64,000 nt of DNA. Origin: Planctomycetota bacterium (GTDB lineage Bacteria > Planctomycetota > UBA1135 > GCA-002686595). A program made the translations under genes and the position numbers. The DNA is taken from positions 1 through 64,000 of the forward strand of contig JAKLKU010000005.1 in the NCBI GenBank assembly GCA_023150475.1. The letters run 5' to 3'. The first letter of the stretch is position 1; each line of letters begins with the position of its first letter. Positions 1 through 64,000 of this stretch are shown here, one piece after another. The notes beneath the pieces were generated by a model, which was not told the origin of the DNA, searched no databases, and saw only the letters and a list, made by a program, of their open reading frames with translations.

Positions 1-84
1 TCGAGAGGCTGCTGCGCTGGCGCGTTTTTCGGCCCGTTTCCAAGCCGGTTTTGGCGCAGTGATGCGGGGCAGTATCGCGTGGGG

Positions 85-915
85 TCAACGCGCGAGCTCG
101 ACGTCGAAACTCACGCCGAAATACCTCTCGTCGAGCTCGATGCGCGTGGACTCGAAGCCGCTGGCCTCGACCGTGAGCTCGGCGCCGACGAGCGCGGGGA
201 ACGCTTCGAACGCGAAGCGACCGGTCGCGTCGGTCTCCGTGCGCCAACTTCGAGGTTCGGTCGCTTGCGACGCGTCCGAACGCGGCGTGACGACCGTCCA
301 GCGTGCCAGGTGCTCGGCGGGTATGCGTCCGACGAGGGCCGCGCCCGCGATCGGCGAGCCGTCCGCGGAGCGTACGCGGCCGAAGAGCCGCGTCGTCTTC
401 GCCACGACGACCAGCGCGTCGTTGGTCGCGGCGCGCGTCCGCGCCGGCAAGACGGTCACGTATTGCGGCGAACGCACGCCGAAGGTCGCGTCGTCGTCGA
501 GCTCGAGGGCGAACGAACCGTCGGCCGCGGCTTGACCGAGCGAACCCGCGCCGTCGCGCGCCAACGCGACGCGGCCGACCGGTGCGCCGTCGACGTCGAG
601 CACGCGCCCACGCACGACGAAACGCGCCGCGGCGGGCCTCGGCGACTGCTCGGCTGGAGCTTCGGGAGCGGCGAGCGCATCGCGCTCGTCTCCGCCGCGC
701 GCGGGATCGGCGAGGTCGACCGGCGCGGCGCGCGAATCGAGCGCGGCCGCGCCGGCTTTCTCACCGGGCTCGCGCGCGCCGGGCTCGCGCGAACCGGGCT
801 CCTGAACCGGAGGCGTCGCCGGCGCCAACGCCGGTGCAGTGTCGTCGCGTTGCCACACGAAGACCGCCGCGGCGCCGAACACCAGCAGGCATGCAACGAC
901 GAGCCAACGAGTCAT
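85..915 (-). CDS. Membrane-anchored protein with carboxypeptidase-regulatory-like (CpD) domains
   Basis: 276-aa ORF, N-terminal TM (MTRWLVVACLLVFGAAAVFVW), repeated V.G.V...G.P..G.......G.F.L patterns. Confidence 0.7.
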   Translation of the reverse strand: MTRWLVVACLLVFGAAAVFVWQRDDTAPALAPATPPVQEPGSREPGAREPGEKAGAAALDSRAAPVDLADPARGGDERDALAAPEAPAEQSPRPAAARFVVRGRVLDVDGAPVGRVALARDGAGSLGQAAADGSFALELDDDATFGVRSPQYVTVLPARTRAATNDALVVVAKTTRLFGRVRSADGSPIAGAALVGRIPAEHLARWTVVTPRSDASQATEPRSWRTETDATGRFAFEAFPALVGAELTVEASGFESTRIELDERYFGVSFDVELAR

Positions 916-1042
916 CGAGGACTCCGATGGAAGCCGCGCGCGGCCACCGAGGCTCTGGACCGCGTGCGGCGTGTCGAGCCGACGCCGACTGCGGCGCTCG
1001 CGCGAGGCGGGCGCGGCGCAGTCGACGCGACTCGGGCTGCGC

Positions 1043-1714
1043 TCACTTCACCAACGGTTGGAGCAGACCCTGCGCGAACTCGTACTCGTCGGGCGCCCAA
1101 GTCTGCACCAGCGTCGCCGCGTAGCGCTCGAGCTCGGTGCGGTCCTTCAACGCGACGAATCCGCCGCCTTGCTGCTTCGCGAGCGCGACGTGCTCGGACG
1201 CGAACGCACGCACGCCGGCGCGACGGGCGGCCGCGAACTCGTCGGCGATCGCCTTGGCGTCGACTTGTTCCGGCAGGCGCGGCGTGCCGAACCACATCGG
1301 GCCGACGAAGAGGTCGAGCGCTGGTTCGCCGCGCGCGTGATCGAGATCCGCCGGCACGATGACCACCAGGTGGCCCGAACCGACGCCGCGGTTGACGCGC
1401 TCGGCGGTCTGGTCGCCGACGAAGAGCACGGGCTCGTAGCCTTCCTGCGGCACCACGAGGTCCGGATCGACGTCGAGCACGAGCAACCAACCCGCACGCG
1501 ACGACGGCTTCTCCGCGCGCCAGGTGTGCTCGAACCCTTGGTCGAGCACGTAGGGTTGCGCGAAGAGCAGACCACGCACGCCGCCGACGGTCGCGGCCGA
1601 TGACGCGCCGTTTTGCGGTGCGACCGGCGTCTTGGCCTTCATCCACGCGGTGCCCGCGGCGGCGAGCACGGCGACTGCCGCGAAGGAAGAGAGGATCCAG
1701 TGAGAGGTGCGCAT
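1043..1714 (-). CDS. Hypothetical secreted protein
   Basis: 223-aa ORF with signal peptide-like N-terminus; 3 bp from the end of the next minus-strand gene. Confidence 0.65.
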   Translation of the reverse strand: MRTSHWILSSFAAVAVLAAAGTAWMKAKTPVAPQNGASSAATVGGVRGLLFAQPYVLDQGFEHTWRAEKPSSRAGWLLVLDVDPDLVVPQEGYEPVLFVGDQTAERVNRGVGSGHLVVIVPADLDHARGEPALDLFVGPMWFGTPRLPEQVDAKAIADEFAAARRAGVRAFASEHVALAKQQGGGFVALKDRTELERYAATLVQTWAPDEYEFAQGLLQPLVK

Positions 1715-1717
1715 GGC

Positions 1718-3802
1718 TCAGTTCCCTTTCGCGATGATCTCGATGTCGTCGATGCCGACCCGGCCGAGCGTCGCGCCCGGCACGCCGAAGCGGAAGCGGA
1801 TCTTCGCCACCTGCGTGAGGTCGAAGTTCGGCGCGTGCCGCGTGAATGCATCCATCGGAATGCGCAGGGTCGAGAACTCGTTCGCCCAACCGGAACCGGT
1901 GCCCGTTCCCGAGCGCTGGTAGGTCCGCGTGAGCCGGCCGAACGCACCGAAGTCGAGAGTGGTCGTGACGTTGCCGAACACGTCCTCGAGCTCGACGCCG
2001 AACGTGAGCGGCTGGTTCCACGAATCCGTGTTCGGGTGCCGCGTGCCCTGGCACGCGCGGAACGAAAGTGCGACGTCGTCGCTGAAGTCCTTCTGCGACG
2101 TGAGCACGTCGAACGTCAGGCTCGACGGAGTCGTCCAATCGAAGACGAGACCACGCTGCGTGTCCCCGCTGATCGCGCGGCACATGCCGTTCATCGGGAC
2201 GCCGGAGCTCCACGAGAACGAGCCGTCCAGGTCCTGCATCAGACCTTCGAACGGATTCGCGACCGCGACGTTGACCGCGGCACCGGAGCTCGACGTGTTG
2301 AGCGCCGTGTTGGTCTGGAAGTCGTCGACGACGAAGTTGCCGGTGCCGGCCGCGTCCTTGTGCTCGTTCGCGACGATCACGTTCGCCGGGATGGACGCCG
2401 AGTGGAAGTCGTCGTACGTCCGCTCGAAGTAGTCGCGCGCGGCGACGCTGCCTTCGGTGTAGTGCTTGACGAGCGCGAGGTAGTTGCTGAGCACGACGGG
2501 GTGCGTGCCGGCCTTGCCGATCAGGTTCGGACCGGTGCACCAACAGTTGCCGGACTGATTGTGGAAGTCCGCGTGGCCGGCGCCTTGGATCGAGTGGAAC
2601 GTCTTGTCGCCGATCGAACGCTCGTAGATCGGCGTCGACTGCACGATCGCGTTCGTCGGACCGCCAGTGACGTCCGAATCCGACGCGCCGACGAACATGT
2701 GGTAGTTCACCGAGAACGGGTTGATCTGCGCGACCGAGAGGAACTCGGTCGGTGCGATCGAACTGACGAGCTTCACGCCGCTCGGCAAGTAGTTGACCGG
2801 GATGTACGCGCCGGTCGCGATCTTGTTGTAGGCGCGCACGACGCCTTCACCACCGCGGCTGTGGCCGATCCACACGATGCGCGTCGGATCGAGGTGTCCG
2901 GCGAGCGCGCCGTTCTGGATCGATCCTTGGTTGGTGAAGATGTAGTCGGTGTTGGTCAACGTCGTGACGGAAGCCGACTCCGGTCCGGGCACCGTGTTGT
3001 TCTGGTGGCTCATCACCACGCAGCCCCAGGACGCGAGGTGGTAGCCGATGTGGTCGTACCACCGATAGTCGTGTCCGTTGCCGTGGCTGATGACGACGAG
3101 CGGCAGGACCCCGAGTTGATCGATGTTGGTCGGGTAATAGGTGTCCTGACCGAGGAACGAGCCGCCGGAGTATTGGATCTCGGTGACGGCGTACGGTCCC
3201 GGCAGGCCGGGATCCTCGACGACGAAGAAACCGGGTTCTCCGGCGAAGCCGTCGATCGCGTCGCCGGCTCCGAGGAAGCCGTCCTGGTCGAAGTCGACCA
3301 CGACGTCGTACGGCACGCCGAGATCCGCGCCCGCATCGGCATTCAACGTGCCGTTGTCGAGCATCACCGTGTTCGCCTGGATCGTGCCCGGCTGGAACGT
3401 GAAGTTCGTCGGCGCGCCACGCGCGTCGATCAGCGTTCCATCGGCGATCCACTGCGCCATCGTCTTGTGCGCGACGACGTAGATGTCGGCGTTCTGCCCG
3501 ACGAAGCTCGGGTAGCGCGTCGGATCGATCGCGAGCGACACTCGCTTGCCGATCTCGACGGTGCGCACGTAGTGGAAGTGGGGATAGGCGGAGAGCGACT
3601 CACCGGCGAGTTCGATGTCGAGCACGCCGAGCCGCGGCTCGGGGGTGACGGCCGTGCCGTGACCGGAGGCCAAGGAGCTGGCGCCGACGGTCTGCGCGGC
3701 GGCGGGTGCGGCGAGCGCGCCGAAAGCGAACAGCGCGGCGATCGCCGACGGCGCCGCGACGCGTTGGACGGCTGCGAGAGCCGTGGAACGATCTCGATGC
3801 AT
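1718..3802 (-). CDS. Secreted alpha/beta hydrolase (dienelactone hydrolase/PETase-like fold)
   Basis: Start chosen at MHRDRSTALAAV with signal peptide; LPLVVISHGNGHDYR, WIGHSRGGEG nucleophile elbow, GAGHADFHN. Confidence 0.75.
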   Translation of the reverse strand: MHRDRSTALAAVQRVAAPSAIAALFAFGALAAPAAAQTVGASSLASGHGTAVTPEPRLGVLDIELAGESLSAYPHFHYVRTVEIGKRVSLAIDPTRYPSFVGQNADIYVVAHKTMAQWIADGTLIDARGAPTNFTFQPGTIQANTVMLDNGTLNADAGADLGVPYDVVVDFDQDGFLGAGDAIDGFAGEPGFFVVEDPGLPGPYAVTEIQYSGGSFLGQDTYYPTNIDQLGVLPLVVISHGNGHDYRWYDHIGYHLASWGCVVMSHQNNTVPGPESASVTTLTNTDYIFTNQGSIQNGALAGHLDPTRIVWIGHSRGGEGVVRAYNKIATGAYIPVNYLPSGVKLVSSIAPTEFLSVAQINPFSVNYHMFVGASDSDVTGGPTNAIVQSTPIYERSIGDKTFHSIQGAGHADFHNQSGNCWCTGPNLIGKAGTHPVVLSNYLALVKHYTEGSVAARDYFERTYDDFHSASIPANVIVANEHKDAAGTGNFVVDDFQTNTALNTSSSGAAVNVAVANPFEGLMQDLDGSFSWSSGVPMNGMCRAISGDTQRGLVFDWTTPSSLTFDVLTSQKDFSDDVALSFRACQGTRHPNTDSWNQPLTFGVELEDVFGNVTTTLDFGAFGRLTRTYQRSGTGTGSGWANEFSTLRIPMDAFTRHAPNFDLTQVAKIRFRFGVPGATLGRVGIDDIEIIAKGN

Positions 3803-4134
3803 GACGAGTTCCTGAGGATGCTGGGCTCGACCACCCGACGCTCGGAGGCGCGGCGATTCGCCGAGCTCGTCCCGAGGTCCGCGTGCGGTCTGCCGACGCA
3901 CCCTGAGACTCTAACCGGGCCTCGGAGCGCCGTGGTCGCGACGGCCACGATTCCAGCCGCCCAGAAGGAGTTTCGCGCTCGTGCAGCCGAGCTCGTCCCG
4001 ACCGCGTGATCACCCGGCGCGCGGCGCGGCGCGGACGCACGCACGAGTTCTCGGGCCCGAGCGTTGTCGCACGCGGCTTCGCTCCAGATACTCTGCCGCT
4101 CGCGCTCCGACCGTGCGCGTACGCCGAGGTGCCC

Positions 4135-5424
4135 ATGTTCGACCGGTATCGATTGATCGCGAGCTGCTTGCTCGCCGTCGCTCTCGCGGGCTGCGAATCC
4201 GCCGACAAGTCGCCGAGTGCTCCGCCGTCCGCGGAGGCGCCGGCCGTCGCGCAGGAACCCCAAGTGGGCGAGCCCGAACCGACCGTCACCGAAGTCGTGA
4301 TGCTCGAGGACGACGAGGACGAACCTCCGCACGACGGTGCGTGGCTCTACGAGCGCAACTGCGCCGGTTGCCACAACACGAACGGCGACGGGCAAGGCCC
4401 GACGATGCAGCAGTTGAAGCTCAAGGCTCGCGACTTCAAACGAGGCGGCTTCGCATTCGGCAACACGCGCGAGGCGATCTACCGCACGATCACCGCCGGC
4501 ATGCCCGGCAGCGACGTGATGCCGTCGTTCAAGGTCTCGCTGACCGAAGAAGAGCGCTGGTTGATCGCCGAGCACGTGCTGACGCTCTGCCCGGCGCCCG
4601 AGGAGCGCGCGCAGAACACGCGGCTCGTCGTCGCGCTCGAGCCGCAGATCGCGCGTGGACTCCTGCCGCCGATCGCCGAAGGCAAACCGCGCTGGCCGCG
4701 CGGCTTGTTGCTCGGCACGCCGGAAGGACTAACGTTCGAGTACCGCGTCGACGACGTGCGGCTGCTCGCCGTGCGGCAAGGCGAGTTCGCCGATCGCACC
4801 GACTGGAACGACCGCGGTGGCGGCGAGCTCGTGCCGCTCGGCAAGGCGTTCTACGTGCCGGGCGCGGGCGATCCGCCGCCGACGTTCGCGCTGCTGCAGA
4901 GCGGACAGGAACGTGAGCTCGCGGCGCGGCTCGAGACGACGCTCGCGAAACGCGCCGAGCTCGGGCTCGACTACGAACTCGTCGACAAACGCGGCGAACG
5001 GCAGGCCTGGGTGTCCGAGCGCTTGCGCGTCGAAGCGCTGTCGATCGGCGGGGCCTTCACGCGTCGTTTCGGTTTCCGCGGCGGCGCGCAGGCCGCGAAC
5101 GTGCTCGTCGACCTCGCGCGCAACGGCAGCGAAGGCGCGTGGGTACGCGGCGAACCGAGCGGCTGGCAAGCGGTCGGCCAGTTGATGCGCGGACCCTTGC
5201 CCGAGGACGGTTGGCTCGTCGCGCGTCGCGGCGACAGCTTCGAACTCGTGCACGTGCGCGCCGACAAGAACGTGAAGCTGCTGCGCGATTCGACCGGCTT
5301 GCGTTTCTTCGTGCCGGTGTTCGCCGGCGGCGACCAAGAGGTCGAACTCGCCGTCACGTTCGTGCTCGCCGCGGAATGGAACGAAGAACTGCTCGCGAAA
5401 CTCGGCCGGGAGCTCCAACGATGA
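4135..5424 (+). CDS. c-type cytochrome lipoprotein
   Basis: Lipobox LAVALAGC; heme motif CAGCH (YERNCAGCHNTNGDGQGP); ATGA overlap with next gene. Confidence 0.8.
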   Translation: MFDRYRLIASCLLAVALAGCESADKSPSAPPSAEAPAVAQEPQVGEPEPTVTEVVMLEDDEDEPPHDGAWLYERNCAGCHNTNGDGQGPTMQQLKLKARDFKRGGFAFGNTREAIYRTITAGMPGSDVMPSFKVSLTEEERWLIAEHVLTLCPAPEERAQNTRLVVALEPQIARGLLPPIAEGKPRWPRGLLLGTPEGLTFEYRVDDVRLLAVRQGEFADRTDWNDRGGGELVPLGKAFYVPGAGDPPPTFALLQSGQERELAARLETTLAKRAELGLDYELVDKRGERQAWVSERLRVEALSIGGAFTRRFGFRGGAQAANVLVDLARNGSEGAWVRGEPSGWQAVGQLMRGPLPEDGWLVARRGDSFELVHVRADKNVKLLRDSTGLRFFVPVFAGGDQEVELAVTFVLAAEWNEELLAKLGRELQR

Positions 5425-8177
5425 AGTCCACCTCGCTGCACGCGCTCTGCGCGCCCGTCCACGCCGCGACGCCCGTGGCGCTCGCTCTGCTCGCCTTCTC
5501 CGCGCCGGACGCCGCAGCCGCGCCCGCGCAAGTCGCCGACGTCGACGAGAGCGCGTACTACTCCGTCGACTACCTCGTGCCGCCCGACGGCTCACGCGTC
5601 GAAGTCGGCGGCATGGACTTCCTGCCCGACGGCCGGCTCGTCGTCAGCACGCGCCGCGGCCAAGTGTGGCTCGTCTCGAACCCGCTCGCCGCCGATCCCA
5701 AGGACGCGAAGTTCGCGCTCTTCGCGGAGGGACTGCAAGAAGGGCTCGGACTGCGCGTCGTCGACGGCAAGATCCACTTGGTGCAGCGCAGCGAGCTCTC
5801 GGTGCTCAGCGACACCGACGGCGACGATCGGTGCGACCGCATCGACACGCTCTGCGACGATTGGGGCGTCTCCGGTCACTACCACGAGTTCGCGTTCGGC
5901 TTGCCGCGCGATCCGCTCGGCAACTTCTACGTCTCGCTCAACGTCTCGTTCGGCGACCCGCAGTGGTGGCACGGACGTTCGACGGTCCCCTACCGCGGTT
6001 GGGTCGTGCAGATCTCGCCGGACGGCAAGCTCACGCCGTTCGCCTCGGGCTTCCGCAGTCCCGCGGGCATCGGCGCGAACGCCGAAGGCGAGATCTTCGT
6101 CACCGAGAACCAAGGCGACTGGATGCCCGCGTGTCCGCTGTTCCACGTCGAGAAGGGCGGCTTCTACGGCCATCCGGCGTCGCTCGCGTGGACCGACGAG
6201 TACGTCGCCGCGGGGAAGAAGCCGACCGATACCGACCCGCCCGACGTGCCGCGCAAACCGGCGGCGCTCTGGATCCCCTACGACTGGGCGCGTTCTGCGG
6301 CCGAGATGGCGGTCGACAGCACCGGCGGCAAGTTCGGTCCGTTCGCCGGACAGATGTTCATCTCCGAGCTGACGAACGGGCTCGTCCTGCGCGCGGACCT
6401 CGAGCGCGTGCAAGGCGTGTGGCAAGGCGCGATCCTGCCGTTCCGCCAACACGTCGGTTCCGCGGTGCGCTTGAAGTTCGCGGACGACGGCACGCTCTTC
6501 TGCGGCTTCACCGATCGCGGTTGGGGCGGCCAGGCGCCGGGCGACGGCATCGCGCGCATCCGTTGGACGAAACGGCAACCGCTCGAGATCGAGCACGTGA
6601 GGCTCGTGCCGGACGGACTGCGCGTCGAGTTCACGAAGCCGCTCGCCGAGACGGCGGGCATGTTGCCCGCGCACCACGTGCAGTCGTACGACTACGACTA
6701 CTGGTGGGAGTACGGCTCGCCGGTGCGCCACGCGAAGGAGCTCACGCCCGCGAACATCGCGAAGAGCGCCGACGGCAAGGCGCTGATCCTCGGTGGACTC
6801 GGACTCGAGGCCGGCACGGTGGTGCGCGTGAAGCTCGGTTCGATCGTCGCGAAGGACGGCACGCCGCTCCTGCACGACGAATTCGCTTACACGATCAACC
6901 AACTCGTCGACGGTCCGCGAAGCGACGTGTTGGTCGCGAAACGCGTCGAGCCGCCCGCGGTGCGCGAGCGTTGGGAGGAGGGCATGCTCTTCCTGACCGA
7001 CGGTGACGCGCTCGACGCGTGGCGAGGCGACGGCTGGCGCGCGGCACGCAGCGTCGAGCTCGACGGCGCGGAGCCGCGGCGGCTCGCGGCGACGTTCCCG
7101 AAGCCCGACACCGACGAACGCGGTTTCGTGCTCACCAACGTCGGCGCGGACGCTCCCGCGGCGCTGCACGACCTCGAAAGCCGTTTCGCGTTCGGCGACG
7201 TCGACCTGCACGTCGACTTCATGCTGCCGAAGGACGGCAACTCGGGCATCTACCTGATGGGCCGCTACGAAGTGCAACTGCGCGACTCCGCCGGCAAGTC
7301 GCCGCTCGAATCGGGCGACTGCGGCGGCATCTACGCAGGCGAGGGCTTCGACGGCTCCGCGCCGCTCTTCCAAGGCTTCCGCGGCGCCGGCGAGTGGCAC
7401 GGGCTCGACATCCGCTTCCGCGCGCCGCGCTTCGACGCGAGCGGCAAGAAGATCGCGAACGCGAAGTTCGAGCGCGTGCTGATCGACGACGTGCTCCTGC
7501 AGGAGAACGTCGAAGTGCCCGGTCCGACTCACGGCGGCGTCGGGGGTCCGGGCGGCGAAGTCGCGTTCGCGCCGCTGCGCATCCAAGGCGATCACGGGCC
7601 GGTCGCGATCCGCGGCGTCCGTGTGCGCGCGAAGACTCCGCCGGACGACCAAGGTTGGACGCGGATCTTCAACGGCAAGAACCTGGACGGTTGGCAGATC
7701 TCCGACGGCGGCAAGTGGAAGGTCGTCGACGGCGCGATCGTCGGCACCGGACCGGCGAGCCACCTCTTCAGTCCGCGCGGCGATTACCGGAACGTCGAGT
7801 TCCGCGCCAAGGTGAAGATCAACGGCGGCGGCAACTCCGGCATGTACTTCCGCGCGGCGTTCGGTCCGGGCTGGCCGGCCGGGTACGAAGCGCAAGTCAA
7901 CTCGACGTTCCCGCCCGATCCGCAGCGCACGGGCTCCTTCTACAACCACGTGCCGATCAAGACGCGTCTCGTGCCGCCGGACACCTGGTTCACGCAACAC
8001 GTGATCTGCCGCGACGAAGCGGACGGCGTGCGCGTGATCGTCGAAGTGAACGACGTGGTCGTCGTCGACACGCTCGACAAGGAGCGCAAGTTCGCGAGCG
8101 GGCACGTCGCGCTGCAGCAGCACCACGACGGCTCGGTCGTCACCTACAAGGACCTCGAGATCCGCGAGTTGCCCTGA
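5421..8177 (+). CDS. Secreted glucose/sorbosone dehydrogenase-like beta-propeller plus two DUF1080 (3-keto-disaccharide hydrolase) domains
   Basis: Signal peptide; propeller-like DFLPDGRLVVSTRRGQVWLV; IFNGKNLDGWQISDGGKWKVVDGAIVG and FELRAKVKINGGGNSGMYFRA-type DUF1080 signatures. Confidence 0.8.
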   Translation: MKSTSLHALCAPVHAATPVALALLAFSAPDAAAAPAQVADVDESAYYSVDYLVPPDGSRVEVGGMDFLPDGRLVVSTRRGQVWLVSNPLAADPKDAKFALFAEGLQEGLGLRVVDGKIHLVQRSELSVLSDTDGDDRCDRIDTLCDDWGVSGHYHEFAFGLPRDPLGNFYVSLNVSFGDPQWWHGRSTVPYRGWVVQISPDGKLTPFASGFRSPAGIGANAEGEIFVTENQGDWMPACPLFHVEKGGFYGHPASLAWTDEYVAAGKKPTDTDPPDVPRKPAALWIPYDWARSAAEMAVDSTGGKFGPFAGQMFISELTNGLVLRADLERVQGVWQGAILPFRQHVGSAVRLKFADDGTLFCGFTDRGWGGQAPGDGIARIRWTKRQPLEIEHVRLVPDGLRVEFTKPLAETAGMLPAHHVQSYDYDYWWEYGSPVRHAKELTPANIAKSADGKALILGGLGLEAGTVVRVKLGSIVAKDGTPLLHDEFAYTINQLVDGPRSDVLVAKRVEPPAVRERWEEGMLFLTDGDALDAWRGDGWRAARSVELDGAEPRRLAATFPKPDTDERGFVLTNVGADAPAALHDLESRFAFGDVDLHVDFMLPKDGNSGIYLMGRYEVQLRDSAGKSPLESGDCGGIYAGEGFDGSAPLFQGFRGAGEWHGLDIRFRAPRFDASGKKIANAKFERVLIDDVLLQENVEVPGPTHGGVGGPGGEVAFAPLRIQGDHGPVAIRGVRVRAKTPPDDQGWTRIFNGKNLDGWQISDGGKWKVVDGAIVGTGPASHLFSPRGDYRNVEFRAKVKINGGGNSGMYFRAAFGPGWPAGYEAQVNSTFPPDPQRTGSFYNHVPIKTRLVPPDTWFTQHVICRDEADGVRVIVEVNDVVVVDTLDKERKFASGHVALQQHHDGSVVTYKDLEIRELP

Positions 8178-8250
8178 ACGAGCGCGCGCCCGAGCGTTCG
8201 CCGCGAACCACGTTCACGGGTCGCGCTCGGGCCGCGCACGGCGAGCTCGA

Positions 8251-8985
8251 TCAGAACGAGATCCGCGCGTCGAGGCCGATGCGGTCGTCGTCCTCGAGGA
8301 ACGTCGCCGTCGCGCCGACGCTCAGGAACTCGAGGACGTGGACGCGCAGCCCCGCCTCCCACGCGCCGATCCGATCGTCGCTGAAGAGGGCTTCCCGGTC
8401 GTGCCAGCGGTAGCCGCCGTCGAGCTCGAGTCCCCCGCCGGCCCACGGCACCGCCATCCAGCGCCCACCGACGAAAGCCATCACGCCGGAGTTGGTGTCG
8501 TCGAGGTTCGAGAAGTCGTCGCTCGAGAGGTCGTCGTAGACCCACGCGGCTTCGCCGACGACGTCGAACCGTGGCGACAGCGAGAAGTGGAGCCCCGCGC
8601 CCAGCGCGAACGTGTCGTTGTCGACGTCGCCGGAGCCTGCGCCGACTTTCGCGTCCTTCAACGTCTCCGCGGAGTACTCGCCGAAGACGTGGAGCACTTC
8701 GAAGAGCCCGAGCGACACGCGAGCGTACACGGCGTCGCTCGATTCGTCGTACGCGTCGACGTCGGTCGAGTAGTAGCCCGCTTGCAGGTACGTGTAGCTG
8801 AAGCACGAGTCGGCGTTGGTTTCGAACGGGCTCGGCGAGCTCGCGACGGAGCGGCTGAGCGCGTCGAGCCGCGGCTCGAGGAGCGACGCGTCGGCCGACG
8901 TGTTGGCGAGGAGTTCGGCCGAAGCCGCGGACTCGGCCGCATGCACGGCGACGAGGCATCCGACGATCGAAAGGAACGGCAGCAT
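8251..8985 (-). CDS. Outer-membrane beta-barrel-like protein
   Basis: Signal peptide; alternating aromatic strands (YTYLQAGYYSTDVDAYDESSDAVYARVSLGLFEVLHVFGEY), C-terminal aromatic residue. Confidence 0.6.
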   Translation of the reverse strand: MLPFLSIVGCLVAVHAAESAASAELLANTSADASLLEPRLDALSRSVASSPSPFETNADSCFSYTYLQAGYYSTDVDAYDESSDAVYARVSLGLFEVLHVFGEYSAETLKDAKVGAGSGDVDNDTFALGAGLHFSLSPRFDVVGEAAWVYDDLSSDDFSNLDDTNSGVMAFVGGRWMAVPWAGGGLELDGGYRWHDREALFSDDRIGAWEAGLRVHVLEFLSVGATATFLEDDDRIGLDARISF

Positions 8986-9203
8986 GGTGGAAGCTCCGAA
9001 GCGGGTCCGTGGGGATGGGCGCGAAGGGTAGCGCCGTTGGTTGCCCGCCGCAGCCCGAGCTCGCGCCGCCGGCGCTCGCGTGGCCCGCGTTCGAGCCCCT
9101 CGCCCCGCGCCGCCACCGCGCTCGATGCCCGAGGGAACGTGGCCAAGCGGTGCAGCGCGCGCTCAGGCGCTCGCGTCCGGCGGCCGATAGTTGGAGCGCC
9201 CCC

Positions 9204-11129
9204 ATGCCCCCGCTCGCGGATCCTCGTCGCACGGCAGCCGGCCGACTCGCGCTCGACGTCGTCGACGGCGGCGTCGGACTCGCGTGCGTGCTGATCGTGG
9301 TGCGCGCGAAGACCGTCGGCTGGGGCGGCGCGTTCTTCGAGGACGTTTGGGGCGAACTGCCCAAAGTGCTCGCGAGCGCGACGTACGACTTGCTCGTCGC
9401 GAGCACGCTCACGGCCACGTTCGTGATCGCGCTCGGCTTCGTCGGCGGCGTCTGGCCGCGACGCGTGCTGCGCGGTGGCTTCTGGGTGCTCGCGGCCCTG
9501 GTGCTGCTCGCGAGCCTCGCGAACGTGACGGTGGTCGAGATGCTCGGCAAACCGTTCACGTACCAGTGGCTCTACTACTCCGATTTCCTGAACTCGGCCG
9601 ACGCGCGCGCCGCGCTCGGCGCCTCGACGACGTGGAGCGGCGTCCTCGCGACGCTCGGCGCGCTCGCCGCCGTGCCGCTGGTCGGCAAACTCGTCGGCGC
9701 GAGCTTCCGTTTCGCGACGCGCGAGTGGAGCGCGCAGCGGACGGCGTGGACGCTCGCCGTGCTGCTCGGACTGCATGGCTGGCTCGGGCACTGGTACCTG
9801 ACGACCGAGCAGTGGCCGAGCGCGCGCACGTCGAACCCGATCGTCGTCTTCGGCGAGTCGTGGCTGCAGTCGTTCCGTTCGCCGGTGCTCGGCGAGCTCG
9901 AGACTCCTTACGACGGCGCCGATTTCGAAGCTCCTCCCGTGGAGTCGAACGCCCCGCGCGGTGGGCTCGAGAACGTGATCGTCTTCGTGTTGGAGTCGGT
10001 CGGCGCGCGTTACCTGGACTCGTTCGGCGGCCAACACGCCGTCGCGCCGAACCTCGCGCGGCTCGAGTCGCGCTCCGCGATCTTCGAGCGCATCTACGCG
10101 CACATGCCGGGCACCAATCCGTCGCTCGCGTCGCTGCACGGCGCGGTCTACCCGTGGATCTCGTTCAAGACGGTGACCGCCGAGCATCCCGACGTGCGAC
10201 TCGAGGCGTTGCCCGCGCTGCTCGACGCACGCGGCCGACGCACCGCGTACTTCTCGTCGGCATCGCTCGACTTCCAAGGCGCGCGCGAGTTCCTCGATCA
10301 CCGCGGCTACGACGTGGTGCAAGGTCCGGACACTCGTTCACGCTCCGCGCAACCGCTGCGTTCCGAGTGGGAGTACCTGCACGGCACGAGCGACGCGGAC
10401 ACCACCGACGCGGCGATCGAGTGGCTCGCGAAGAACCACGCGGAAGGCGCGATGAGCTTCGCGATGATCTGGACGTTGCAGGCGCACTACCCGTACTACG
10501 TCACGGGCACCGCGCGTGAGTTCGGCACCGGCGACGAGCTCCTCGAGCGCTACTTGAACGCCGTGCACGAAAGCGACGCGGCGCTCGGGCGCTTGATCGA
10601 CTGGCTCGACGCCGCGGGGCTCGCGGACTCGACGTTGCTCGTGGTCGTCGCCGACCACGGCGAAGCGTTCGGTCAACACGGAAGCTATGGCCACGGCTCG
10701 ACGCTCTTCGAGGAGAACCTGCACGTCCCGCTCTTCCTCTCGAACCCGCGGCTCTTCCACGGCGAGCGCCGGCGCGAGCTCGGGGGGCTCGTCGACGTGC
10801 CGCCGACGATCCTCGACTGCCTCGGGATCGACGCGCCGAAGACGTGGCAAGGCCGCAGCCTCTTCGCCTCGAACCGCCACGGCCGGTTCTACGCGTGTGC
10901 GCCGTGGACCGACTTCCTGCTCGGCTTCCGCGAAGGCGACTGGAAGGTCGTGCTCGACACGTTGACCGGCGACGTGCAGGTCTACGACCTCGAGGCCGAT
11001 CCCGGCGAACGTGTGAACCTCGCCGCGGATCACGCGGACTACGTCGAGTACGCGAAACAGCGCCTCGCGTCGTGGATCCAGCACCAAGCGTCGTTCTACG
11101 CCGACGCGTTCCGCCATCGCGCCGAGTGA
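9204..11129 (+). CDS. LTA-synthase-like membrane sulfatase family protein
   Basis: N-terminal TM helices then sulfatase fold: VIVFVLESVGARYLDSFGG, PGTNPSLASLHGAVYPW, VVVADHGEAFGQHGSYGHG. Confidence 0.8.
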   Translation: MPPLADPRRTAAGRLALDVVDGGVGLACVLIVVRAKTVGWGGAFFEDVWGELPKVLASATYDLLVASTLTATFVIALGFVGGVWPRRVLRGGFWVLAALVLLASLANVTVVEMLGKPFTYQWLYYSDFLNSADARAALGASTTWSGVLATLGALAAVPLVGKLVGASFRFATREWSAQRTAWTLAVLLGLHGWLGHWYLTTEQWPSARTSNPIVVFGESWLQSFRSPVLGELETPYDGADFEAPPVESNAPRGGLENVIVFVLESVGARYLDSFGGQHAVAPNLARLESRSAIFERIYAHMPGTNPSLASLHGAVYPWISFKTVTAEHPDVRLEALPALLDARGRRTAYFSSASLDFQGAREFLDHRGYDVVQGPDTRSRSAQPLRSEWEYLHGTSDADTTDAAIEWLAKNHAEGAMSFAMIWTLQAHYPYYVTGTAREFGTGDELLERYLNAVHESDAALGRLIDWLDAAGLADSTLLVVVADHGEAFGQHGSYGHGSTLFEENLHVPLFLSNPRLFHGERRRELGGLVDVPPTILDCLGIDAPKTWQGRSLFASNRHGRFYACAPWTDFLLGFREGDWKVVLDTLTGDVQVYDLEADPGERVNLAADHADYVEYAKQRLASWIQHQASFYADAFRHRAE

Positions 11130-11141
11130 GCGCGCCGCGCC

Positions 11142-11726
11142 TCACTCGGCGAGCAACGTCGACAGTCGCGCCATCGCGCGGAAGAGCAACGCGCGGACTG
11201 CCTCTTCGCTCTTGCCCATCTGCTCGCCGATCTCCTTGCGCGAGAGCCCGACGAAGTGCGCGAGCGCGACGACTTCACGATGCTCGTCCGAGAGTTGGTC
11301 GAACGCCGCCTCGACGCGGCGGATCTCCTCTTCGCGGGCGAGCCGACGGCTCGGTGACGACACGCTCTTGTACGCGTCGAACAACGCGTCGAAGTCCGGT
11401 TGGCGCAGTTCCTCGACGCCACCGCGCTTCTCCGCCGCCCAGTAGGCGAGCCGATTGGCGATCTTGCGCTCGGCGGTCAGGAAGAGCCAACTCTTGAACG
11501 CGTTGTCGCTCGGGTGGCGGAAACGTTCCTGGTGCGTCAGCACTTCACGACACACCGACTGCACGAGGTCCGACGCGGACTCGCGCGCACGCAACGCAGC
11601 GCCCATCCGCACGCGCACGAACGCGCGCAGCGACGGCAAGTGGAGATGCAGGAGCTCCTGCAACGCCGCTTCGTCGCCCGCGGCGGCGCGTTCGGCGAGA
11701 GCGCGTAGGTCCGGTCGTTCGTCCAT
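11142..11726 (-). CDS. ECF-type RNA polymerase sigma factor
   Basis: Start at MDERPDLRALAERA; region 2 SASDLVQSVCREVL, region 4 LSDEHREVVALAHFVGLSRKEIGEQMGKSEEAVRALLFRAMARL. Confidence 0.85.
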   Translation of the reverse strand: MDERPDLRALAERAAAGDEAALQELLHLHLPSLRAFVRVRMGAALRARESASDLVQSVCREVLTHQERFRHPSDNAFKSWLFLTAERKIANRLAYWAAEKRGGVEELRQPDFDALFDAYKSVSSPSRRLAREEEIRRVEAAFDQLSDEHREVVALAHFVGLSRKEIGEQMGKSEEAVRALLFRAMARLSTLLAE

Positions 11727-11809
11727 GCACGCGAAACCCGCGCCTCGCGCAGGTCCAGCGGTTCGATTGTAGGCTTGGGGCGTCCGCCAGCGCCTCCCAT
11801 CGGTCCACC

Positions 11810-14800
11810 GTGCCGCAAGACCCGAACGCCGTGCCCGAGCCCGAACCTGCGTCCCCATCCGCCGGACGCACACCGTCGTCGCAGGACGCAGCGCTCGAGG
11901 ACCTGGTCGTCCGCTGCCTCGAACGCCTCGAAAGCGACGGCCCCGCCGCGCTCCACGAACTCGCGCGCGAGCATCCCGAGCACGCCGACGCGTTGCGCTC
12001 GCGCATCGCCTTGCTGCAACGCGCCGGGCTCTCGCCGCGCGCCGGCGCGAGCGACGACTTCCCCGAACGCCTCGGCGACTTCGACCTCGGCGCGCGGCTC
12101 GGCGCGGGTGGCATGGGCGTCGTGTTCCGCGCGACGCAGCGCTCGCTCGGCCGCGAAGTCGCGCTGAAACTGATCCATCCGAGCGAGCTCTACTTCCCCG
12201 GCGCTCGTGAGCGTTTCCGCCGCGAAGTCGAAACCGTCGCGCAACTGCGCCACCCGAACGTCGTGCCGATCTACGCGGTCGGCGAGGAGCGCGGCATCCC
12301 GTACTTCGCGATGGAGCTCGTCGACGGTGCTTCGCTCGCCGACGTGATCGACGCGTTGAAGCCGAGCGCCGTGCGCGAACTCGACGGCACCGCGTTCGCG
12401 CGCGTGCTCGCCGAACGTGCGCACGTGCAACCCGCGGAGTCGGCGGTGTGGAGCGGCTCGTGGATCGACGCGTGCCTGCGCATCGTGCGCGAAGCCGCGG
12501 AGACGCTCGAATACGTGCACCGCCGCGGCGTCGTGCACCGCGACGTCAAACCGTCGAACGTGATGCTGACCCGCGGTGGCCGCATCCTGCTCGTCGACTT
12601 CGGCCTCGCGCGCGGCACGAACGATCCCAAGCTGACGCGCACCGGCTCGCAGCTCGGTTCGCTCGCGTACATGGCGCCCGAACAGCTCGCGAGCGGCGCG
12701 GTCGACGCGCGCGCCGACGTCTATGGCCTCGGCGCGGTGCTCTGGGAGCTCGTCACGCTGCGGCCGGCGTTCTCGGCGCCGGACGCGACGCGCCTCCAGC
12801 ACGCGATCGCGAGCGGCACGCGGCCGGCGCTCGCGACGCTGAACCCGGAAGCGAGCGCGGCGCTCGCGACCGTGCTCGACAAGGCGCTCGCGGTCGAGCC
12901 CGAACGGCGCTACGCGAGCGCCGCGGACTTCGCGCGCGACCTCGACCACTTGCTCGCGCGCCGGCCGATCGAAGCGCGGCGCGCGAACGTCCTCGAGCGC
13001 ACGAAGCTCTGGGCCGCGCGCCGGCCGGCGGAAGCGACCGCCGTGGCGCTCGGAGTGCTGCTCTTCGTCGGCGCGCCGACCGTGATCGCGTGGCGCGAGA
13101 TGCGGGCTCGCGGCGCGCTCGAAGTCAAACAAGGCGAGCTCGAAGTCGCGCTCGGCGACGCGCGCGACGCGAACACGGCGCTGACGGCGAAAGGTCGCGA
13201 GCTCGCCGCCGCGCTCAACGAGGTTGCCGCCGAACGCGACGTCGCCGAAGCGAACTTCCGCGCCGCGCTCGACGCCGTCGACCGCATGTTGATCCGCACC
13301 GGCGACGACGTGCTCCGACGCGTGCCGCAGATGGAGCGCGTGCGCCGCGGCTTGCTCGAAGACGCGCTCGAGTTCTGCGAGCGTTTCCTCGCCGAACGGA
13401 AAGGCGGCGTCGAGCTGCGGCTCGAGACCGCAGCGACGCGCGTGCGTGTCGCCGAGATCCGCGCGTGGCTCGCGGACTACCCGGCGGCGCGTACCGAGCT
13501 CGAGCGTGCGCTCGCCGAGTTCGACGATCTCTTGACCGCGCGACCGGACGATCGGCCGACGCTGCAGAAGGCGATCGAAGCGCGCATCGCGTACGGCCGC
13601 ATCCTGCGCCTCGCCGACGAGCCGGCGGCGGCCGAACGCGAGCTCCAGAGCGCGCTCGCGCGGCTCGACGCCGTACCGACGCTCGCGCCGAGCGTGCCGG
13701 CGAACGTGCTCGCGATGCTCCGGTCGCGCGCACGGCTCTTCCTCGCGCAGACGCTTGCCTCGGTCGGTCGCGCGAGCGACGCGCTCGATGCGCTCGCGGC
13801 AGCCGCACGCGAGCTCTCTCCGCTTGCCGACGATCAGGCGAGCGATCGCACCGCGCGCCGCTTGCTCGTCCAGGTGCGCTTCCAAGCCAGCGCCCGTGCC
13901 ACCGATCTCGCGCGCGCTGGTGATCCCGACGGCACGTGGACGACGGCCGCGAACGAAGAAGCGCGGCTCGCCGTCGAGCTCGCCGAGAAGCTGCTCGCCG
14001 AAGAGGACGACCCGCAACTGCGCGCCGATCGCGCGGCCGCATTGAACGAGCTCGGCATCGGCGCGGCCTCGAGCGGCGATCTACCGACCGCCGCGCGCTG
14101 GTTCGAAGCCGCGCGCGACGAACTTGCGCGGCTCGCGCGCGACTTCCCCGGCCTCGTCGGGTTCGCGACGGACCTCGCGGCGGCGAACTCCGCGCTCGGA
14201 GCGATGCTCGGTGCCCTCGGCCACGACGAAGACGCGTTCCGCGCATTGCGCGGCGCCGTCGAAATCGGCGAGCGCCTGCGGACCGAACATCCCGACGTCC
14301 ACGAGTACGCCGTGCGCGCGTCGGGCTACCGCGCGAACCTCGGTTGGGCGCTGCTCGAACGTGGTCGCGTCGACGAAGGCTCGGTCGAGATCCGCCGTGC
14401 GGTCGAGCTCGCGCGCGCGACGCTCGCGGCGGCACCCGACGACGCCCAGACGCGGGCGTCGGCCGCGCAGCTCTTCGTGATGGGCGGCCGCGTCGCATCG
14501 CTCACCGGCGAGCACGAACGCGCGTTCGCGAGCCTGCGCGACGCAGCGGCTCTCGGCCTCGCGGTCGAACACTTGCCCTATGTCGCGACGTTGTGGACGC
14601 AGGCCGCCGAAGCGCTGCGCGCCGACGAACGCCGCGACGCTGCCGAACGCGCGAGCGCCGCCGACGCCGCGCTCGACGAAGCGCTCGACCTGCTGCTCTC
14701 GAACGCCGCGCGAGGCCTGACCCGCGACGTCCTCACCGACGGCGACCTCATGCCCCTCCACGCACGCCCGGCGTGGCAATACATCGCCGGCGCGTTCACA

Positions 14801-14824
14801 TCGAAGCACGCCGATGTGAAGTGA
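11810..14824 (+). CDS. Serine/threonine protein kinase (Hanks type) with TM and TPR-like C-terminus
   Basis: GARLGAGGMGVVFRA, VVHRDVKPSNVML, VDFGLARG, SLAYMAPEQL; TM FVGAPTVIAW; helical repeats after it. Confidence 0.9.
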   Translation: MPQDPNAVPEPEPASPSAGRTPSSQDAALEDLVVRCLERLESDGPAALHELAREHPEHADALRSRIALLQRAGLSPRAGASDDFPERLGDFDLGARLGAGGMGVVFRATQRSLGREVALKLIHPSELYFPGARERFRREVETVAQLRHPNVVPIYAVGEERGIPYFAMELVDGASLADVIDALKPSAVRELDGTAFARVLAERAHVQPAESAVWSGSWIDACLRIVREAAETLEYVHRRGVVHRDVKPSNVMLTRGGRILLVDFGLARGTNDPKLTRTGSQLGSLAYMAPEQLASGAVDARADVYGLGAVLWELVTLRPAFSAPDATRLQHAIASGTRPALATLNPEASAALATVLDKALAVEPERRYASAADFARDLDHLLARRPIEARRANVLERTKLWAARRPAEATAVALGVLLFVGAPTVIAWREMRARGALEVKQGELEVALGDARDANTALTAKGRELAAALNEVAAERDVAEANFRAALDAVDRMLIRTGDDVLRRVPQMERVRRGLLEDALEFCERFLAERKGGVELRLETAATRVRVAEIRAWLADYPAARTELERALAEFDDLLTARPDDRPTLQKAIEARIAYGRILRLADEPAAAERELQSALARLDAVPTLAPSVPANVLAMLRSRARLFLAQTLASVGRASDALDALAAAARELSPLADDQASDRTARRLLVQVRFQASARATDLARAGDPDGTWTTAANEEARLAVELAEKLLAEEDDPQLRADRAAALNELGIGAASSGDLPTAARWFEAARDELARLARDFPGLVGFATDLAAANSALGAMLGALGHDEDAFRALRGAVEIGERLRTEHPDVHEYAVRASGYRANLGWALLERGRVDEGSVEIRRAVELARATLAAAPDDAQTRASAAQLFVMGGRVASLTGEHERAFASLRDAAALGLAVEHLPYVATLWTQAAEALRADERRDAAERASAADAALDEALDLLLSNAARGLTRDVLTDGDLMPLHARPAWQYIAGAFTSKHADVK

Positions 14825-15001
14825 ACAGATGAGGTTCCTGGTCGTCCACTCGATCTTGCGTTCCTGCTTCACCTCTGCCGCGTTGGCGGGCCGGTTGTCC
14901 CTCGCGACGGCAAACGGGTCGGTGCCGATCGCCTGTCTCGAGTCCTGTCCGGAGTCTGCCGAGCGCAGCTAGTGCCAGCGGCGCTCGGCACACCCGCTCG
15001 A

Positions 15002-15856
15002 CTACGGACAAACGTCCACGTTTGGTGGCGACCGATCCATGTCGGCGGCGTTCCAGTCGTCCATCGTGGTCGTGTACGGCGCGTCGAACTGGCCGTCGTT
15101 GTTTGCATCCGGCAGGACGATGAGCGTCGTGTTCGAGTAGTCGAACATATCGGAACGACGGTCGTCTGCCCGCAGCACGTAGACTCGCCCGAGCGTCGTG
15201 AACTGCCGCACGCCGATCGATTTCATCTGCGACATCGCCGGGATACTCGCCGGCGTGATCGCAGCTCCACCAACATCACCGGACGGCAGTTCCATGCGCA
15301 TCAACGTGCTGGATTCTGCTGTCAGAAAGAAGAGGAATCGCTGCTCCGGGTCAGCTTCGAGAGTCCGTATGTGTCCGTAGTCGATGCCCTGAAACAGTAC
15401 ACGTCGGCGCACTTTCGGAGCGTGTTGAATTCCGGTGCCGCCACCGATCGGGTAGACGATTGGTGGGTAGGTATAGGTCCATCGCTCAATCGTCGAACTA
15501 CCATCTGGGTAAACCCCCGTCACGTAGAGGATTTCGGCCTGGCAACCGGCGCTGGCATCAACGACATGAAACGACGCTGATTCTGTGTGGCTCGAGACGG
15601 TCCATTCGGAACTGCTCGAGAGACGAGACTGTCGCCTGACGGTTAGTTCCTGGTTGAGAGTGTCGATGTCGACGAATACCCGGAGGTTCTCTGCGCTCTT
15701 GATCTTGCGTCCCGTTCCCATCCAAGTCGGCGTTGTCACAAGTTCCGGCAGCGGCTCCGGAGACTGAGCGCGACGACTCATTCCATATCCGATCAAGACC
15801 AACACCGAGCCCGCGAATATCCCAACGGCGAGACTCACCTTCGTGCGCGTGTTCAT
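15002..15856 (-). CDS. Hypothetical single-TM/secreted protein
   Basis: Start MNTRTKVSLAVGIFAGSVLVLIGYG; ORF in a lower-GC stretch. Confidence 0.6.
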   Translation of the reverse strand: MNTRTKVSLAVGIFAGSVLVLIGYGMSRRAQSPEPLPELVTTPTWMGTGRKIKSAENLRVFVDIDTLNQELTVRRQSRLSSSSEWTVSSHTESASFHVVDASAGCQAEILYVTGVYPDGSSTIERWTYTYPPIVYPIGGGTGIQHAPKVRRRVLFQGIDYGHIRTLEADPEQRFLFFLTAESSTLMRMELPSGDVGGAAITPASIPAMSQMKSIGVRQFTTLGRVYVLRADDRRSDMFDYSNTTLIVLPDANNDGQFDAPYTTTMDDWNAADMDRSPPNVDVCP

Positions 15857-15884
15857 TAGATCGTCCTTGCGACAGTACTTGGAG

Positions 15885-16487
15885 TCAAGGGGTACAGGGC
15901 CCGCACGGAGGCACCGACACACTCGCTGGACAGTTGGGATTCTCCTGCAACGCTGCCTGGACTTGGATGACTTGCGCGTTCCGGATCATCTCGTACCATG
16001 CACAGAGCGAATCGAGCGGACCACCGCCGGATGCAGCGATCTGGGTCATCATCGTGCAGTGAAAGGCCGCTGTATCGTTTTGAATTGCCAGTTCTTGGCA
16101 ATGGTATCCATACTGCAGGAAGGTCCCCAGGGTGTGTAGCCGTTCGTGATATAGAATCACCGCGATTACACCTGGTTTCCCTGGCAGACCTGGTATGCTC
16201 ATTGGAGAGATCATCTCAAACTGGTCGAAGTCGAGGACGATCTTCTGCCCATCACGGGTCGTCATCGCCGCCGTAGTCTTGGCGATATCGCCGCCGATGA
16301 TCTGAACGTTGGTTGGAATCTGCACGTGAACGCTCGAGAGATACGCCACCGCTGCGTCGATGGTCGCCTGCTGCTCCGGGGTCTTCGGCTTTTCCTTATA
16401 CCAAGAATCTCCCTGCGCGGTTGCACTCGACGCGATGCAGACGACCGCGGCAGCAAGGACGAGGAAGCACTTTGCACACTCCAGCAT
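15885..16487 (-). CDS. Hypothetical secreted protein
   Basis: 200-aa ORF with signal peptide MLECAKCFLVLAAAVVCIASSATAQ; YHERLHTLG motif; in lower-GC stretch. Confidence 0.65.
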   Translation of the reverse strand: MLECAKCFLVLAAAVVCIASSATAQGDSWYKEKPKTPEQQATIDAAVAYLSSVHVQIPTNVQIIGGDIAKTTAAMTTRDGQKIVLDFDQFEMISPMSIPGLPGKPGVIAVILYHERLHTLGTFLQYGYHCQELAIQNDTAAFHCTMMTQIAASGGGPLDSLCAWYEMIRNAQVIQVQAALQENPNCPASVSVPPCGPCTP

Positions 16488-16709
16488 GATTCGCGGCTCC
16501 CATGGATTAGGCGCGTGTTACGTCTCCCACATGCACACCGTCGGCGGACTCGAACCGAGCTACGCATGTACCTGGACCGGACCCCGACTGTTTGGAACAC
16601 CGTAGACGCTACCCCCCCCCCGTCAATACGCCGTTCTGCGTGCGTCGAGGCCGCGCGACCAGTCTGTCTGCGGCGCGGTTGTGCGCACCCTGGTGAGCTC
16701 GTTGGGTCC

Positions 16710-17366
16710 TCACGTAGTACCGACCGGCCGTACGTTGAGCCGTTCACCGTTCACCAGGGCGAGCTTGCGTGTCAAACCACCGGAGTAGCCCGTGAGGGAC
16801 CCGTCGGCACCGACCACGCGGTGGCAGGGGACGACGATCAGCCAGGGGTTCGCGCCGTTCGCGGCTCCCACGGCGCGCACGGAATTTTGGCGGCCGATGT
16901 TTCGCGCGAGAGTGGCATAGGTCGTCGTCGTGCCGTATGGGATTTCGGCGAGGGCGCTCCAGACCGCACGTTGGAAGTCGGTACCGCGCGGAGCAAGCTC
17001 GATCCGAAACCGCTTGCGCGTGCCGACGAAGTACTCTGCGAGCTGCTGTCGCAGATTGGCGACAGCCTCATCCGTTGTCGAGTCGACGAGGCTGAACTCG
17101 TGCACGGCGTCGCGCGCGCCACGACCTCCCCCAGCGAGCCCTCTCGTCCTCCGCGGGCTTGACTGGGCGCGACTAGTCGTGCGGCTGAGTGCGCGACGGT
17201 CTGCGTCGCGAAGCGCGACAGGTTCTAGATCAGGAGATGCTTGGGTCGTCATGCATGCGAACTCATGACCAGCGACGAAGGTGAGTTCGAAGAGGCGGCC
17301 TTCGGCGTCAAACGTGGCGGCGAGCGGGCCGAGCGGGGTTTCGATCGTCGTATGGAGGTGGTTCAT
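16710..17366 (-). CDS. ogt: Methylated-DNA--protein-cysteine methyltransferase (Ogt/AdaB type)
   Basis: Active-site motif LIVVPCHRVVGADGSLTGYSGGLTRKLALVNGE; overlaps upstream glycosylase gene by ATGA. Confidence 0.9.
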   Translation of the reverse strand: MNHLHTTIETPLGPLAATFDAEGRLFELTFVAGHEFACMTTQASPDLEPVALRDADRRALSRTTSRAQSSPRRTRGLAGGGRGARDAVHEFSLVDSTTDEAVANLRQQLAEYFVGTRKRFRIELAPRGTDFQRAVWSALAEIPYGTTTTYATLARNIGRQNSVRAVGAANGANPWLIVVPCHRVVGADGSLTGYSGGLTRKLALVNGERLNVRPVGTT

Positions 17367-18793
17367 GGCGCGTTTCCCAAGGACTTCCAGAGATGCAGGC
17401 TCGCGAGCGACCGGTGCGGCGCGCACGGCGCGAGCAGTTCGAGCACGCGTTCGTCGTCGGGCCGTTCGTCGAGCCCGGCGAGTTCCTGCGCGGCGCGCGC
17501 GAGGCCGACGTCACGGAGCGGCACGCAGTCGGCGAAGCCGCACGCGAACATCGAGAGCGCTTGCACCGACCACGGCCCGAGACCGCGCAGCTTTTGGAGC
17601 TCCTTCGCGGCGCGCGTCGCCGAGCCGCGGCCGAGCACGTCGAGCTCGAACTCGCCGCTCGCGACCCGACGCGCGCCGTCGATCAGGAACTCCGCCTTGC
17701 GGCGCGAGAAGCGCAGTCGCTCGAGGTCGCGGTAGTCGAGCGCCGCGAGCTCGGCGGGCGTCGGATGCGCGGCGCGACCGTCGCCGAAGCGTGCGCCCGC
17801 ACGCAAGACCAAGTCGCGGCGGCACTCGAACGCGAAGGCCAGGTTGACCTGTTGCGCGCACACGGTGCGCACGAACGCTTCGAACGGGCTCGGCGAGAGC
17901 GGCACGCGCATGCCGGCGCGGTCGCCGAGCAGACGAGCGAGTCCGCGCGTGCGCCGCACGCGCCGCTCGAACGGATCGGGCGCGGCGCCGAGCCCGCCGA
18001 GGCCGAGGATCCGCGCGGCGAGCGTGTGCACGGAACGCAGCGCGTCACGCGACGGCGCCCGTTCGCTTTCGACGCGGACACGCACGCGTCGTTCGGCGTG
18101 CTCCAACACGATCCGCGCGGGCCGGCCGTCGACGAGCTCGAGCCGCTCGAGCCGCGCACCGACGAGCCGCTCGGTCGGACTCTGCTTGTCGCGTGCGGTG
18201 TGCGCGAACGCGAGCTCGGGCCGCGCGTTCGGCGCGAGCACGAGCTCGAAGCCGCGGCCGGAGAGCATGCGCCGGTACTCGCCCGGCGCGAGCCCGGTGC
18301 GCGCGACGAAGTTGTCGTGGAACGCCGACAGGCTCTCGAAGCCGACCGAGAAGCCGACGTCGGCGGCTGACGCACGCGTCGTCGCGAGCAGCTCGCTCGC
18401 CCGTTCGACTCGCGCCCTCGCGAGCAACTCGAGCGGCGTCGCGTGGAAGTGTCGGCGCGCGAGCAGGGCGAGCTTGGTCTGCCCGACTTCGCACGCCCGC
18501 GCGAGCGCCGCGACGTCGGCGAACTCGTCGGGCGCCGACGCGAGCCGCGCGACCACCGCTTCGAGCCGCTCGCGATCCGGATCGTGATCGCGATAGAACC
18601 GATCGGGCCGGCAGCGGCGGCACGCCCGCAAGCCCGCCCGCCGAGCCTCCTCCTCGCCCGCGAAGATCACCAAGTTCTTCGCCAGAGGCTTGCGCGCGGG
18701 GCAAGAAGGCAGACAGTAGACGCCGGTCGTGAGCACGCCGCCGACGAACCGCCCGTCGGCGCTCGGATCGCGCGCCAAGAACCGTTCGACCAT
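17363..18793 (-). CDS. Ada-like (Zn-Cys + AraC HTH) fused to AlkA-type DNA-3-methyladenine glycosylase
   Basis: TTGVYCLPSCPARKPLAKN...CRRCRPD Ada zinc domain; AraC HTH VGFSVGFESLSAFHDNF; HhH-GPD-like FEAFVRTVCAQQVNLAFA and LRGLGPWSVQALSMF. GTG start at 18814 also possible. Confidence 0.88.
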   Translation of the reverse strand: MVERFLARDPSADGRFVGGVLTTGVYCLPSCPARKPLAKNLVIFAGEEEARRAGLRACRRCRPDRFYRDHDPDRERLEAVVARLASAPDEFADVAALARACEVGQTKLALLARRHFHATPLELLARARVERASELLATTRASAADVGFSVGFESLSAFHDNFVARTGLAPGEYRRMLSGRGFELVLAPNARPELAFAHTARDKQSPTERLVGARLERLELVDGRPARIVLEHAERRVRVRVESERAPSRDALRSVHTLAARILGLGGLGAAPDPFERRVRRTRGLARLLGDRAGMRVPLSPSPFEAFVRTVCAQQVNLAFAFECRRDLVLRAGARFGDGRAAHPTPAELAALDYRDLERLRFSRRKAEFLIDGARRVASGEFELDVLGRGSATRAAKELQKLRGLGPWSVQALSMFACGFADCVPLRDVGLARAAQELAGLDERPDDERVLELLAPCAPHRSLASLHLWKSLGNAP

Positions 18794-18817
18794 CCGTTGC
18801 TCGGAGAGTTTCACGTC

Positions 18818-20422
18818 GTGCCCAGTGATATCCGCCACCCCGCGCGTCCGTCTTCCGGATTCCTTCGCGCGTTCTCGGGTTCGTTGCTCGCGCTCGCGGC
18901 GAGCGTGTCGGTCGGCGCGGTGTGCGCTCACGCCGCGCCACAGGACGGCCCGCCGCCGGAGTGGGAACCGCAGGATCCGTTGGTCGAGTTCGTGGAGAGC
19001 TGCAAGGCCGCGTTGACCGGCGGCGGACCGGTCGGGGCGCACACGGCGCTGCTGACGGGGCGTGGAACGCTCTACGGCAAGCCCGCGAAGACGCAGTTGC
19101 TCGTCGAGCCCGGGCCGCGCTACCTACTCGAAGTCGACTCCGACCTCGACTTCACGTGGGCGTACTCGCCGAACGCGAGCTGGGAGCTCGACGAAACCGG
19201 CGCGCAGTGGCCGCTCGAGTTCGCCGACGCCGAGTTCGTGACGTGGATCTTCCTCGTGATGAGCGGCGACTGGCTCTTCGATCCGGAGTTCGCGCCGGCG
19301 ATCACGGTCGAGCTCGGCGACGACGACGGCGAAGGCGAGCTCCAACACGCGCGCTTGTCGCTCGAGCGCGGCGTGCTCGACGCGCGGCTCTCGGTGTACC
19401 GCGCGTCGAAGCTGCCCGCGAAGCTCGTGCTCGACGACGGCGAGAGCGAGACGACGATCGAGTTCTCGCGCTGGAGCGAAGGCCCCGGCCACCTCTGGCC
19501 GATGCGCACCGTGATCGGCGACACGAGCGGAACCGTGATCGAGTTCGAGCGCTTCACGCCGCCGCCGAGTTACCTGGTCGATCCGTTCGCGCGCAAGGTG
19601 CCGATCGAGGACACGACGTTCGACGCGAAAACACCCGAGGCCGTCGAATGCAAACGCGCGGCGAACGGGCAGTGGCTCGTCCATCCGCGCATCGACGGCC
19701 GCGACGTCGGTTGGTTCCTGTTCCAGCCCGGCGCGCCGAGTTGGCTCGACGCGAAGGCGGCGAAGCTCGTCGAGCCGACGATCGTCGGCCGCCGCCCCGC
19801 GCCGGACGACGAGCTCCGCCTCTCCGACGTCGTGCGGACGAAATCGCTCTCGCTCGGCCCGCTGACCTGGCGCGCGCCGGTGTTCGGCGTCGCGGACACT
19901 TCCGGTTGGACCGAAGTGTTCGGCGTCGAAGTCGCGGGTTCGCTCGGCTCCGCCGTCCTGCGCCGCGCCGTGGTGACCGTCGATTTCGCGAGCTCGACGC
20001 TCGGCCTGCGGCCGACGGTGGGATCGGCGCTCGAGGAGGCGAGCTGGAGCCCGCTGCATTCGATCGGCTACGCGCCGTGCACGCTCGCCAAGATCGCCGG
20101 TGTCGAGGGTCTGCTCGAGCTCGGCATCGATCCCGACGGACAAGTCACGTTCCACGCGCCGTTCGTGCGTCGGGCGAAGCTCGTCGAACCCGAGGACTTC
20201 GCGCGCGCGGAGACGATCGGCGTCGCGGGCGAGCTCTCCGCGCTCGAGATCGGCGGGACGACGCTCGAGAAAGTCACCGCCTATTTCTCGACCGACGAGA
20301 GCCGACCGTTCGCCGTCCGCTCGGTCGCCGGTGAGTTCCCCTGCGAGCTCTTCGGCTCGCGCGCGCGGATCGTGTTCGACCTGCCGGCGCGACGGCTCGG
20401 AGTCCTACGCGCTCCGAAGTGA
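18818..20422 (+). CDS. Secreted retropepsin-like (aspartyl protease fold) protein, probably catalytically degenerate
   Basis: GTG start with signal peptide; GVEVAGSLGSAVLRRAVVTVDFASSTLGL resembles the second half of retropepsin-like domains. Confidence 0.55.
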   Translation: MPSDIRHPARPSSGFLRAFSGSLLALAASVSVGAVCAHAAPQDGPPPEWEPQDPLVEFVESCKAALTGGGPVGAHTALLTGRGTLYGKPAKTQLLVEPGPRYLLEVDSDLDFTWAYSPNASWELDETGAQWPLEFADAEFVTWIFLVMSGDWLFDPEFAPAITVELGDDDGEGELQHARLSLERGVLDARLSVYRASKLPAKLVLDDGESETTIEFSRWSEGPGHLWPMRTVIGDTSGTVIEFERFTPPPSYLVDPFARKVPIEDTTFDAKTPEAVECKRAANGQWLVHPRIDGRDVGWFLFQPGAPSWLDAKAAKLVEPTIVGRRPAPDDELRLSDVVRTKSLSLGPLTWRAPVFGVADTSGWTEVFGVEVAGSLGSAVLRRAVVTVDFASSTLGLRPTVGSALEEASWSPLHSIGYAPCTLAKIAGVEGLLELGIDPDGQVTFHAPFVRRAKLVEPEDFARAETIGVAGELSALEIGGTTLEKVTAYFSTDESRPFAVRSVAGEFPCELFGSRARIVFDLPARRLGVLRAPK

Positions 20423-20478
20423 TCGTGCGCGTTGCGCGCGGCTTGCGCGACTTGGCTCGCGAGGTACGCTCGCCCGCC

Positions 20479-22257
20479 ATGAAGCACGTGCGAGTAGCGG
20501 TCGTGGCGGCGTCGCTCGCTGTCGCGGGTTGCAGTGAACGAGGCGCGCAGGCCGAAGGGCCGCAGAACGAGACGCACCCGGCCGGTGCGACGCAACCGAG
20601 CACGTCCAAGCTCGAGTTCGTCGACGTCGCGGCCGCCGCCGGCATCGACGTGGTCGTCGAATGCGGCGATCCGCGCCGTTGGTACATCCTCGAGAGCAAC
20701 GGCTCGGGCGCCGCGTGGCTCGACTACGACGCCGACGGCGACCAGGATCTGTTCGTCGCCAACGGTGCCAAGTGCGTCTACGTCGACGACGGCAAGCGCA
20801 TCGAGCTCGCCAAGTCCTGGAACGGCGCGCGGCTCTATCGCAACGACGGCAAACTGCGCTTCACCGACGTGTCGCGGGAAGCATTGCCGGCGCTCGCGAT
20901 CGACCTGCAGAACGGCGTCGCGACCGGCGACGTCGACGACGACGGCGACACCGACCTCTACCTCGCCAACTTCGGACGCGACGTGCTGCTCGTGAACCAA
21001 GGCGGCAAGTTCGTCGACGGCACGGCCGCCGCCGGGCTCGGCTGCGAGCTCTACGGCGCGTCCGCCGCGTTCGGCGACGTCGACAACGACGGCGACCTCG
21101 ACCTCTACGTCGCCAACTACGTCGAGTTCGACCTCGCGAAGCCGCCGCTCGACGGCAAACGCGCCGTGCACGAAGGCGTCGAAGTCGGTTGGGGGCCCGT
21201 GCAGGAGAACAAACAAGGCTTCAACGTCGGAGCGCGCGACGTCTTCTACCTGAACGACGGTCACGGACGCTTCACCGACGCGACGGCGAGCGCCGGGCTC
21301 GAGCTTCCGACCGCGCTCTGCTCCTACGCCGTCGTGTTCAGCGACGTCGACCGCGACGGTTGGCAGGACATCCTCGTCGCGAACGACATCGAGCCGTGCA
21401 ACCTCTTCCGCAACCAGGGCGGCGGCAAGTTCGTCGAAGAGGGCGCGGTGCGCGGCTTCGCGCTCAACGCCGACGGCAAACCGACCGGCGCGATGGGACT
21501 TTCCGTCGAGGACTTCGACGGCGACGGCGACATGGACGTCCTGCGCACCAACTTCGACTTCGAGGCGAACTCGTTGCACGTCAACGACGGCAAGGGGCGG
21601 TTCGTCGATCGTGCGGCCGCGTTCGGCCTCGCCGAGCCCTCGATGAACGTGCTCGGTTGGGGCGGCGGCTTCTTCGACGCGGATCTCGACGGTGATCTCG
21701 ACGCGCTCGTCGCGAACGGTCACGTGTATCCGCAAGCGAAGGAGATCGGCATGAGCGGCTGGACGATGCCGACTCAGCTCTACGAGTGCGTCACCGGCGC
21801 GAACGGCGCGCCGACGTATCGCGACGTCACGAGCTCTGCCGGTCCGGGCCTCGCGCCGCTGACGAGCGCCCGCGGCATCGCGTTCGGCGATCCGGACGAC
21901 GATGGCGACGTCGACGCGCTCGTGATCGACCTCGACGCGCGCCCGCGGCTGCTCGAGAACCGCTCCGAACGCCGCGGCCGGTGGCTCGCCGTGCGCACGG
22001 TCGGCACCGCGTCGAACCGCGACGGGTACGGCGCGGTGATCCAAGTCGAAGCGGGCGGCAAGGTCTGGACCCGCGAGATGCGCTCGACGCAAGGCCTCTA
22101 TTCGTCGCACGACACGCGCCTCTCCTTCGGGCTCGGGCCCGTCGAGCGGGTCGACAAGCTCGTCGTGCGTTGGCCGAGCGGACGGCGCTCCGAACTCACC
22201 GACGTCGCGCTCGACCGCGTCGTGACCGTCACCGAACCCGAGGAGATCGCGCGATGA
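20479..22257 (+). CDS. CRTAC1-like lipoprotein: FG-GAP/VCBS repeats with ASPIC/UnbV C-terminus
   Basis: Lipobox LAVAGC; repeated DYDADGDQDLFVAN / DVDDDGDTDLYLANFG; C-terminal TREMRSTQGLYSSHDTRLSFGLGPVERVDKLVVRWPSG. Confidence 0.9.
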   Translation: MKHVRVAVVAASLAVAGCSERGAQAEGPQNETHPAGATQPSTSKLEFVDVAAAAGIDVVVECGDPRRWYILESNGSGAAWLDYDADGDQDLFVANGAKCVYVDDGKRIELAKSWNGARLYRNDGKLRFTDVSREALPALAIDLQNGVATGDVDDDGDTDLYLANFGRDVLLVNQGGKFVDGTAAAGLGCELYGASAAFGDVDNDGDLDLYVANYVEFDLAKPPLDGKRAVHEGVEVGWGPVQENKQGFNVGARDVFYLNDGHGRFTDATASAGLELPTALCSYAVVFSDVDRDGWQDILVANDIEPCNLFRNQGGGKFVEEGAVRGFALNADGKPTGAMGLSVEDFDGDGDMDVLRTNFDFEANSLHVNDGKGRFVDRAAAFGLAEPSMNVLGWGGGFFDADLDGDLDALVANGHVYPQAKEIGMSGWTMPTQLYECVTGANGAPTYRDVTSSAGPGLAPLTSARGIAFGDPDDDGDVDALVIDLDARPRLLENRSERRGRWLAVRTVGTASNRDGYGAVIQVEAGGKVWTREMRSTQGLYSSHDTRLSFGLGPVERVDKLVVRWPSGRRSELTDVALDRVVTVTEPEEIAR

Positions 22258-24452
22258 AGACGCTGCTCATCTATCCGCCGCAAGGTCACTTCACCCAGCC
22301 CTACCTCTCGATTCCGTCGCTCGCGGCGTACCTGCGACAAAAGGGCCTGAAGGACGTCAGCGTCCTCGACCTCAACATCGACGCGTACGACTCGTTCCTC
22401 ACGACGCCGCGGCTGCAGCGTTCGCTGGATCGTGTGCGCGCCGGCGAAGGACTGGCGCGCCTCGAAGCGCAGGAGTCGCTCGGCTTCACCGAGATGGAGC
22501 GGTACCAACTGCTCTCCGAGATCGCGCTCGCCGGTGACGAGATCGCGTCGCGCATCGAAGAGGCGAAGAACGTGCTGCGCAATCGCGAGCACTTCTACGA
22601 CTACCAGCGTTATCTCTGGGCCGGCCGCACGATCGAACAAGGCCTGCGACTCTTCTCCGCGGAGTTCGCGCCGACCAAACTCTCCGCGCACGGCTTCGTG
22701 ATGCGCAAACGCATCGAACGCTCGAAGGACATCGTCGCGGCGATCGACGACGAGCGCGAGAACCCGTTCGTCGAGTACTTCCGCGAGCGCGCGCTGCCGC
22801 GGATCCGCGAGCTCGACCCCGACGTGATCGGCATCTCGGTGACGTTCCCGAGCCAAGCGATCCCGGTGATGACGCTTGCGAAGCTGATCAAAGCGTGGAA
22901 ACCGAGCGTGCACATCACGCTCGGCGGCGGGTTGCTCGCGTACGTCGGCGAGAAGCTCGCGAAACGGCCCGAAGTGTGGAGCCTCGTCGACAGCTTCATC
23001 CTGCTCGAAGGCGAAGGGCCGCTGTGGCGCCTGATCGAGGAGCTCGGCTCGAAACGCGACCTCGCCAAGGTGCCCAACCTGATCTGGTGCGAGTCGAACG
23101 GCACCGTGCGCAAGAACGAGCAGGCCGAGCCGCTCGACATCAAGACGTTGCCGACGCCGGACTTCTCCGACCTGCCGCTCGACAAGTACTTCTCGCCGGA
23201 GCTCGTGCTGCCGCTCGCGGCGACGCGTGGCTGTTATTGGGGCAAGTGCGTGTTCTGCACGCTCTACACGGTGATCGGGCCGGGTTACCGCGGCCGCACG
23301 ATCGAGCAGACCGTCGATGACATGCGCGTCTTGAAGGAGCGCCACGGCGTCAAGAACTTCTACCTCGCGATCGAGGACTTGCCGCCGAACATGATCAAGG
23401 CGTTCCCGCGCGAGATCCTGAATCAGAAGCTCGACGTGCACTGGTGGGCGGATTCACGACTGGAATACGAGCACTACACGCCCGAGCTGCTCGACGAAAT
23501 GAAGCGCTCGGGCTGCGTGCGGCTCGCGTTCGGTTTCGAGAGCTCCGTCAACCGCGTGCTCGACCGAATGTGCAAGGGCATCGAAGCGCAGAAGGGCGTC
23601 GAGCTGATCCGCCGCGTCCACGACGCCGGGATCTCGGTGACGCTCTACGTGATGATCGGTTTCCCGACCGAGACGCGCGACGAAGCGCTCGACACGTTGA
23701 AGACGATCGTCGCGAACCAACGCTGGATCCAAGAAGTCAGCGTGCGTGTCTTCTATCTCGACGAACGCTCGGAGATCTTCCAGCGTCGCCAAGAATTCGA
23801 CATCGCGGAGATCTTTCCGGATCCCGAAGCCGACCTGCAGGTCTACTACGACTTCAACACGTCGAGCGGCATGAGCCGGCGTGAAGCGCGCGACGTCTAT
23901 CTCGAGTTCACTCGCGCGCTGCGCTCGCACTTCCCGGTGTTCCAGAACACCAACATGCTCTACCACGAGCTGAAGAGTCACTATTTCCTCTACCTCGTGC
24001 GCCACGGCTCGTGGCAAGGGCTCAAGACGGAAGTGCTCGACCGACCGGCGACGCCGAAGTTGCCCGCGGCGCCGAAACGCAGCGCGAGGCTCAAGACGAT
24101 GGAGCTCGCGTTCGATCGCGGCGAAATCGATCGGCGCCTCGGCGCCGTCGACAGCTTCACGCTGCGGCCGCGTTATCAGTCCGACCTGATCGAGGACGAG
24201 GACCGCGCCAAGCTCGACCGCGAGTTCGCGCGCGAGCGGCACGCGCCGTCGACCTTGATCTACGACCGAGCGAGCGGCGAACTCCGCGCCGTGACGCCCG
24301 ACGTCGCGGAACTTCTCGCACGCTGCGACGGCAAACGCACCGTCGAACAAGTCGTCGAGCTGATCCCGCAGCCCCACCGGGATGCGGCGCTCGCGTGTGT
24401 GCGGGAGCTCGCCCAAGCCGGTATGCTCGTCGGCGAGGAGCAGTCGCGATGA
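22254..24452 (+). CDS. B12-binding-domain radical SAM protein with PqqD-like C-terminal domain
   Basis: N-terminal cobalamin-binding-like LLIYPPQG...LGGGLLAY; RGCYWGKCVFC cluster motif; C-terminal LRAVTPDVAELLARCDGKRTVEQVVELI...CVRELAQAGMLV; ATGA overlap with preceding gene. Confidence 0.85.
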   Translation: MKTLLIYPPQGHFTQPYLSIPSLAAYLRQKGLKDVSVLDLNIDAYDSFLTTPRLQRSLDRVRAGEGLARLEAQESLGFTEMERYQLLSEIALAGDEIASRIEEAKNVLRNREHFYDYQRYLWAGRTIEQGLRLFSAEFAPTKLSAHGFVMRKRIERSKDIVAAIDDERENPFVEYFRERALPRIRELDPDVIGISVTFPSQAIPVMTLAKLIKAWKPSVHITLGGGLLAYVGEKLAKRPEVWSLVDSFILLEGEGPLWRLIEELGSKRDLAKVPNLIWCESNGTVRKNEQAEPLDIKTLPTPDFSDLPLDKYFSPELVLPLAATRGCYWGKCVFCTLYTVIGPGYRGRTIEQTVDDMRVLKERHGVKNFYLAIEDLPPNMIKAFPREILNQKLDVHWWADSRLEYEHYTPELLDEMKRSGCVRLAFGFESSVNRVLDRMCKGIEAQKGVELIRRVHDAGISVTLYVMIGFPTETRDEALDTLKTIVANQRWIQEVSVRVFYLDERSEIFQRRQEFDIAEIFPDPEADLQVYYDFNTSSGMSRREARDVYLEFTRALRSHFPVFQNTNMLYHELKSHYFLYLVRHGSWQGLKTEVLDRPATPKLPAAPKRSARLKTMELAFDRGEIDRRLGAVDSFTLRPRYQSDLIEDEDRAKLDREFARERHAPSTLIYDRASGELRAVTPDVAELLARCDGKRTVEQVVELIPQPHRDAALACVRELAQAGMLVGEEQSR

Positions 24453-24622
24453 AGGAAGAGAAGCGCAACGACGAAGCGAAGCCGTCGACTCCCCCGCCGA
24501 CGGATCCGAAGAAGGCCCACGCCGAGAAGGATCCGGCCGCGCCGAAGCCGAAGTACGTGTTCAAGATCGTCCCGGCGGACCCGAAGAACACGCTCGACTT
24601 CGAGGACACCGCCGACAAGTGA
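24449..24622 (+). CDS. 57-aa Pro/Lys/Asp-rich peptide (candidate modification substrate)
   Basis: MKEEKRNDEAKPSTPPPTDPKKAHAEKDPAAPKPKYVFKIVPADPKNTLDFEDTADK; ATG overlaps stop of radical SAM gene (ATGA). Confidence 0.65.
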   Translation: MKEEKRNDEAKPSTPPPTDPKKAHAEKDPAAPKPKYVFKIVPADPKNTLDFEDTADK

Positions 24623-24672
24623 TCCGCACGTGCGCCTGGGCGAGCGGCGGCGGCGAACGCTGCCGACGCTGC

Positions 24673-27600
24673 TCAGCGGTGATGGAGCGCGCCCAACGCG
24701 GCGTGCTCGCCGTCGGTCGTGCGCTCGACGTCCACGGCGTCGGGTCCGTCAGGCTCGCGCTCGACGAGCGCCTCGCGTTCCACTTCGACGACACGGTCCC
24801 CGATGCGCACCGTCGCGCCGCCGAAGCCGTGGTACACGCGCACGCGGCGTGAGCGATCGAGCGGCTCGCCGTCGAGGCTCGTCAGCGTGAAGAGCGCGCC
24901 CGTCGGATACTCGACGCCGCGGTACGCGAGCGCGTAGAAGCCGACGAACGTCGGGCTGTCGATCCAGACACCGAACTGCGGCAGACGGACGTCGCCGACC
25001 GTGACGACGTCGCCCGAATAGTTGCCGACGATCGTCGCGTCGCCGAAGCGCGTGCGTTCGACCGTCAGAGCTTCGTTCAAGAAGCGGTGGTCGCTCATCG
25101 GCACGTCCTCGGTGAGGCGCGCGAGCGGACTCAAGAGCTCGTAGACGTTCTTGATCGAGCGGTCCGCGCGGCAGAGCTCGCGCCCCCAGCCATCGGCGCC
25201 ACGCGCGTACGCCGCGCTGCTCGAGCTCCACGGCGCGGGTTCGTAGCTCCAGCGACCGTTCTCGCGTCGCAGCACGCCGATGCGGTGCCGGCCGCGCTGC
25301 GACGGGAAACCGACCAGGCTCCGCCGCGACCCATCCGACGTGAAGCCGACCAAGACGTCCCAAGCACCGTCGCGCGGCGCGCGGAGCTCGAGTTCGCGCG
25401 GCGCGAGCTCGACGACGTCCCCGCGCCGCCACAGCGCCGTCGACACTTCCGGCGCGAAGTCGTCCTGGAAGTCGATCAGCTCCGTCATCGGCGCGTCCGG
25501 CGCGCGGAAGTGCGCGAAGAAACCGAGCTCGGTCGCGAGGTCTTCCGAGACGCGGAAGCGCCAACGCAAACGGGGCGCGCCGTTCGCCGCGGACTCGCAG
25601 CCGACGATCTCCGGCACGATCGCGAGTTCGGCGCCGCGCTCGCGCGAGTCGTAGTCGCGATCGTCGAACCAGAACTCGGGCGCTTCGGCGTAGAGCGCAT
25701 GATCGACGACGCGTTTCGCGTCGCACACGTCGATGCAGTCCTCCTGTTTCGCTTGGAGGTGCACGCAGTCGCCGTAGACGAGCTCGAAGAGCGGGATGAC
25801 GTTCTGGTACGTGCGCTCGAAGAGTTTGTACGAGAGCAACCCTTCGAACGTGTCGAGCAACGGCACGCCCCACTCCTTGCCGCCTTCACCGCCGACGATC
25901 GGGAAGCTCCGTCGCGCGAGCTCGCAGAGCCGTTGCTTCTCGCTCACGTCGCCGCCGCGGTCGAGCGGGTGCTCCGGAGCCGCGCACGTGCCGAGTTTGA
26001 CCGAGAGGATCGTGTCCGAGAACACGTGGTCGACGCCGTAACGCGCCGACATCTCGCGCCAGTTGGGCACGGCGAAGTCGGCTTGACGCGCGGAACAGAT
26101 GCGGAAGGCGCGACCGCCTTCCCACAGGCCCGCGGTGCGCGGCTTGCCGTCCGGATCCGCCTCGAGCACGCATTCGTCCCACGACGGCGCGTCGGCGTAC
26201 ATGTCCTGCGTGTTGTCGTGGAGGCCGAAGAGGAAGCCCTCGCGCCGCACGCTCGTGGCGCAGGCCGCGAGCGCTTCGTCGCCGCCGCACTCGTCGTTCG
26301 CCGGCAACACGTCGGGCAGTTGGTTGTCGTAGCCACGCCGGTTCCAACCGCGCACGATCACGAGCGCACGTTCGATGTCGAGATCTCGCCTCCAGTGCGT
26401 CGCGGCCGCGGCGATGTCCGCGAAACGGTTGTGGAGCCCGACGACCTCCTCGGTGCCGGTGTTCAGGAGCCCGCCGGGTTGCGAGCGCATCAACGCCGTC
26501 GCGCGGAACAGCGCGGCGCCGGAGAAGCGCTCGAGCTCCGGCGAACTCTCGCGCTTCTTCGCGAGCGGCACGACGAGCCCGCGCTCGGTCGCGAACTCGC
26601 GGTACGCTCGCGCGACTTCGACGTAACCGCCGCGGCCGAGCGGCCAGAGCTCCGCATGCCCGGTGCCGTCCGCGAGCTCGAGCGTGAACGACAGCCAACG
26701 CGCTCCCGGCACGAGCGGTGCGTCGCGGACGTCGACGTGCGTGCGCATGATCGTCCGCAGGTCGTCCCACGCGACGAGGATCGCGCCGTGGCCCTGCGTC
26801 GCGCCGAACATCGCCATCGACGTGTCGTCGTAGGTCACGTACCGCCGTTCCTGCGGCAAACCGCGCGTCGTCGGCAGGATCGAACCGATCTGCCGCGGCA
26901 ACACGCCGTAGCCGCGCTGCGCGTCGGTCGTCACCAGCGCGCGATCGAGCACGGCGAGCGAGACGACGGTGGCACCACCGGTCGACGTCGAGGCCGAATC
27001 GACGAGCAGCCGGCGCCGATCTGCGGACACCGAGAACGTCACGCGCACGTCGACGCCCTCGAGCCCGGCTTCGCGCGGCGGCCGCCACTTGCAGACGAAC
27101 GAGCCGCCTTCGTCGACGACGCTCGTGAAGCGTTCGAGATCGACGTCGACCGCGCTACCGTCCGGCTTCGCGACGCGCACCCAACCAAAACGCGGCGTGA
27201 GAGGGTTCGAACACCACAGCGCGTCGACGCGGTGGTCGACGAGCATCCAACTGCTGCGATCCAAGTCGATCGCGAAGCTCCAGCCGTCGCCGGAGAGCGA
27301 GACGGGATTCCGCAGCCGTCCGAGCAGTGTCTGCCTGCGAGCATCGCAAGTCGTCGCGTCGAGAGCGCGCGGTTGCCAATCGTCGGACGACGAAGCAGCG
27401 CGATCGACGCGCAACGTTCCGAGGCTCGACTCCGACACCAGCGCACTCGCGACCCGCGAGTCGTAGAGTCCCGCGTGCACTCGGTACTCGCCGTCGGGCA
27501 CGTCCTTCGGCACGACGACGATGCGCGGGCCGATCTCGACGCGCCGGCCGGCGGACCAGGTCCGCGCGGGCGGATCGGCGGCTCGATCGTGTTGCGCGAC

Positions 27601-27906
27601 GATGCGCTCGCACGTCGGGCGCGTCGGATCCTCGAGGTGCACGAAACTGACGCAGTCGCTCGTCGCGGGCAGGCTGCCGTGATTCTCGAAGATCAGGAGG
27701 TACGAGAACTCGTCACCCGGACGGACGACTCGTGGTTCGAAACGCACGTCGACGAGCTTCGGCGCGAACGTCGGCGGCGCCGACGAAGCCACGACCGCCG
27801 CGTCCGACTGCGCGGTGGACGGAACGGAAGAGTCGGGCGAGCAAGCGTACGCGGCGACGATCGAAGCGAGCGCAAGCGACGTCCGACGGACGTGCGAAGC
27901 GAGCAT
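24673..27906 (-). CDS. Large lipoprotein, DUF5696-like putative glycosidase
   Basis: Lipobox-like SIVAAYAC; ALVIVRGWNRRGYDNQLPDVLPANDECGG, GFLFGLHDNTQDMY, GVDHVFSDTI TIM-barrel-like motifs. Confidence 0.7.
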   Translation of the reverse strand: MLASHVRRTSLALASIVAAYACSPDSSVPSTAQSDAAVVASSAPPTFAPKLVDVRFEPRVVRPGDEFSYLLIFENHGSLPATSDCVSFVHLEDPTRPTCERIVAQHDRAADPPARTWSAGRRVEIGPRIVVVPKDVPDGEYRVHAGLYDSRVASALVSESSLGTLRVDRAASSSDDWQPRALDATTCDARRQTLLGRLRNPVSLSGDGWSFAIDLDRSSWMLVDHRVDALWCSNPLTPRFGWVRVAKPDGSAVDVDLERFTSVVDEGGSFVCKWRPPREAGLEGVDVRVTFSVSADRRRLLVDSASTSTGGATVVSLAVLDRALVTTDAQRGYGVLPRQIGSILPTTRGLPQERRYVTYDDTSMAMFGATQGHGAILVAWDDLRTIMRTHVDVRDAPLVPGARWLSFTLELADGTGHAELWPLGRGGYVEVARAYREFATERGLVVPLAKKRESSPELERFSGAALFRATALMRSQPGGLLNTGTEEVVGLHNRFADIAAAATHWRRDLDIERALVIVRGWNRRGYDNQLPDVLPANDECGGDEALAACATSVRREGFLFGLHDNTQDMYADAPSWDECVLEADPDGKPRTAGLWEGGRAFRICSARQADFAVPNWREMSARYGVDHVFSDTILSVKLGTCAAPEHPLDRGGDVSEKQRLCELARRSFPIVGGEGGKEWGVPLLDTFEGLLSYKLFERTYQNVIPLFELVYGDCVHLQAKQEDCIDVCDAKRVVDHALYAEAPEFWFDDRDYDSRERGAELAIVPEIVGCESAANGAPRLRWRFRVSEDLATELGFFAHFRAPDAPMTELIDFQDDFAPEVSTALWRRGDVVELAPRELELRAPRDGAWDVLVGFTSDGSRRSLVGFPSQRGRHRIGVLRRENGRWSYEPAPWSSSSAAYARGADGWGRELCRADRSIKNVYELLSPLARLTEDVPMSDHRFLNEALTVERTRFGDATIVGNYSGDVVTVGDVRLPQFGVWIDSPTFVGFYALAYRGVEYPTGALFTLTSLDGEPLDRSRRVRVYHGFGGATVRIGDRVVEVEREALVEREPDGPDAVDVERTTDGEHAALGALHHR

Positions 27907-27983
27907 CTCGAGCCTTGCGACGGCTCGACTCTAACCGCGGGCTCCCGAGAAGTGCGGCGTGAAGGACTGCGCAGGCGCTTCGG

Positions 27984-28538
27984 TCAACGTGCGTAGACGC
28001 CGGTCGGAGCCCACACGGCGGAGGGGCCGCCCCCGATGCCCACGGGCGGCAGGGTGACCGCGATCGGCTTGCCATCGACCTTGATCTCGGCCTTGCCGGC
28101 GCGGCCTTCGACGCCCTGCTGCGCGAAGGGCATCGGCGAGCCCACCGGACGGTGGATGAGCTCGCACGGACCGAGCTCGGTCAACGTCACTTCGAACACG
28201 TGCCCCGCGACGTCGATGCGTGACGCGACGGCGTTCGGCAAGTCGACGCAGATCGCGATGCGAGCCGCGAAGAGCGGCGCCTTCTCGAACGGCGTGTCTT
28301 TGAAGATGCGCGGCCCGAAGTAACCACCGACGGTCGCATCGGTGCACACGAATCCGGCGAGCACCGGCGGCGCCTTCGGATCCGGCTGCCACACGATCAT
28401 GCCGGCCGGCGCGGAACCGAAGGGCGTGTGCACGACGCGCGCGACGTGCACGAGCACGTTCGGCATCGCGAGCCCGCTCGCCGTGAAGCCTGCGACGTCG
28501 ACGCCGCCTTCCCAGGACATCCATTCCTTGATCGCCAT
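27984..28538 (-). CDS. Hypothetical protein
   Basis: 184-aa ORF from MAIKEWMSWEGGVDVAGFTASG; coding-like composition, no signal peptide. Confidence 0.6.
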   Translation of the reverse strand: MAIKEWMSWEGGVDVAGFTASGLAMPNVLVHVARVVHTPFGSAPAGMIVWQPDPKAPPVLAGFVCTDATVGGYFGPRIFKDTPFEKAPLFAARIAICVDLPNAVASRIDVAGHVFEVTLTELGPCELIHRPVGSPMPFAQQGVEGRAGKAEIKVDGKPIAVTLPPVGIGGGPSAVWAPTGVYAR

Positions 28539-28973
28539 GAGCTCAGGGGTTCCTTCGTGTTCGGGGACGCGTTTCGGGGCGTGTTCCAGCGTGTGTTTCG
28601 CGGTGTGCGGCCGAGCCGAAGCGCAGGCGCGGCCGGCGCGGACCGGTCCGCGTCGTTCGGGTGCGACGCGCGTTCGAGAGCGTAGCAGCCACGCCGGGCG
28701 CCGCGCCGTCGCGCGGAAGCTCGGAGCGAACGTGTGCCAGGCCGCGCTCACGATCGGGCGCGCGTCCGCGCCGCAGGGCGACGAGCTGACCAACGCTCGC
28801 GGACTCGCGCTCTCGGCCGAAGGACGTATTCGCGGCGAATCTAGGCGCAACGTCGAGGCACCGTCGAGGCCGGGTGCGGCGCCGTGCGTCACCGATGCAG
28901 GCCTCGATCGAGGACCGACCGCCGGTGAGCGCCGACGCTTCGCAAGAACCTCCACGCTGGCTCGCGTCGCACG

Positions 28974-29460
28974 TCAAGCGCACGCGGCGTGACCCGCGAC
29001 GGTCGCCGGGGCTAAGTGCGCGGCTTCGCTCGCGGGTTCGCTGTACGGGCGCTCGCTTCCCTCAGGCCCTTGCGGCGTGTTCGCCGCCGGGCGCCTGGTG
29101 TCGGACCCGCGGGCGGAGCCGTTGATCGCGCGGCGATACTGCCCCGCCTCGTTGGGCACGAAATCGCGCACGAGGTGCAACCCAAGCGACTTGCGCCAGT
29201 CCATGCAGGAAGCCCCGCTTCGTGTCCGGCGCCGAGTGGGGCCCTGCCCGCCACGTCGGCACGAGAAGCGTCCAACCGCGACGCGCGAGACGCATCGACC
29301 CGGCGACGACGGCGAAGCAGCGCGCGCCCGCTCAGGGGCTGACGAACACGCCGACGAACGGGACCGGCCGAGGAGCCCGCGCGTGAAGCGGTCCTGCGGC
29401 GCCACGAGCGGGCCGGACGAGGCGCTTCCGAGGCCCAACGTTCGCGGCCAGTATCCCGCG
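28974..29460 (-). repeat. Diverged interspersed repeat, copy A
   Basis: Core 29130-29215 matches 55600-55685; second match cccaacgttcgcggcca near 29433. Overlaps small ORF MDWRKSLGLHLVRDFVPNEAGQYRR (29204..28974). Confidence 0.7.
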
Positions 29461-29506
29461 GAGCGAACGTCTGGGAGCAGTGGATCGCCGCGCTCGGCTC
29501 GAGGGC

Positions 29507-31936
29507 TCACTCCCCCGGCGGTTCGGGCTGCAACCAGAGGATCGAGTGCACGAGCCCGTACTTCGCGATCTTCTCGCCGTCGTCGAAGTCGCGCATCGGC
29601 TCGGGATCGATGCCGAACGCGTTGTGGCCGACCAGGATCGTGTTGTTCTTCGTCCAGCCGTCGGCGTCCCAACGGAACGCGTAGATCGCCCCTTGCGGCC
29701 CGGTCGTGGCGCTGACCGCGCGGCGCGAGCTCGTCCAGATGTCGTAGAGCATCGACGTCAGCCAGCCTTCGTCGAAGGCTTGGTTGCCGATGCGCCGCGT
29801 CCGCCAACCGGTCATCAAGCCGTTGCCCGCCGCGATCACCGTGTGGAAGACGTTGAGCTGTCCGTCGGCGTCGAAGATCACGCTCGGCCGCGTGCTGCAC
29901 TGCGTCCCGGCCGCTTCGCCGCGCACCCATTTCGTCTCGACGTCGACCAGCTTGTCGCCCGCGAGCTTGAACCACGTGACGCGCATGCACATCGGCGCGC
30001 CTGCGGAGTTCGTCATCGCGCTCGCCATCACGATGCGGCCGGTGCCGGGCTCTTCGGCGATGCCGGGCGCGACTTGCGAGCGCAATTCGAGCTCCTGCGC
30101 AAGGCTCGCGTTCGCCGCCTTGCCGTCGTGCGCGAACCAGAACGCGCGCAGCGAGTCGTCGTCCGAGCGCGCGACGAGCAGGATCCTGCCGCCGACGAGG
30201 CCGGCACCGAGCTCGCTCGCTCCGACGAGCCCGTTCACTGCGACCGGCGCATCGATCGAGCTCGCGTCGAAACGCGCGACGAGCCAATGCGGCGCGCGCC
30301 GGAAGAAGAGGAAGCCCTGCTCGGCGTTCCCGACGAGCAGCGGATCGCCGTTGGTCGCGGAATCGGGCACCACGCGCGGCTCGCTCCACTCTTCCGAGCC
30401 GAGGTACGTCTTCAGCGTGATCGCGCCTTGTTCGGGCACGACTTGCGCGAGGTAGCACGTCCCCGCCGCGTACCCGAGCGCCGGCGCCGCCGCGGTCAGA
30501 CCCGCGTCGCGCCGGATGCCGCAGTTCGTCGAACTGCCGTAGTTCACGTCCGCGCTGACCGGTTGCTCGTCGAAGCGCCCGTTCTGGTTCCAGTCGATCA
30601 GCGTCTCGTTCGGTCCGTTCTCCTTCAGCGTGAAGCGGAACGGCCACGTCGCGAGGTACGCGAGCTCGGCGTGCGGGTACGGGAGCTTCTCGACCAATCG
30701 TTGCTCCTCGAGCACCGTCGCGCGGAAGCGTCCGTCGGAGAAGCGGATCGCGTTGCCGTCGCCGTTCAACGCGTAGCTGAACGCGTAGTTCATCAACGAC
30801 GGATAGAGCGGACACCACACCGGCGCCGAATCGCCCGTGTGACCGAGCGAGAGCTGATGGCCGAACTCGTGCGCGAAGACGGCGAAGCCCCAGCCTGCGC
30901 CTCCCATGTCGCTCGTCTCGCTCGATTGCCCTCCGCCCCACGGTGTCACTTGCATCCAGTGCAACATCCCGCGCTCCTTCGGCGCGAAGTACGCGTTGCC
31001 GCACTGCCCCCAATCGCCGCCGAAGTTCTTCGCGTTCGGGATCACCGGGTCGATGCGCGGATGCACGCGCACGCCGCGCGTGCCGTCGGGGTTCGTCGTC
31101 GCGAGCGCCGCGTAGAGCTGCTTCACGCGCTCGAGCTCCGCCGGCAACGCCGCGAGATCGACGCCTTCGTACGGCGCGACGGCGCAGATCACGTCTTGGT
31201 GTTTCGGGTCGAGGCTGTTCCCCGGACCGATCGAGATGCCGCGCGGCAGACCGAAGACTTCCCAACCGTCGAGCAGTCCGTCATCGTCGGTGTCGCGGTC
31301 TTCGGGATTCGAACCGAGCGCGAGCTCCTGCGAGTTCGGCACGCCGTCGCCGTCGGTGTCGTCGGCGTTCGCGTTCGGCGCGAACCCGACGCGCAGGTCG
31401 AGGAAATCGTGCGGCCGCGAGCAACGGAAGAGCGAGATCGTGTCGACGTGGCCGTCGCCGTCGAGGTCGCCCGGAAAACTCGCGAGCGGGGCGAGCGTCG
31501 GCTCGTACGGCGGTGCATCGGAGACGCGCGCCGGCGCGAACGGCTGTCGAGCGGCCCGTTCGAAGCCGTCGAGCCCGCCGGGCCAAGCGCTCGGATCGAG
31601 CGCCTTCCACGGCGACGCCTTCCAACCGCGCACGGTCTCGGCGACGAGCAACGTGCGCTGCGGCGTCATCACGACGACGTCGTCGAATCCGTCCTTGTTG
31701 ACGTCGTGGCAAGCGAAGAGCGAGTGCTCGCTGCCCGCAGTCGCCCAGGTCTGTCCAGCGACGACGACCGGAGCACTTGGATCGCTCGGTGCTACGGGCT
31801 CTGCGTCTTTCGAAGCGGCGTCCTGCGGCACGAGCACGGTCTCGGCAGGCGGCGTTTCGGTAGGCGGCGTCTCGGCGGGAGGCGGCTGGGCTGGCTTCGA
31901 TTCCTGCAACCAGGCGAACGCAAGCGCGATCAACAT
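29507..31936 (-). CDS. Secreted zinc metallopeptidase-like protein with calcium-binding (thrombospondin type 3-like) and FG-GAP segments
   Basis: HEFGHQLSLGH (HExxHxxxxxH); DTDGDGVPNSQELALGSNPEDRDTDDDGLLDGWEVFG; N-terminal signal MLIALAFAWLQ. Confidence 0.8.
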   Translation of the reverse strand: MLIALAFAWLQESKPAQPPPAETPPTETPPAETVLVPQDAASKDAEPVAPSDPSAPVVVAGQTWATAGSEHSLFACHDVNKDGFDDVVVMTPQRTLLVAETVRGWKASPWKALDPSAWPGGLDGFERAARQPFAPARVSDAPPYEPTLAPLASFPGDLDGDGHVDTISLFRCSRPHDFLDLRVGFAPNANADDTDGDGVPNSQELALGSNPEDRDTDDDGLLDGWEVFGLPRGISIGPGNSLDPKHQDVICAVAPYEGVDLAALPAELERVKQLYAALATTNPDGTRGVRVHPRIDPVIPNAKNFGGDWGQCGNAYFAPKERGMLHWMQVTPWGGGQSSETSDMGGAGWGFAVFAHEFGHQLSLGHTGDSAPVWCPLYPSLMNYAFSYALNGDGNAIRFSDGRFRATVLEEQRLVEKLPYPHAELAYLATWPFRFTLKENGPNETLIDWNQNGRFDEQPVSADVNYGSSTNCGIRRDAGLTAAAPALGYAAGTCYLAQVVPEQGAITLKTYLGSEEWSEPRVVPDSATNGDPLLVGNAEQGFLFFRRAPHWLVARFDASSIDAPVAVNGLVGASELGAGLVGGRILLVARSDDDSLRAFWFAHDGKAANASLAQELELRSQVAPGIAEEPGTGRIVMASAMTNSAGAPMCMRVTWFKLAGDKLVDVETKWVRGEAAGTQCSTRPSVIFDADGQLNVFHTVIAAGNGLMTGWRTRRIGNQAFDEGWLTSMLYDIWTSSRRAVSATTGPQGAIYAFRWDADGWTKNNTILVGHNAFGIDPEPMRDFDDGEKIAKYGLVHSILWLQPEPPGE

Positions 31937-32269
31937 GGCCCGAAACGTATCAGCGCACCCATCATCCAGCCAGTCGGCAACTGCCGACGCGCGCAATGTA
32001 CGTGATCGCGCCGTCGAGCCAGAAGTCGGCGTGGAGTTCGAACCACTCAGTCGGATCAAGCCACCCACACACACGATCCGAGGCTGATCGATCGAGCAGC
32101 GACCGACTCGCGACCGAAGGACTCAGACTCAGCTACGACGCACGAAACGCAGCGTTCGCAACGCAGTCCCGTGCGATCCCGAGGCGGCAATCGCACGCAG
32201 GACCTCCCTCGGCACCGAACCGCGCTCGCGATTCGATCAAGCCAATCCCTGTCGAGGTGCTTCGTCGGG

Positions 32270-33109
32270 TCAAACCCGGAGCTCTCGTGCGCGCGGCAGA
32301 CAGATTTGCGCGAAGAGCCAGAGCTCCATCGCGAACGGGAAGTAGCCGAGGAAGCCGAGGATCGGCATCTCGAACACGTGGCCGAACTCGACGCCAGGCG
32401 TGTGGTAGATCCACTTCGGGTCGCTCCAGTAGTTCCAGAACTCCCAGAAGAAGCCGCACACGAGGCAGCCGAGCCAGAGCGCAACCCACGTGCGCCAGTC
32501 GCCGCGCTCGAGGTCGCGCGAGAACGAGCGGCGGCCGAGCACGTGCGCGAGCGGCTCGAGCAGGAACACGAGCGCCATCCACTCGAACGGATAGAACCAA
32601 CGCGGCCACGCGAGCATCGCGGCGACCATCGCGACGCCGAGCAGCGCGTAGCTCGCGAGCTTCGTGCGCGAGACGCTCCAGTGCGGACCGTGCGCGCAGC
32701 GTTCGACGAACTTCGCGCCGCGGACGAGCTCCGCCGTCGTGAACACCGCGGGCATCACGGTCGAGAACGACAGCGTCGCGAGCGCGAAGTACTCGAGGTC
32801 GGTGAAGCTCTCTCGCGCGGTGTACTCCCAGTTCGCGAGCCGCAGATTGATCCACTCGAAGAGCCACCAGCCGGGCGCGGAAAGCACGAAGAGCTGGAAC
32901 CAGAGCCGCGGCGAGCGCGTCAGGATCGACGAGCCGTTCCGCCACACGCACAACGCATCGACGACGAGCACGTACCCGAGCCACAACGGGAAGAAGAGGA
33001 CGTGCGTGCGCAGCCCGTCGAGGCCCCAGTTGAGCGGCCACACGATCGCCACGAGCAACAGCCCGAGCCAACCGTGCCACGCGAATCGTCCACGCGCCGC
33101 CGAGGTCAT
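32270..33109 (-). CDS. Multi-TM membrane protein
   Basis: Repeated hydrophobic segments (WLGLLLVAIVWPLNW, VLFFPLWLGYVLVVDALCVW, LASYALLGVAMVAAML). Confidence 0.65.
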   Translation of the reverse strand: MTSAARGRFAWHGWLGLLLVAIVWPLNWGLDGLRTHVLFFPLWLGYVLVVDALCVWRNGSSILTRSPRLWFQLFVLSAPGWWLFEWINLRLANWEYTARESFTDLEYFALATLSFSTVMPAVFTTAELVRGAKFVERCAHGPHWSVSRTKLASYALLGVAMVAAMLAWPRWFYPFEWMALVFLLEPLAHVLGRRSFSRDLERGDWRTWVALWLGCLVCGFFWEFWNYWSDPKWIYHTPGVEFGHVFEMPILGFLGYFPFAMELWLFAQICLPRARELRV

Positions 33110-33233
33110 CGCGGCCAAGATAGCGCGCGACGCACCGTGCACCGCGCTGCGCGATGGCACGCACGCAGGCCCCCTGCGTGCGCTACGCCCTTCGGCGAGC
33201 CGAGCGAAGTCCCGCCGCCGCTAGACTGCGGCC

Positions 33234-34178
33234 ATGGCGCTCTCCGTCACCGTCGTCGGCGCAGGCGTGATCGGACTCACGACTGCGTTCCGACTCCAAC
33301 TCGCCGGCGCGCGGGTCTCGATCGTCGCGCGCGACCTGCCGCCGAACACCACGTCGAACGTCGCCGCGGCGTTCTGGCATCCGTACGAAGCGGGGCCGAT
33401 CGAAGCGGTCGAGCGCTGGTCTCGGCGCTCGCTCGACGTATTCCGCGAGCTCGCCGACGCGCACGTGCCCGGCGTCGAGGAACGCGAAGGTCTGATGGTC
33501 TTCGCGGGCGGCACGAGCGAGCCCGCGTCGCTGCGCGGCCTGCCCGGCGTGCGGCGCGCGCGCGGCGAAGAGCTCCCCGATGCACGTTTCCGCGCCGGTT
33601 GGTTCTTCCCGTCCGCGCTCGCGGAGACCGGGCCGTTCCTCGATTGGCTCGTCGAACGCGTTCGAGCGAACGGCGCGACGTTGGTGCAACGCGATGTCGC
33701 GACGCTCGAGGAGTTGCCGGGCGACGCGATCGTCCACGCGAGCGGCGTGTGGGCGGCGGCGTTGACGCGCGACACGGACATCCGGCCGCTGCGCGGACAA
33801 GTCGTGTCGGTCGCACCGATCGAATCGCGCTGCATCGTCGTGCACGACGAGCCCGGTCAGCCGATCGCGTACGTGGTGCCGCGCTCGCGCGACACGATCT
33901 GCGGCGGCAGCGCCGAGCTCGATCAGTGGGAAACGCGACCGGACGACGCGCTGACGCAGCGCATCCTCGACAGCTGCGCGCACCTCGCGCCGGAGATCCG
34001 TGGCCGCCGCGTGCTCGGCACGAAGGTCGGCTTGCGACCGAAACGACCGAACGTGCGGCTCGAACGCGCGACACTCGCCGATGGCCGGCCCGTCGTGCAC
34101 AACTACGGCCACGGCGGCGCGGGCATCACGCTCGCGTGGGGCTGCGCGGAAGACGCGACGAAGCTCCTCCTCGCTTGA
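33234..34178 (+). CDS. D-amino-acid oxidase-like FAD-dependent oxidoreductase
   Basis: VTVVGAGVIGLTTAFRLQLAGARVSIVARD; C-terminal VHNYGHGGAGITLAWGCAEDA. Confidence 0.88.
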   Translation: MALSVTVVGAGVIGLTTAFRLQLAGARVSIVARDLPPNTTSNVAAAFWHPYEAGPIEAVERWSRRSLDVFRELADAHVPGVEEREGLMVFAGGTSEPASLRGLPGVRRARGEELPDARFRAGWFFPSALAETGPFLDWLVERVRANGATLVQRDVATLEELPGDAIVHASGVWAAALTRDTDIRPLRGQVVSVAPIESRCIVVHDEPGQPIAYVVPRSRDTICGGSAELDQWETRPDDALTQRILDSCAHLAPEIRGRRVLGTKVGLRPKRPNVRLERATLADGRPVVHNYGHGGAGITLAWGCAEDATKLLLA

Positions 34179-34291
34179 CGCGCGGCCCGGGCACGCCAAT
34201 CGCGCTGGCGAACGCGGACGGTCGGGCGGAGGCCGGCGCGACGCCGTGACGCCGTGAAGCCGGTCACGAGCCTCGCTTCGCGGGCCCTAGC

Positions 34292-36892
34292 TCACTGCGA
34301 GCCCGGAGCGCGGGGCGCACTGGCCTCGATCACGCCCGACGAGACGGGACGCACGTCCGAACGCAGCAACTCACCCCACAGCCGATATTCGAGATCGAAG
34401 AGCTCGAGCTGCGCGGCCGTCGGTTCCGAGTTCCCGTGACCCAACGTGTCATCGGAGAGCAAGTCACCGAGACCGGCGACGATCAGACGTCCACCCGACG
34501 CGAGCTCCGACGCAGCGGCCACCACGATGGTCGAGTTCAGCGTGAGCAGCGCGTCGCCACCTTCTATCGCTGGCCACGACCCCGCGAATTCGCCACGCGA
34601 CGCCGATGCCGTCCATTCGTTGCCCACCCAGCCCACCGTCGCCGGAACCGGTCCCATGTCGACCTCAGGCGGATTGGGTGTCCCGGGCCGCGGAAGCTTC
34701 GGCCGCGGGGTCTCCGAGCCGGGCTGCCAGCGCATGCCGCCCAGCGCGAGCAGCGACGCGGTCGGCGCGACGGCGCCGGCGTCCGCCACCACGAGCACCC
34801 TGCCGCCGCGGTCCAGGTACGACCGGATCTTCTCGATGGCAGCGCCGTCGATGCTCGCGCGCGGGCGCACGAGGATCAGCGACTCACCTCGAGCGAGTGC
34901 GTCGTCCAGCACGTCGCTGACCCGCGGCGTCAAGTCCAAGCGTTGCGCCCAGTTGAAGAACGTGAGCCACGTCGGTTTGGACTCGTCGATCAACTGCGTG
35001 ATCGGCAAGTGGTAATCGGAGTCCCCCCGATAGAAGTACATCTCGGGATAAGGCTCACGCGGATCAGGCAGCTCGTAGTGCGCGCGATTCCATGCGTCGA
35101 CGCACGGCGTCCAGATGACCGCCGCGAGCGCCGCCGGCGCGATGAAGTCCCCGATGCCGCGTTGGAACGCACTCGTCCTCCGCGATGCGATCCACGCGGC
35201 GGCGAGTCCGACAGCCGAGAGCGACCACCACAGTCCATCCCACGCGAGCCAAGTGTTGGTGCGGTTCAACCACTCGATCGCGCCGAGTGCGAGCTCGGGC
35301 TTTCCGGGCAGGTAGACGAAGAAGTTCGACCACACGGTGCTGTCGCTGAACGCGAGCACTCGCCCGCGCCCTTCGGTCGTGGCGACACATTGATGGAACA
35401 CGCCGAACGGGTAGTGGCGCCACGCGTCGCGTTCGGCGAAGAAGCTCGGCTGGGAGTAGTCGGCCGGGAGCGTCCTCAACGCCGGACCGGTCTGTACCGG
35501 TTGGACCCCAAGACCTCCGCGCAGACTGCATGACGTGGCAAACAAGAACGTCGGTAGCTGCGCGATCGCGGCATGCCGCCCGACGGACGGAGGGTCGTAG
35601 CGCGACAGGCCGCCATGGTTGTTGTCGTACGTCGCGTCGTGGACGAACTCGATGTCGTAGTCGGCGGCGATCTGATTCAGGTAGAACGAAGTGCCGAAGA
35701 CATTGGTGTGGTCACCGATCAGGAAAAGCCCGCCGCCGCCCGCGACGAAGCGACCGATCGCCGCCACTTCTTGCGGATCGTAGGCCTCGGTCGGCGTCTT
35801 GATCACCAAGACGTCGACATCCGCGAGCCGCGCGTCGTCGATGGCTTCTCGGTTGATCCGCACGTCGAAGTACCTCGCGAGGAACTTCGAGAGACTCGAG
35901 TAGTTGTAGGTCGTCCGCTGTCCGTACGTTTCCCGATCCATCGGAACGTCGGTCCACTCCCAGTCACTGTGATTCTCGTCGATCACGATCCGGCCCGGCT
36001 TTCGGAGCCCCGGGTCGACGGGAACCCACGCGATCCAGAACGACGCAACGGCCACACTGACCGGGACGAGCGTGCGCAACCGCAGTTCCAAGGGAACGTC
36101 GCTCGCCGGACTCCCGATCGACGCCGACGCGGGACGAGCGAGCAAGACGACGAGCGGCAAGAGTGACATCCAAGCGAACGTCGGTCGCCAGAGCATGTCG
36201 ACATCGCTCGCCGAGATGCTCCAAACGAAGACGACGACGTACCGGGCGCACAAGTAGCCGAGACTGATCCACGCCGCGCGCCACACGTAGCGCATCGAGA
36301 TGCCACCGGTGAGCCACAAACCCGGAAGCGCGCCTGCGACCAGCATCGCGAACGGATAGACGCAGAGCCCTTCCAGCGTCGGCGTCACGCGGTATGCGAA
36401 GTCCACGTCGGTGAGCAACAGTCCGTCGTCAGGGCGAGTCGTCGGCGCTCCGATCAGCGCCAACAGTCCGCGGAACACCGGCGTGAGGGCGGGCAGCTCG
36501 TGCACGTTCGCACCGAATCGACGATTGAGCAAGTCGACGACTCCGCCGCACGCCAACGCGCCGGCGAGCGCCAGCCCGACCAACGCCAGGCGTCGCACGA
36601 TCGTCTGCGGAAACACGGCGAGCCCGAGTCCGAGCGCGAGCAGCACCGCAACTGCATTGGCGGGCCACGGCCAGACGAATGCCCCGGCGCAGGCGATCAA
36701 CGCGAAAGAGCACGTCGCCGGATGTGCCTTGCGAATCGCCGCGTGACGGACGAGCACCGCCAAACAGACTGCCGCGCCTGCGAGCGCCCAGCCACCCGGC
36801 CAACTTCCGGTGCTGGCACTCCAAGCGCCTCCACCGAGCAACCAAGTGCCGCAGACGAACCAACCGACGAGCCACGCCAGCGTTGCGTTCAT
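34292..36892 (-). CDS. Multi-TM protein with exosortase-like N-terminal region and tandem GATase1/DUF4350-like domains
   Basis: TM region with LLALIGAPTTRPDDGLLLTDVDFAYRVTPTLEGLCVYPFAMLVAG...YLCARYVVVFVW; then VDVLVIKTPTEAYDPQEVAAIGRFVAGGGGLFLIGDHTN and a second such domain. Confidence 0.6.
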   Translation of the reverse strand: MNATLAWLVGWFVCGTWLLGGGAWSASTGSWPGGWALAGAAVCLAVLVRHAAIRKAHPATCSFALIACAGAFVWPWPANAVAVLLALGLGLAVFPQTIVRRLALVGLALAGALACGGVVDLLNRRFGANVHELPALTPVFRGLLALIGAPTTRPDDGLLLTDVDFAYRVTPTLEGLCVYPFAMLVAGALPGLWLTGGISMRYVWRAAWISLGYLCARYVVVFVWSISASDVDMLWRPTFAWMSLLPLVVLLARPASASIGSPASDVPLELRLRTLVPVSVAVASFWIAWVPVDPGLRKPGRIVIDENHSDWEWTDVPMDRETYGQRTTYNYSSLSKFLARYFDVRINREAIDDARLADVDVLVIKTPTEAYDPQEVAAIGRFVAGGGGLFLIGDHTNVFGTSFYLNQIAADYDIEFVHDATYDNNHGGLSRYDPPSVGRHAAIAQLPTFLFATSCSLRGGLGVQPVQTGPALRTLPADYSQPSFFAERDAWRHYPFGVFHQCVATTEGRGRVLAFSDSTVWSNFFVYLPGKPELALGAIEWLNRTNTWLAWDGLWWSLSAVGLAAAWIASRRTSAFQRGIGDFIAPAALAAVIWTPCVDAWNRAHYELPDPREPYPEMYFYRGDSDYHLPITQLIDESKPTWLTFFNWAQRLDLTPRVSDVLDDALARGESLILVRPRASIDGAAIEKIRSYLDRGGRVLVVADAGAVAPTASLLALGGMRWQPGSETPRPKLPRPGTPNPPEVDMGPVPATVGWVGNEWTASASRGEFAGSWPAIEGGDALLTLNSTIVVAAASELASGGRLIVAGLGDLLSDDTLGHGNSEPTAAQLELFDLEYRLWGELLRSDVRPVSSGVIEASAPRAPGSQ

Positions 36893-39333
36893 CGCGCTTC
36901 CACCTGTTCCAGGGCCCGCCGAACGAGCGCAGGCAGAAAACGAGCGTTCTCTTCTATGAACTCGTCATCGTCTTCGAGGTTCTTGTTGAGCAGGTACTGC
37001 GAATCGGACACGAAGACGAGTCCGCCCCGGCCACGCGGCAACCACGTGATGACCGGCAGACCGTGCACGGACGCCCACGCGACTGCGTCACTTGGATGCG
37101 TCAAGGTCGGATACGCGTCGTAGAAACGCATCGCTCCCATCTCCGTCTCCGCCTCGGCGGGACCGAGTGGGGTTTCGCCGACTTGCAGCGAGAAGCGTTC
37201 GAGCAAGGGACGCTGGAGCCGCTCGTGTGGCTGGCCCAACGTGATCAACGCAACGCCCCCGTCCTCGATCCAGCGTTCCAGTAAGTCGAGTTCCTGGTCC
37301 GTGAACGTCCGCGTGGGTGTCGCACACACGAAGACGCTCGCTTCGTCGAGTAGGTCGGCGCGAAACTCGGAGGGAAGGAACGGGCTCAATCCGGCCCGAA
37401 ACAGCGATTGCTGAAGTCCGCCGATTCCGTCGCCGTACCAGCCCAAGCGAGTCACACGAGGCGCATGACTGAAATCCACGTGGGCGATCGTCGCCGTCTC
37501 CGAGCGGCTCGGCGTCCACTGCGCCTCCCGATCGAAAGCCACCGACGGAATGGGCGCGCACGCCAGCAAGGCGGTGGCGAACGCGCTGTCCGCGCGCTGC
37601 GCAAGCGCTAGCAACAGGACCAGGCCGAGCGCGATCACGCCCATTGCGTCCCTCGCGCGCGTCGACAGGCGACTCGAGTCGTCGCCTGCGAGCCAACGGA
37701 TGCAGCGATCCGCGAATGCCCGTGATCGACCGAGCGCCAGGTTCTGGAACGGCGAGGTGTCGCCGAACACCAGGACACGCCCACTCTTCGGCTCGGCGGC
37801 CGCGACCAGCACGATGTCCCCCAAGTGTTCGTCGATCGAGTGGCGCATGTCGCCTAGGTAGGCGTTGGACTTGTTGTGCGAGTCCCCTGGATCGGCGAAA
37901 GCATCGCGACCCAAGACCACGGGTTCGGCGGGCCACCGCGTCCGAAGACTCGCGCCGGTCCAGATCTGCAGTTGCTCTTGGCTGTTCACTCCGCGCGTGA
38001 CGGGGTGGGGTCTCACTTCGACGCCGTCGGCCCAAGAACGACGGACGGCGACCGCCGTGTCGAAGTTGACTTCGATCCCCCAACGTGACACGACCTGATT
38101 CGACGGCTCTCGAATCGCGTCGAAGCCCGTGTGGTCGGCGAGCACCAGCAACCCGCCACCGGATTCGACGAACTCTTCGAGTGCGGTCCTGGTGGCTTCG
38201 GGCAACGGGTCGATGACGTTGATCATCACGACGACGTCGCACGCTTGGGGATCGAAGCTCAGCGAAAGATCCTGACGAGTGACGTCGAATCCCGCGATGT
38301 CACACCAAGTGTCGAAGTAGCCGAACATCCCGCTCGCGCGGCTCCCGAACGTGTCCGGGTCCGTGGCGGGAGTGCGTCGGTCGAGGTAACCCGGATCGTG
38401 TACGACCACGCGGGGACGCGACGCGGCACCGACGCCGGCTTCCTTCCACGGCAGGAGCGCTGCACACGCGATGGAAGCAGCCACGGCCACCGACACGGGC
38501 GCCCAAGACGAACGCACGTCGCCGGGCTCCGGCGCGATTCGTGGGTTCCTCGCGAGCACCAGGTACAACCACGCGGCGACGACGAGCAGCCACACCCAAC
38601 TCGTGTCGGTGATCATCAGCCCTCGGAGCCCGAACGTCTCGTTCGCGAATCGCAGCAGCGGGGCGGAGCCCAGCACCCACGCACACTGGAGGCAAACGAC
38701 CGAAACGGCGGCGACGATCGCGCCGCGAATCGATTTCGAGGGCTGCAGCCCGATCGCGATGAACCACGCGAGGATGGCCACGTCGACGCCCGCGGAACGT
38801 GCTCCGAAATGAACGTAGGCACCGGGCACGTGCTCCGACAGTCGAGTGAGCCAGTGAGCCCACTCGAGCGTCGCTGCGAATCCGGCGGCCGTGCCGTGGA
38901 CGACGAACCAGACCGGCGTCCAGCACGCGACGCCGAACGCAAGTCCACTCAGCGCACTGCGAACCTCGGTGCGCGCATCGACGCACGTCCGTGCGAACTG
39001 CCAGCCGGCCACGAGGACGATCGGGCGCGCGGGCACCGGGAGCAGCGCGATCATCGCGACGACGAAGACCGTCGCCAGGTCGAAGAGCCGCTGCCGAGCG
39101 ACGACGTGCGGGCGGGCGCACCAAAACGTCGCGAACGTACTGACCGCGCCCAAGGCGTTGTCCAGCCAGTAGCGGTTGTCCCCGACTGCGCGCATCGAGT
39201 ACGCGACGGCGAACAGCCCGAACGCGAACAGCGGCCCGGTTCGGGCCATGCCGAGCAGCGAGTGGACGATCCTGGATGGCCACGAATCCGAGCGCCGTGC
39301 GTGCCCGGCCGTCAGAGCGAGATCGTCAGTCAA
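36889..39333 (-). CDS. Paralog of downstream gene: multi-TM plus tandem GATase1/DUF4350-like domains
   Basis: Same layout; CDVVVMINVIDPLPEATRTALEEFVESGGGLLVLADHTGFDAI; second domain VFVCATPTRTFTDQELDLLERWIEDGGVALITLG; 4-bp overlap with next gene. Confidence 0.65.
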   Translation of the reverse strand: MTDDLALTAGHARRSDSWPSRIVHSLLGMARTGPLFAFGLFAVAYSMRAVGDNRYWLDNALGAVSTFATFWCARPHVVARQRLFDLATVFVVAMIALLPVPARPIVLVAGWQFARTCVDARTEVRSALSGLAFGVACWTPVWFVVHGTAAGFAATLEWAHWLTRLSEHVPGAYVHFGARSAGVDVAILAWFIAIGLQPSKSIRGAIVAAVSVVCLQCAWVLGSAPLLRFANETFGLRGLMITDTSWVWLLVVAAWLYLVLARNPRIAPEPGDVRSSWAPVSVAVAASIACAALLPWKEAGVGAASRPRVVVHDPGYLDRRTPATDPDTFGSRASGMFGYFDTWCDIAGFDVTRQDLSLSFDPQACDVVVMINVIDPLPEATRTALEEFVESGGGLLVLADHTGFDAIREPSNQVVSRWGIEVNFDTAVAVRRSWADGVEVRPHPVTRGVNSQEQLQIWTGASLRTRWPAEPVVLGRDAFADPGDSHNKSNAYLGDMRHSIDEHLGDIVLVAAAEPKSGRVLVFGDTSPFQNLALGRSRAFADRCIRWLAGDDSSRLSTRARDAMGVIALGLVLLLALAQRADSAFATALLACAPIPSVAFDREAQWTPSRSETATIAHVDFSHAPRVTRLGWYGDGIGGLQQSLFRAGLSPFLPSEFRADLLDEASVFVCATPTRTFTDQELDLLERWIEDGGVALITLGQPHERLQRPLLERFSLQVGETPLGPAEAETEMGAMRFYDAYPTLTHPSDAVAWASVHGLPVITWLPRGRGGLVFVSDSQYLLNKNLEDDDEFIEENARFLPALVRRALEQVEAR

Positions 39334-42031
39334 TTTCGACCTCCACGTCGTGGACCTGGCGGTCCGCGGACAACAGGAACGCGTGCGACATCGGTACGCC
39401 CGCGTCGTTCGCGGTGCCCCCCGAGCCCACGGTCTCGGACAACCAGAGTCGAACTTCGTAGCGGCCTGGTGAGAGGTCCACGAAGTCCGAGCGCCCGTCG
39501 CGGTCGAGACGGGATTCCCTGAGCTCGTCGAGCCCGGCGAGGAGCACGCGCTGACCGTCGAGCGGCCTACCCGACTTGCTCCGGATGCGCAGCTTCAGCC
39601 ACACGGCGTCCGCGAGCCCATCGAAGTCGATCACGGTGGCGACGGAACTCCACGGCGCGATCGATCGCGAATGGCGCACGTCGGCCCAGCGAATGGACAC
39701 GGTCCAACCACGACTGACGTCCAACGCGACACGCGCGCAGCCGGAGGCGTCGGACTTCGCTTCGATCGGCTCGACGTCCGCACCGGACTCGCTCACGGGC
39801 GTGCAGACGATGCGCAGCCCTGCGAGAGGTGCTCCGGACGTGCTTCGACAGCGCACCGTGCGCTCGACGACGGCCGCGAGGACCAACCGACCGAGTTCTC
39901 GATCGAGACGCTCCGCGGGGATGGCTCGACTGTGACGGCCGCGACCAACCTCCTCGGCGAGCAACACGCCCGCGACGTCGACGGGAACTCGAATCGAGAA
40001 CTCACCGGAGCGCGGATCCACTTCGAGCCGACGGACTCGAGCCTCGTCGGCGACGGCAGGCATCCACGCGACGGTGGCCTGCGTCGCCGCGCTCCCGTCC
40101 TCGCGAACGACCTGGCCGACGATGCGCCGCGAAGCGCGCAGGACCAACTCCGGCGACGGATCTCCGACGTGGACGGTGACCGGGCCCTCTTGGAGCAGGT
40201 GTGCACCGTCCGGCGCGACGTCGATCTCACACTCGAACGCGTGCAGGCCCCCGACGCGGAAGACGCCGTTCGCGTCGGTTCGCACCTTGGACTTCGCGGT
40301 CCACCTCGAGGCCGGTAGTTCCGACACGGTCAGTTCCACCCCTTCGAGCGGGCCGCCGAGTTCGTCGACGCACGAGCCGGTGAGCGCCCACGTCGACCGC
40401 GCGCGCAACACGAGTTCGATGCGCTCCGTCGACGGGCTGACCACGGCCTGCGCCACCCGCTCGTCTCGCTCGGTGGTGACCACGATCTCCTCGTCCGGCA
40501 AACACGCCAGCACGAACCGTCCGTCTAGATCGCTCTCGGCGACGCATCCGCGAAGAACGAAGCCTCCTTCCGCGAGCGTCGCGGAAGTGAAGATCGCGGC
40601 GCCGGCCACCGGTTCGCCGCTCGCCTCCGTGACCCGCCCCGTCACCGACCGGCCGCGTTGGAGGACCAAGGTGCCGACATCGAGCACCTCGCCGCTCGCC
40701 AGCACGAATCCGGACGCTCCGTCTCGAGGCGCGAATCCTGCGCACTCGGCCACGACTTGGTAGCGAACACCGGGGATCAACCGTCGGCACGCGAACGCCC
40801 CGTCGGCCGCGACGGCGCACGACAGCGGCTCGAGGTCCGTGCCCGACATCGCGAAGTCCGACGGCAGTCCGTCGACCCGCACGAAGCGAACCGTCGCACG
40901 AGAAAGCTCGACCGGCGCGCGAGCAAACTCGACCGGCGCGTCCCCCGCTTCGACCGCGATGCGTCCAGTCACCGTCGGCGCTGGCGCGAAACGCAGCACC
41001 ACCTCGCCCACGCCGCTGGTCGGCTCGTCGGAGCCGGACGCAGCGACCTCGGCCGACTGAGTCACCCAGCCCTCGGCGCTGCCCACCACGCGGAACGCGC
41101 GATTCGGCGCGTTGGCGAGCACCAGCTCGCCGCGAGCGTCGCTGACGTGCCCGGACTCGCCCCCCGCCGCATCGTCGAGCCGCACGAGCGCGCTTGCGAT
41201 GGGCGTCCCGTCGAAGGCGACGCAGCGCACTCGCAGCGAGCGCCCGGGCTCGAGTTCGAGCAGCGCCTCGTGAACCGATCCTGCTTCGAGCGGTGGCAAC
41301 GAGCGGGTCGCCGGCGCCCATCCATCCGCCACGGCGGTGACACGGAGCCGCGGAGTGCGCGTCGGCAGGGACGTCATCGTGAACCTGCCGAGCGAATCGG
41401 TCCGCGCGTTGCCCCACTCGCTTCCGACGTCGTCCACGACACGCACGACGACGTCCGCGATTCCGAGCTCGCCCGCGCGAACGACGCCTTCGACGGAACC
41501 TCGACAGCGCGCCAGCCGAATCACTGGGTCGGGGTCGCTCGCGGCGACGCTGCGACTGTGGGCTTCGTAGCCCGGCGCGGAAGCGCGCGTGCGCAGCGTC
41601 GTTCCGTGGACACCGAGGAGTTCCACTTCGCCTGACGCGTTGCTCCGCAGTCCCGTCGCGGTCGCGGTCAGCGCACCGTCGAGAGGACGGACCGAGACCG
41701 TTGCGCCCGAGAGCGGCGAGCCGTCCTCGGAGTCGACGACGCGCAGCACGGTTCGCCAAGAACCGCGTGTGCTCTCGGCGACCGCTTCGGCGCCGACGTC
41801 TCGCCGCGGATCCGGTTCGGCGGTCGATCGGAGCGCTCCGCCGGAGTCAATTCGTGCTGCACGGGACTCGGGCTGGGCGCCAGCGGGCCGTTCGGTGGGC
41901 TCGACCGAATCGTTCGAGCTGATGCGCAGGGGCCGTGACTCCGAGTACGCCCGCAGCCACACGGCGAACGACACGCCGCCGAGCGTCACCGCGAGCGCTA
42001 CGAAGAGCAGCTTGCCTCGCATCGTGCCCAT
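39326..42031 (-). CDS. Membrane-anchored multi-domain CpD-regulatory-like (beta-sandwich) protein
   Basis: N-terminal TM GKLLFVALAVTLGGVSFAVW; many repeats such as VTGRVTEASGEPVAGAAIFTS...DLDGRFVLACLP. Confidence 0.8.
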   Translation of the reverse strand: MGTMRGKLLFVALAVTLGGVSFAVWLRAYSESRPLRISSNDSVEPTERPAGAQPESRAARIDSGGALRSTAEPDPRRDVGAEAVAESTRGSWRTVLRVVDSEDGSPLSGATVSVRPLDGALTATATGLRSNASGEVELLGVHGTTLRTRASAPGYEAHSRSVAASDPDPVIRLARCRGSVEGVVRAGELGIADVVVRVVDDVGSEWGNARTDSLGRFTMTSLPTRTPRLRVTAVADGWAPATRSLPPLEAGSVHEALLELEPGRSLRVRCVAFDGTPIASALVRLDDAAGGESGHVSDARGELVLANAPNRAFRVVGSAEGWVTQSAEVAASGSDEPTSGVGEVVLRFAPAPTVTGRIAVEAGDAPVEFARAPVELSRATVRFVRVDGLPSDFAMSGTDLEPLSCAVAADGAFACRRLIPGVRYQVVAECAGFAPRDGASGFVLASGEVLDVGTLVLQRGRSVTGRVTEASGEPVAGAAIFTSATLAEGGFVLRGCVAESDLDGRFVLACLPDEEIVVTTERDERVAQAVVSPSTERIELVLRARSTWALTGSCVDELGGPLEGVELTVSELPASRWTAKSKVRTDANGVFRVGGLHAFECEIDVAPDGAHLLQEGPVTVHVGDPSPELVLRASRRIVGQVVREDGSAATQATVAWMPAVADEARVRRLEVDPRSGEFSIRVPVDVAGVLLAEEVGRGRHSRAIPAERLDRELGRLVLAAVVERTVRCRSTSGAPLAGLRIVCTPVSESGADVEPIEAKSDASGCARVALDVSRGWTVSIRWADVRHSRSIAPWSSVATVIDFDGLADAVWLKLRIRSKSGRPLDGQRVLLAGLDELRESRLDRDGRSDFVDLSPGRYEVRLWLSETVGSGGTANDAGVPMSHAFLLSADRQVHDVEVEID

Positions 42032-42121
42032 GGGGCGACCTTCGGGGCGGCGTCGACGAATCTCGGCTCCCGACCGACGCTGAGCGGCGTACGGTCAGGA
42101 GCCGACGATCGCGTCGAATGC

Positions 42122-44497
42122 CTAGCCGACTCGGCTCCGCCGAGTGGAGATCATGCCGAGACACGCGAATCCGAGCGATGCCAGCATCGTCAGCGGAGAA
42201 GGCGATTCGCGTCGCCCGGGGTGATGATGACCGTCGCCGACCGCCGCGACGTCCGTTTCGTGCGGCAAGCACGCCGTGGCGTTTTCCGCGCACGACGGCG
42301 TGCCAGCGCAGGTAGCGAAACCAGTGCACGTGTTCACGCACGTCTCGCTGCCGTTGCACGACACTCTGCCGTTGCACGTCGCCGTGCCGTTGCAGGTCTT
42401 CGGCCCCTGCAATCCTTTGCACGTCGAAGCGCCATTGCACGTCGGTCTGCCATTGCACGTCGTGGTGCCGTTGCACGTGGCGAATCCATTGCACGTGTTC
42501 GCGCCGGTGCACGTCGTCGTGCCGTTGCACGTCGTCGAACCGTTGCACGTGGAAGTGCCATTGCAGGTCGTCGAGGCATTGCACGTTTCGGTCCCGTCGC
42601 ACGTGTCGATGCCCTGGCAGGTCGTCGTGCCATTGCAAGTCGAAGTGCCACTGCAAGTCGTCGTCCCGTCGCACGTGTTCGTGCCGTTGCACGTGTTTCC
42701 ACCATTGCAGGTCCATCCGCCATCACACGTGGACGTGTTGTCGCAGGTCGAACCTCCCGTGCAGGTGGCACCGGCATCGCACGTCGGCACGCCGTTGCAC
42801 GTTTCGGTTCCATCGCAGCTCGGAACGCCGCCGCAAGTGGAGGTGCCGTCGCAGGTGGAGTTCCCGTTGCACGTGGTCGTCCCATCGCAGGTCCCCGACC
42901 CGTTGCACGTCGCTTCGCTCGCGCACGTGCTTCCGGTATTGCACGTGACCGAGCCGTCGCAAGTGTCTTTTCCGTCGCACGTCGTACTGCCGTGACACGA
43001 AGGATTCCCAGTGCACGTGGCGGTGTTGTCGCACGTGGCGGATCCGTCGCACGTGACGTCCGGGATCACCCGCGCACTCGCAACCGCCGCCCGCGCGAGC
43101 ACTTGCTCGGCGCGTCGAGCCGTGATCACTCGCACGTCGAGGCCGAGGAACTTCGCCTTCGTCGACTCGAGCGAGTCGCGATAGAGCGGATTCTCCGCCG
43201 GCGAAGGTTCCACGTGGCGCACGACTCCGGCCGAGCGCGACACACCCGCGAATCCGGGCGTGCCGAACGTCGCGACGACCAACACGGGGAGCATCCAACG
43301 CAGCAGGCGCGACCAGCGCGTGCCGGCGCCTCCAACGCGGCGCCGCCGAGGCGCGATGCCCACACCCACCATTCCGAGAGCGCAGAACCCGAGGGCCGCC
43401 AATCCTCCGGAGCTGCGCTTCAGCATGCCGGCGAGCAGGGCTGCCCCCGACTCTCGGGTCGCAGCCCGAGCGAAGTCGTGCCCACACGCCGGAGTCTGCT
43501 GGCAGGTCGGAGACGTCGCACACGTCGAGACACCGTTGCACGTGAACGCGCCATCACAGGTCGCCGTCCCGTTGCAGGTCGCCATACCGATGCACGTGCC
43601 CGAAGATCCGTTGCACGTCGGCCCTCCGTTGCAGGTCGCACCGCCGTTGCAGGTGGCCGTGCCCTGACACGTCGGGCCCGAGCACGTGAAGCCCGAGTTG
43701 CACGTGTTCGATCCGTCGCAAGTGGTCGACGCATTGCACGTTGCCTGGGTCCCGCACGTCGCGCCGCCCATGCACGTCTGGGATCCATTGCACGTGAAGT
43801 AACCCGTGCACGTGTACTGACCCGTGCAGGACGGCGTCCCCGAGCAACTCGTGCTTCCATCGCAGGTGTCGGTGCCCGAGCACGTCTGCCCGCCGGTGCA
43901 GGTGTACGCACCATTGCACGTCGGCTGCCCGTCGCACGTGCTGGTTCCGCCGCACGTCCAGCCTCCGCCACACGTCTGGGCCCCGGTGCACGTCGCTGCG
44001 CCATTGCACGTCCATTGCCCGCCGCACGTCAGTGCCGCGCCGCACGTGGACGTGCCGTTGCACGTGGCTGCGCCATTGCACGTCGTCGCGCCGGAGCACG
44101 TCGTGCCGCCATTGCAGGTGTCGATTCCCTGACAAGTCGCACCCGCGTTGCAGGTCGGCGTCGCATCGCACGTCGATCCGCCGTTGCAGGTGGATTGACC
44201 ACTACAAGTCAGCGTGCCCTGCTTGGTCGGCTCGTAGGTCTCCGCGACCCAGAACGCCTTCGGCGCCAGGCTCGCCGTCGATCGAGGGACGATGTAGAGG
44301 ACCGGTCGCTTCTCGAAGCGCGCTTTCGCTTGTGCCAACGAGTCCCCCCAAACCGGCGGGACGCTCGGTTCGGACCACGAGCGCGCGGGCACCCGTGGCG
44401 ATGGTTCATTCGAGCGGCCGAGGCCGGCGGCGACCGCGTGAGTTCCGACGAGGAGCAAGACGACGACGATTCGACAGCTCGAGAGCAAAGGTCTCAT
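42122..44497 (-). CDS. Duplicated Cys-rich hexapeptide-repeat (TCxGxx) surface protein
   Basis: Start MRPLLSSCRIVVVLLLVGTHAVAAG; two arrays of about 41 and 43 T-C-[ND]-G-x-x units, each with its own N-terminal hydrophobic segment and C-terminal TM + RRxRVG tail. Confidence 0.85.
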   Translation of the reverse strand: MRPLLSSCRIVVVLLLVGTHAVAAGLGRSNEPSPRVPARSWSEPSVPPVWGDSLAQAKARFEKRPVLYIVPRSTASLAPKAFWVAETYEPTKQGTLTCSGQSTCNGGSTCDATPTCNAGATCQGIDTCNGGTTCSGATTCNGAATCNGTSTCGAALTCGGQWTCNGAATCTGAQTCGGGWTCGGTSTCDGQPTCNGAYTCTGGQTCSGTDTCDGSTSCSGTPSCTGQYTCTGYFTCNGSQTCMGGATCGTQATCNASTTCDGSNTCNSGFTCSGPTCQGTATCNGGATCNGGPTCNGSSGTCIGMATCNGTATCDGAFTCNGVSTCATSPTCQQTPACGHDFARAATRESGAALLAGMLKRSSGGLAALGFCALGMVGVGIAPRRRRVGGAGTRWSRLLRWMLPVLVVATFGTPGFAGVSRSAGVVRHVEPSPAENPLYRDSLESTKAKFLGLDVRVITARRAEQVLARAAVASARVIPDVTCDGSATCDNTATCTGNPSCHGSTTCDGKDTCDGSVTCNTGSTCASEATCNGSGTCDGTTTCNGNSTCDGTSTCGGVPSCDGTETCNGVPTCDAGATCTGGSTCDNTSTCDGGWTCNGGNTCNGTNTCDGTTTCSGTSTCNGTTTCQGIDTCDGTETCNASTTCNGTSTCNGSTTCNGTTTCTGANTCNGFATCNGTTTCNGRPTCNGASTCKGLQGPKTCNGTATCNGRVSCNGSETCVNTCTGFATCAGTPSCAENATACLPHETDVAAVGDGHHHPGRRESPSPLTMLASLGFACLGMISTRRSRVG
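42270..43056 (-). repeat. Hexapeptide-encoding (18-bp) degenerate tandem repeat, array 2
   Basis: TCDGSA TCDNTA ... TCNGTS TCNGST TCNGTT ... SCAENA; about 43 units read by eye. Confidence 0.88.
43478..44209 (-). repeat. Hexapeptide-encoding (18-bp) degenerate tandem repeat, array 1
   Basis: TCSGQS TCNGGS TCDATP ... TCNGVS TCATSP TCQQTP; about 41 units read by eye. Confidence 0.88.
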
Positions 44498-45387
44498 CAC
44501 GTTCTGGACTCCGATTGCGTTCAAACCGACGAACGGTCTGAACCAGTAGTGACTCGCCACGTCCACCGGTTCGCGGTCCCCTCTGCTGCGCCGGTCGACT
44601 CGAGTTCGACGGTAGATGGGCTCACCGAGGCGTCAAGCACCCGAGCAAGTCGATTCTTCAACTTCTCTCACACGGCACTGCGATTCGATTTCGCGTCCCG
44701 CATTCGCATTCGCATACCTATCACGCGACTCGTTTTCGATTTCACCATCTCAATAGGAAGACGACGGTTCGTCGGACTCCGCGCGTGATCGCCGTGAACC
44801 GCGAGGTCGCGGGGCGTGGCGACGAGCGACCCGCGCGAACGGTTCGCGAGTTCCTCGGAAGTCGGCGTGCGCGCAGTGCGCGTCCCGAGCTCGGCTCGAG
44901 AGGACTCACCGAGTGTCGCGGTGCAAGATGCACTGCGGGAGCGACGCGGTGCGGACCATCGTCGTGCGGGTGGAGCGAAGCGGCACCGAGTCATCGCCGC
45001 CGTCGCGGGCGCCGCGATCGTCGCCGTCTCGACCGGCGCGGCCGGCGCACGGGGTCGTCACAGGGAAGCGAAACGATCCGGCGCCGCAAGCGACGCCGGA
45101 TCGCCATGTCATCTCTTCAGGAGTTGCACACCACCCTCCTCTGCGCGGGGTGTACGCTCCCCGCGCCGGTTGGAGCGGCGCGCACGATCCGTGTCGGCCG
45201 CCGACGCGCACGGCTTGAAGTCCCGCGTCGGAACTCGGGATGTCGCCGGGGTCATCCGCGAGATCCGAATTGCGGCTTCGCGCACGATCGCGAGCCCAGA
45301 CGGCTCGCCACGAACTCCCAAACCGTCGCTGCGAACGGTCCCGCGGCCCGAAATCAGCACCGGTGACGCGCGCGAGGCGCGCCGCGC

Positions 45388-46782
45388 TCACTTCGCGCCG
45401 TCGAGCCGGCGGTACGCCTCGGCCTCGCCGAGCAACCAGAAGAGCCAGCGGCGGACCTCGTCGCCGTTCCTGTCGAGGGTGTCACGGCGACGCAGGCCCC
45501 GCAGCGCGAAGAGCTCGTCGGCGCCCGCTCGCTCCGACAGACCCGTCAAGAATTCACTCCACTGCGCATCGGCGGGCAGGACCGCAGCGAGCGCGCCGGG
45601 GTCCGACGACACGCTCTCCCACAGGCCGTGGAAATTGTCCTGGTGCTGCTGATAGCCGTCGCGCAACTCGGTCGAGCCGCACACGAACGTCCGCGCGAGT
45701 GCGTGGCGCAGACTGCGATGGTGGTACGCCGGCATGACGAGTCCGCCGATGCGACCGAAGAGCCCTTCGTGCTGCGACTCGGGCACGATCGACTGGAACG
45801 TCTGCCAGTCACCGACCACGTCGTGCATGATCCCGAGCGTGTCGACGTCCGGCGCTTCGATGGGCGCGCGAGAGATCCATGCGTCGTAGAGCGTGATCGT
45901 CGGGTACACGCCGCCCACGCGGTCGGTGTACGCGTGACCGAACGCAGCGAGCACCTTCTGGTGCGCCCCGTCGTCGAGCTTCGCTTCGACGAGCGCTTCC
46001 ACGAGATCCCAGTAAGGCGGCAGTCCGAGCAACGCGTTCTCGAAGATGCGCCACGGCTCGCGCTCGTTCGGCAGTCGCTGCACTTCGCGCCGGCCGTAGT
46101 CGTACGTCCAACCGCTCACGGCGCGGCGCGGCGCGATCGGACCGAGCAGCTCGCGTTCCGCGATCGCGAGCGCGGGTGAGTCGGCCGCGAGCACCTTGCG
46201 CGGGATCGGTTGTTTCGGCGCGTGCGTCTCCGGATCGAACCAGCCGAGCGGCGGCGCTTCGGGCCGCAAGCCCGGATCGATCTCCTCTTGCGCGAGCACC
46301 CAGTTCACGAGCTGCATCTGGAACGACTGGATCTTGCGCGCTTCGGACGCGAGCGCTTCGACGAAGCCCGCTTGTTCTTCGGGCGACAGCGTGGCGAACG
46401 CAGCGCGAGCTCGCGCAGTCTCTTCGTCCGCGAGCAGCAGTCCGCCGACGTGCGGTCGCCGGCGCGGCGCGAGCCACGCCGGTTGCGCGTCGCGCGCGTG
46501 CGCGCCGGGCGCGTGCTCGGCGACATCGGAGGCGGCGTCGGGCGCGTCCGGCGTGTTGGCCGAAGGCTCGCTCGCGGCCGCAGTCGCTCGCGCGTCCGGC
46601 GCAGAGTCCTGCGTGCCGGCCTGCGTGCCAGGCGACGTTTCAGGCGACGTGCCGGGCGACTTGATCGACTCGGCGACACGACCGGCGGATTGCGGACCCG
46701 TGGGTTCCGACGAGCCGCGCGACTCCGGCGCCGAACAAGCGAGACAGACCAACCACGACAGTGCGACGAGCGTGCGTTCCAT
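45388..46782 (-). CDS. Hypothetical lipoprotein
   Basis: 464-aa ORF from MERTLVALSWLVCLACSAPES (lipobox); Ser/Ala/Pro-rich linker then globular region. Confidence 0.65.
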   Translation of the reverse strand: MERTLVALSWLVCLACSAPESRGSSEPTGPQSAGRVAESIKSPGTSPETSPGTQAGTQDSAPDARATAAASEPSANTPDAPDAASDVAEHAPGAHARDAQPAWLAPRRRPHVGGLLLADEETARARAAFATLSPEEQAGFVEALASEARKIQSFQMQLVNWVLAQEEIDPGLRPEAPPLGWFDPETHAPKQPIPRKVLAADSPALAIAERELLGPIAPRRAVSGWTYDYGRREVQRLPNEREPWRIFENALLGLPPYWDLVEALVEAKLDDGAHQKVLAAFGHAYTDRVGGVYPTITLYDAWISRAPIEAPDVDTLGIMHDVVGDWQTFQSIVPESQHEGLFGRIGGLVMPAYHHRSLRHALARTFVCGSTELRDGYQQHQDNFHGLWESVSSDPGALAAVLPADAQWSEFLTGLSERAGADELFALRGLRRRDTLDRNGDEVRRWLFWLLGEAEAYRRLDGAK

Positions 46783-46908
46783 GGCGTTCGAGGGGCGAGA
46801 GTTTGCCACGGGCTCCCCGCGGAAAGCGAGCGCCGCCGTGCGCACCCTCGACGGCGCCGCGCGCTCACTCGGCGGCGCGCGGACGCGCGTTCCGCGTCGG
46901 TCGCCGAG

Positions 46909-47634
46909 TCACCGCCGAGCCACAGGGGTGCCGCCCCCGACGAACGCGCGCGGCGGCGCCGAGTCGGACGACTCACCTGCCGGCGTGCCACGCTGCGCGG
47001 CGGCGTGCAGCGCGGGATAGACCTCGCGTGCCCACGCCTCGAAGTCACGCGCGCCCCGCGTCGACCGGAAGAGCTCGAAGAAACGGTCCATCGCACGCTC
47101 GCGGCCGAGTCCGACGTGGCCGGTGCGCCACGACAGGTCGTCACGCAACGCGAGGTCGAGCTCCTTCTGCGCGATGACGAGGTCGTAGACGACGCTCGCG
47201 AGCCCCGTGCGGTCGGCGCCGTGCTCGCAGTGCACGAGCAACGGATACGGACCCGCGCGGAACCGGTCGATCAACGCGACGACCGTCTTGGGCTCGGGCA
47301 ACTTGGAGGGACTGAACGGCAGGCCGACGAACTCGACACCGAGCTCCGCGCACAGCGCGCGTTCCGCGCCGTACTCGGGCGTCGGTGCGCTCGCTCGACG
47401 CAGATTGAGCACACAACGAATGCCGTGGTCGGCGACGAACGTCCGCAGCTCTTCGGTGGAGAGCTGCGCGCTGCGATAGACGCGCTCGGCGGCGACGACG
47501 TGCACGTTGCCGTCGAAGACACCGACGCGCCAGGCGACGAGTGCGACGCCTGCCACCACGGCGAGTGTCGCTGCGCCTGCGCAGCGCAGGGCGATCGCGC
47601 GCCAGCCAAGCGGGCCATGCAGCGTGTGGAACAC
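46909..47634 (-). CDS. Dual-specificity/tyrosine phosphatase family protein, membrane-anchored
   Basis: Catalytic loop LVHCEHGADRTG (HCX5R), upstream N-terminal TM. Confidence 0.85.
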   Translation of the reverse strand: MFHTLHGPLGWRAIALRCAGAATLAVVAGVALVAWRVGVFDGNVHVVAAERVYRSAQLSTEELRTFVADHGIRCVLNLRRASAPTPEYGAERALCAELGVEFVGLPFSPSKLPEPKTVVALIDRFRAGPYPLLVHCEHGADRTGLASVVYDLVIAQKELDLALRDDLSWRTGHVGLGRERAMDRFFELFRSTRGARDFEAWAREVYPALHAAAQRGTPAGESSDSAPPRAFVGGGTPVARR

Positions 47635-48124
47635 GTCGACTGCCTCTCGAGGGGACTCGCCTGTCGGGCTCGACGTTCAAGTACGCAGCGGAGCCGACGG
47701 TGCGCGACGCTCGTCCGCCCTGCGGCGGAGGCACGCCGGCGTGTGGGTTCGGCGGCGTGCCGCATGGCCGGCGGCTGCTCAGCGCGCCCGGAGCACACCC
47801 GAAGCGCGGCCTGAGAGTCGGGGCCCCGTGGGGATCGCGCCGGCGCGATCACGAGGAGGCTGACCGCTCGCGCGGTCAGCCTCGAACCTCACAGAGGGTC
47901 CGACCCGCCGGTCGACCGACGGGCCAGTTCGCAGCGCGGCGAGGCGAGTCCACGCGCGGCCGCGATCCTGCGCGCGGTCAGGGCGACTTTCGGACTCGCC
48001 CGGCGCGGCGCTTTGGGCTTCGCGGCGGCGCGAGCACGGGCTCGCGCGCTCCTTCACTCTGTCTCGAAGGGGAAACACGCGCCATGCGCCCAACGGGGCA
48101 GCAAGGGGTAGGAAAAGCGGGGTA

Positions 48125-48814
48125 TCAGCAGCTCGTGCGCGGCGCCGCGCCACGTTCGACGAGCCAGAGCCCGTCTCGCACGAGCTGCGCTGGGCAACCG
48201 CGCGGATCGAGCGGACCGAGCAATGCACGTTCGACGGCCGCGGCCTTGTCACGGCCGTGGGCGTAGAGGATCGCGAGCCGCGCGAGCGCGATCGCCGCCG
48301 GCGTCAACGTGATCCGTCGCCTGGGCTTCTGCTCGACTTCGAGCGGCATCACGAGCCGTTCGGTCTCGTCGAACGCCGGCGACCCGGGGAACAGCGATCC
48401 GATGTGCCCGTCGTGTCCGAGCTCGAAGAGCATCACGTCGAAGCCTTCGTCCGGCAGCTCTTCCGCGTAACGCACGGCGGCACGTTCGAGGTCGTGATCC
48501 TCGGCCTCGATGCGATGCAGTTGGTGCGGGCCGATGCGCGGGTTCTTCAAGAGGATCAGGTTCGCCGCGGCGAAACGGCTCGCCGGATGTTCCGGCGGCA
48601 CGCCGCACTCGTCGATGAAGAAGAACTCGACCTTGTCCCACTGCAGCGAGAGTTGGATCAGCTCCTCGAAGATCTGCCGCGCGAACGAGCCGCCCGGCAA
48701 AGCGACGAAGCCCCACGCGCGCTCGGCGATCGCGAGCTCGAGCTCACGTGCCGTGCGCAACGCGACTTCGCGCGCGAGCTCGGCGGGATCACGAACGACG
48801 ACGATGTCGGGCAT
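48125..48814 (-). CDS. pgl: 6-phosphogluconolactonase
   Basis: VALPGGSFARQIFEEL, FFFIDECGVPPEHPASRF, LFELGHDGHIGSLFPGSPAFDE, RRITLTPAAIALARL. Confidence 0.88.
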   Translation of the reverse strand: MPDIVVVRDPAELAREVALRTARELELAIAERAWGFVALPGGSFARQIFEELIQLSLQWDKVEFFFIDECGVPPEHPASRFAAANLILLKNPRIGPHQLHRIEAEDHDLERAAVRYAEELPDEGFDVMLFELGHDGHIGSLFPGSPAFDETERLVMPLEVEQKPRRRITLTPAAIALARLAILYAHGRDKAAAVERALLGPLDPRGCPAQLVRDGLWLVERGAAPRTSC

Positions 48815-48841
48815 GGCGAAAGCGCCTCCCGCGAGCCGCGG

Positions 48842-51577
48842 TCACTGCGCGAAGCCGGCGAGCTTGCGCAGCACGTACTGCAGGATGCCGCCGTGGCGCA
48901 CGTACACGACTTCTTGCGGCGTGTCGATGCGCACGCGGGCCTTGAACTCCTTCACCTTGCCGGCGTCGTCGGTCGCGCGCACGACGAGCTCGCGGCCCGA
49001 CTTGAAGCCCGCGGCGAGGCCGTCGGCGAGACCGACGATGTCGTAGCGCTCGCGTCCGGTGAGCCCGAGCGAGTCCGCCGTCTCGCCCGCGAGGAACTGC
49101 AACGGCACGATGCCCATGCCGACGAGGTTCGAGCGGTGGATGCGCTCGTAGCTCTCGGCGATCACCGCGCGCACGCCTTGCAGCAACGGACCTTTCGCCG
49201 CCCAGTCGCGCGACGAGCCGGAGCCGTACTCCTTGCCCGCGAGCACGACGAGCGCCGTCTTCTCCGCCATGTACTTCGCGGCGGCGTCGTAGATCGGCAT
49301 CTGCGTGTTGGTCGGCAAGTGCAGCGTCTCGCCGCCTTCGACGCCTTGGAGCAGCTTGTTCTTGATCCGCGCGTTCGCGAACGTGCCGCGCGCCATCACT
49401 TCGTCGTGACCGCGGCGCGCGCCGTATTGGTTGAAGTCGGCGGGCTTCACGCCGCGTTCCTGCAACCACTTGCCGGCCGGGCTCGTCGCCTTGATGTTGC
49501 CGGCGGGCGAGATGTGGTCGGTGGTGATCGAATCGCCGAGGTAGGCGAGCACGCGCGCTCCGCGGATCTCCTCGAAGGGCTTCGGCTGCTTCGCCATCCC
49601 GTCGAAGTAAGGCGCGCGCTTGATGTAGGTCGACCGCGGATCCCACGCGTACGTCGCGCCTTTCGGCACTTCGAGCGCGCGCCACTCGGCGCTGCCCTCG
49701 AAGACGTTCGCGTACGTCGTCTTGAATTGCTCGGGCTTGACCGCGCGAGCGATCGCGGCGCGGATCTCCGCTTGCGTCGGCCACACGTCGCGCAGGTAGA
49801 CGGGCTTGCCGTCCTTGCCCGTCCCGAGCGGCTCGGTCTTCGGATCGAAGTCGACGCGTCCGGCGAGCGCGTACGCGACGACGAGCGGCGGCGACGCGAG
49901 GTAGTTCGCGCGGATCTGCGCGTGGACGCGGCCTTCGAAGTTGCGGTTGCCCGAAAGCACCGCCGCGACCACGAGCTGACCTTCGTCGATGCCCTTCGCG
50001 ACCGGCTCGGGCAACGGGCCCGAGTTGCCGATGCACGTCGTGCAACCGTAGCCGACGGTGTGGAAACCGAGCGTCTCGAGGAACGGCGTCAGCCCCGCTT
50101 CCTGCAGGTACGCCGTGACGACCTTCGAGCCCGGCGCGAGGCTCGTCTTCACCCACGGCGCACGCCGCAGGCCTTTTTCGACCGCCTTCTTCGCGACGAG
50201 GCCCGCGGCGACGAGCACCGACGGGTTCGACGTGTTCGTGCAGCTCGTGATCGCGGCGAGCACGAGCGAGCCGTGGCGCAACGTGCACGTCTCTCCGCCG
50301 ATCGTCACTTCCACTTCGGTCTTCGTGCTCGGCTCCGCGGTCGCGACGCCGCCGCCTTTCGCGGGCTTCGCGCCGACGAGCATGCCGGGCAGGTTGCTCT
50401 CGAAGTTCGCCTTGAGCGCCGTCAACGCGACACGATCCTGCGGGCGCTTCGGGCCGGCCATCGCGGGCTCGACGGTCGAGAGCTCGAGCTCGAGCGTGTC
50501 GGAGAACTCCGGCGTCGGCGTGTTCGGCCCGACGAAGAGCCCTTGCGCCTTCATGTACGCCTCGACGAGCGCGACTTGCGCTTCGCTGCGGCCGGTGAAG
50601 CGCAGGTAGTCGAGCGTGACTTGGTCGACCGGGAAGATGCCGCACGTCGCGCCGTACTCGGGCGCCATGTTCGCGATCGTCGCGCGGTCGGCGAGCGAGA
50701 GCGCCGCGACGCCAGGGCCGAAGAACTCGACGAACTTCCCGACGACGCCCTTCTTGCGCAGCATCTCGGTGACGCGCAGCACGAGGTCGGTCGCAGTCAC
50801 GCCTTCCGAGAGTTCGCCGACGAGCTTGAAGCCGACGACTTGCGGCACGAGCATCGACACCGGCTGACCGAGCATCGCCGCTTCCGCTTCGATGCCGCCG
50901 ACGCCCCAACCGAGCACTGCGAGGCCGTTGACCATCGTCGTGTGCGAATCGGTGCCGACGACGGTGTCGGGGAACGCTTCGAGCCCGTTCGGGCCTTCCT
51001 TGGTCATCACGACGCGAGCGAGGTACTCGACGTTGACCTGGTGCACGATGCCGGTCGCGGGCGGCACGGCGCGGAAGTTCTGGAACGCTTGGCCGCCCCA
51101 GCGGAGGAAGAGGTACCGCTCGCGGTTGCGCTCGAACTCGAGCGCGCTGTTCTTCGCGAGCGCGTCGCTCGCGCCGAAGTGGTCGACTTGCACCGAGTGG
51201 TCGATCACGAGCTCGAGCGGCACGCCCGGGTTGATCTTCTGCGGATCGCCGCCGAGCGCGACCATCGCATCGCGCATCGACGCGAGGTCGACGACGACCG
51301 GCACGCCGGTGAAGTCCTGCAGGAGCACGCGCGCCGGCGTGAACGCGATCTCCCGATCGGGCTCGGCCTTCGGATTCCACGCGAGGATCGCGTCGATCGC
51401 GCCCTTCTGGACCGCGACGCCGTCCTCGTTGCGCAACAGGTTCTCGAGCAGGATGCGCAGCGACCAGGGCAAGCGCGCGAGCTCGTGGCCCTGCTTCTCC
51501 AGAGCCTGGAGGCTCGCGATCTTGTACGTCTTGCCGCCGACTTCGAGTTGGGTACGGGCGCGGAACGAATCGTGCAC
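48842..51577 (-). CDS. acnA: Aconitate hydratase
   Basis: Full-length 911-aa: [72 protein letters not shown]. Confidence 0.97.
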
Positions 51578-51677
51578 GGGGAGCTCCTCTGCGTAACGAA
51601 GGGCGAAGATGATACGAGAACGGGCCGCGTCCGCCCATGGCGGCCGCGGCCCGTCCCGAACGCGCTCTCGGCGTGCT

Positions 51678-52673
51678 TCAGCCTTCGAGGTGCCAGTCGC
51701 GCTCGAACGAGGGACGTTTCCCGGGCTTCAAGAAGAGCTTGCCGCCGACCGGATCGCGCGTGGGCAGGAACCGTCGGTCGATCCGCCCTTCGAGCGTCAT
51801 CGCGAGGTCGAGCGCGAAGACCGGGTCGCCGATGTGCCAGGAGTGCGCGAACGTGCCGAAGAACGTCGCCTTCTTCGGGTCGATCGACTGGAAGTGGCGC
51901 GAGCAGTCGACGTCGACCGCCTTCGCATGCGCGTTCGCCGGCAAGCCGACGCGCCCGGCGCGCGGCGCGACGCCCATGCGTTTCGCGTTCGAGACCGCGA
52001 GCACGTGGTCGAAGCCGTTCGCGTAGTTCGTGAGCCGCATGCAGCGCTCGTACATCGGCCGCGCCCACGCCGAATCGGTCGAGAGCGAATTCGCCGAGAC
52101 GTCGCCGCCGATGAACGCGATCTGCGCGACGCGCCAATCGCTCTTGAAGAGCGAACCGTGCTTCTCCGCTTCGGCGAACGCCTCCATGATCACGAAGGCG
52201 CCGGTGCTGTGCCCGATCAAGTGGATGTTGGTCTGGCAGCCGTCCGCTTGGCCGCGCGCGAGCACCGAGATGCCGCCGGTGACCATCGAACGCGCGACTT
52301 CGGCGGCGTCGCCGCGGTCTTCGTAGTAGTTGAGCGTCGAATCGTCGCTCGGCCAGTCGAACGAGATCACGACGCCTTTCCACCCGACGGTGTGCAGATC
52401 CTTCTGCAAGCGCATCTGTCGCTTGCGGATCACCTCGATGTCGTTGTTGTAGCCGTGCACGAAGATCAGCACGTCGCCTTGCCGCTGCACGACGCCGTCC
52501 TTCAAACCGTCGGCGAGGTCGCGGACTTCTTGGACCCATTGCTCGACCGGCAGCGCGTGCTCGGGCTTCGCGAGCGTCTTCCCCGGCACCTTCAGGTAGC
52601 GCAGCTTGCCGGGCTCGGCGACGAAGTCGTTCTTGTGGACGTCGCGGGCGCAGATCACGTACTGGTCGGGCAC
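51678..52673 (-). CDS. Alpha/beta hydrolase (DUF900-like)
   Basis: GTG start ([17 protein letters not shown]); [23 protein letters not shown]. Confidence 0.8.
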
Positions 52674-52730
52674 GGGCTCCTCCTGTTGGGTGGCGCGCCA
52701 GGCTAGCGGCGAGCGGATGCTCGAGCGCGG

Positions 52731-52870
52731 CGAAGTCGAGCGCGGCGAAGTCGAGTTGGCCCGAGTGAGGCGGACCTCGGTCAGGCCGGCCTCGGTCAGG
52801 CGTGCCCAGGTCAGGCGTGCCCAGGTCAGGCGTGCCCAGGTGAGGCGTGCATCCGTCAGGCGTGTCGCGA
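52731..52870. repeat. 15-bp tandem repeats (two unit types) upstream of hydrolase gene
   Basis: gcgcggcgaagtcga x2 then about seven units of gtcaggcgtgcccag (three exact). Confidence 0.85.
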
Positions 52871-53129
52871 CACCGCGACGCACCCCACTCATGCGATCCG
52901 CCACGGTGCCGGCGCGCACGGTGGCGCCCGGCTCGAGCTGACGCCTGGCGCACACGCCCGGCGGACGCGGGCGTCGTGCGCCGGCCGGTAACGCGACCCC
53001 GCACGCGGCGAACGCCTCGGCGTCGCGGCTCGCAACGCGCGGCCCCAAACCGGCCCGGAACGGGGCGCGGGCGGCGAAAGCTCGCTCTTCCAACCTCGCG
53101 GAGCCGACGCTATCCTCCCCGCCCTCTTC

Positions 53130-53205
53130 GGGGGCTTAGCTCAGTTGGTAGAGCGTCGCGTTCGCAATGCGAAGGTCGAGGGTTCGACTCCCTTAGCCTC
53201 CACCA
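53130..53205 (+). tRNA. tRNA-Ala (anticodon CGC)
   Basis: GGGGGCT/AGCCTCC acceptor with G3-U70 Ala identity pair; loop TTCGCAA; T arm GGTTCGACTCC; encoded CCA. Confidence 0.92.
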
Positions 53206-53215
53206 CCGAATGACC

Positions 53216-53251
53216 ACGGGCCCGGGCTTCACGCTCGGGCCCGTTGGTTTT
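53216..53251 (+). terminator. Intrinsic terminator after tRNA-Ala
   Basis: acgggcccg-ggcttcacgct-cgggcccgt followed by tggtttt. Confidence 0.7.
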
Positions 53252-53375
53252 CGGTCTGCGGTTCCAGCGCCGCCGGAGCACATCGCGCACTCGCTCGGCG
53301 GCCCTGCGCGGGATCGCTGGACGCGTCGGGGACCGCGTCGGGCCGCCCCGTCGCCGACCCGCGCACGCCCGTCGC

Positions 53376-53918
53376 TCACTCCGCAGCTTCGGCGTCGTCG
53401 TTCTCGGGCGGCGGCGGCTCGCCACCGCGTTTCGCGAGCCGTTCGATGTGCGCCGTCACCAGCATCGAGAGCACCACCGCGGCGCCGAACACGTAGATCC
53501 CGAACTCGGGTGTCACGTCGGCCACGGGCCCGAGCTTCGCCGCGACGATCAACACGGCGACGATGTACACGTCGAGCATCGACCACTTGCCGAGCACGGC
53601 GAGCCGGTGCAACGTCCGCTCGCGTTGCCCCGGATCCATCTTGCCGAACCAGATCCAGTAGAGCAGCGCGAGCTTCGCGATCGGAAACGCGACCGACCAG
53701 AAGAACACGATCGCCGCGAGCACCCACTGGCCGTCGTCCCAGAGGCCGAACACACCGGTCGCGACCGAATATTCGTTCTCCCAGAAGACCATCTTCTCGA
53801 TCTTCAGGAGCGGCACGTAAAGCCCGAAGGCGAGCAAGACGCTCGCGGCGAAGAGCCCGAGCGGTGCGATCCAACGCCGCGGATGGATCTCGCGCAGCGA
53901 ATAGTACGGACCGGTCAT
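53376..53918 (-). CDS. Paraquat-inducible protein A (PqiA)-family membrane protein
   Basis: LYVPLLKIEKMVFWENEYSVATGVFGLWDDGQWVLAAIVFFWSVAFPIAKLALLYW, KWSMLDVYIVAVLI. Confidence 0.85.
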   Translation of the reverse strand: MTGPYYSLREIHPRRWIAPLGLFAASVLLAFGLYVPLLKIEKMVFWENEYSVATGVFGLWDDGQWVLAAIVFFWSVAFPIAKLALLYWIWFGKMDPGQRERTLHRLAVLGKWSMLDVYIVAVLIVAAKLGPVADVTPEFGIYVFGAAVVLSMLVTAHIERLAKRGGEPPPPENDDAEAAE

Positions 53919-53982
53919 CGCGCCCCGATGATGGCAAACGAGCGCCGCAGTTGAAGGGGCTTGGTCGCGCCGAGCGGGCGCG

Positions 53983-55206
53983 TCACGCCTTGCGACCGCG
54001 ACGGATCACGCGCCGGGGGCTCTTGGGCAGGCCCTTCGACTCGAATTCGCGCAACGATTCGTCGATCAGTTTCACGATCGCGTCGCCGAACGTCTCGATC
54101 TGCCAGGCTTGCACGCCATCGACTTCGACGAGCTCGTAACGAGTACGAGGCTTGAGCTGCGCGAGTCGCAACAGGCCATGGCGGTTCAGCACCAACGACG
54201 CGTCGAAGCCTTCGTGCTTCGCACGCTCGGTGCGCCAGAGTTTCAGCCGTTCGTGCAGCTCGAATTCGGTGTCCGAAAGGCCGCTCGTGCCGTCCTTCGA
54301 CGGCAGGTTCGGCGCGCGCTTCAGCGGACCGAGTTCCTTGGCGCGCGCGAGTGCCGAGAGGACCTGGTCGCCGAGTTTGCGCGCTTGGCGCGGCGAGAAG
54401 CCCGGCACCTGGGTGAGCTCGCGCATGCTCCGCGGCCGACGTCGCGCGATCTCGATCAGGACCTCGTTGTTCATGATCTTGAACGGCGGCAGGTCCGCGG
54501 CGTCGGCGGCGCGGTGGCGTAGCACGAAGAGCTCGCGCAACGCTTGTTGGCCCTCCGGATCGAGCGCCCGTGCGCCTTTCAGCCGCACGTACTCGTCGGG
54601 ATTGAACTCGTTCGGCGGCGGCACGAGCTGTTCGAGGCGCGCGCATTCGCCTTCGACGATCATCGCGCGCCGTTTTTCGGCGAGCTCGCGCTGCTGCTCG
54701 TGCATCAGCGGGATCAAGAAGTGCGTGTCGAGCCGCGCGTAGCGCAACTGTTCGTCGGTGAGCGGCCGCGCGGCCCAGTTCGACCGCTGCAACGACTTGT
54801 CGAGCTCGACGCCGAAACGGTTCTTGAGCACGGTCGCGAGCCCCGGGTTCGCCTCGCCGAGCGCCGCCGCGGCGACGCGCGTGTCGAACAGCGTCTTGAA
54901 CTCGAAGCGGAAGCCCCGCTTCAACATCAGGATGTCGTACTCGCCGTCGTGGAAGACCTTGAGCTTCTGCGGATCGGCGAAGAGGCGCCCGAGCGGTTCG
55001 AGGTCGACGTCCGCGAGCGGATCGATCAGGTAATCCGTGTCGCCGACGGTCATCTGCACGAGGCACACGCGCTCGTGGAAGTTGAAGAACGAGTTCGCTT
55101 CGGTGTCGACGGCGATCTCGCGCTCGCGATCGAGGGCGGAGACCAACCGCTCCATCCCGCGGCGCTCCTCGACCACGACCGGCGGCGGCAGTTCGGGCGG
55201 AGTCAT
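53983..55206 (-). CDS. rnd: Ribonuclease D
   Basis: DEDDy exonuclease motifs: IAVDTEANSFF, VFHDGEYDILML, YARLDTHFLIPL; HRDC-like C-terminal region. Confidence 0.88.
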   Translation of the reverse strand: MTPPELPPPVVVEERRGMERLVSALDREREIAVDTEANSFFNFHERVCLVQMTVGDTDYLIDPLADVDLEPLGRLFADPQKLKVFHDGEYDILMLKRGFRFEFKTLFDTRVAAAALGEANPGLATVLKNRFGVELDKSLQRSNWAARPLTDEQLRYARLDTHFLIPLMHEQQRELAEKRRAMIVEGECARLEQLVPPPNEFNPDEYVRLKGARALDPEGQQALRELFVLRHRAADAADLPPFKIMNNEVLIEIARRRPRSMRELTQVPGFSPRQARKLGDQVLSALARAKELGPLKRAPNLPSKDGTSGLSDTEFELHERLKLWRTERAKHEGFDASLVLNRHGLLRLAQLKPRTRYELVEVDGVQAWQIETFGDAIVKLIDESLREFESKGLPKSPRRVIRRGRKA

Positions 55207-55315
55207 CGAGGTCGGCTGGACGCAGTGGCGGTTGGGACGTGCGGAGAGCGCCAGGGTATCGGCCGACAGCGCCCGGGCAAGGCGCCGGCCCGAGCTCCGT
55301 GACGCCCGGAAACGA

Positions 55316-55345
55316 CCACGGCCCCGCAGGTCTGCGGGGCCGTGG
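55316..55345 (-). terminator. Hairpin downstream of tRNA-Asp
   Basis: Perfect 14-bp inverted repeat ccacggccccgcag/ctgcggggccgtgg, short T-rich tail on minus strand. Confidence 0.65.
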
Positions 55346-55353
55346 AATGCGGG

Positions 55354-55430
55354 TGGCGAGGATAACGGGACTCGAACCCGCAACCTCTGCCGTGACAGGG
55401 CAGCGCTCTAACCAATTGAGCTATATCCCC
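55354..55430 (-). tRNA. tRNA-Asp (anticodon GTC)
   Basis: Reverse complement GGGGATATAGCTCAATTGGTTAGAGCGCTGCCCTGTCACGGCAGAGGTTGCGGGTTCGAGTCCCGTTATCCTCGCCA. Confidence 0.93.
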
Positions 55431-55448
55431 GCGGTTGGGGCGAGAACT

Positions 55449-55920
55449 CTAGCGAGCGGATCCCGCCGCGCCAACTCCCTCGCGCCACGTTTTGGCTTGG
55501 GGTCCGCGCGTGGCGAACGAGCCCGCGCAAGCGCCGACGAGAGGCCGGGTTACCGCTGGATTGGGTCCGCTGTCGGAGCCCCGCGCCCGAGCTCCGCGGC
55601 GATACTGCCACCTCTCGTTGCGCAGGAAATCGCGCACGACGTGCAACCGAACGGGCTTGCGTCGGTCCATGCAGGAAGCCCCGGGTCCTCACCTCGTCGG
55701 GACGCCGCCGTCCGCCGCGCGTCGGACCCGATCGCGCGCACCGGCGCCGCGCTCGACGCGTCGGTCGTCTCGCTGCGGCGGCGCCGTTCGCCTCCCCAAG
55801 GACTTCCGCGCCGGTAGCTGGAGGAGTTGAACCGACGCCGCCACGCGCCACGCGTCCGCCGAACGCGCCGGAGAACGTCGCCCGCGCGGCTTTCGTGACC
55901 CAACGTTCGAGGCCACTTCC
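55449..55920 (-). repeat. Diverged interspersed repeat, copy B
   Basis: Core homologous to copy A; small ORF MDRRKPVRLHVVRDFLRNERWQYRR (55670..55449); cccaacgttcgaggcca near 55898 at matching spacing. Confidence 0.7.
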
Positions 55921-55938
55921 CTGATCGGGGGCTCGAGC

Positions 55939-57705
55939 TCAGTCCACGACCAGCGTCATCGGGAGACGGGCTCCCGCGACGAGTTCGCATTCGGCGCCGT
56001 CGCGCACTTCGATCGCACGCCGACCAGGCTTCCAGGCGTACTCCCCCGTCCCGAAGGCGTGAAGCGACCAGGTGCCGGGCGCGAGTCCGCGCACCACGGT
56101 CGGTCGTCCGGGCACGAGCAGCAGATCGAGGCTCTGGATCTCGCCGCGGGAGCCCGCGCCGGCGCTGCGTCGTGCCAGCACGGCGCGGAACCCGGACTCC
56201 TCGGACGTGACCAGGCAGTCCGTCGGATCGAGCGAGCGACCGGCACGGTCCACGAAGTCGAGTTCGACGAGCAGCGGGGGCCCATCGAGCGGCGCCAACT
56301 CGCCGACGTCGTTCGGACCTTCTGCGAGCGTCGTGTCGACGCTTGCGACGACGGTCGCGCCGCCCGCGTCGCGCCACTCGGCGCGCAACTGGGTCCGGCC
56401 CGGGCGCCAGCGCTCGACGCGGAACGCGCCGTCGGCCGCGACCGCGCTCGCGAGCCCCGAGCCCGCGACGAACGCGGAGCCCGGACTCGCCGCGTGAAGG
56501 ATCTCGAGCCGCGGCGGCTCGCTCCACGGCAGACCCGCGGCACGCACGCGTCCGACGACGCTCGCCGGTCGGCTCACGATCAACCGAACGGCGGTCGTCG
56601 GCCCAGCCGTCACCGTCAACGTCGGCGAGACGTCGAACGGTCGCGGCACGGTTCCCGGCCCGAGCTCTCGTTGCACGTCCGCGCCGATTCGGCGCGCGCC
56701 TTCGTCCGCGACGAGGTCGGCGAACACGTGGTCCGAAAGCACTCGCACGGCGTAGCCACCGGACGCCGGCAACAGGCTCCAAACGGCGCGTCCTTGCGCA
56801 TCGGACGTCAGCGTCCGCGGCACCCGTGATTCCGGATTCGCTTCGAGCACCACACGAGCGAACGACGAGGCGAGTTGCGCGCGCTCGAGCTCGTCGCCGA
56901 GGTCGAGCGCCTCGAGTGCGCTCGCTTCGCCCGCGAGCGCCCGCTCGAGCCGCGGCCGGAGCGGAGTCGCCGGCGCACCGACCACGGTCGAGCGCGCTGC
57001 GTCGGCGACGAATTCGCCGCCGAGCGCCGGCCCCATCTGCACCAGCGCGAGCTCCACGCCCGGCAGCGGCGCGCCGCTTCGATCGAGGCACGTGACCTCG
57101 AGCGCGCCACTCGGCGCGAGCCGCACGCTCGCGCTGCGACCGAATTCGCCGGAGACGACTTGGGCGAGTCCGACGCTCGGCGTGATCTCGACGAGATGCG
57201 CGCCGTGGTTCGGTAGATGGAACACTCCGGACGAGTCGGTCACCGCCTCGCCGTGTTTCGGCGAGACGCCGAATCGGACTTCCAACGCGTTCGGCCGGTC
57301 GGTGGCGACCCAACGCACGCGCGCGCCGATCTCCGGCGCACCGTTCGCGCCCAGTACGACGACGGGCTCGCCGGCGCGCGCCACCGACGCCGCGGCCGGC
57401 ATGGACTCGTCGAACGACGGCAAGGCGCGCGCTGCGGCCCACACGCCGGCGCCGAACGCGCCGAGCGCGAGCACGTGCACCAACTTGAGGTCGAGCCAAC
57501 GCGTGAACCACGGTCCGAGCGCACGTCCGGGTTCCGCGAGCGGCAACAGCGCGACGCCCCAGTTCGTGCGGTCGCCGAAGCGCTGGTCGAGTCCGACGCG
57601 CAGTCGTTCGAGCGCTCGTTGCAGGCGCGACTTCACGGTCGCGACCGGCACGCCGAGACGCTTCGCGATCTCGCGCGGCGGGAGAACATAGGGACTCGTA
57701 AGTTG
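55939..57705 (-). pseudogene. 5'-truncated sigma-70 (region 4) fused to TM and CpD-regulatory-like domains
   Basis: Open frame from in-frame TAA (57706-57708) reads QLTSPYVLPPREIAKRLGVPVATVKSRLQRALERLRVGLD (sigma region 4), then TM LVHVLALGAFGAGVWAAA and CpD domains; sigma regions 2-3 absent. Confidence 0.75.
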
Positions 57706-58020
57706 TTACTCCTCCACGGTCCGCGTCGCGGTGCCCATCGCGTCGGTAGGTGCGCGGTAGGAATCTGAGAGCGGTCGGGAGGAACGTCTCCGAGCCTACC
57801 TGTCGGGCTCACGCCGGGTACGCGCCGGAAATCCGAAAAACCCGCCTCGCCGCTCGGCCACGCTCGGCCGATACTTCGTCGGGTACCGAAACCCGCTGGG
57901 GTACCACAGCAACAGCCCTCCCCAGCTCAGCGACCCTACTGGGTTCGTCCGCTTCGGCGGGCGCGCCTACGGCTGGACACGGCGCTGATCCAACTCAACC
58001 CCTCTCCACGAGAGGCTTCA

Positions 58021-58227
58021 ATGGATCAGCAAGCCGTACTCGCCCCCGCACCGGGCGAGATCATGACGCGCGACGAGGCCGCCGCGCTTCTCCGAGTTCA
58101 CGCACACACCCTCGATCGCTGGCGCTACACGGACGAAGGTCCGCCGTGGCACCAACCGCGCGGCAAGCGCGCGCGCGTCGTCTACTTCCGCAGTGAGCTG
58201 CTCGCGTGGCTCCGGGGGGCAGCATGA
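58021..58227 (+). CDS. HTH/excisionase-like DNA-binding protein
   Basis: MTRDEAAALLRVHAHTLDRWRYTDEGPPWHQPRGKRARVVYFRSELLAWL. Confidence 0.8.
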   Translation: MDQQAVLAPAPGEIMTRDEAAALLRVHAHTLDRWRYTDEGPPWHQPRGKRARVVYFRSELLAWLRGAA

Positions 58228-58412
58228 AGCTCCTCGATATCAAGGCCGTCGCCGAACGGCTCTCGTGCTCGGTGCGCACCGTCGAGCGCCTCAAGAAGGA
58301 CGGGAAGCTCCCGCCGCATCGGCTCGTGCTCGGTTGCCATCGCTGGCCCGAGGAAGAGATCGAGGCGTACATCCGCGCGCTGCCGCGCTTCGATGCGGTG
58401 GAGGTGCGCTGA
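58224..58412 (+). CDS. Second small HTH DNA-binding protein
   Basis: MKLLDIKAVAERLSCSVRTVERLKKDGKLPPHRLVLGCHRWPEEEIEAYI; ATGA overlap with preceding gene. Confidence 0.8.
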   Translation: MKLLDIKAVAERLSCSVRTVERLKKDGKLPPHRLVLGCHRWPEEEIEAYIRALPRFDAVEVR

Positions 58413-58413
58413 G

Positions 58414-60942
58414 ATGGGCACCGAGAAGTCCGACGAGTCGCCGACGCCCGACTACTCCCAGTCGGAAGCGTTCCTCCAGAAGTGGTGCAAGGGAGGCCCT
58501 TGGGTGCTCGTCGCCCTCGCGCCCGACAAGAAGGAGATCGAGGTCGCGACGTTCGGGCAACCGACGATCGCGGGGCTCAAACCTTGGCTGGAAGAGCAGG
58601 GCACGAAGCTCAAGCGCAACATCTACTTCACCGTGAATCCACTCGTTCGCGCGCTCAAGACGAAACCGAGCCGCGAACACATCGCGGCGCTCGCGTGGCT
58701 ACACGTGGACCTCGACCCGCGCGCCGGGGAGGATCACGTGACCGAGCGCGCACGCATCCTCGACAGGCTCCGCAACTTGCCCGAGGGGATCCCGCCGCCG
58801 ACGTGCATCATCGACTCAGGTGGTGGCTACCAGGCGTTCTGGCGATTGCGCGACCCGCGCTTGCTGACAGGCTCCGCCGACGACTACGAGGACGCGAAGC
58901 TCTACAACAAGCAGCTCGAACTGCTCCTCGGCGGCGACTCGTGCCACAACATCGACCGCATCATGCGCCTTCCGGGCACCGTGAACTGGCCCAAGGCGAG
59001 CAAGCGCAAGAACGGTCGCGTCCCCGCGCTCGCGAAGCTCGTCGAGTTCAACGACTCGCAACATGACCTCGCGGGCTTCGAGAAGGCTCCGGCGGTCGCC
59101 GTGCCGAGCGTCGGCGCGTCGTCGTCGGTCACGATCGACACCGCCAACGTCAAGCGCTTCGAGTCCGTGGACGACATCCCGGAGCTGCGCGACGAGATCG
59201 ACGGCCGCAACGCGAAGTGTCGCGTCTGCATCGTGCTCGGCCACGATCCCGACGACCCGAAGAAGTCGCGCTCGGAGCCGCTCCTCTTCGTGTGCTGCCA
59301 GATGGTGCGCGCTGGCTGCTCGGACGATGCGATCTACAGTGTCATCACGGATCCGAGCTTCGGCATCTCGGTGTCCGTGCTCGACAAGGGCGCGGGCATT
59401 CAGAGCTACGCCGAGCGGCAGATCAGGAAAGCGCGCGCCCTGGCCGGAGAACTCGTCCTCGATCCGAGCGACCCGATGCCGTCGGCCGAGTCGTTCGTGT
59501 CCGTCGAGGCTCCCGAGCTGATCCTCTACAACAGCGATTGGCTGGACTACGACGGTGCGGCCTACCGCGATGTCGAGGGCGGCATCATCGAATCGCGGCT
59601 CTACCGCTTCCTCCAGCGTGCGAAGCGGCGCGAGCTGCGCGACAAGAAGTGGGAGACCGTCCCCTTCAAGCCCAACAGCGCGAGGGTGTCCGACGTGCTG
59701 CGCGCGCTCGAAGCGGTCACGATCCGACCGCGCGACAAGTTCGAGCCGCCGTGTTGGATCGCGGAGCCCGGACCGCCGCCGCGCGAGATCATCTCGTGCG
59801 CGAACGGCTTGCTCCACTTGCCGACGGGCTCGCTCCTCGCGGCCACGCCGACCTTCTTCACGCGGAACGCGCTGGAGATCGCGTACGACCCGAGCGCGCC
59901 GACGCCGAGCGCCTGGCTCGCGTTCCTCGCGCAGCTCTGGCCGAACGACCGCGAGAGCATCCGCGTGCTCCAAGAGGTGTTCGGCTACTTGCTCGTCCCG
60001 GACACGTCTCAGCAAAAGGTGTTCTTCCTCAAGGGACCGCCGCGCTCGGGCAAGGGCACCATCGCGCGGATTCTGCGGATGCTCGTCGGAGCGTTGAACG
60101 TCTCCGCTCCGTCGCTGCCGAGCTTGGGCACGCGGTTCGGACTCGAACCCCTCGTAGGCAAGTCGCTCGCGATCGTCTCAGACGCGCGCGACAGCGGCCG
60201 GATGGAAGTGCAGGCCGCCATCGCGGAGAACCTTCTGCGGATCAGCGGCGAGGACCTGGTTTCGATCGAGCGGAAGTTCAAGGCAGCGCTGGAGACGCGC
60301 CTCGCTACGCGCTTCCTCATCATGAGCAACCTCCGGCCGAAGCTGCCGGATGCGAGCGGCGCGCTCGCCAACCGCTTCGTCCCGCTCGTCATGACGGAGA
60401 GCTTCCTCGGGCGCGAGGACCCCGCGCTGACCGACAAGCTGCTCGCCGAGCTGCCGGGCATCCTGAACTGGGCGATCGACGGATGGCGACGGCTCAACGC
60501 GCGCGGGTACTTCGTCCCGTCGTCCTCCGGCCGCGCGCTGCTCGTCGAGATGATCGAGGACGGCGCTCCGGTGATGAGCTTCGTTCGCGAGGAGTGCGAG
60601 CTGGAGCCGCTTGCCCAGGTCGAGACCGCGACGCTGTACGAGGCGTACATGGCGTGGCGACTGATCCAGGGCATGTCGCACGTGGACTCCCGCGTGTTCG
60701 GGAAGGACTTGCAGGCTGCCTTCCCCAAGGTCGCCAGCTCACGGCCGAACGTCGGCGGGCAGCGCGTCTACGTCTACACGGGCATCCGGCTCGGGCGCTC
60801 CGACGTGGACCGCGCGCAGACGCTCCTCGACGCCTGGGCGAAGCTGCCGGGGACGGCGTTCGCCGCGCAGCACGAGGCCGCGTTCGATCGCCTGTGGGGG
60901 TCGGAGTCCTTCTACAGCGGCGGCGCGTGGACCCGTCCGTAG
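58414..60942 (+). CDS. Phage/plasmid primase-helicase (P4/D5 family)
   Basis: Primase-like IIDSGGGYQAFWRL, WLHVDLDPRAG; helicase Walker A FLKGPPRSGKGTIARIL; ATRFLIMSNLRPKLPDASGALANRFVPL. Confidence 0.88.
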   Translation: MGTEKSDESPTPDYSQSEAFLQKWCKGGPWVLVALAPDKKEIEVATFGQPTIAGLKPWLEEQGTKLKRNIYFTVNPLVRALKTKPSREHIAALAWLHVDLDPRAGEDHVTERARILDRLRNLPEGIPPPTCIIDSGGGYQAFWRLRDPRLLTGSADDYEDAKLYNKQLELLLGGDSCHNIDRIMRLPGTVNWPKASKRKNGRVPALAKLVEFNDSQHDLAGFEKAPAVAVPSVGASSSVTIDTANVKRFESVDDIPELRDEIDGRNAKCRVCIVLGHDPDDPKKSRSEPLLFVCCQMVRAGCSDDAIYSVITDPSFGISVSVLDKGAGIQSYAERQIRKARALAGELVLDPSDPMPSAESFVSVEAPELILYNSDWLDYDGAAYRDVEGGIIESRLYRFLQRAKRRELRDKKWETVPFKPNSARVSDVLRALEAVTIRPRDKFEPPCWIAEPGPPPREIISCANGLLHLPTGSLLAATPTFFTRNALEIAYDPSAPTPSAWLAFLAQLWPNDRESIRVLQEVFGYLLVPDTSQQKVFFLKGPPRSGKGTIARILRMLVGALNVSAPSLPSLGTRFGLEPLVGKSLAIVSDARDSGRMEVQAAIAENLLRISGEDLVSIERKFKAALETRLATRFLIMSNLRPKLPDASGALANRFVPLVMTESFLGREDPALTDKLLAELPGILNWAIDGWRRLNARGYFVPSSSGRALLVEMIEDGAPVMSFVREECELEPLAQVETATLYEAYMAWRLIQGMSHVDSRVFGKDLQAAFPKVASSRPNVGGQRVYVYTGIRLGRSDVDRAQTLLDAWAKLPGTAFAAQHEAAFDRLWGSESFYSGGAWTRP

Positions 60943-60943
60943 C

Positions 60944-61250
60944 CGGTCCGATGGCGGTCCGGTCTCGGTCTGGTCGCGCGCTCTCGTGAACCCCAGCGCG
61001 CGGGGTCGCGGAGTGGGCTCGGTCCGGTCGGTCCCATCGGTCTGGTCACTTCCACGCGCACTCCCTTCCGAACTATCTCCCTCTCCTCTCTCGCCCCTCT
61101 CTACCCCTGACTTTTTTCTACTGAGTTGGAAAGAGACCGGACCGAACAGACCGAGCGGACCGATCCATGTTCTCGGTGTCGAGAGTGGTGATTCTGCGAC
61201 GTGGCTTCATGGGACCGAGATGGGACCGAACCAGACCGAGATCGGACCGC
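60944..61250. promoter_or_regulatory. Inverted arrays of GGTC/GACC iterons around a polypyrimidine/T6 tract: candidate replication origin or packaging site
   Basis: About 10 GGTC motifs left and 8 GACCG motifs right; exact 12-bp inverted pair CGGTCCGGTCTC / GAGACCGGACCG. Confidence 0.55.
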
Positions 61251-61377
61251 GCCGCTCGCGCCTCCTTGGGCAGGGGAGGAACGCCGCCCGTCCCGGTCCG
61301 TCCGATCTGCCCCAGAAAACGAGGGGCTGTGAAATCGCTATTGCCTCGTGTCCAGCGCTCGACCTATTCGGAAGGCG

Positions 61378-61932
61378 ATGGCTCGACGATCCGAACGAAC
61401 GCCGCTGACTGCAAAGCGCAAGGCTCACTTCCTGAGCGAGCTTGCAAAGCACGGCGTGTTCGTCCGCGCCGCGCGCGTCGCGTCGCCTGGGTCGCTGACC
61501 GGCGCGGTCGCGACGTTCCGCGAGGAAGCGCGCCGCAACCCGGAGTTCGCGGCGCAGATCGCGGAGGCGATCGAGGCGGCCGACGGTGAGCTGCTTGTCG
61601 AGCTGCATCGCCGCGCTGTCGAAGGCGTGCCCACCGACATTCGCGGTCCGAACGGTCAGATTGTTGGCCAGTTCATGCGCGTTTCGGATCGTCTCTTGGT
61701 TGAGAAGCTGCGCAGCCGGTTCCCGCGCGAGTTCGCGACGCACACCGTTACCGAACTCACCGCCAAGGTGAAGAACGAGCCCCTGCACCTCGACACGCTC
61801 TCGCCCGAGAACCAGGACAAGCTCGCCGAAGTGCTGAGGTCAGAACTCGCGCGCCGCGCGCTGCCCGCTCCGAACGGGTCCGACATCACGCCTGCGACCG
61901 ATCGCCTACCGATCGAGGAGCGCGAGCGTTGA
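61378..61932 (+). CDS. Terminase small subunit-like protein
   Basis: LTAKRKAHFLSELAKHGVFVRAARVASPGSLTGAVATFREEARRNPEFAAQIAEAIEAADGELLVELHRRAVEGV. Confidence 0.55.
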   Translation: MARRSERTPLTAKRKAHFLSELAKHGVFVRAARVASPGSLTGAVATFREEARRNPEFAAQIAEAIEAADGELLVELHRRAVEGVPTDIRGPNGQIVGQFMRVSDRLLVEKLRSRFPREFATHTVTELTAKVKNEPLHLDTLSPENQDKLAEVLRSELARRALPAPNGSDITPATDRLPIEERER

Positions 61933-62172
61933 TGAACACCACGCGCGACAACTCGCCGCTGGAATCACAAGCACACGGCGACCTTCCGAGAAGGACGGTC
62001 GTCCAGAACAAGAACACGCCTTGCCACCCGGGGGAGTTCCTTCGTCGGGCTTCCTCCCTCGAAGCAGAGCGTCGTGAACCGAACCGGGTCATGGTTCGGC
62101 TTCCTTGGAGCCCGTCGTCGCCACGAACGGCGGCGGGCTCCCCTTCGCACACCTCCTTCGCGTTGCAGCCGC

Positions 62173-62208
62173 GCGGGCTCGTCGTCTCTGCATGGGCGAC
62201 GAGCCCGC
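62173..62208 (+). terminator. Strong stem-loop upstream of 62250 gene (terminator or structured RNA)
   Basis: GCGGGCTCGTCG tctctgcatggg CGACGAGCCCGC. Confidence 0.5.
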
Positions 62209-62249
62209 ATTCCCTCTCCCTCCAAGCCTGACGAACGGAGCCCGACACC

Positions 62250-62831
62250 ATGACGAACACCCTGAAAGCACAGACCCGCGCGGCCGAGATCCGCGACGAA
62301 CTCGCCCGAGCCGAACGCGACGCCGCCGAAGCGCGCGACCGCCTGGGCATCGCCATCGCCGACGCCGACGAGCGCGCCGCGAAGTCCGCCCGTGAGGATG
62401 TCGCGCGCGCCGAACGCCTCGCCGACGAGCTGCGCGCCGCGCTCCCGATCGCGGAGTCTCGTGCGCGCCAAGCCGCCGACGCCGAACGCGAAGCACAACG
62501 CCGCGCCGCCGAGCGCGAGGCCAACAAGAACCGCAAGGCACGGATCGCCGCCGCGCGCAAGGTCGATGCCGCGCTCGCCGCGCTGGGCAAGGCGTACACC
62601 GAGTACCTGCGCACCGCGCCGGGTGGAACCAGCGCCGATGCGAACCGTCTCGCGCGCCGGTCGCGCCACGCCATCGCCGCCGCCACGTTCACCGCCGCGC
62701 CGGAGTTCGCCGATGCGATGGAGCCGCACCGCCGCCCGCCGCGCCAGCACTGGCAATCCCTCGCGCGCTCCGTCGAGGGCTCCGTGGGCGAGTTCGCCGT
62801 CGAAGCCGACCCCGAGACCGAGAGCGCGTGA
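62250..62831 (+). CDS. Hypothetical coiled-coil phage-like protein
   Basis: 193-aa ORF, Ala/Arg/Glu-rich heptad-like helix then globular tail. Confidence 0.6.
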   Translation: MTNTLKAQTRAAEIRDELARAERDAAEARDRLGIAIADADERAAKSAREDVARAERLADELRAALPIAESRARQAADAEREAQRRAAEREANKNRKARIAAARKVDAALAALGKAYTEYLRTAPGGTSADANRLARRSRHAIAAATFTAAPEFADAMEPHRRPPRQHWQSLARSVEGSVGEFAVEADPETESA

Positions 62832-63256
62832 CGATCCCGCCGCTCTTCCCCGAGGCCGTCGCGGTCACACGCGGCGAGTTCCAACCGACGCGCCCCGCAG
62901 ACGACTACCGAGCTGCGGCGGTCGAGGCGGCCAAGTCCTGGGCACAGCCTGGGGACTCGGAGACGGTGGCGCTCGCGCGCGCCGTCGTCGGTGGCTCGGA
63001 GGTCGTCTCGACACTGTACAGGGCGGCGGGAGTGGCTCACCTCCTCGAAACGCTCGACATCACCGAGCTTGTCCCAAGCGATCAACCGAACGCGCGCCTG
63101 CGGTACCTGACGTGGGCCGCATTCCTTGAACTCGTCCGACCACACCGCGCGCAAGACGAAGACTACACCGACACCGTTCGGCGCTTGCTGAACGGGAACG
63201 TCGCCGCACGCGCCATCTACCTCCTGCTCCTCCAAGAACCCGGACCCAAGCAATGA
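62828..63256 (+). CDS. Hypothetical phage-like protein with two copies of an approx. 45-aa module
   Basis: GTG start overlapping previous stop; DYRAAAVEAAKSWAQPGDSETVALARAVVGGSEVVSTLYRAA and a second related segment. Confidence 0.6.
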   Translation: MTIPPLFPEAVAVTRGEFQPTRPADDYRAAAVEAAKSWAQPGDSETVALARAVVGGSEVVSTLYRAAGVAHLLETLDITELVPSDQPNARLRYLTWAAFLELVRPHRAQDEDYTDTVRRLLNGNVAARAIYLLLLQEPGPKQ

Positions 63257-63834
63257 AGACCACCCCCGAAGAACTCATCAAGGAAGCTCTCACCGTTCGA
63301 GACGACGGCATAGAGCCAAAGTACAAGGCCGACGAGTACGAGAGCGCTCTGCTCCACGTCGCGCGCTCTGTCATCACGAGCGACGAAGCCAACGCGCTGA
63401 TCGTCGCGGCGGATCGCGCGCGCGCCCGCGACGAGCTTGGCAAGGCCGCGCCTTCGAGCGCTATCGGGCTCGACGCCGAGCGCGTTGCGAAGTCGGGCTC
63501 CGCGCCGCGCTACACGCGCGACGACTACCACGGCGAGATGCTGGAGATCAGCAAGCGCGAGGCGCGCTCGGGTGAGACCCCGGCCGCCGCCTTCACGCGC
63601 CTCATCGACGAGGGCCGCTTCGACGACCTGTACGCCGCCGGGGAACGTGCCGAAGTCGTCGAGGTCGAGGCCGCGATGACCAAGGCCGCGCCCGAGGATC
63701 GCTTCTACCCGATGCTGCTCGACCTCGCGCAGATGCGGAAGCGCGCGGGCGAGACGATCGAGGCCGCCTGCGCTCGACTCCTGAACGAGGATCCCGTCGT
63801 GCGCGACGCATACGCCGCGACCCAGGGGCTCTGA
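63253..63834 (+). CDS. Hypothetical phage-like protein with three copies of the same module
   Basis: ATGA overlap; DDYHGEMLEISKREARSGETPAAAFTRLIDEGRFDDLYAA and RFYPMLLDLAQMRKRAGETIEAACARLLNEDPVVRDAYAA. Confidence 0.65.
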   Translation: MKTTPEELIKEALTVRDDGIEPKYKADEYESALLHVARSVITSDEANALIVAADRARARDELGKAAPSSAIGLDAERVAKSGSAPRYTRDDYHGEMLEISKREARSGETPAAAFTRLIDEGRFDDLYAAGERAEVVEVEAAMTKAAPEDRFYPMLLDLAQMRKRAGETIEAACARLLNEDPVVRDAYAATQGL

Positions 63835-63837
63835 CGT

Positions 63838-64000
63838 GCTCTCCGAGCCGACGCGCCGGGTGATCGCCGCCGCTCGCGCGTTCTATGACCACTTCGGCGA
63901 GTCCATGCACCCGCTACAGCTGCGCCAGCTCGCACACGACACGCCCGGCGCGAGCTACCACGCCGCGTTGATCGTCCTCATGGGCTGCGGCCTGGATCGA
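63838..64000 (+). CDS. Partial ORF running off the window
   Basis: GTG start; (V)LSEPTRRVIAAARAFYDHFGESMHPLQLRQLAHDTPGASYHAALIVLMGCGLDR. Confidence 0.5.

Follow-up and report, generated by a model that had tools for sequence, protein, structure and literature searches.

A widespread family of bacterial cysteine-ladder proteins coupled to a pair of multi-span membrane proteins

A planctomycete gene for a putative exported protein with long TCxGxx hexad arrays was found to belong to a real, widespread and undescribed protein family, which has a conserved box and partner genes and occurs in at least four bacterial lineages. Computation established that the family is coupled to a pair of genes for multi-span membrane proteins, here called M1 and M2. 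An extreme architecture, reaching more than 200 cysteine hexads in one Zixiibacteriota open reading frame (ORF), is tied to a specific pair of membrane genes, which no array genome examined was without; this link makes the function testable by deletion. Searches of the open-access literature found no description of the array repeat or of the M1-M2 pair; subscription journals may hold one.

The array gene and its two fused copies

The array gene lies on the minus strand of the window, i.e., the whole 64,000-nucleotide stretch of planctomycete DNA that was analysed. A sequence-only reading had proposed an ORF at this place with about 84 TCxGxx units in two arrays and cysteine at nearly every sixth residue, and all of this was borne out. 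The protein contains 84 [TS]C dipeptides, 62 TCxG and 51 TC[NDST]G, and we counted about 41 and 44 Cys units in the two arrays against the earlier 41 and 43. In the ORF started at GTG, 78 of the 87 Cys-Cys spacings are exactly six residues. This in-frame GTG at 44566 is an alternative start that gives 814 aa instead of 791 aa. No Pfam or NCBIfam family matched the 791-aa protein, and the genome sequence searched holds one such gene.

The sequence-only reading had noticed neither the conserved operon downstream nor that the ORF consists of two tandem whole-gene copies (signal, box, array and tail) joined in frame. Copy 1 continues as RRRRVG-GAG where copy 2 ends as RSRVG-stop. The features of the gene, all on the minus strand, are as follows:

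42122..44497, minus strand: gene of the cysteine-ladder protein, 791 aa, putatively exported; ATG at 44497, stop at 42122
44423..44497, minus strand: copy 1 signal-peptide-like start, MRPLLSSCRIVVVLLLVGTHAVAAG, recognized in the sequence by eye
44315..44365, minus strand: copy 1 box, SVPPVWGDSLAQAKARF, aligned with the SPLFxxSL box of relatives
43484..44209, minus strand: array 1 with 41 Cys units; its unbroken period-6 run, at 43670-44209, comprises 30
43331..43402, minus strand: copy 1 hydrophobic and Arg tail, LAALGFCALGMVGVGIAPRRRRVG, without a stop
43244..43294, minus strand: copy 2 signal-like start, MLPVLVVATFGTPGFAG, by eye, in the frame of copy 1; an internal ATG is possible
43148..43204, minus strand: copy 2 box, SPAENPLYRDSLESTKAKF
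42269..43054, minus strand: array 2 with 44 Cys units; its unbroken period-6 run, at 42407-43054, comprises 36
42125..42184, minus strand: copy 2 hydrophobic and Arg tail, LASLGFACLGMISTRRSRVG-stop

Within the unbroken runs of the window, position 1 of the hexad is Thr in 94% of the units, position 2 is Cys, position 3 is Asn or Asp in 62% and position 4 is Gly in 82%. When five consecutive CxGxxx units were written as a degenerate DNA pattern, 24 matches were found in the window, all within the array gene, and none in 100 dinucleotide-preserving shuffles of the window. The units vary in their codons and in their variable residues, which marks the array as selected protein sequence and not a recent minisatellite. 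The array gene is not a DNA satellite. An artefact, in which a GC-rich satellite or an untranslated frame spells TCxGxx by chance, has hardly any chance of being the explanation. GC-rich DNA does yield long antisense ORFs, such as one of 855 aa on the plus strand, and satellites spelling TCxG exist in many genomes. However, T, C and G stay constant here while the unit sequences vary, signal segments, box, tails and operon surround the array, and the artefact is refuted by distant relatives that retain the box and the partner genes.

The 855-aa open frame antisense to the array gene (42221-44788, plus strand) is probably a by-product of GC-rich coding sequence. Elsewhere in the window, another 855-aa protein (29507-32074, minus strand) has weak metallopeptidase (M10/M12-like), TSP3 and FG-GAP matches, and a tandem repeat with the 15-base unit GGTCAGGCGTGCCCA and 91% matches lies at 52779-52864.

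Relatives with a conserved box and interchangeable anchors

Relatives were sought by scanning a collection of genome contigs for four consecutive TCxG units, followed by translation, and satellites of one repeated unit were set aside. The bare pattern of five CxGxxx units was discarded since it matches DNA satellites in many genomes. Translation showed that most of the TCxG matches were also satellites of a single unit; sources of such false matches include satellites spelling TCxG or VTCVGC in Sporosarcina and Limosilactobacillus (L193, L200 and L204). Arrays with varied units were found at at least 10 loci, including three from Zixiibacteriota, five from Bacillota/Clostridia, one from a deltaproteobacterium and one from 'bacterium' WY4.bin59, whose genome is grouped in the same phylum as the Zixiibacteriota genome G451. 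Among the matches listed, the genome-wide search for (TCxG..)n that the sequence-only reading had proposed gave true relatives in Zixiibacteriota, Clostridia/Bacillota and a deltaproteobacterium. Viral contigs held satellites or short frames and no family member.

The longest array ORFs contain about 100 to 208 hexads by a script count of units, with more than 200 in one Zixiibacteriota ORF, and unbroken period-6 runs in the family reach 46 units without a slip. Complete members start with a signal-like segment followed by the box SPLFxxSLxxSLxxF, in which P, S and L are invariant in an alignment of 11 rows. When the first 220 aa were searched with the regular expression PL[FYW]xxSL, the box was present in 19 of 21 array ORFs and in none of the 418 other ORFs of the same loci. 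Two array ORFs gave no match: a frame that forms the downstream part of a split array, and the window ORF, where the copy 2 box lies beyond the first 220 aa and the copy 1 box has V for L. Both window boxes, PPVWGDSL in copy 1 and NPLYRDSL in copy 2, align with the box of the relatives.

The C-terminal anchors differ among lineages, comprising dockerin-type repeats in Zixiibacteriota, SLH domains in Bacillota and a hydrophobic membrane tail in the window. That one type of array carries interchangeable cell-surface anchors is the main ground for reading it as a surface module, and we infer that the array protein is located at the cell surface. The earlier statement that no family could be named holds for named families, in line with the Pfam and NCBIfam result, but the conserved box and partner genes do define a family.

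Two other repeat proteins were seen during this search. L002:1066-1926 (minus strand), from a further genome of the window's family, encodes Cys hexads of another type, CDAxxx (e.g., CDAPAKCDAKSDCGD); this genome had no M1 match at the threshold used. At L166:1-3393 (plus strand), near a Zixiibacteriota array in the same locus, the encoded protein has 1130 aa and thrombospondin type 3 repeats, of which Pfam counts 12.

Coupling to the M1-M2 membrane proteins

Three genes follow the array gene in the window, and the four probably form one operon:

39326..42031, minus strand: 901-aa protein containing several carboxypeptidase-regulatory-like domains; 90 bases separate it from the array gene
36889..39333, minus strand: M1, multi-span membrane protein with GIFT/DUF4350/ABC_transp_aux-like domains, overlapping the preceding gene by 8 bases
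34292..36892, minus strand: M2, second multi-span membrane protein with GIFT/DUF4350-like domains, overlapping M1 by 4 bases

In both M1 and M2 the N-terminal region is multi-span, and the GIFT/DUF4350-like domains contain GGGLLxxGDHT as a conserved stretch; Pfam ABC_transp_aux and DUF4350 were above cut-off in both window proteins. GIFT domains are named for GldG and IFT52, are present in the oligosaccharyltransferase subunit Wbp1, have been proposed to bind sugars and are tied to glycosylation and gliding (PMC7226087). The neighbour gene of clostridial arrays is M1 as well (window M1 and L206 are 36% identical over 207 aa; E 1e-26 to 1e-36). A fold search with the predicted model of the M2 membrane region, which had modest confidence, gave no match. 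The idea that M2 is an exosortase came from motifs seen by eye and was rejected; the Pfam/NCBIfam matches of the scanned M1/M2 members included no exosortase. M1 was not found on plasmids.

M1 was present in all 17 array-bearing genomes examined, window included, and M2 nearly always follows it. Among the matches listed from the TCxG scan, 10 of 10 array genomes had M1, at E values from 1e-22 to 1e-92. M1 is otherwise sparse, occurring in 3 of 80 other genomes of the window's family and in 13 of 294 sampled genomes of its phylum. In Zixiibacteriota, 8 of 133 genomes carry the array and the same eight carry M1 (Fisher p 5e-13, uncorrected for kinship); in the Clostridia class of G457, both occur in the same 4 of 245 genomes (Fisher p 7e-9, likewise uncorrected for kinship). 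Array and M1/M2 share one locus in 11 of the 17 genomes, i.e., the window, G452, G455 (across a contig break), G456, G457, G458, G460, G586, G588, G612 and G672. M1 is cut by a contig end in G453 and G587, and array and M1/M2 lie apart or on different contigs in G451, G454, G585 and G459.

Cysteine repeats of other kinds also neighbour the pair. Arrays of period 7 ([ET]T[KR]CPxx and similar) were found beside M1/M2 or at a contig end in the window's phylum:

L395:5494-7026, plus strand: period-7 Cys array with 59 consecutive Cys at period 7
L376:1-495, plus strand: period-7 Cys array
L390:6486-8570, plus strand: period-7-type Cys array in a divergent gene
L418:2806-3627, plus strand: period-7 Cys array

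Four of the five genomes with genuine period-7 arrays were M1-positive (p 1e-5), and in the fifth, G159, the array is cut by the contig end. The sixth genome of the heptad scan, G329, was set aside as a satellite of one repeated unit. A 799-aa protein with about 27 CSV-type Cys repeats and bacterial Ig domains is encoded at L389:11142-13541 (minus strand); the genes after it, for a carboxypeptidase-regulatory protein, M1 and M2, keep the window's arrangement. Carboxypeptidase-regulatory-like genes adjoin M1/M2 in L319, L392 and L393 too, and a short Cys-rich protein neighbours the pair in L319.

Some neighbours carry no cysteine array. Giant RHS-repeat proteins without one immediately precede M1-M2 at L317:9330-15737 and L318:5277-11549 (both minus strand), and L387 and L388 have RHS giants near the pair, judged by length and start only. 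At L386:9111-10034 (minus strand), a TPR protein without a Cys array but with an ISPLYQSTL box after its signal immediately precedes M1-M2, so the box may belong with M1-M2 and not with the array. Taken with the Cys-repeat neighbours, the RHS and TPR proteins indicate that M1-M2 accompany Cys-repeat proteins often, not exclusively. In the loci read, M1/M2 have no recurrent ABC ATPase, sortase or glycosyltransferase neighbour.

On the other side of the pair, small membrane-anchored CcmH-like proteins are encoded right after M2 in Zixiibacteriota (L308:13807-14566, plus strand; L397:1763-2131 and L398:3055-3471, minus strand). Pfam was above cut-off for one CcmH-like protein and weaker for three others scanned. 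These genes hint at thiol chemistry. In one Bacillota genome, a WG-repeat protein is encoded immediately after M2 (L311:4052-5662, plus strand).

Fold, function and comparison with known systems

The reading that we favour, which in our judgement could equally well prove right or wrong, is that the array protein is a secreted, cysteine-runged beta-solenoid surface fibre, matured or exported by M1-M2. Family members would share a layout of signal, short PLFxxSL box, long TCxGxx hexad array and lineage-specific anchor. Outside the cytoplasm, two hexads would form a 12-residue coil, and the coils would stack into a thin beta-solenoid in which the two Cys of a coil, six residues apart, may be joined by a disulfide, forming a rung like those of beetle antifreeze protein. 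Covalent bracing by such rungs would make the rod stiff, and the anchor would keep it on the surface. M1-M2 could be a membrane platform reserved for the array protein, serving its export, folding, disulfide control or glycosylation and perhaps recognizing the box that adjoins the signal, and the array would serve as a structural or adhesive surface fibre and not as an enzyme. We favour this reading because array and box are kept in four lineages with interchangeable anchors, M1 strictly co-occurs and often co-locates with the array, clostridial arrays show a 12-residue alternation, the Tenebrio antifreeze protein TmAFP has the same register, CcmH-like thiol proteins follow M2 in several Zixiibacteriota loci, and GIFT domains are linked to glycosylation and gliding (PMC7226087).

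The fold evidence is mixed. AlphaFold2 (AF2), given 16 arrays as input, returned pLDDT 44 and pTM 0.25; strands of three residues, recurring at six-residue intervals, were confined to the better half. The structure prediction that had been called for was thus of low confidence, and the model is no evidence by itself, all the more since AF2 over-predicts solenoids for repeats (PMC11795689). In seven clostridial arrays, self-likeness at a lag of two units had z values of 0.7 to 3.8 while that at a lag of three averaged about 0, which fits 12-residue and not 18-residue coils. The window array gave z +0.9 at lag 2 and +3.1 at lag 4, and Zixiibacteriota arrays showed little lag-2 signal. The paired-hexad coils suggested earlier are therefore supported by the alternation in several clostridial arrays, but the signal is weak or absent in the window and in Zixiibacteriota. 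TmAFP has the repeat TCTxSxNCxxAx, with a C2-C8 disulfide and inner residues C2, S5, C8 and A11 (PMC8038014). The array profile aligned with TmAFP (1EZG) along its length, weakly (E 0.007) and with a large composition bias; other PDB matches (u160579, scytovirin, tektin-5 and spindle fibril) were judged to reflect composition. The earlier comparison with TmAFP was supported in part: the array protein is a Cys-periodic solenoid candidate in the TmAFP register. A beetle-antifreeze-like fold is plausible, and a TmAFP-like coil is the best single fold model, with about an even chance of being right.

The low AF2 confidence and the weak or absent 12-residue signal in the window and Zixiibacteriota count against our favoured reading, as do the period-7 arrays beside M1-M2, which misfit a strict 12-residue coil, and the RHS and TPR neighbours without Cys arrays. 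Some of these points, such as the low AF2 confidence, would suit a wall or matrix protein that is rich in Cys but forms no ordered solenoid. Its chain would be flexible and possibly glycosylated on Thr, and cross-links through Cys between adjacent chains would make a tough coat, in a role comparable to that of the planctomycete Cys-rich YTV wall proteins. We regard this as rather unlikely. In its favour, the units are rich in Gly, Thr and Ser; the Cys repeats beside M1-M2 may have period 6, period 7 or irregular spacing, as a loosely constrained spacing would allow; GIFT domains are a hint of glycosylation; and planctomycetes have known Cys-rich wall proteins (PMC8567305, PMC10632474). However, loose cross-linking would not call for the strictness seen in 78 of 87 spacings of six and in unbroken runs of up to 46 units, and the clostridial alternation also speaks for order.

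In a search for VKOR, 18 of 19 array carriers lacked it, and many carriers look anaerobic; both points also count against our favoured reading. Alternatively, the Cys might stay reduced and bind metal ions or take part in redox or thiol reactions on the outside of cells that are mostly anaerobic, an explanation that we think distinctly improbable. The lack of VKOR, the gut or subsurface origin of several carriers by sample label and the CcmH-like proteins beside M2 in Zixiibacteriota agree with free thiols. However, the array proteins have no recurrent CxC, CxxC or His-rich metal motif, and absence of VKOR leaves room for other oxidants, such as DsbA/DsbB. Metallothioneins do not usually have single Cys at six-residue intervals.

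The earlier suggestion, from regular Thr and Asn/Asp ladders, that the array binds ice, polysaccharide or cations was not supported. The second Thr of a TxT face is not conserved: Thr occupies position 3 in 11% of window units and in about 4% in Zixiibacteriota, and clostridial arrays showed no Thr there. The Asn/Asp ladder is peculiar to the window, being absent in Clostridia. Judged from these residues, ice binding by the array protein is unlikely. An antifreeze protein like TmAFP would account for the Cys register and the conserved Thr before each Cys; however, carriers include gut, rumen and subsurface bacteria by sample label, and an antifreeze would have no use for the M1-M2 pair to which the arrays are invariably coupled, making this explanation very improbable.

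More broadly, we tentatively suggest, as a possible though doubtful extension, that M1-M2 may be an undescribed membrane machine that, recognizing the PLFxxSL box, turns Cys-ladder proteins of period 6, period 7 or looser spacing into covalently runged surface fibres by exporting, modifying or assembling them, in at least four lineages. If the surface-fibre reading is true, it would represent a new class of bacterial surface fibre, give GIFT/DUF4350 domains a concrete client outside gliding and glycosylation, and provide a genetically encoded, possibly disulfide-braced rod for materials work.

Among known proteins, TmAFP (Tenebrio/Dendroides, 1EZG) resembles the array family in its Thr-Cys repeats, Cys six residues apart and a small residue three after Cys, and a 12-residue register is possible for the array proteins. 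However, TmAFP has 7-11 coils of 12 residues and a TCT (TxT) ice-binding face, whereas the array proteins have 40 to over 200 hexads, lack this face, and are bacterial, apparently surface-anchored and coupled to M1-M2. The two are probably analogous at most. M1 and M2 share GIFT/ABC_transp_aux/DUF4350-like domains with GldG, IFT52 and Wbp1/OST48, but the NCBIfam GldG model scored them at 12.5-13.8 bits against a cut-off of 390 (E 0.016-0.04), and the loci read contain no Gld ABC ATPase or permease gene. The accessory Sec system of Ser-rich repeat adhesins, sortase pili and PEP-CTERM/exosortase likewise couple a repetitive exported protein strictly to its own membrane genes, and the window copies have a PEP-CTERM-like tail by eye; in contrast to those systems, no SecA2/SecY2, sortase, glycosyltransferase or exosortase recurs in the array/M1-M2 loci read. 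The YTV-domain proteins, which are also Cys-rich and exported, are planctomycete wall proteins proposed to stiffen the envelope by cross-links and are reported to be restricted to Planctomycetales/Planctomycetia (PMC8567305, PMC10632474). Compared solely with these published descriptions, the TCxGxx family is set apart by its own box and partner genes and by its spread across Zixiibacteriota, Bacillota and other lineages.
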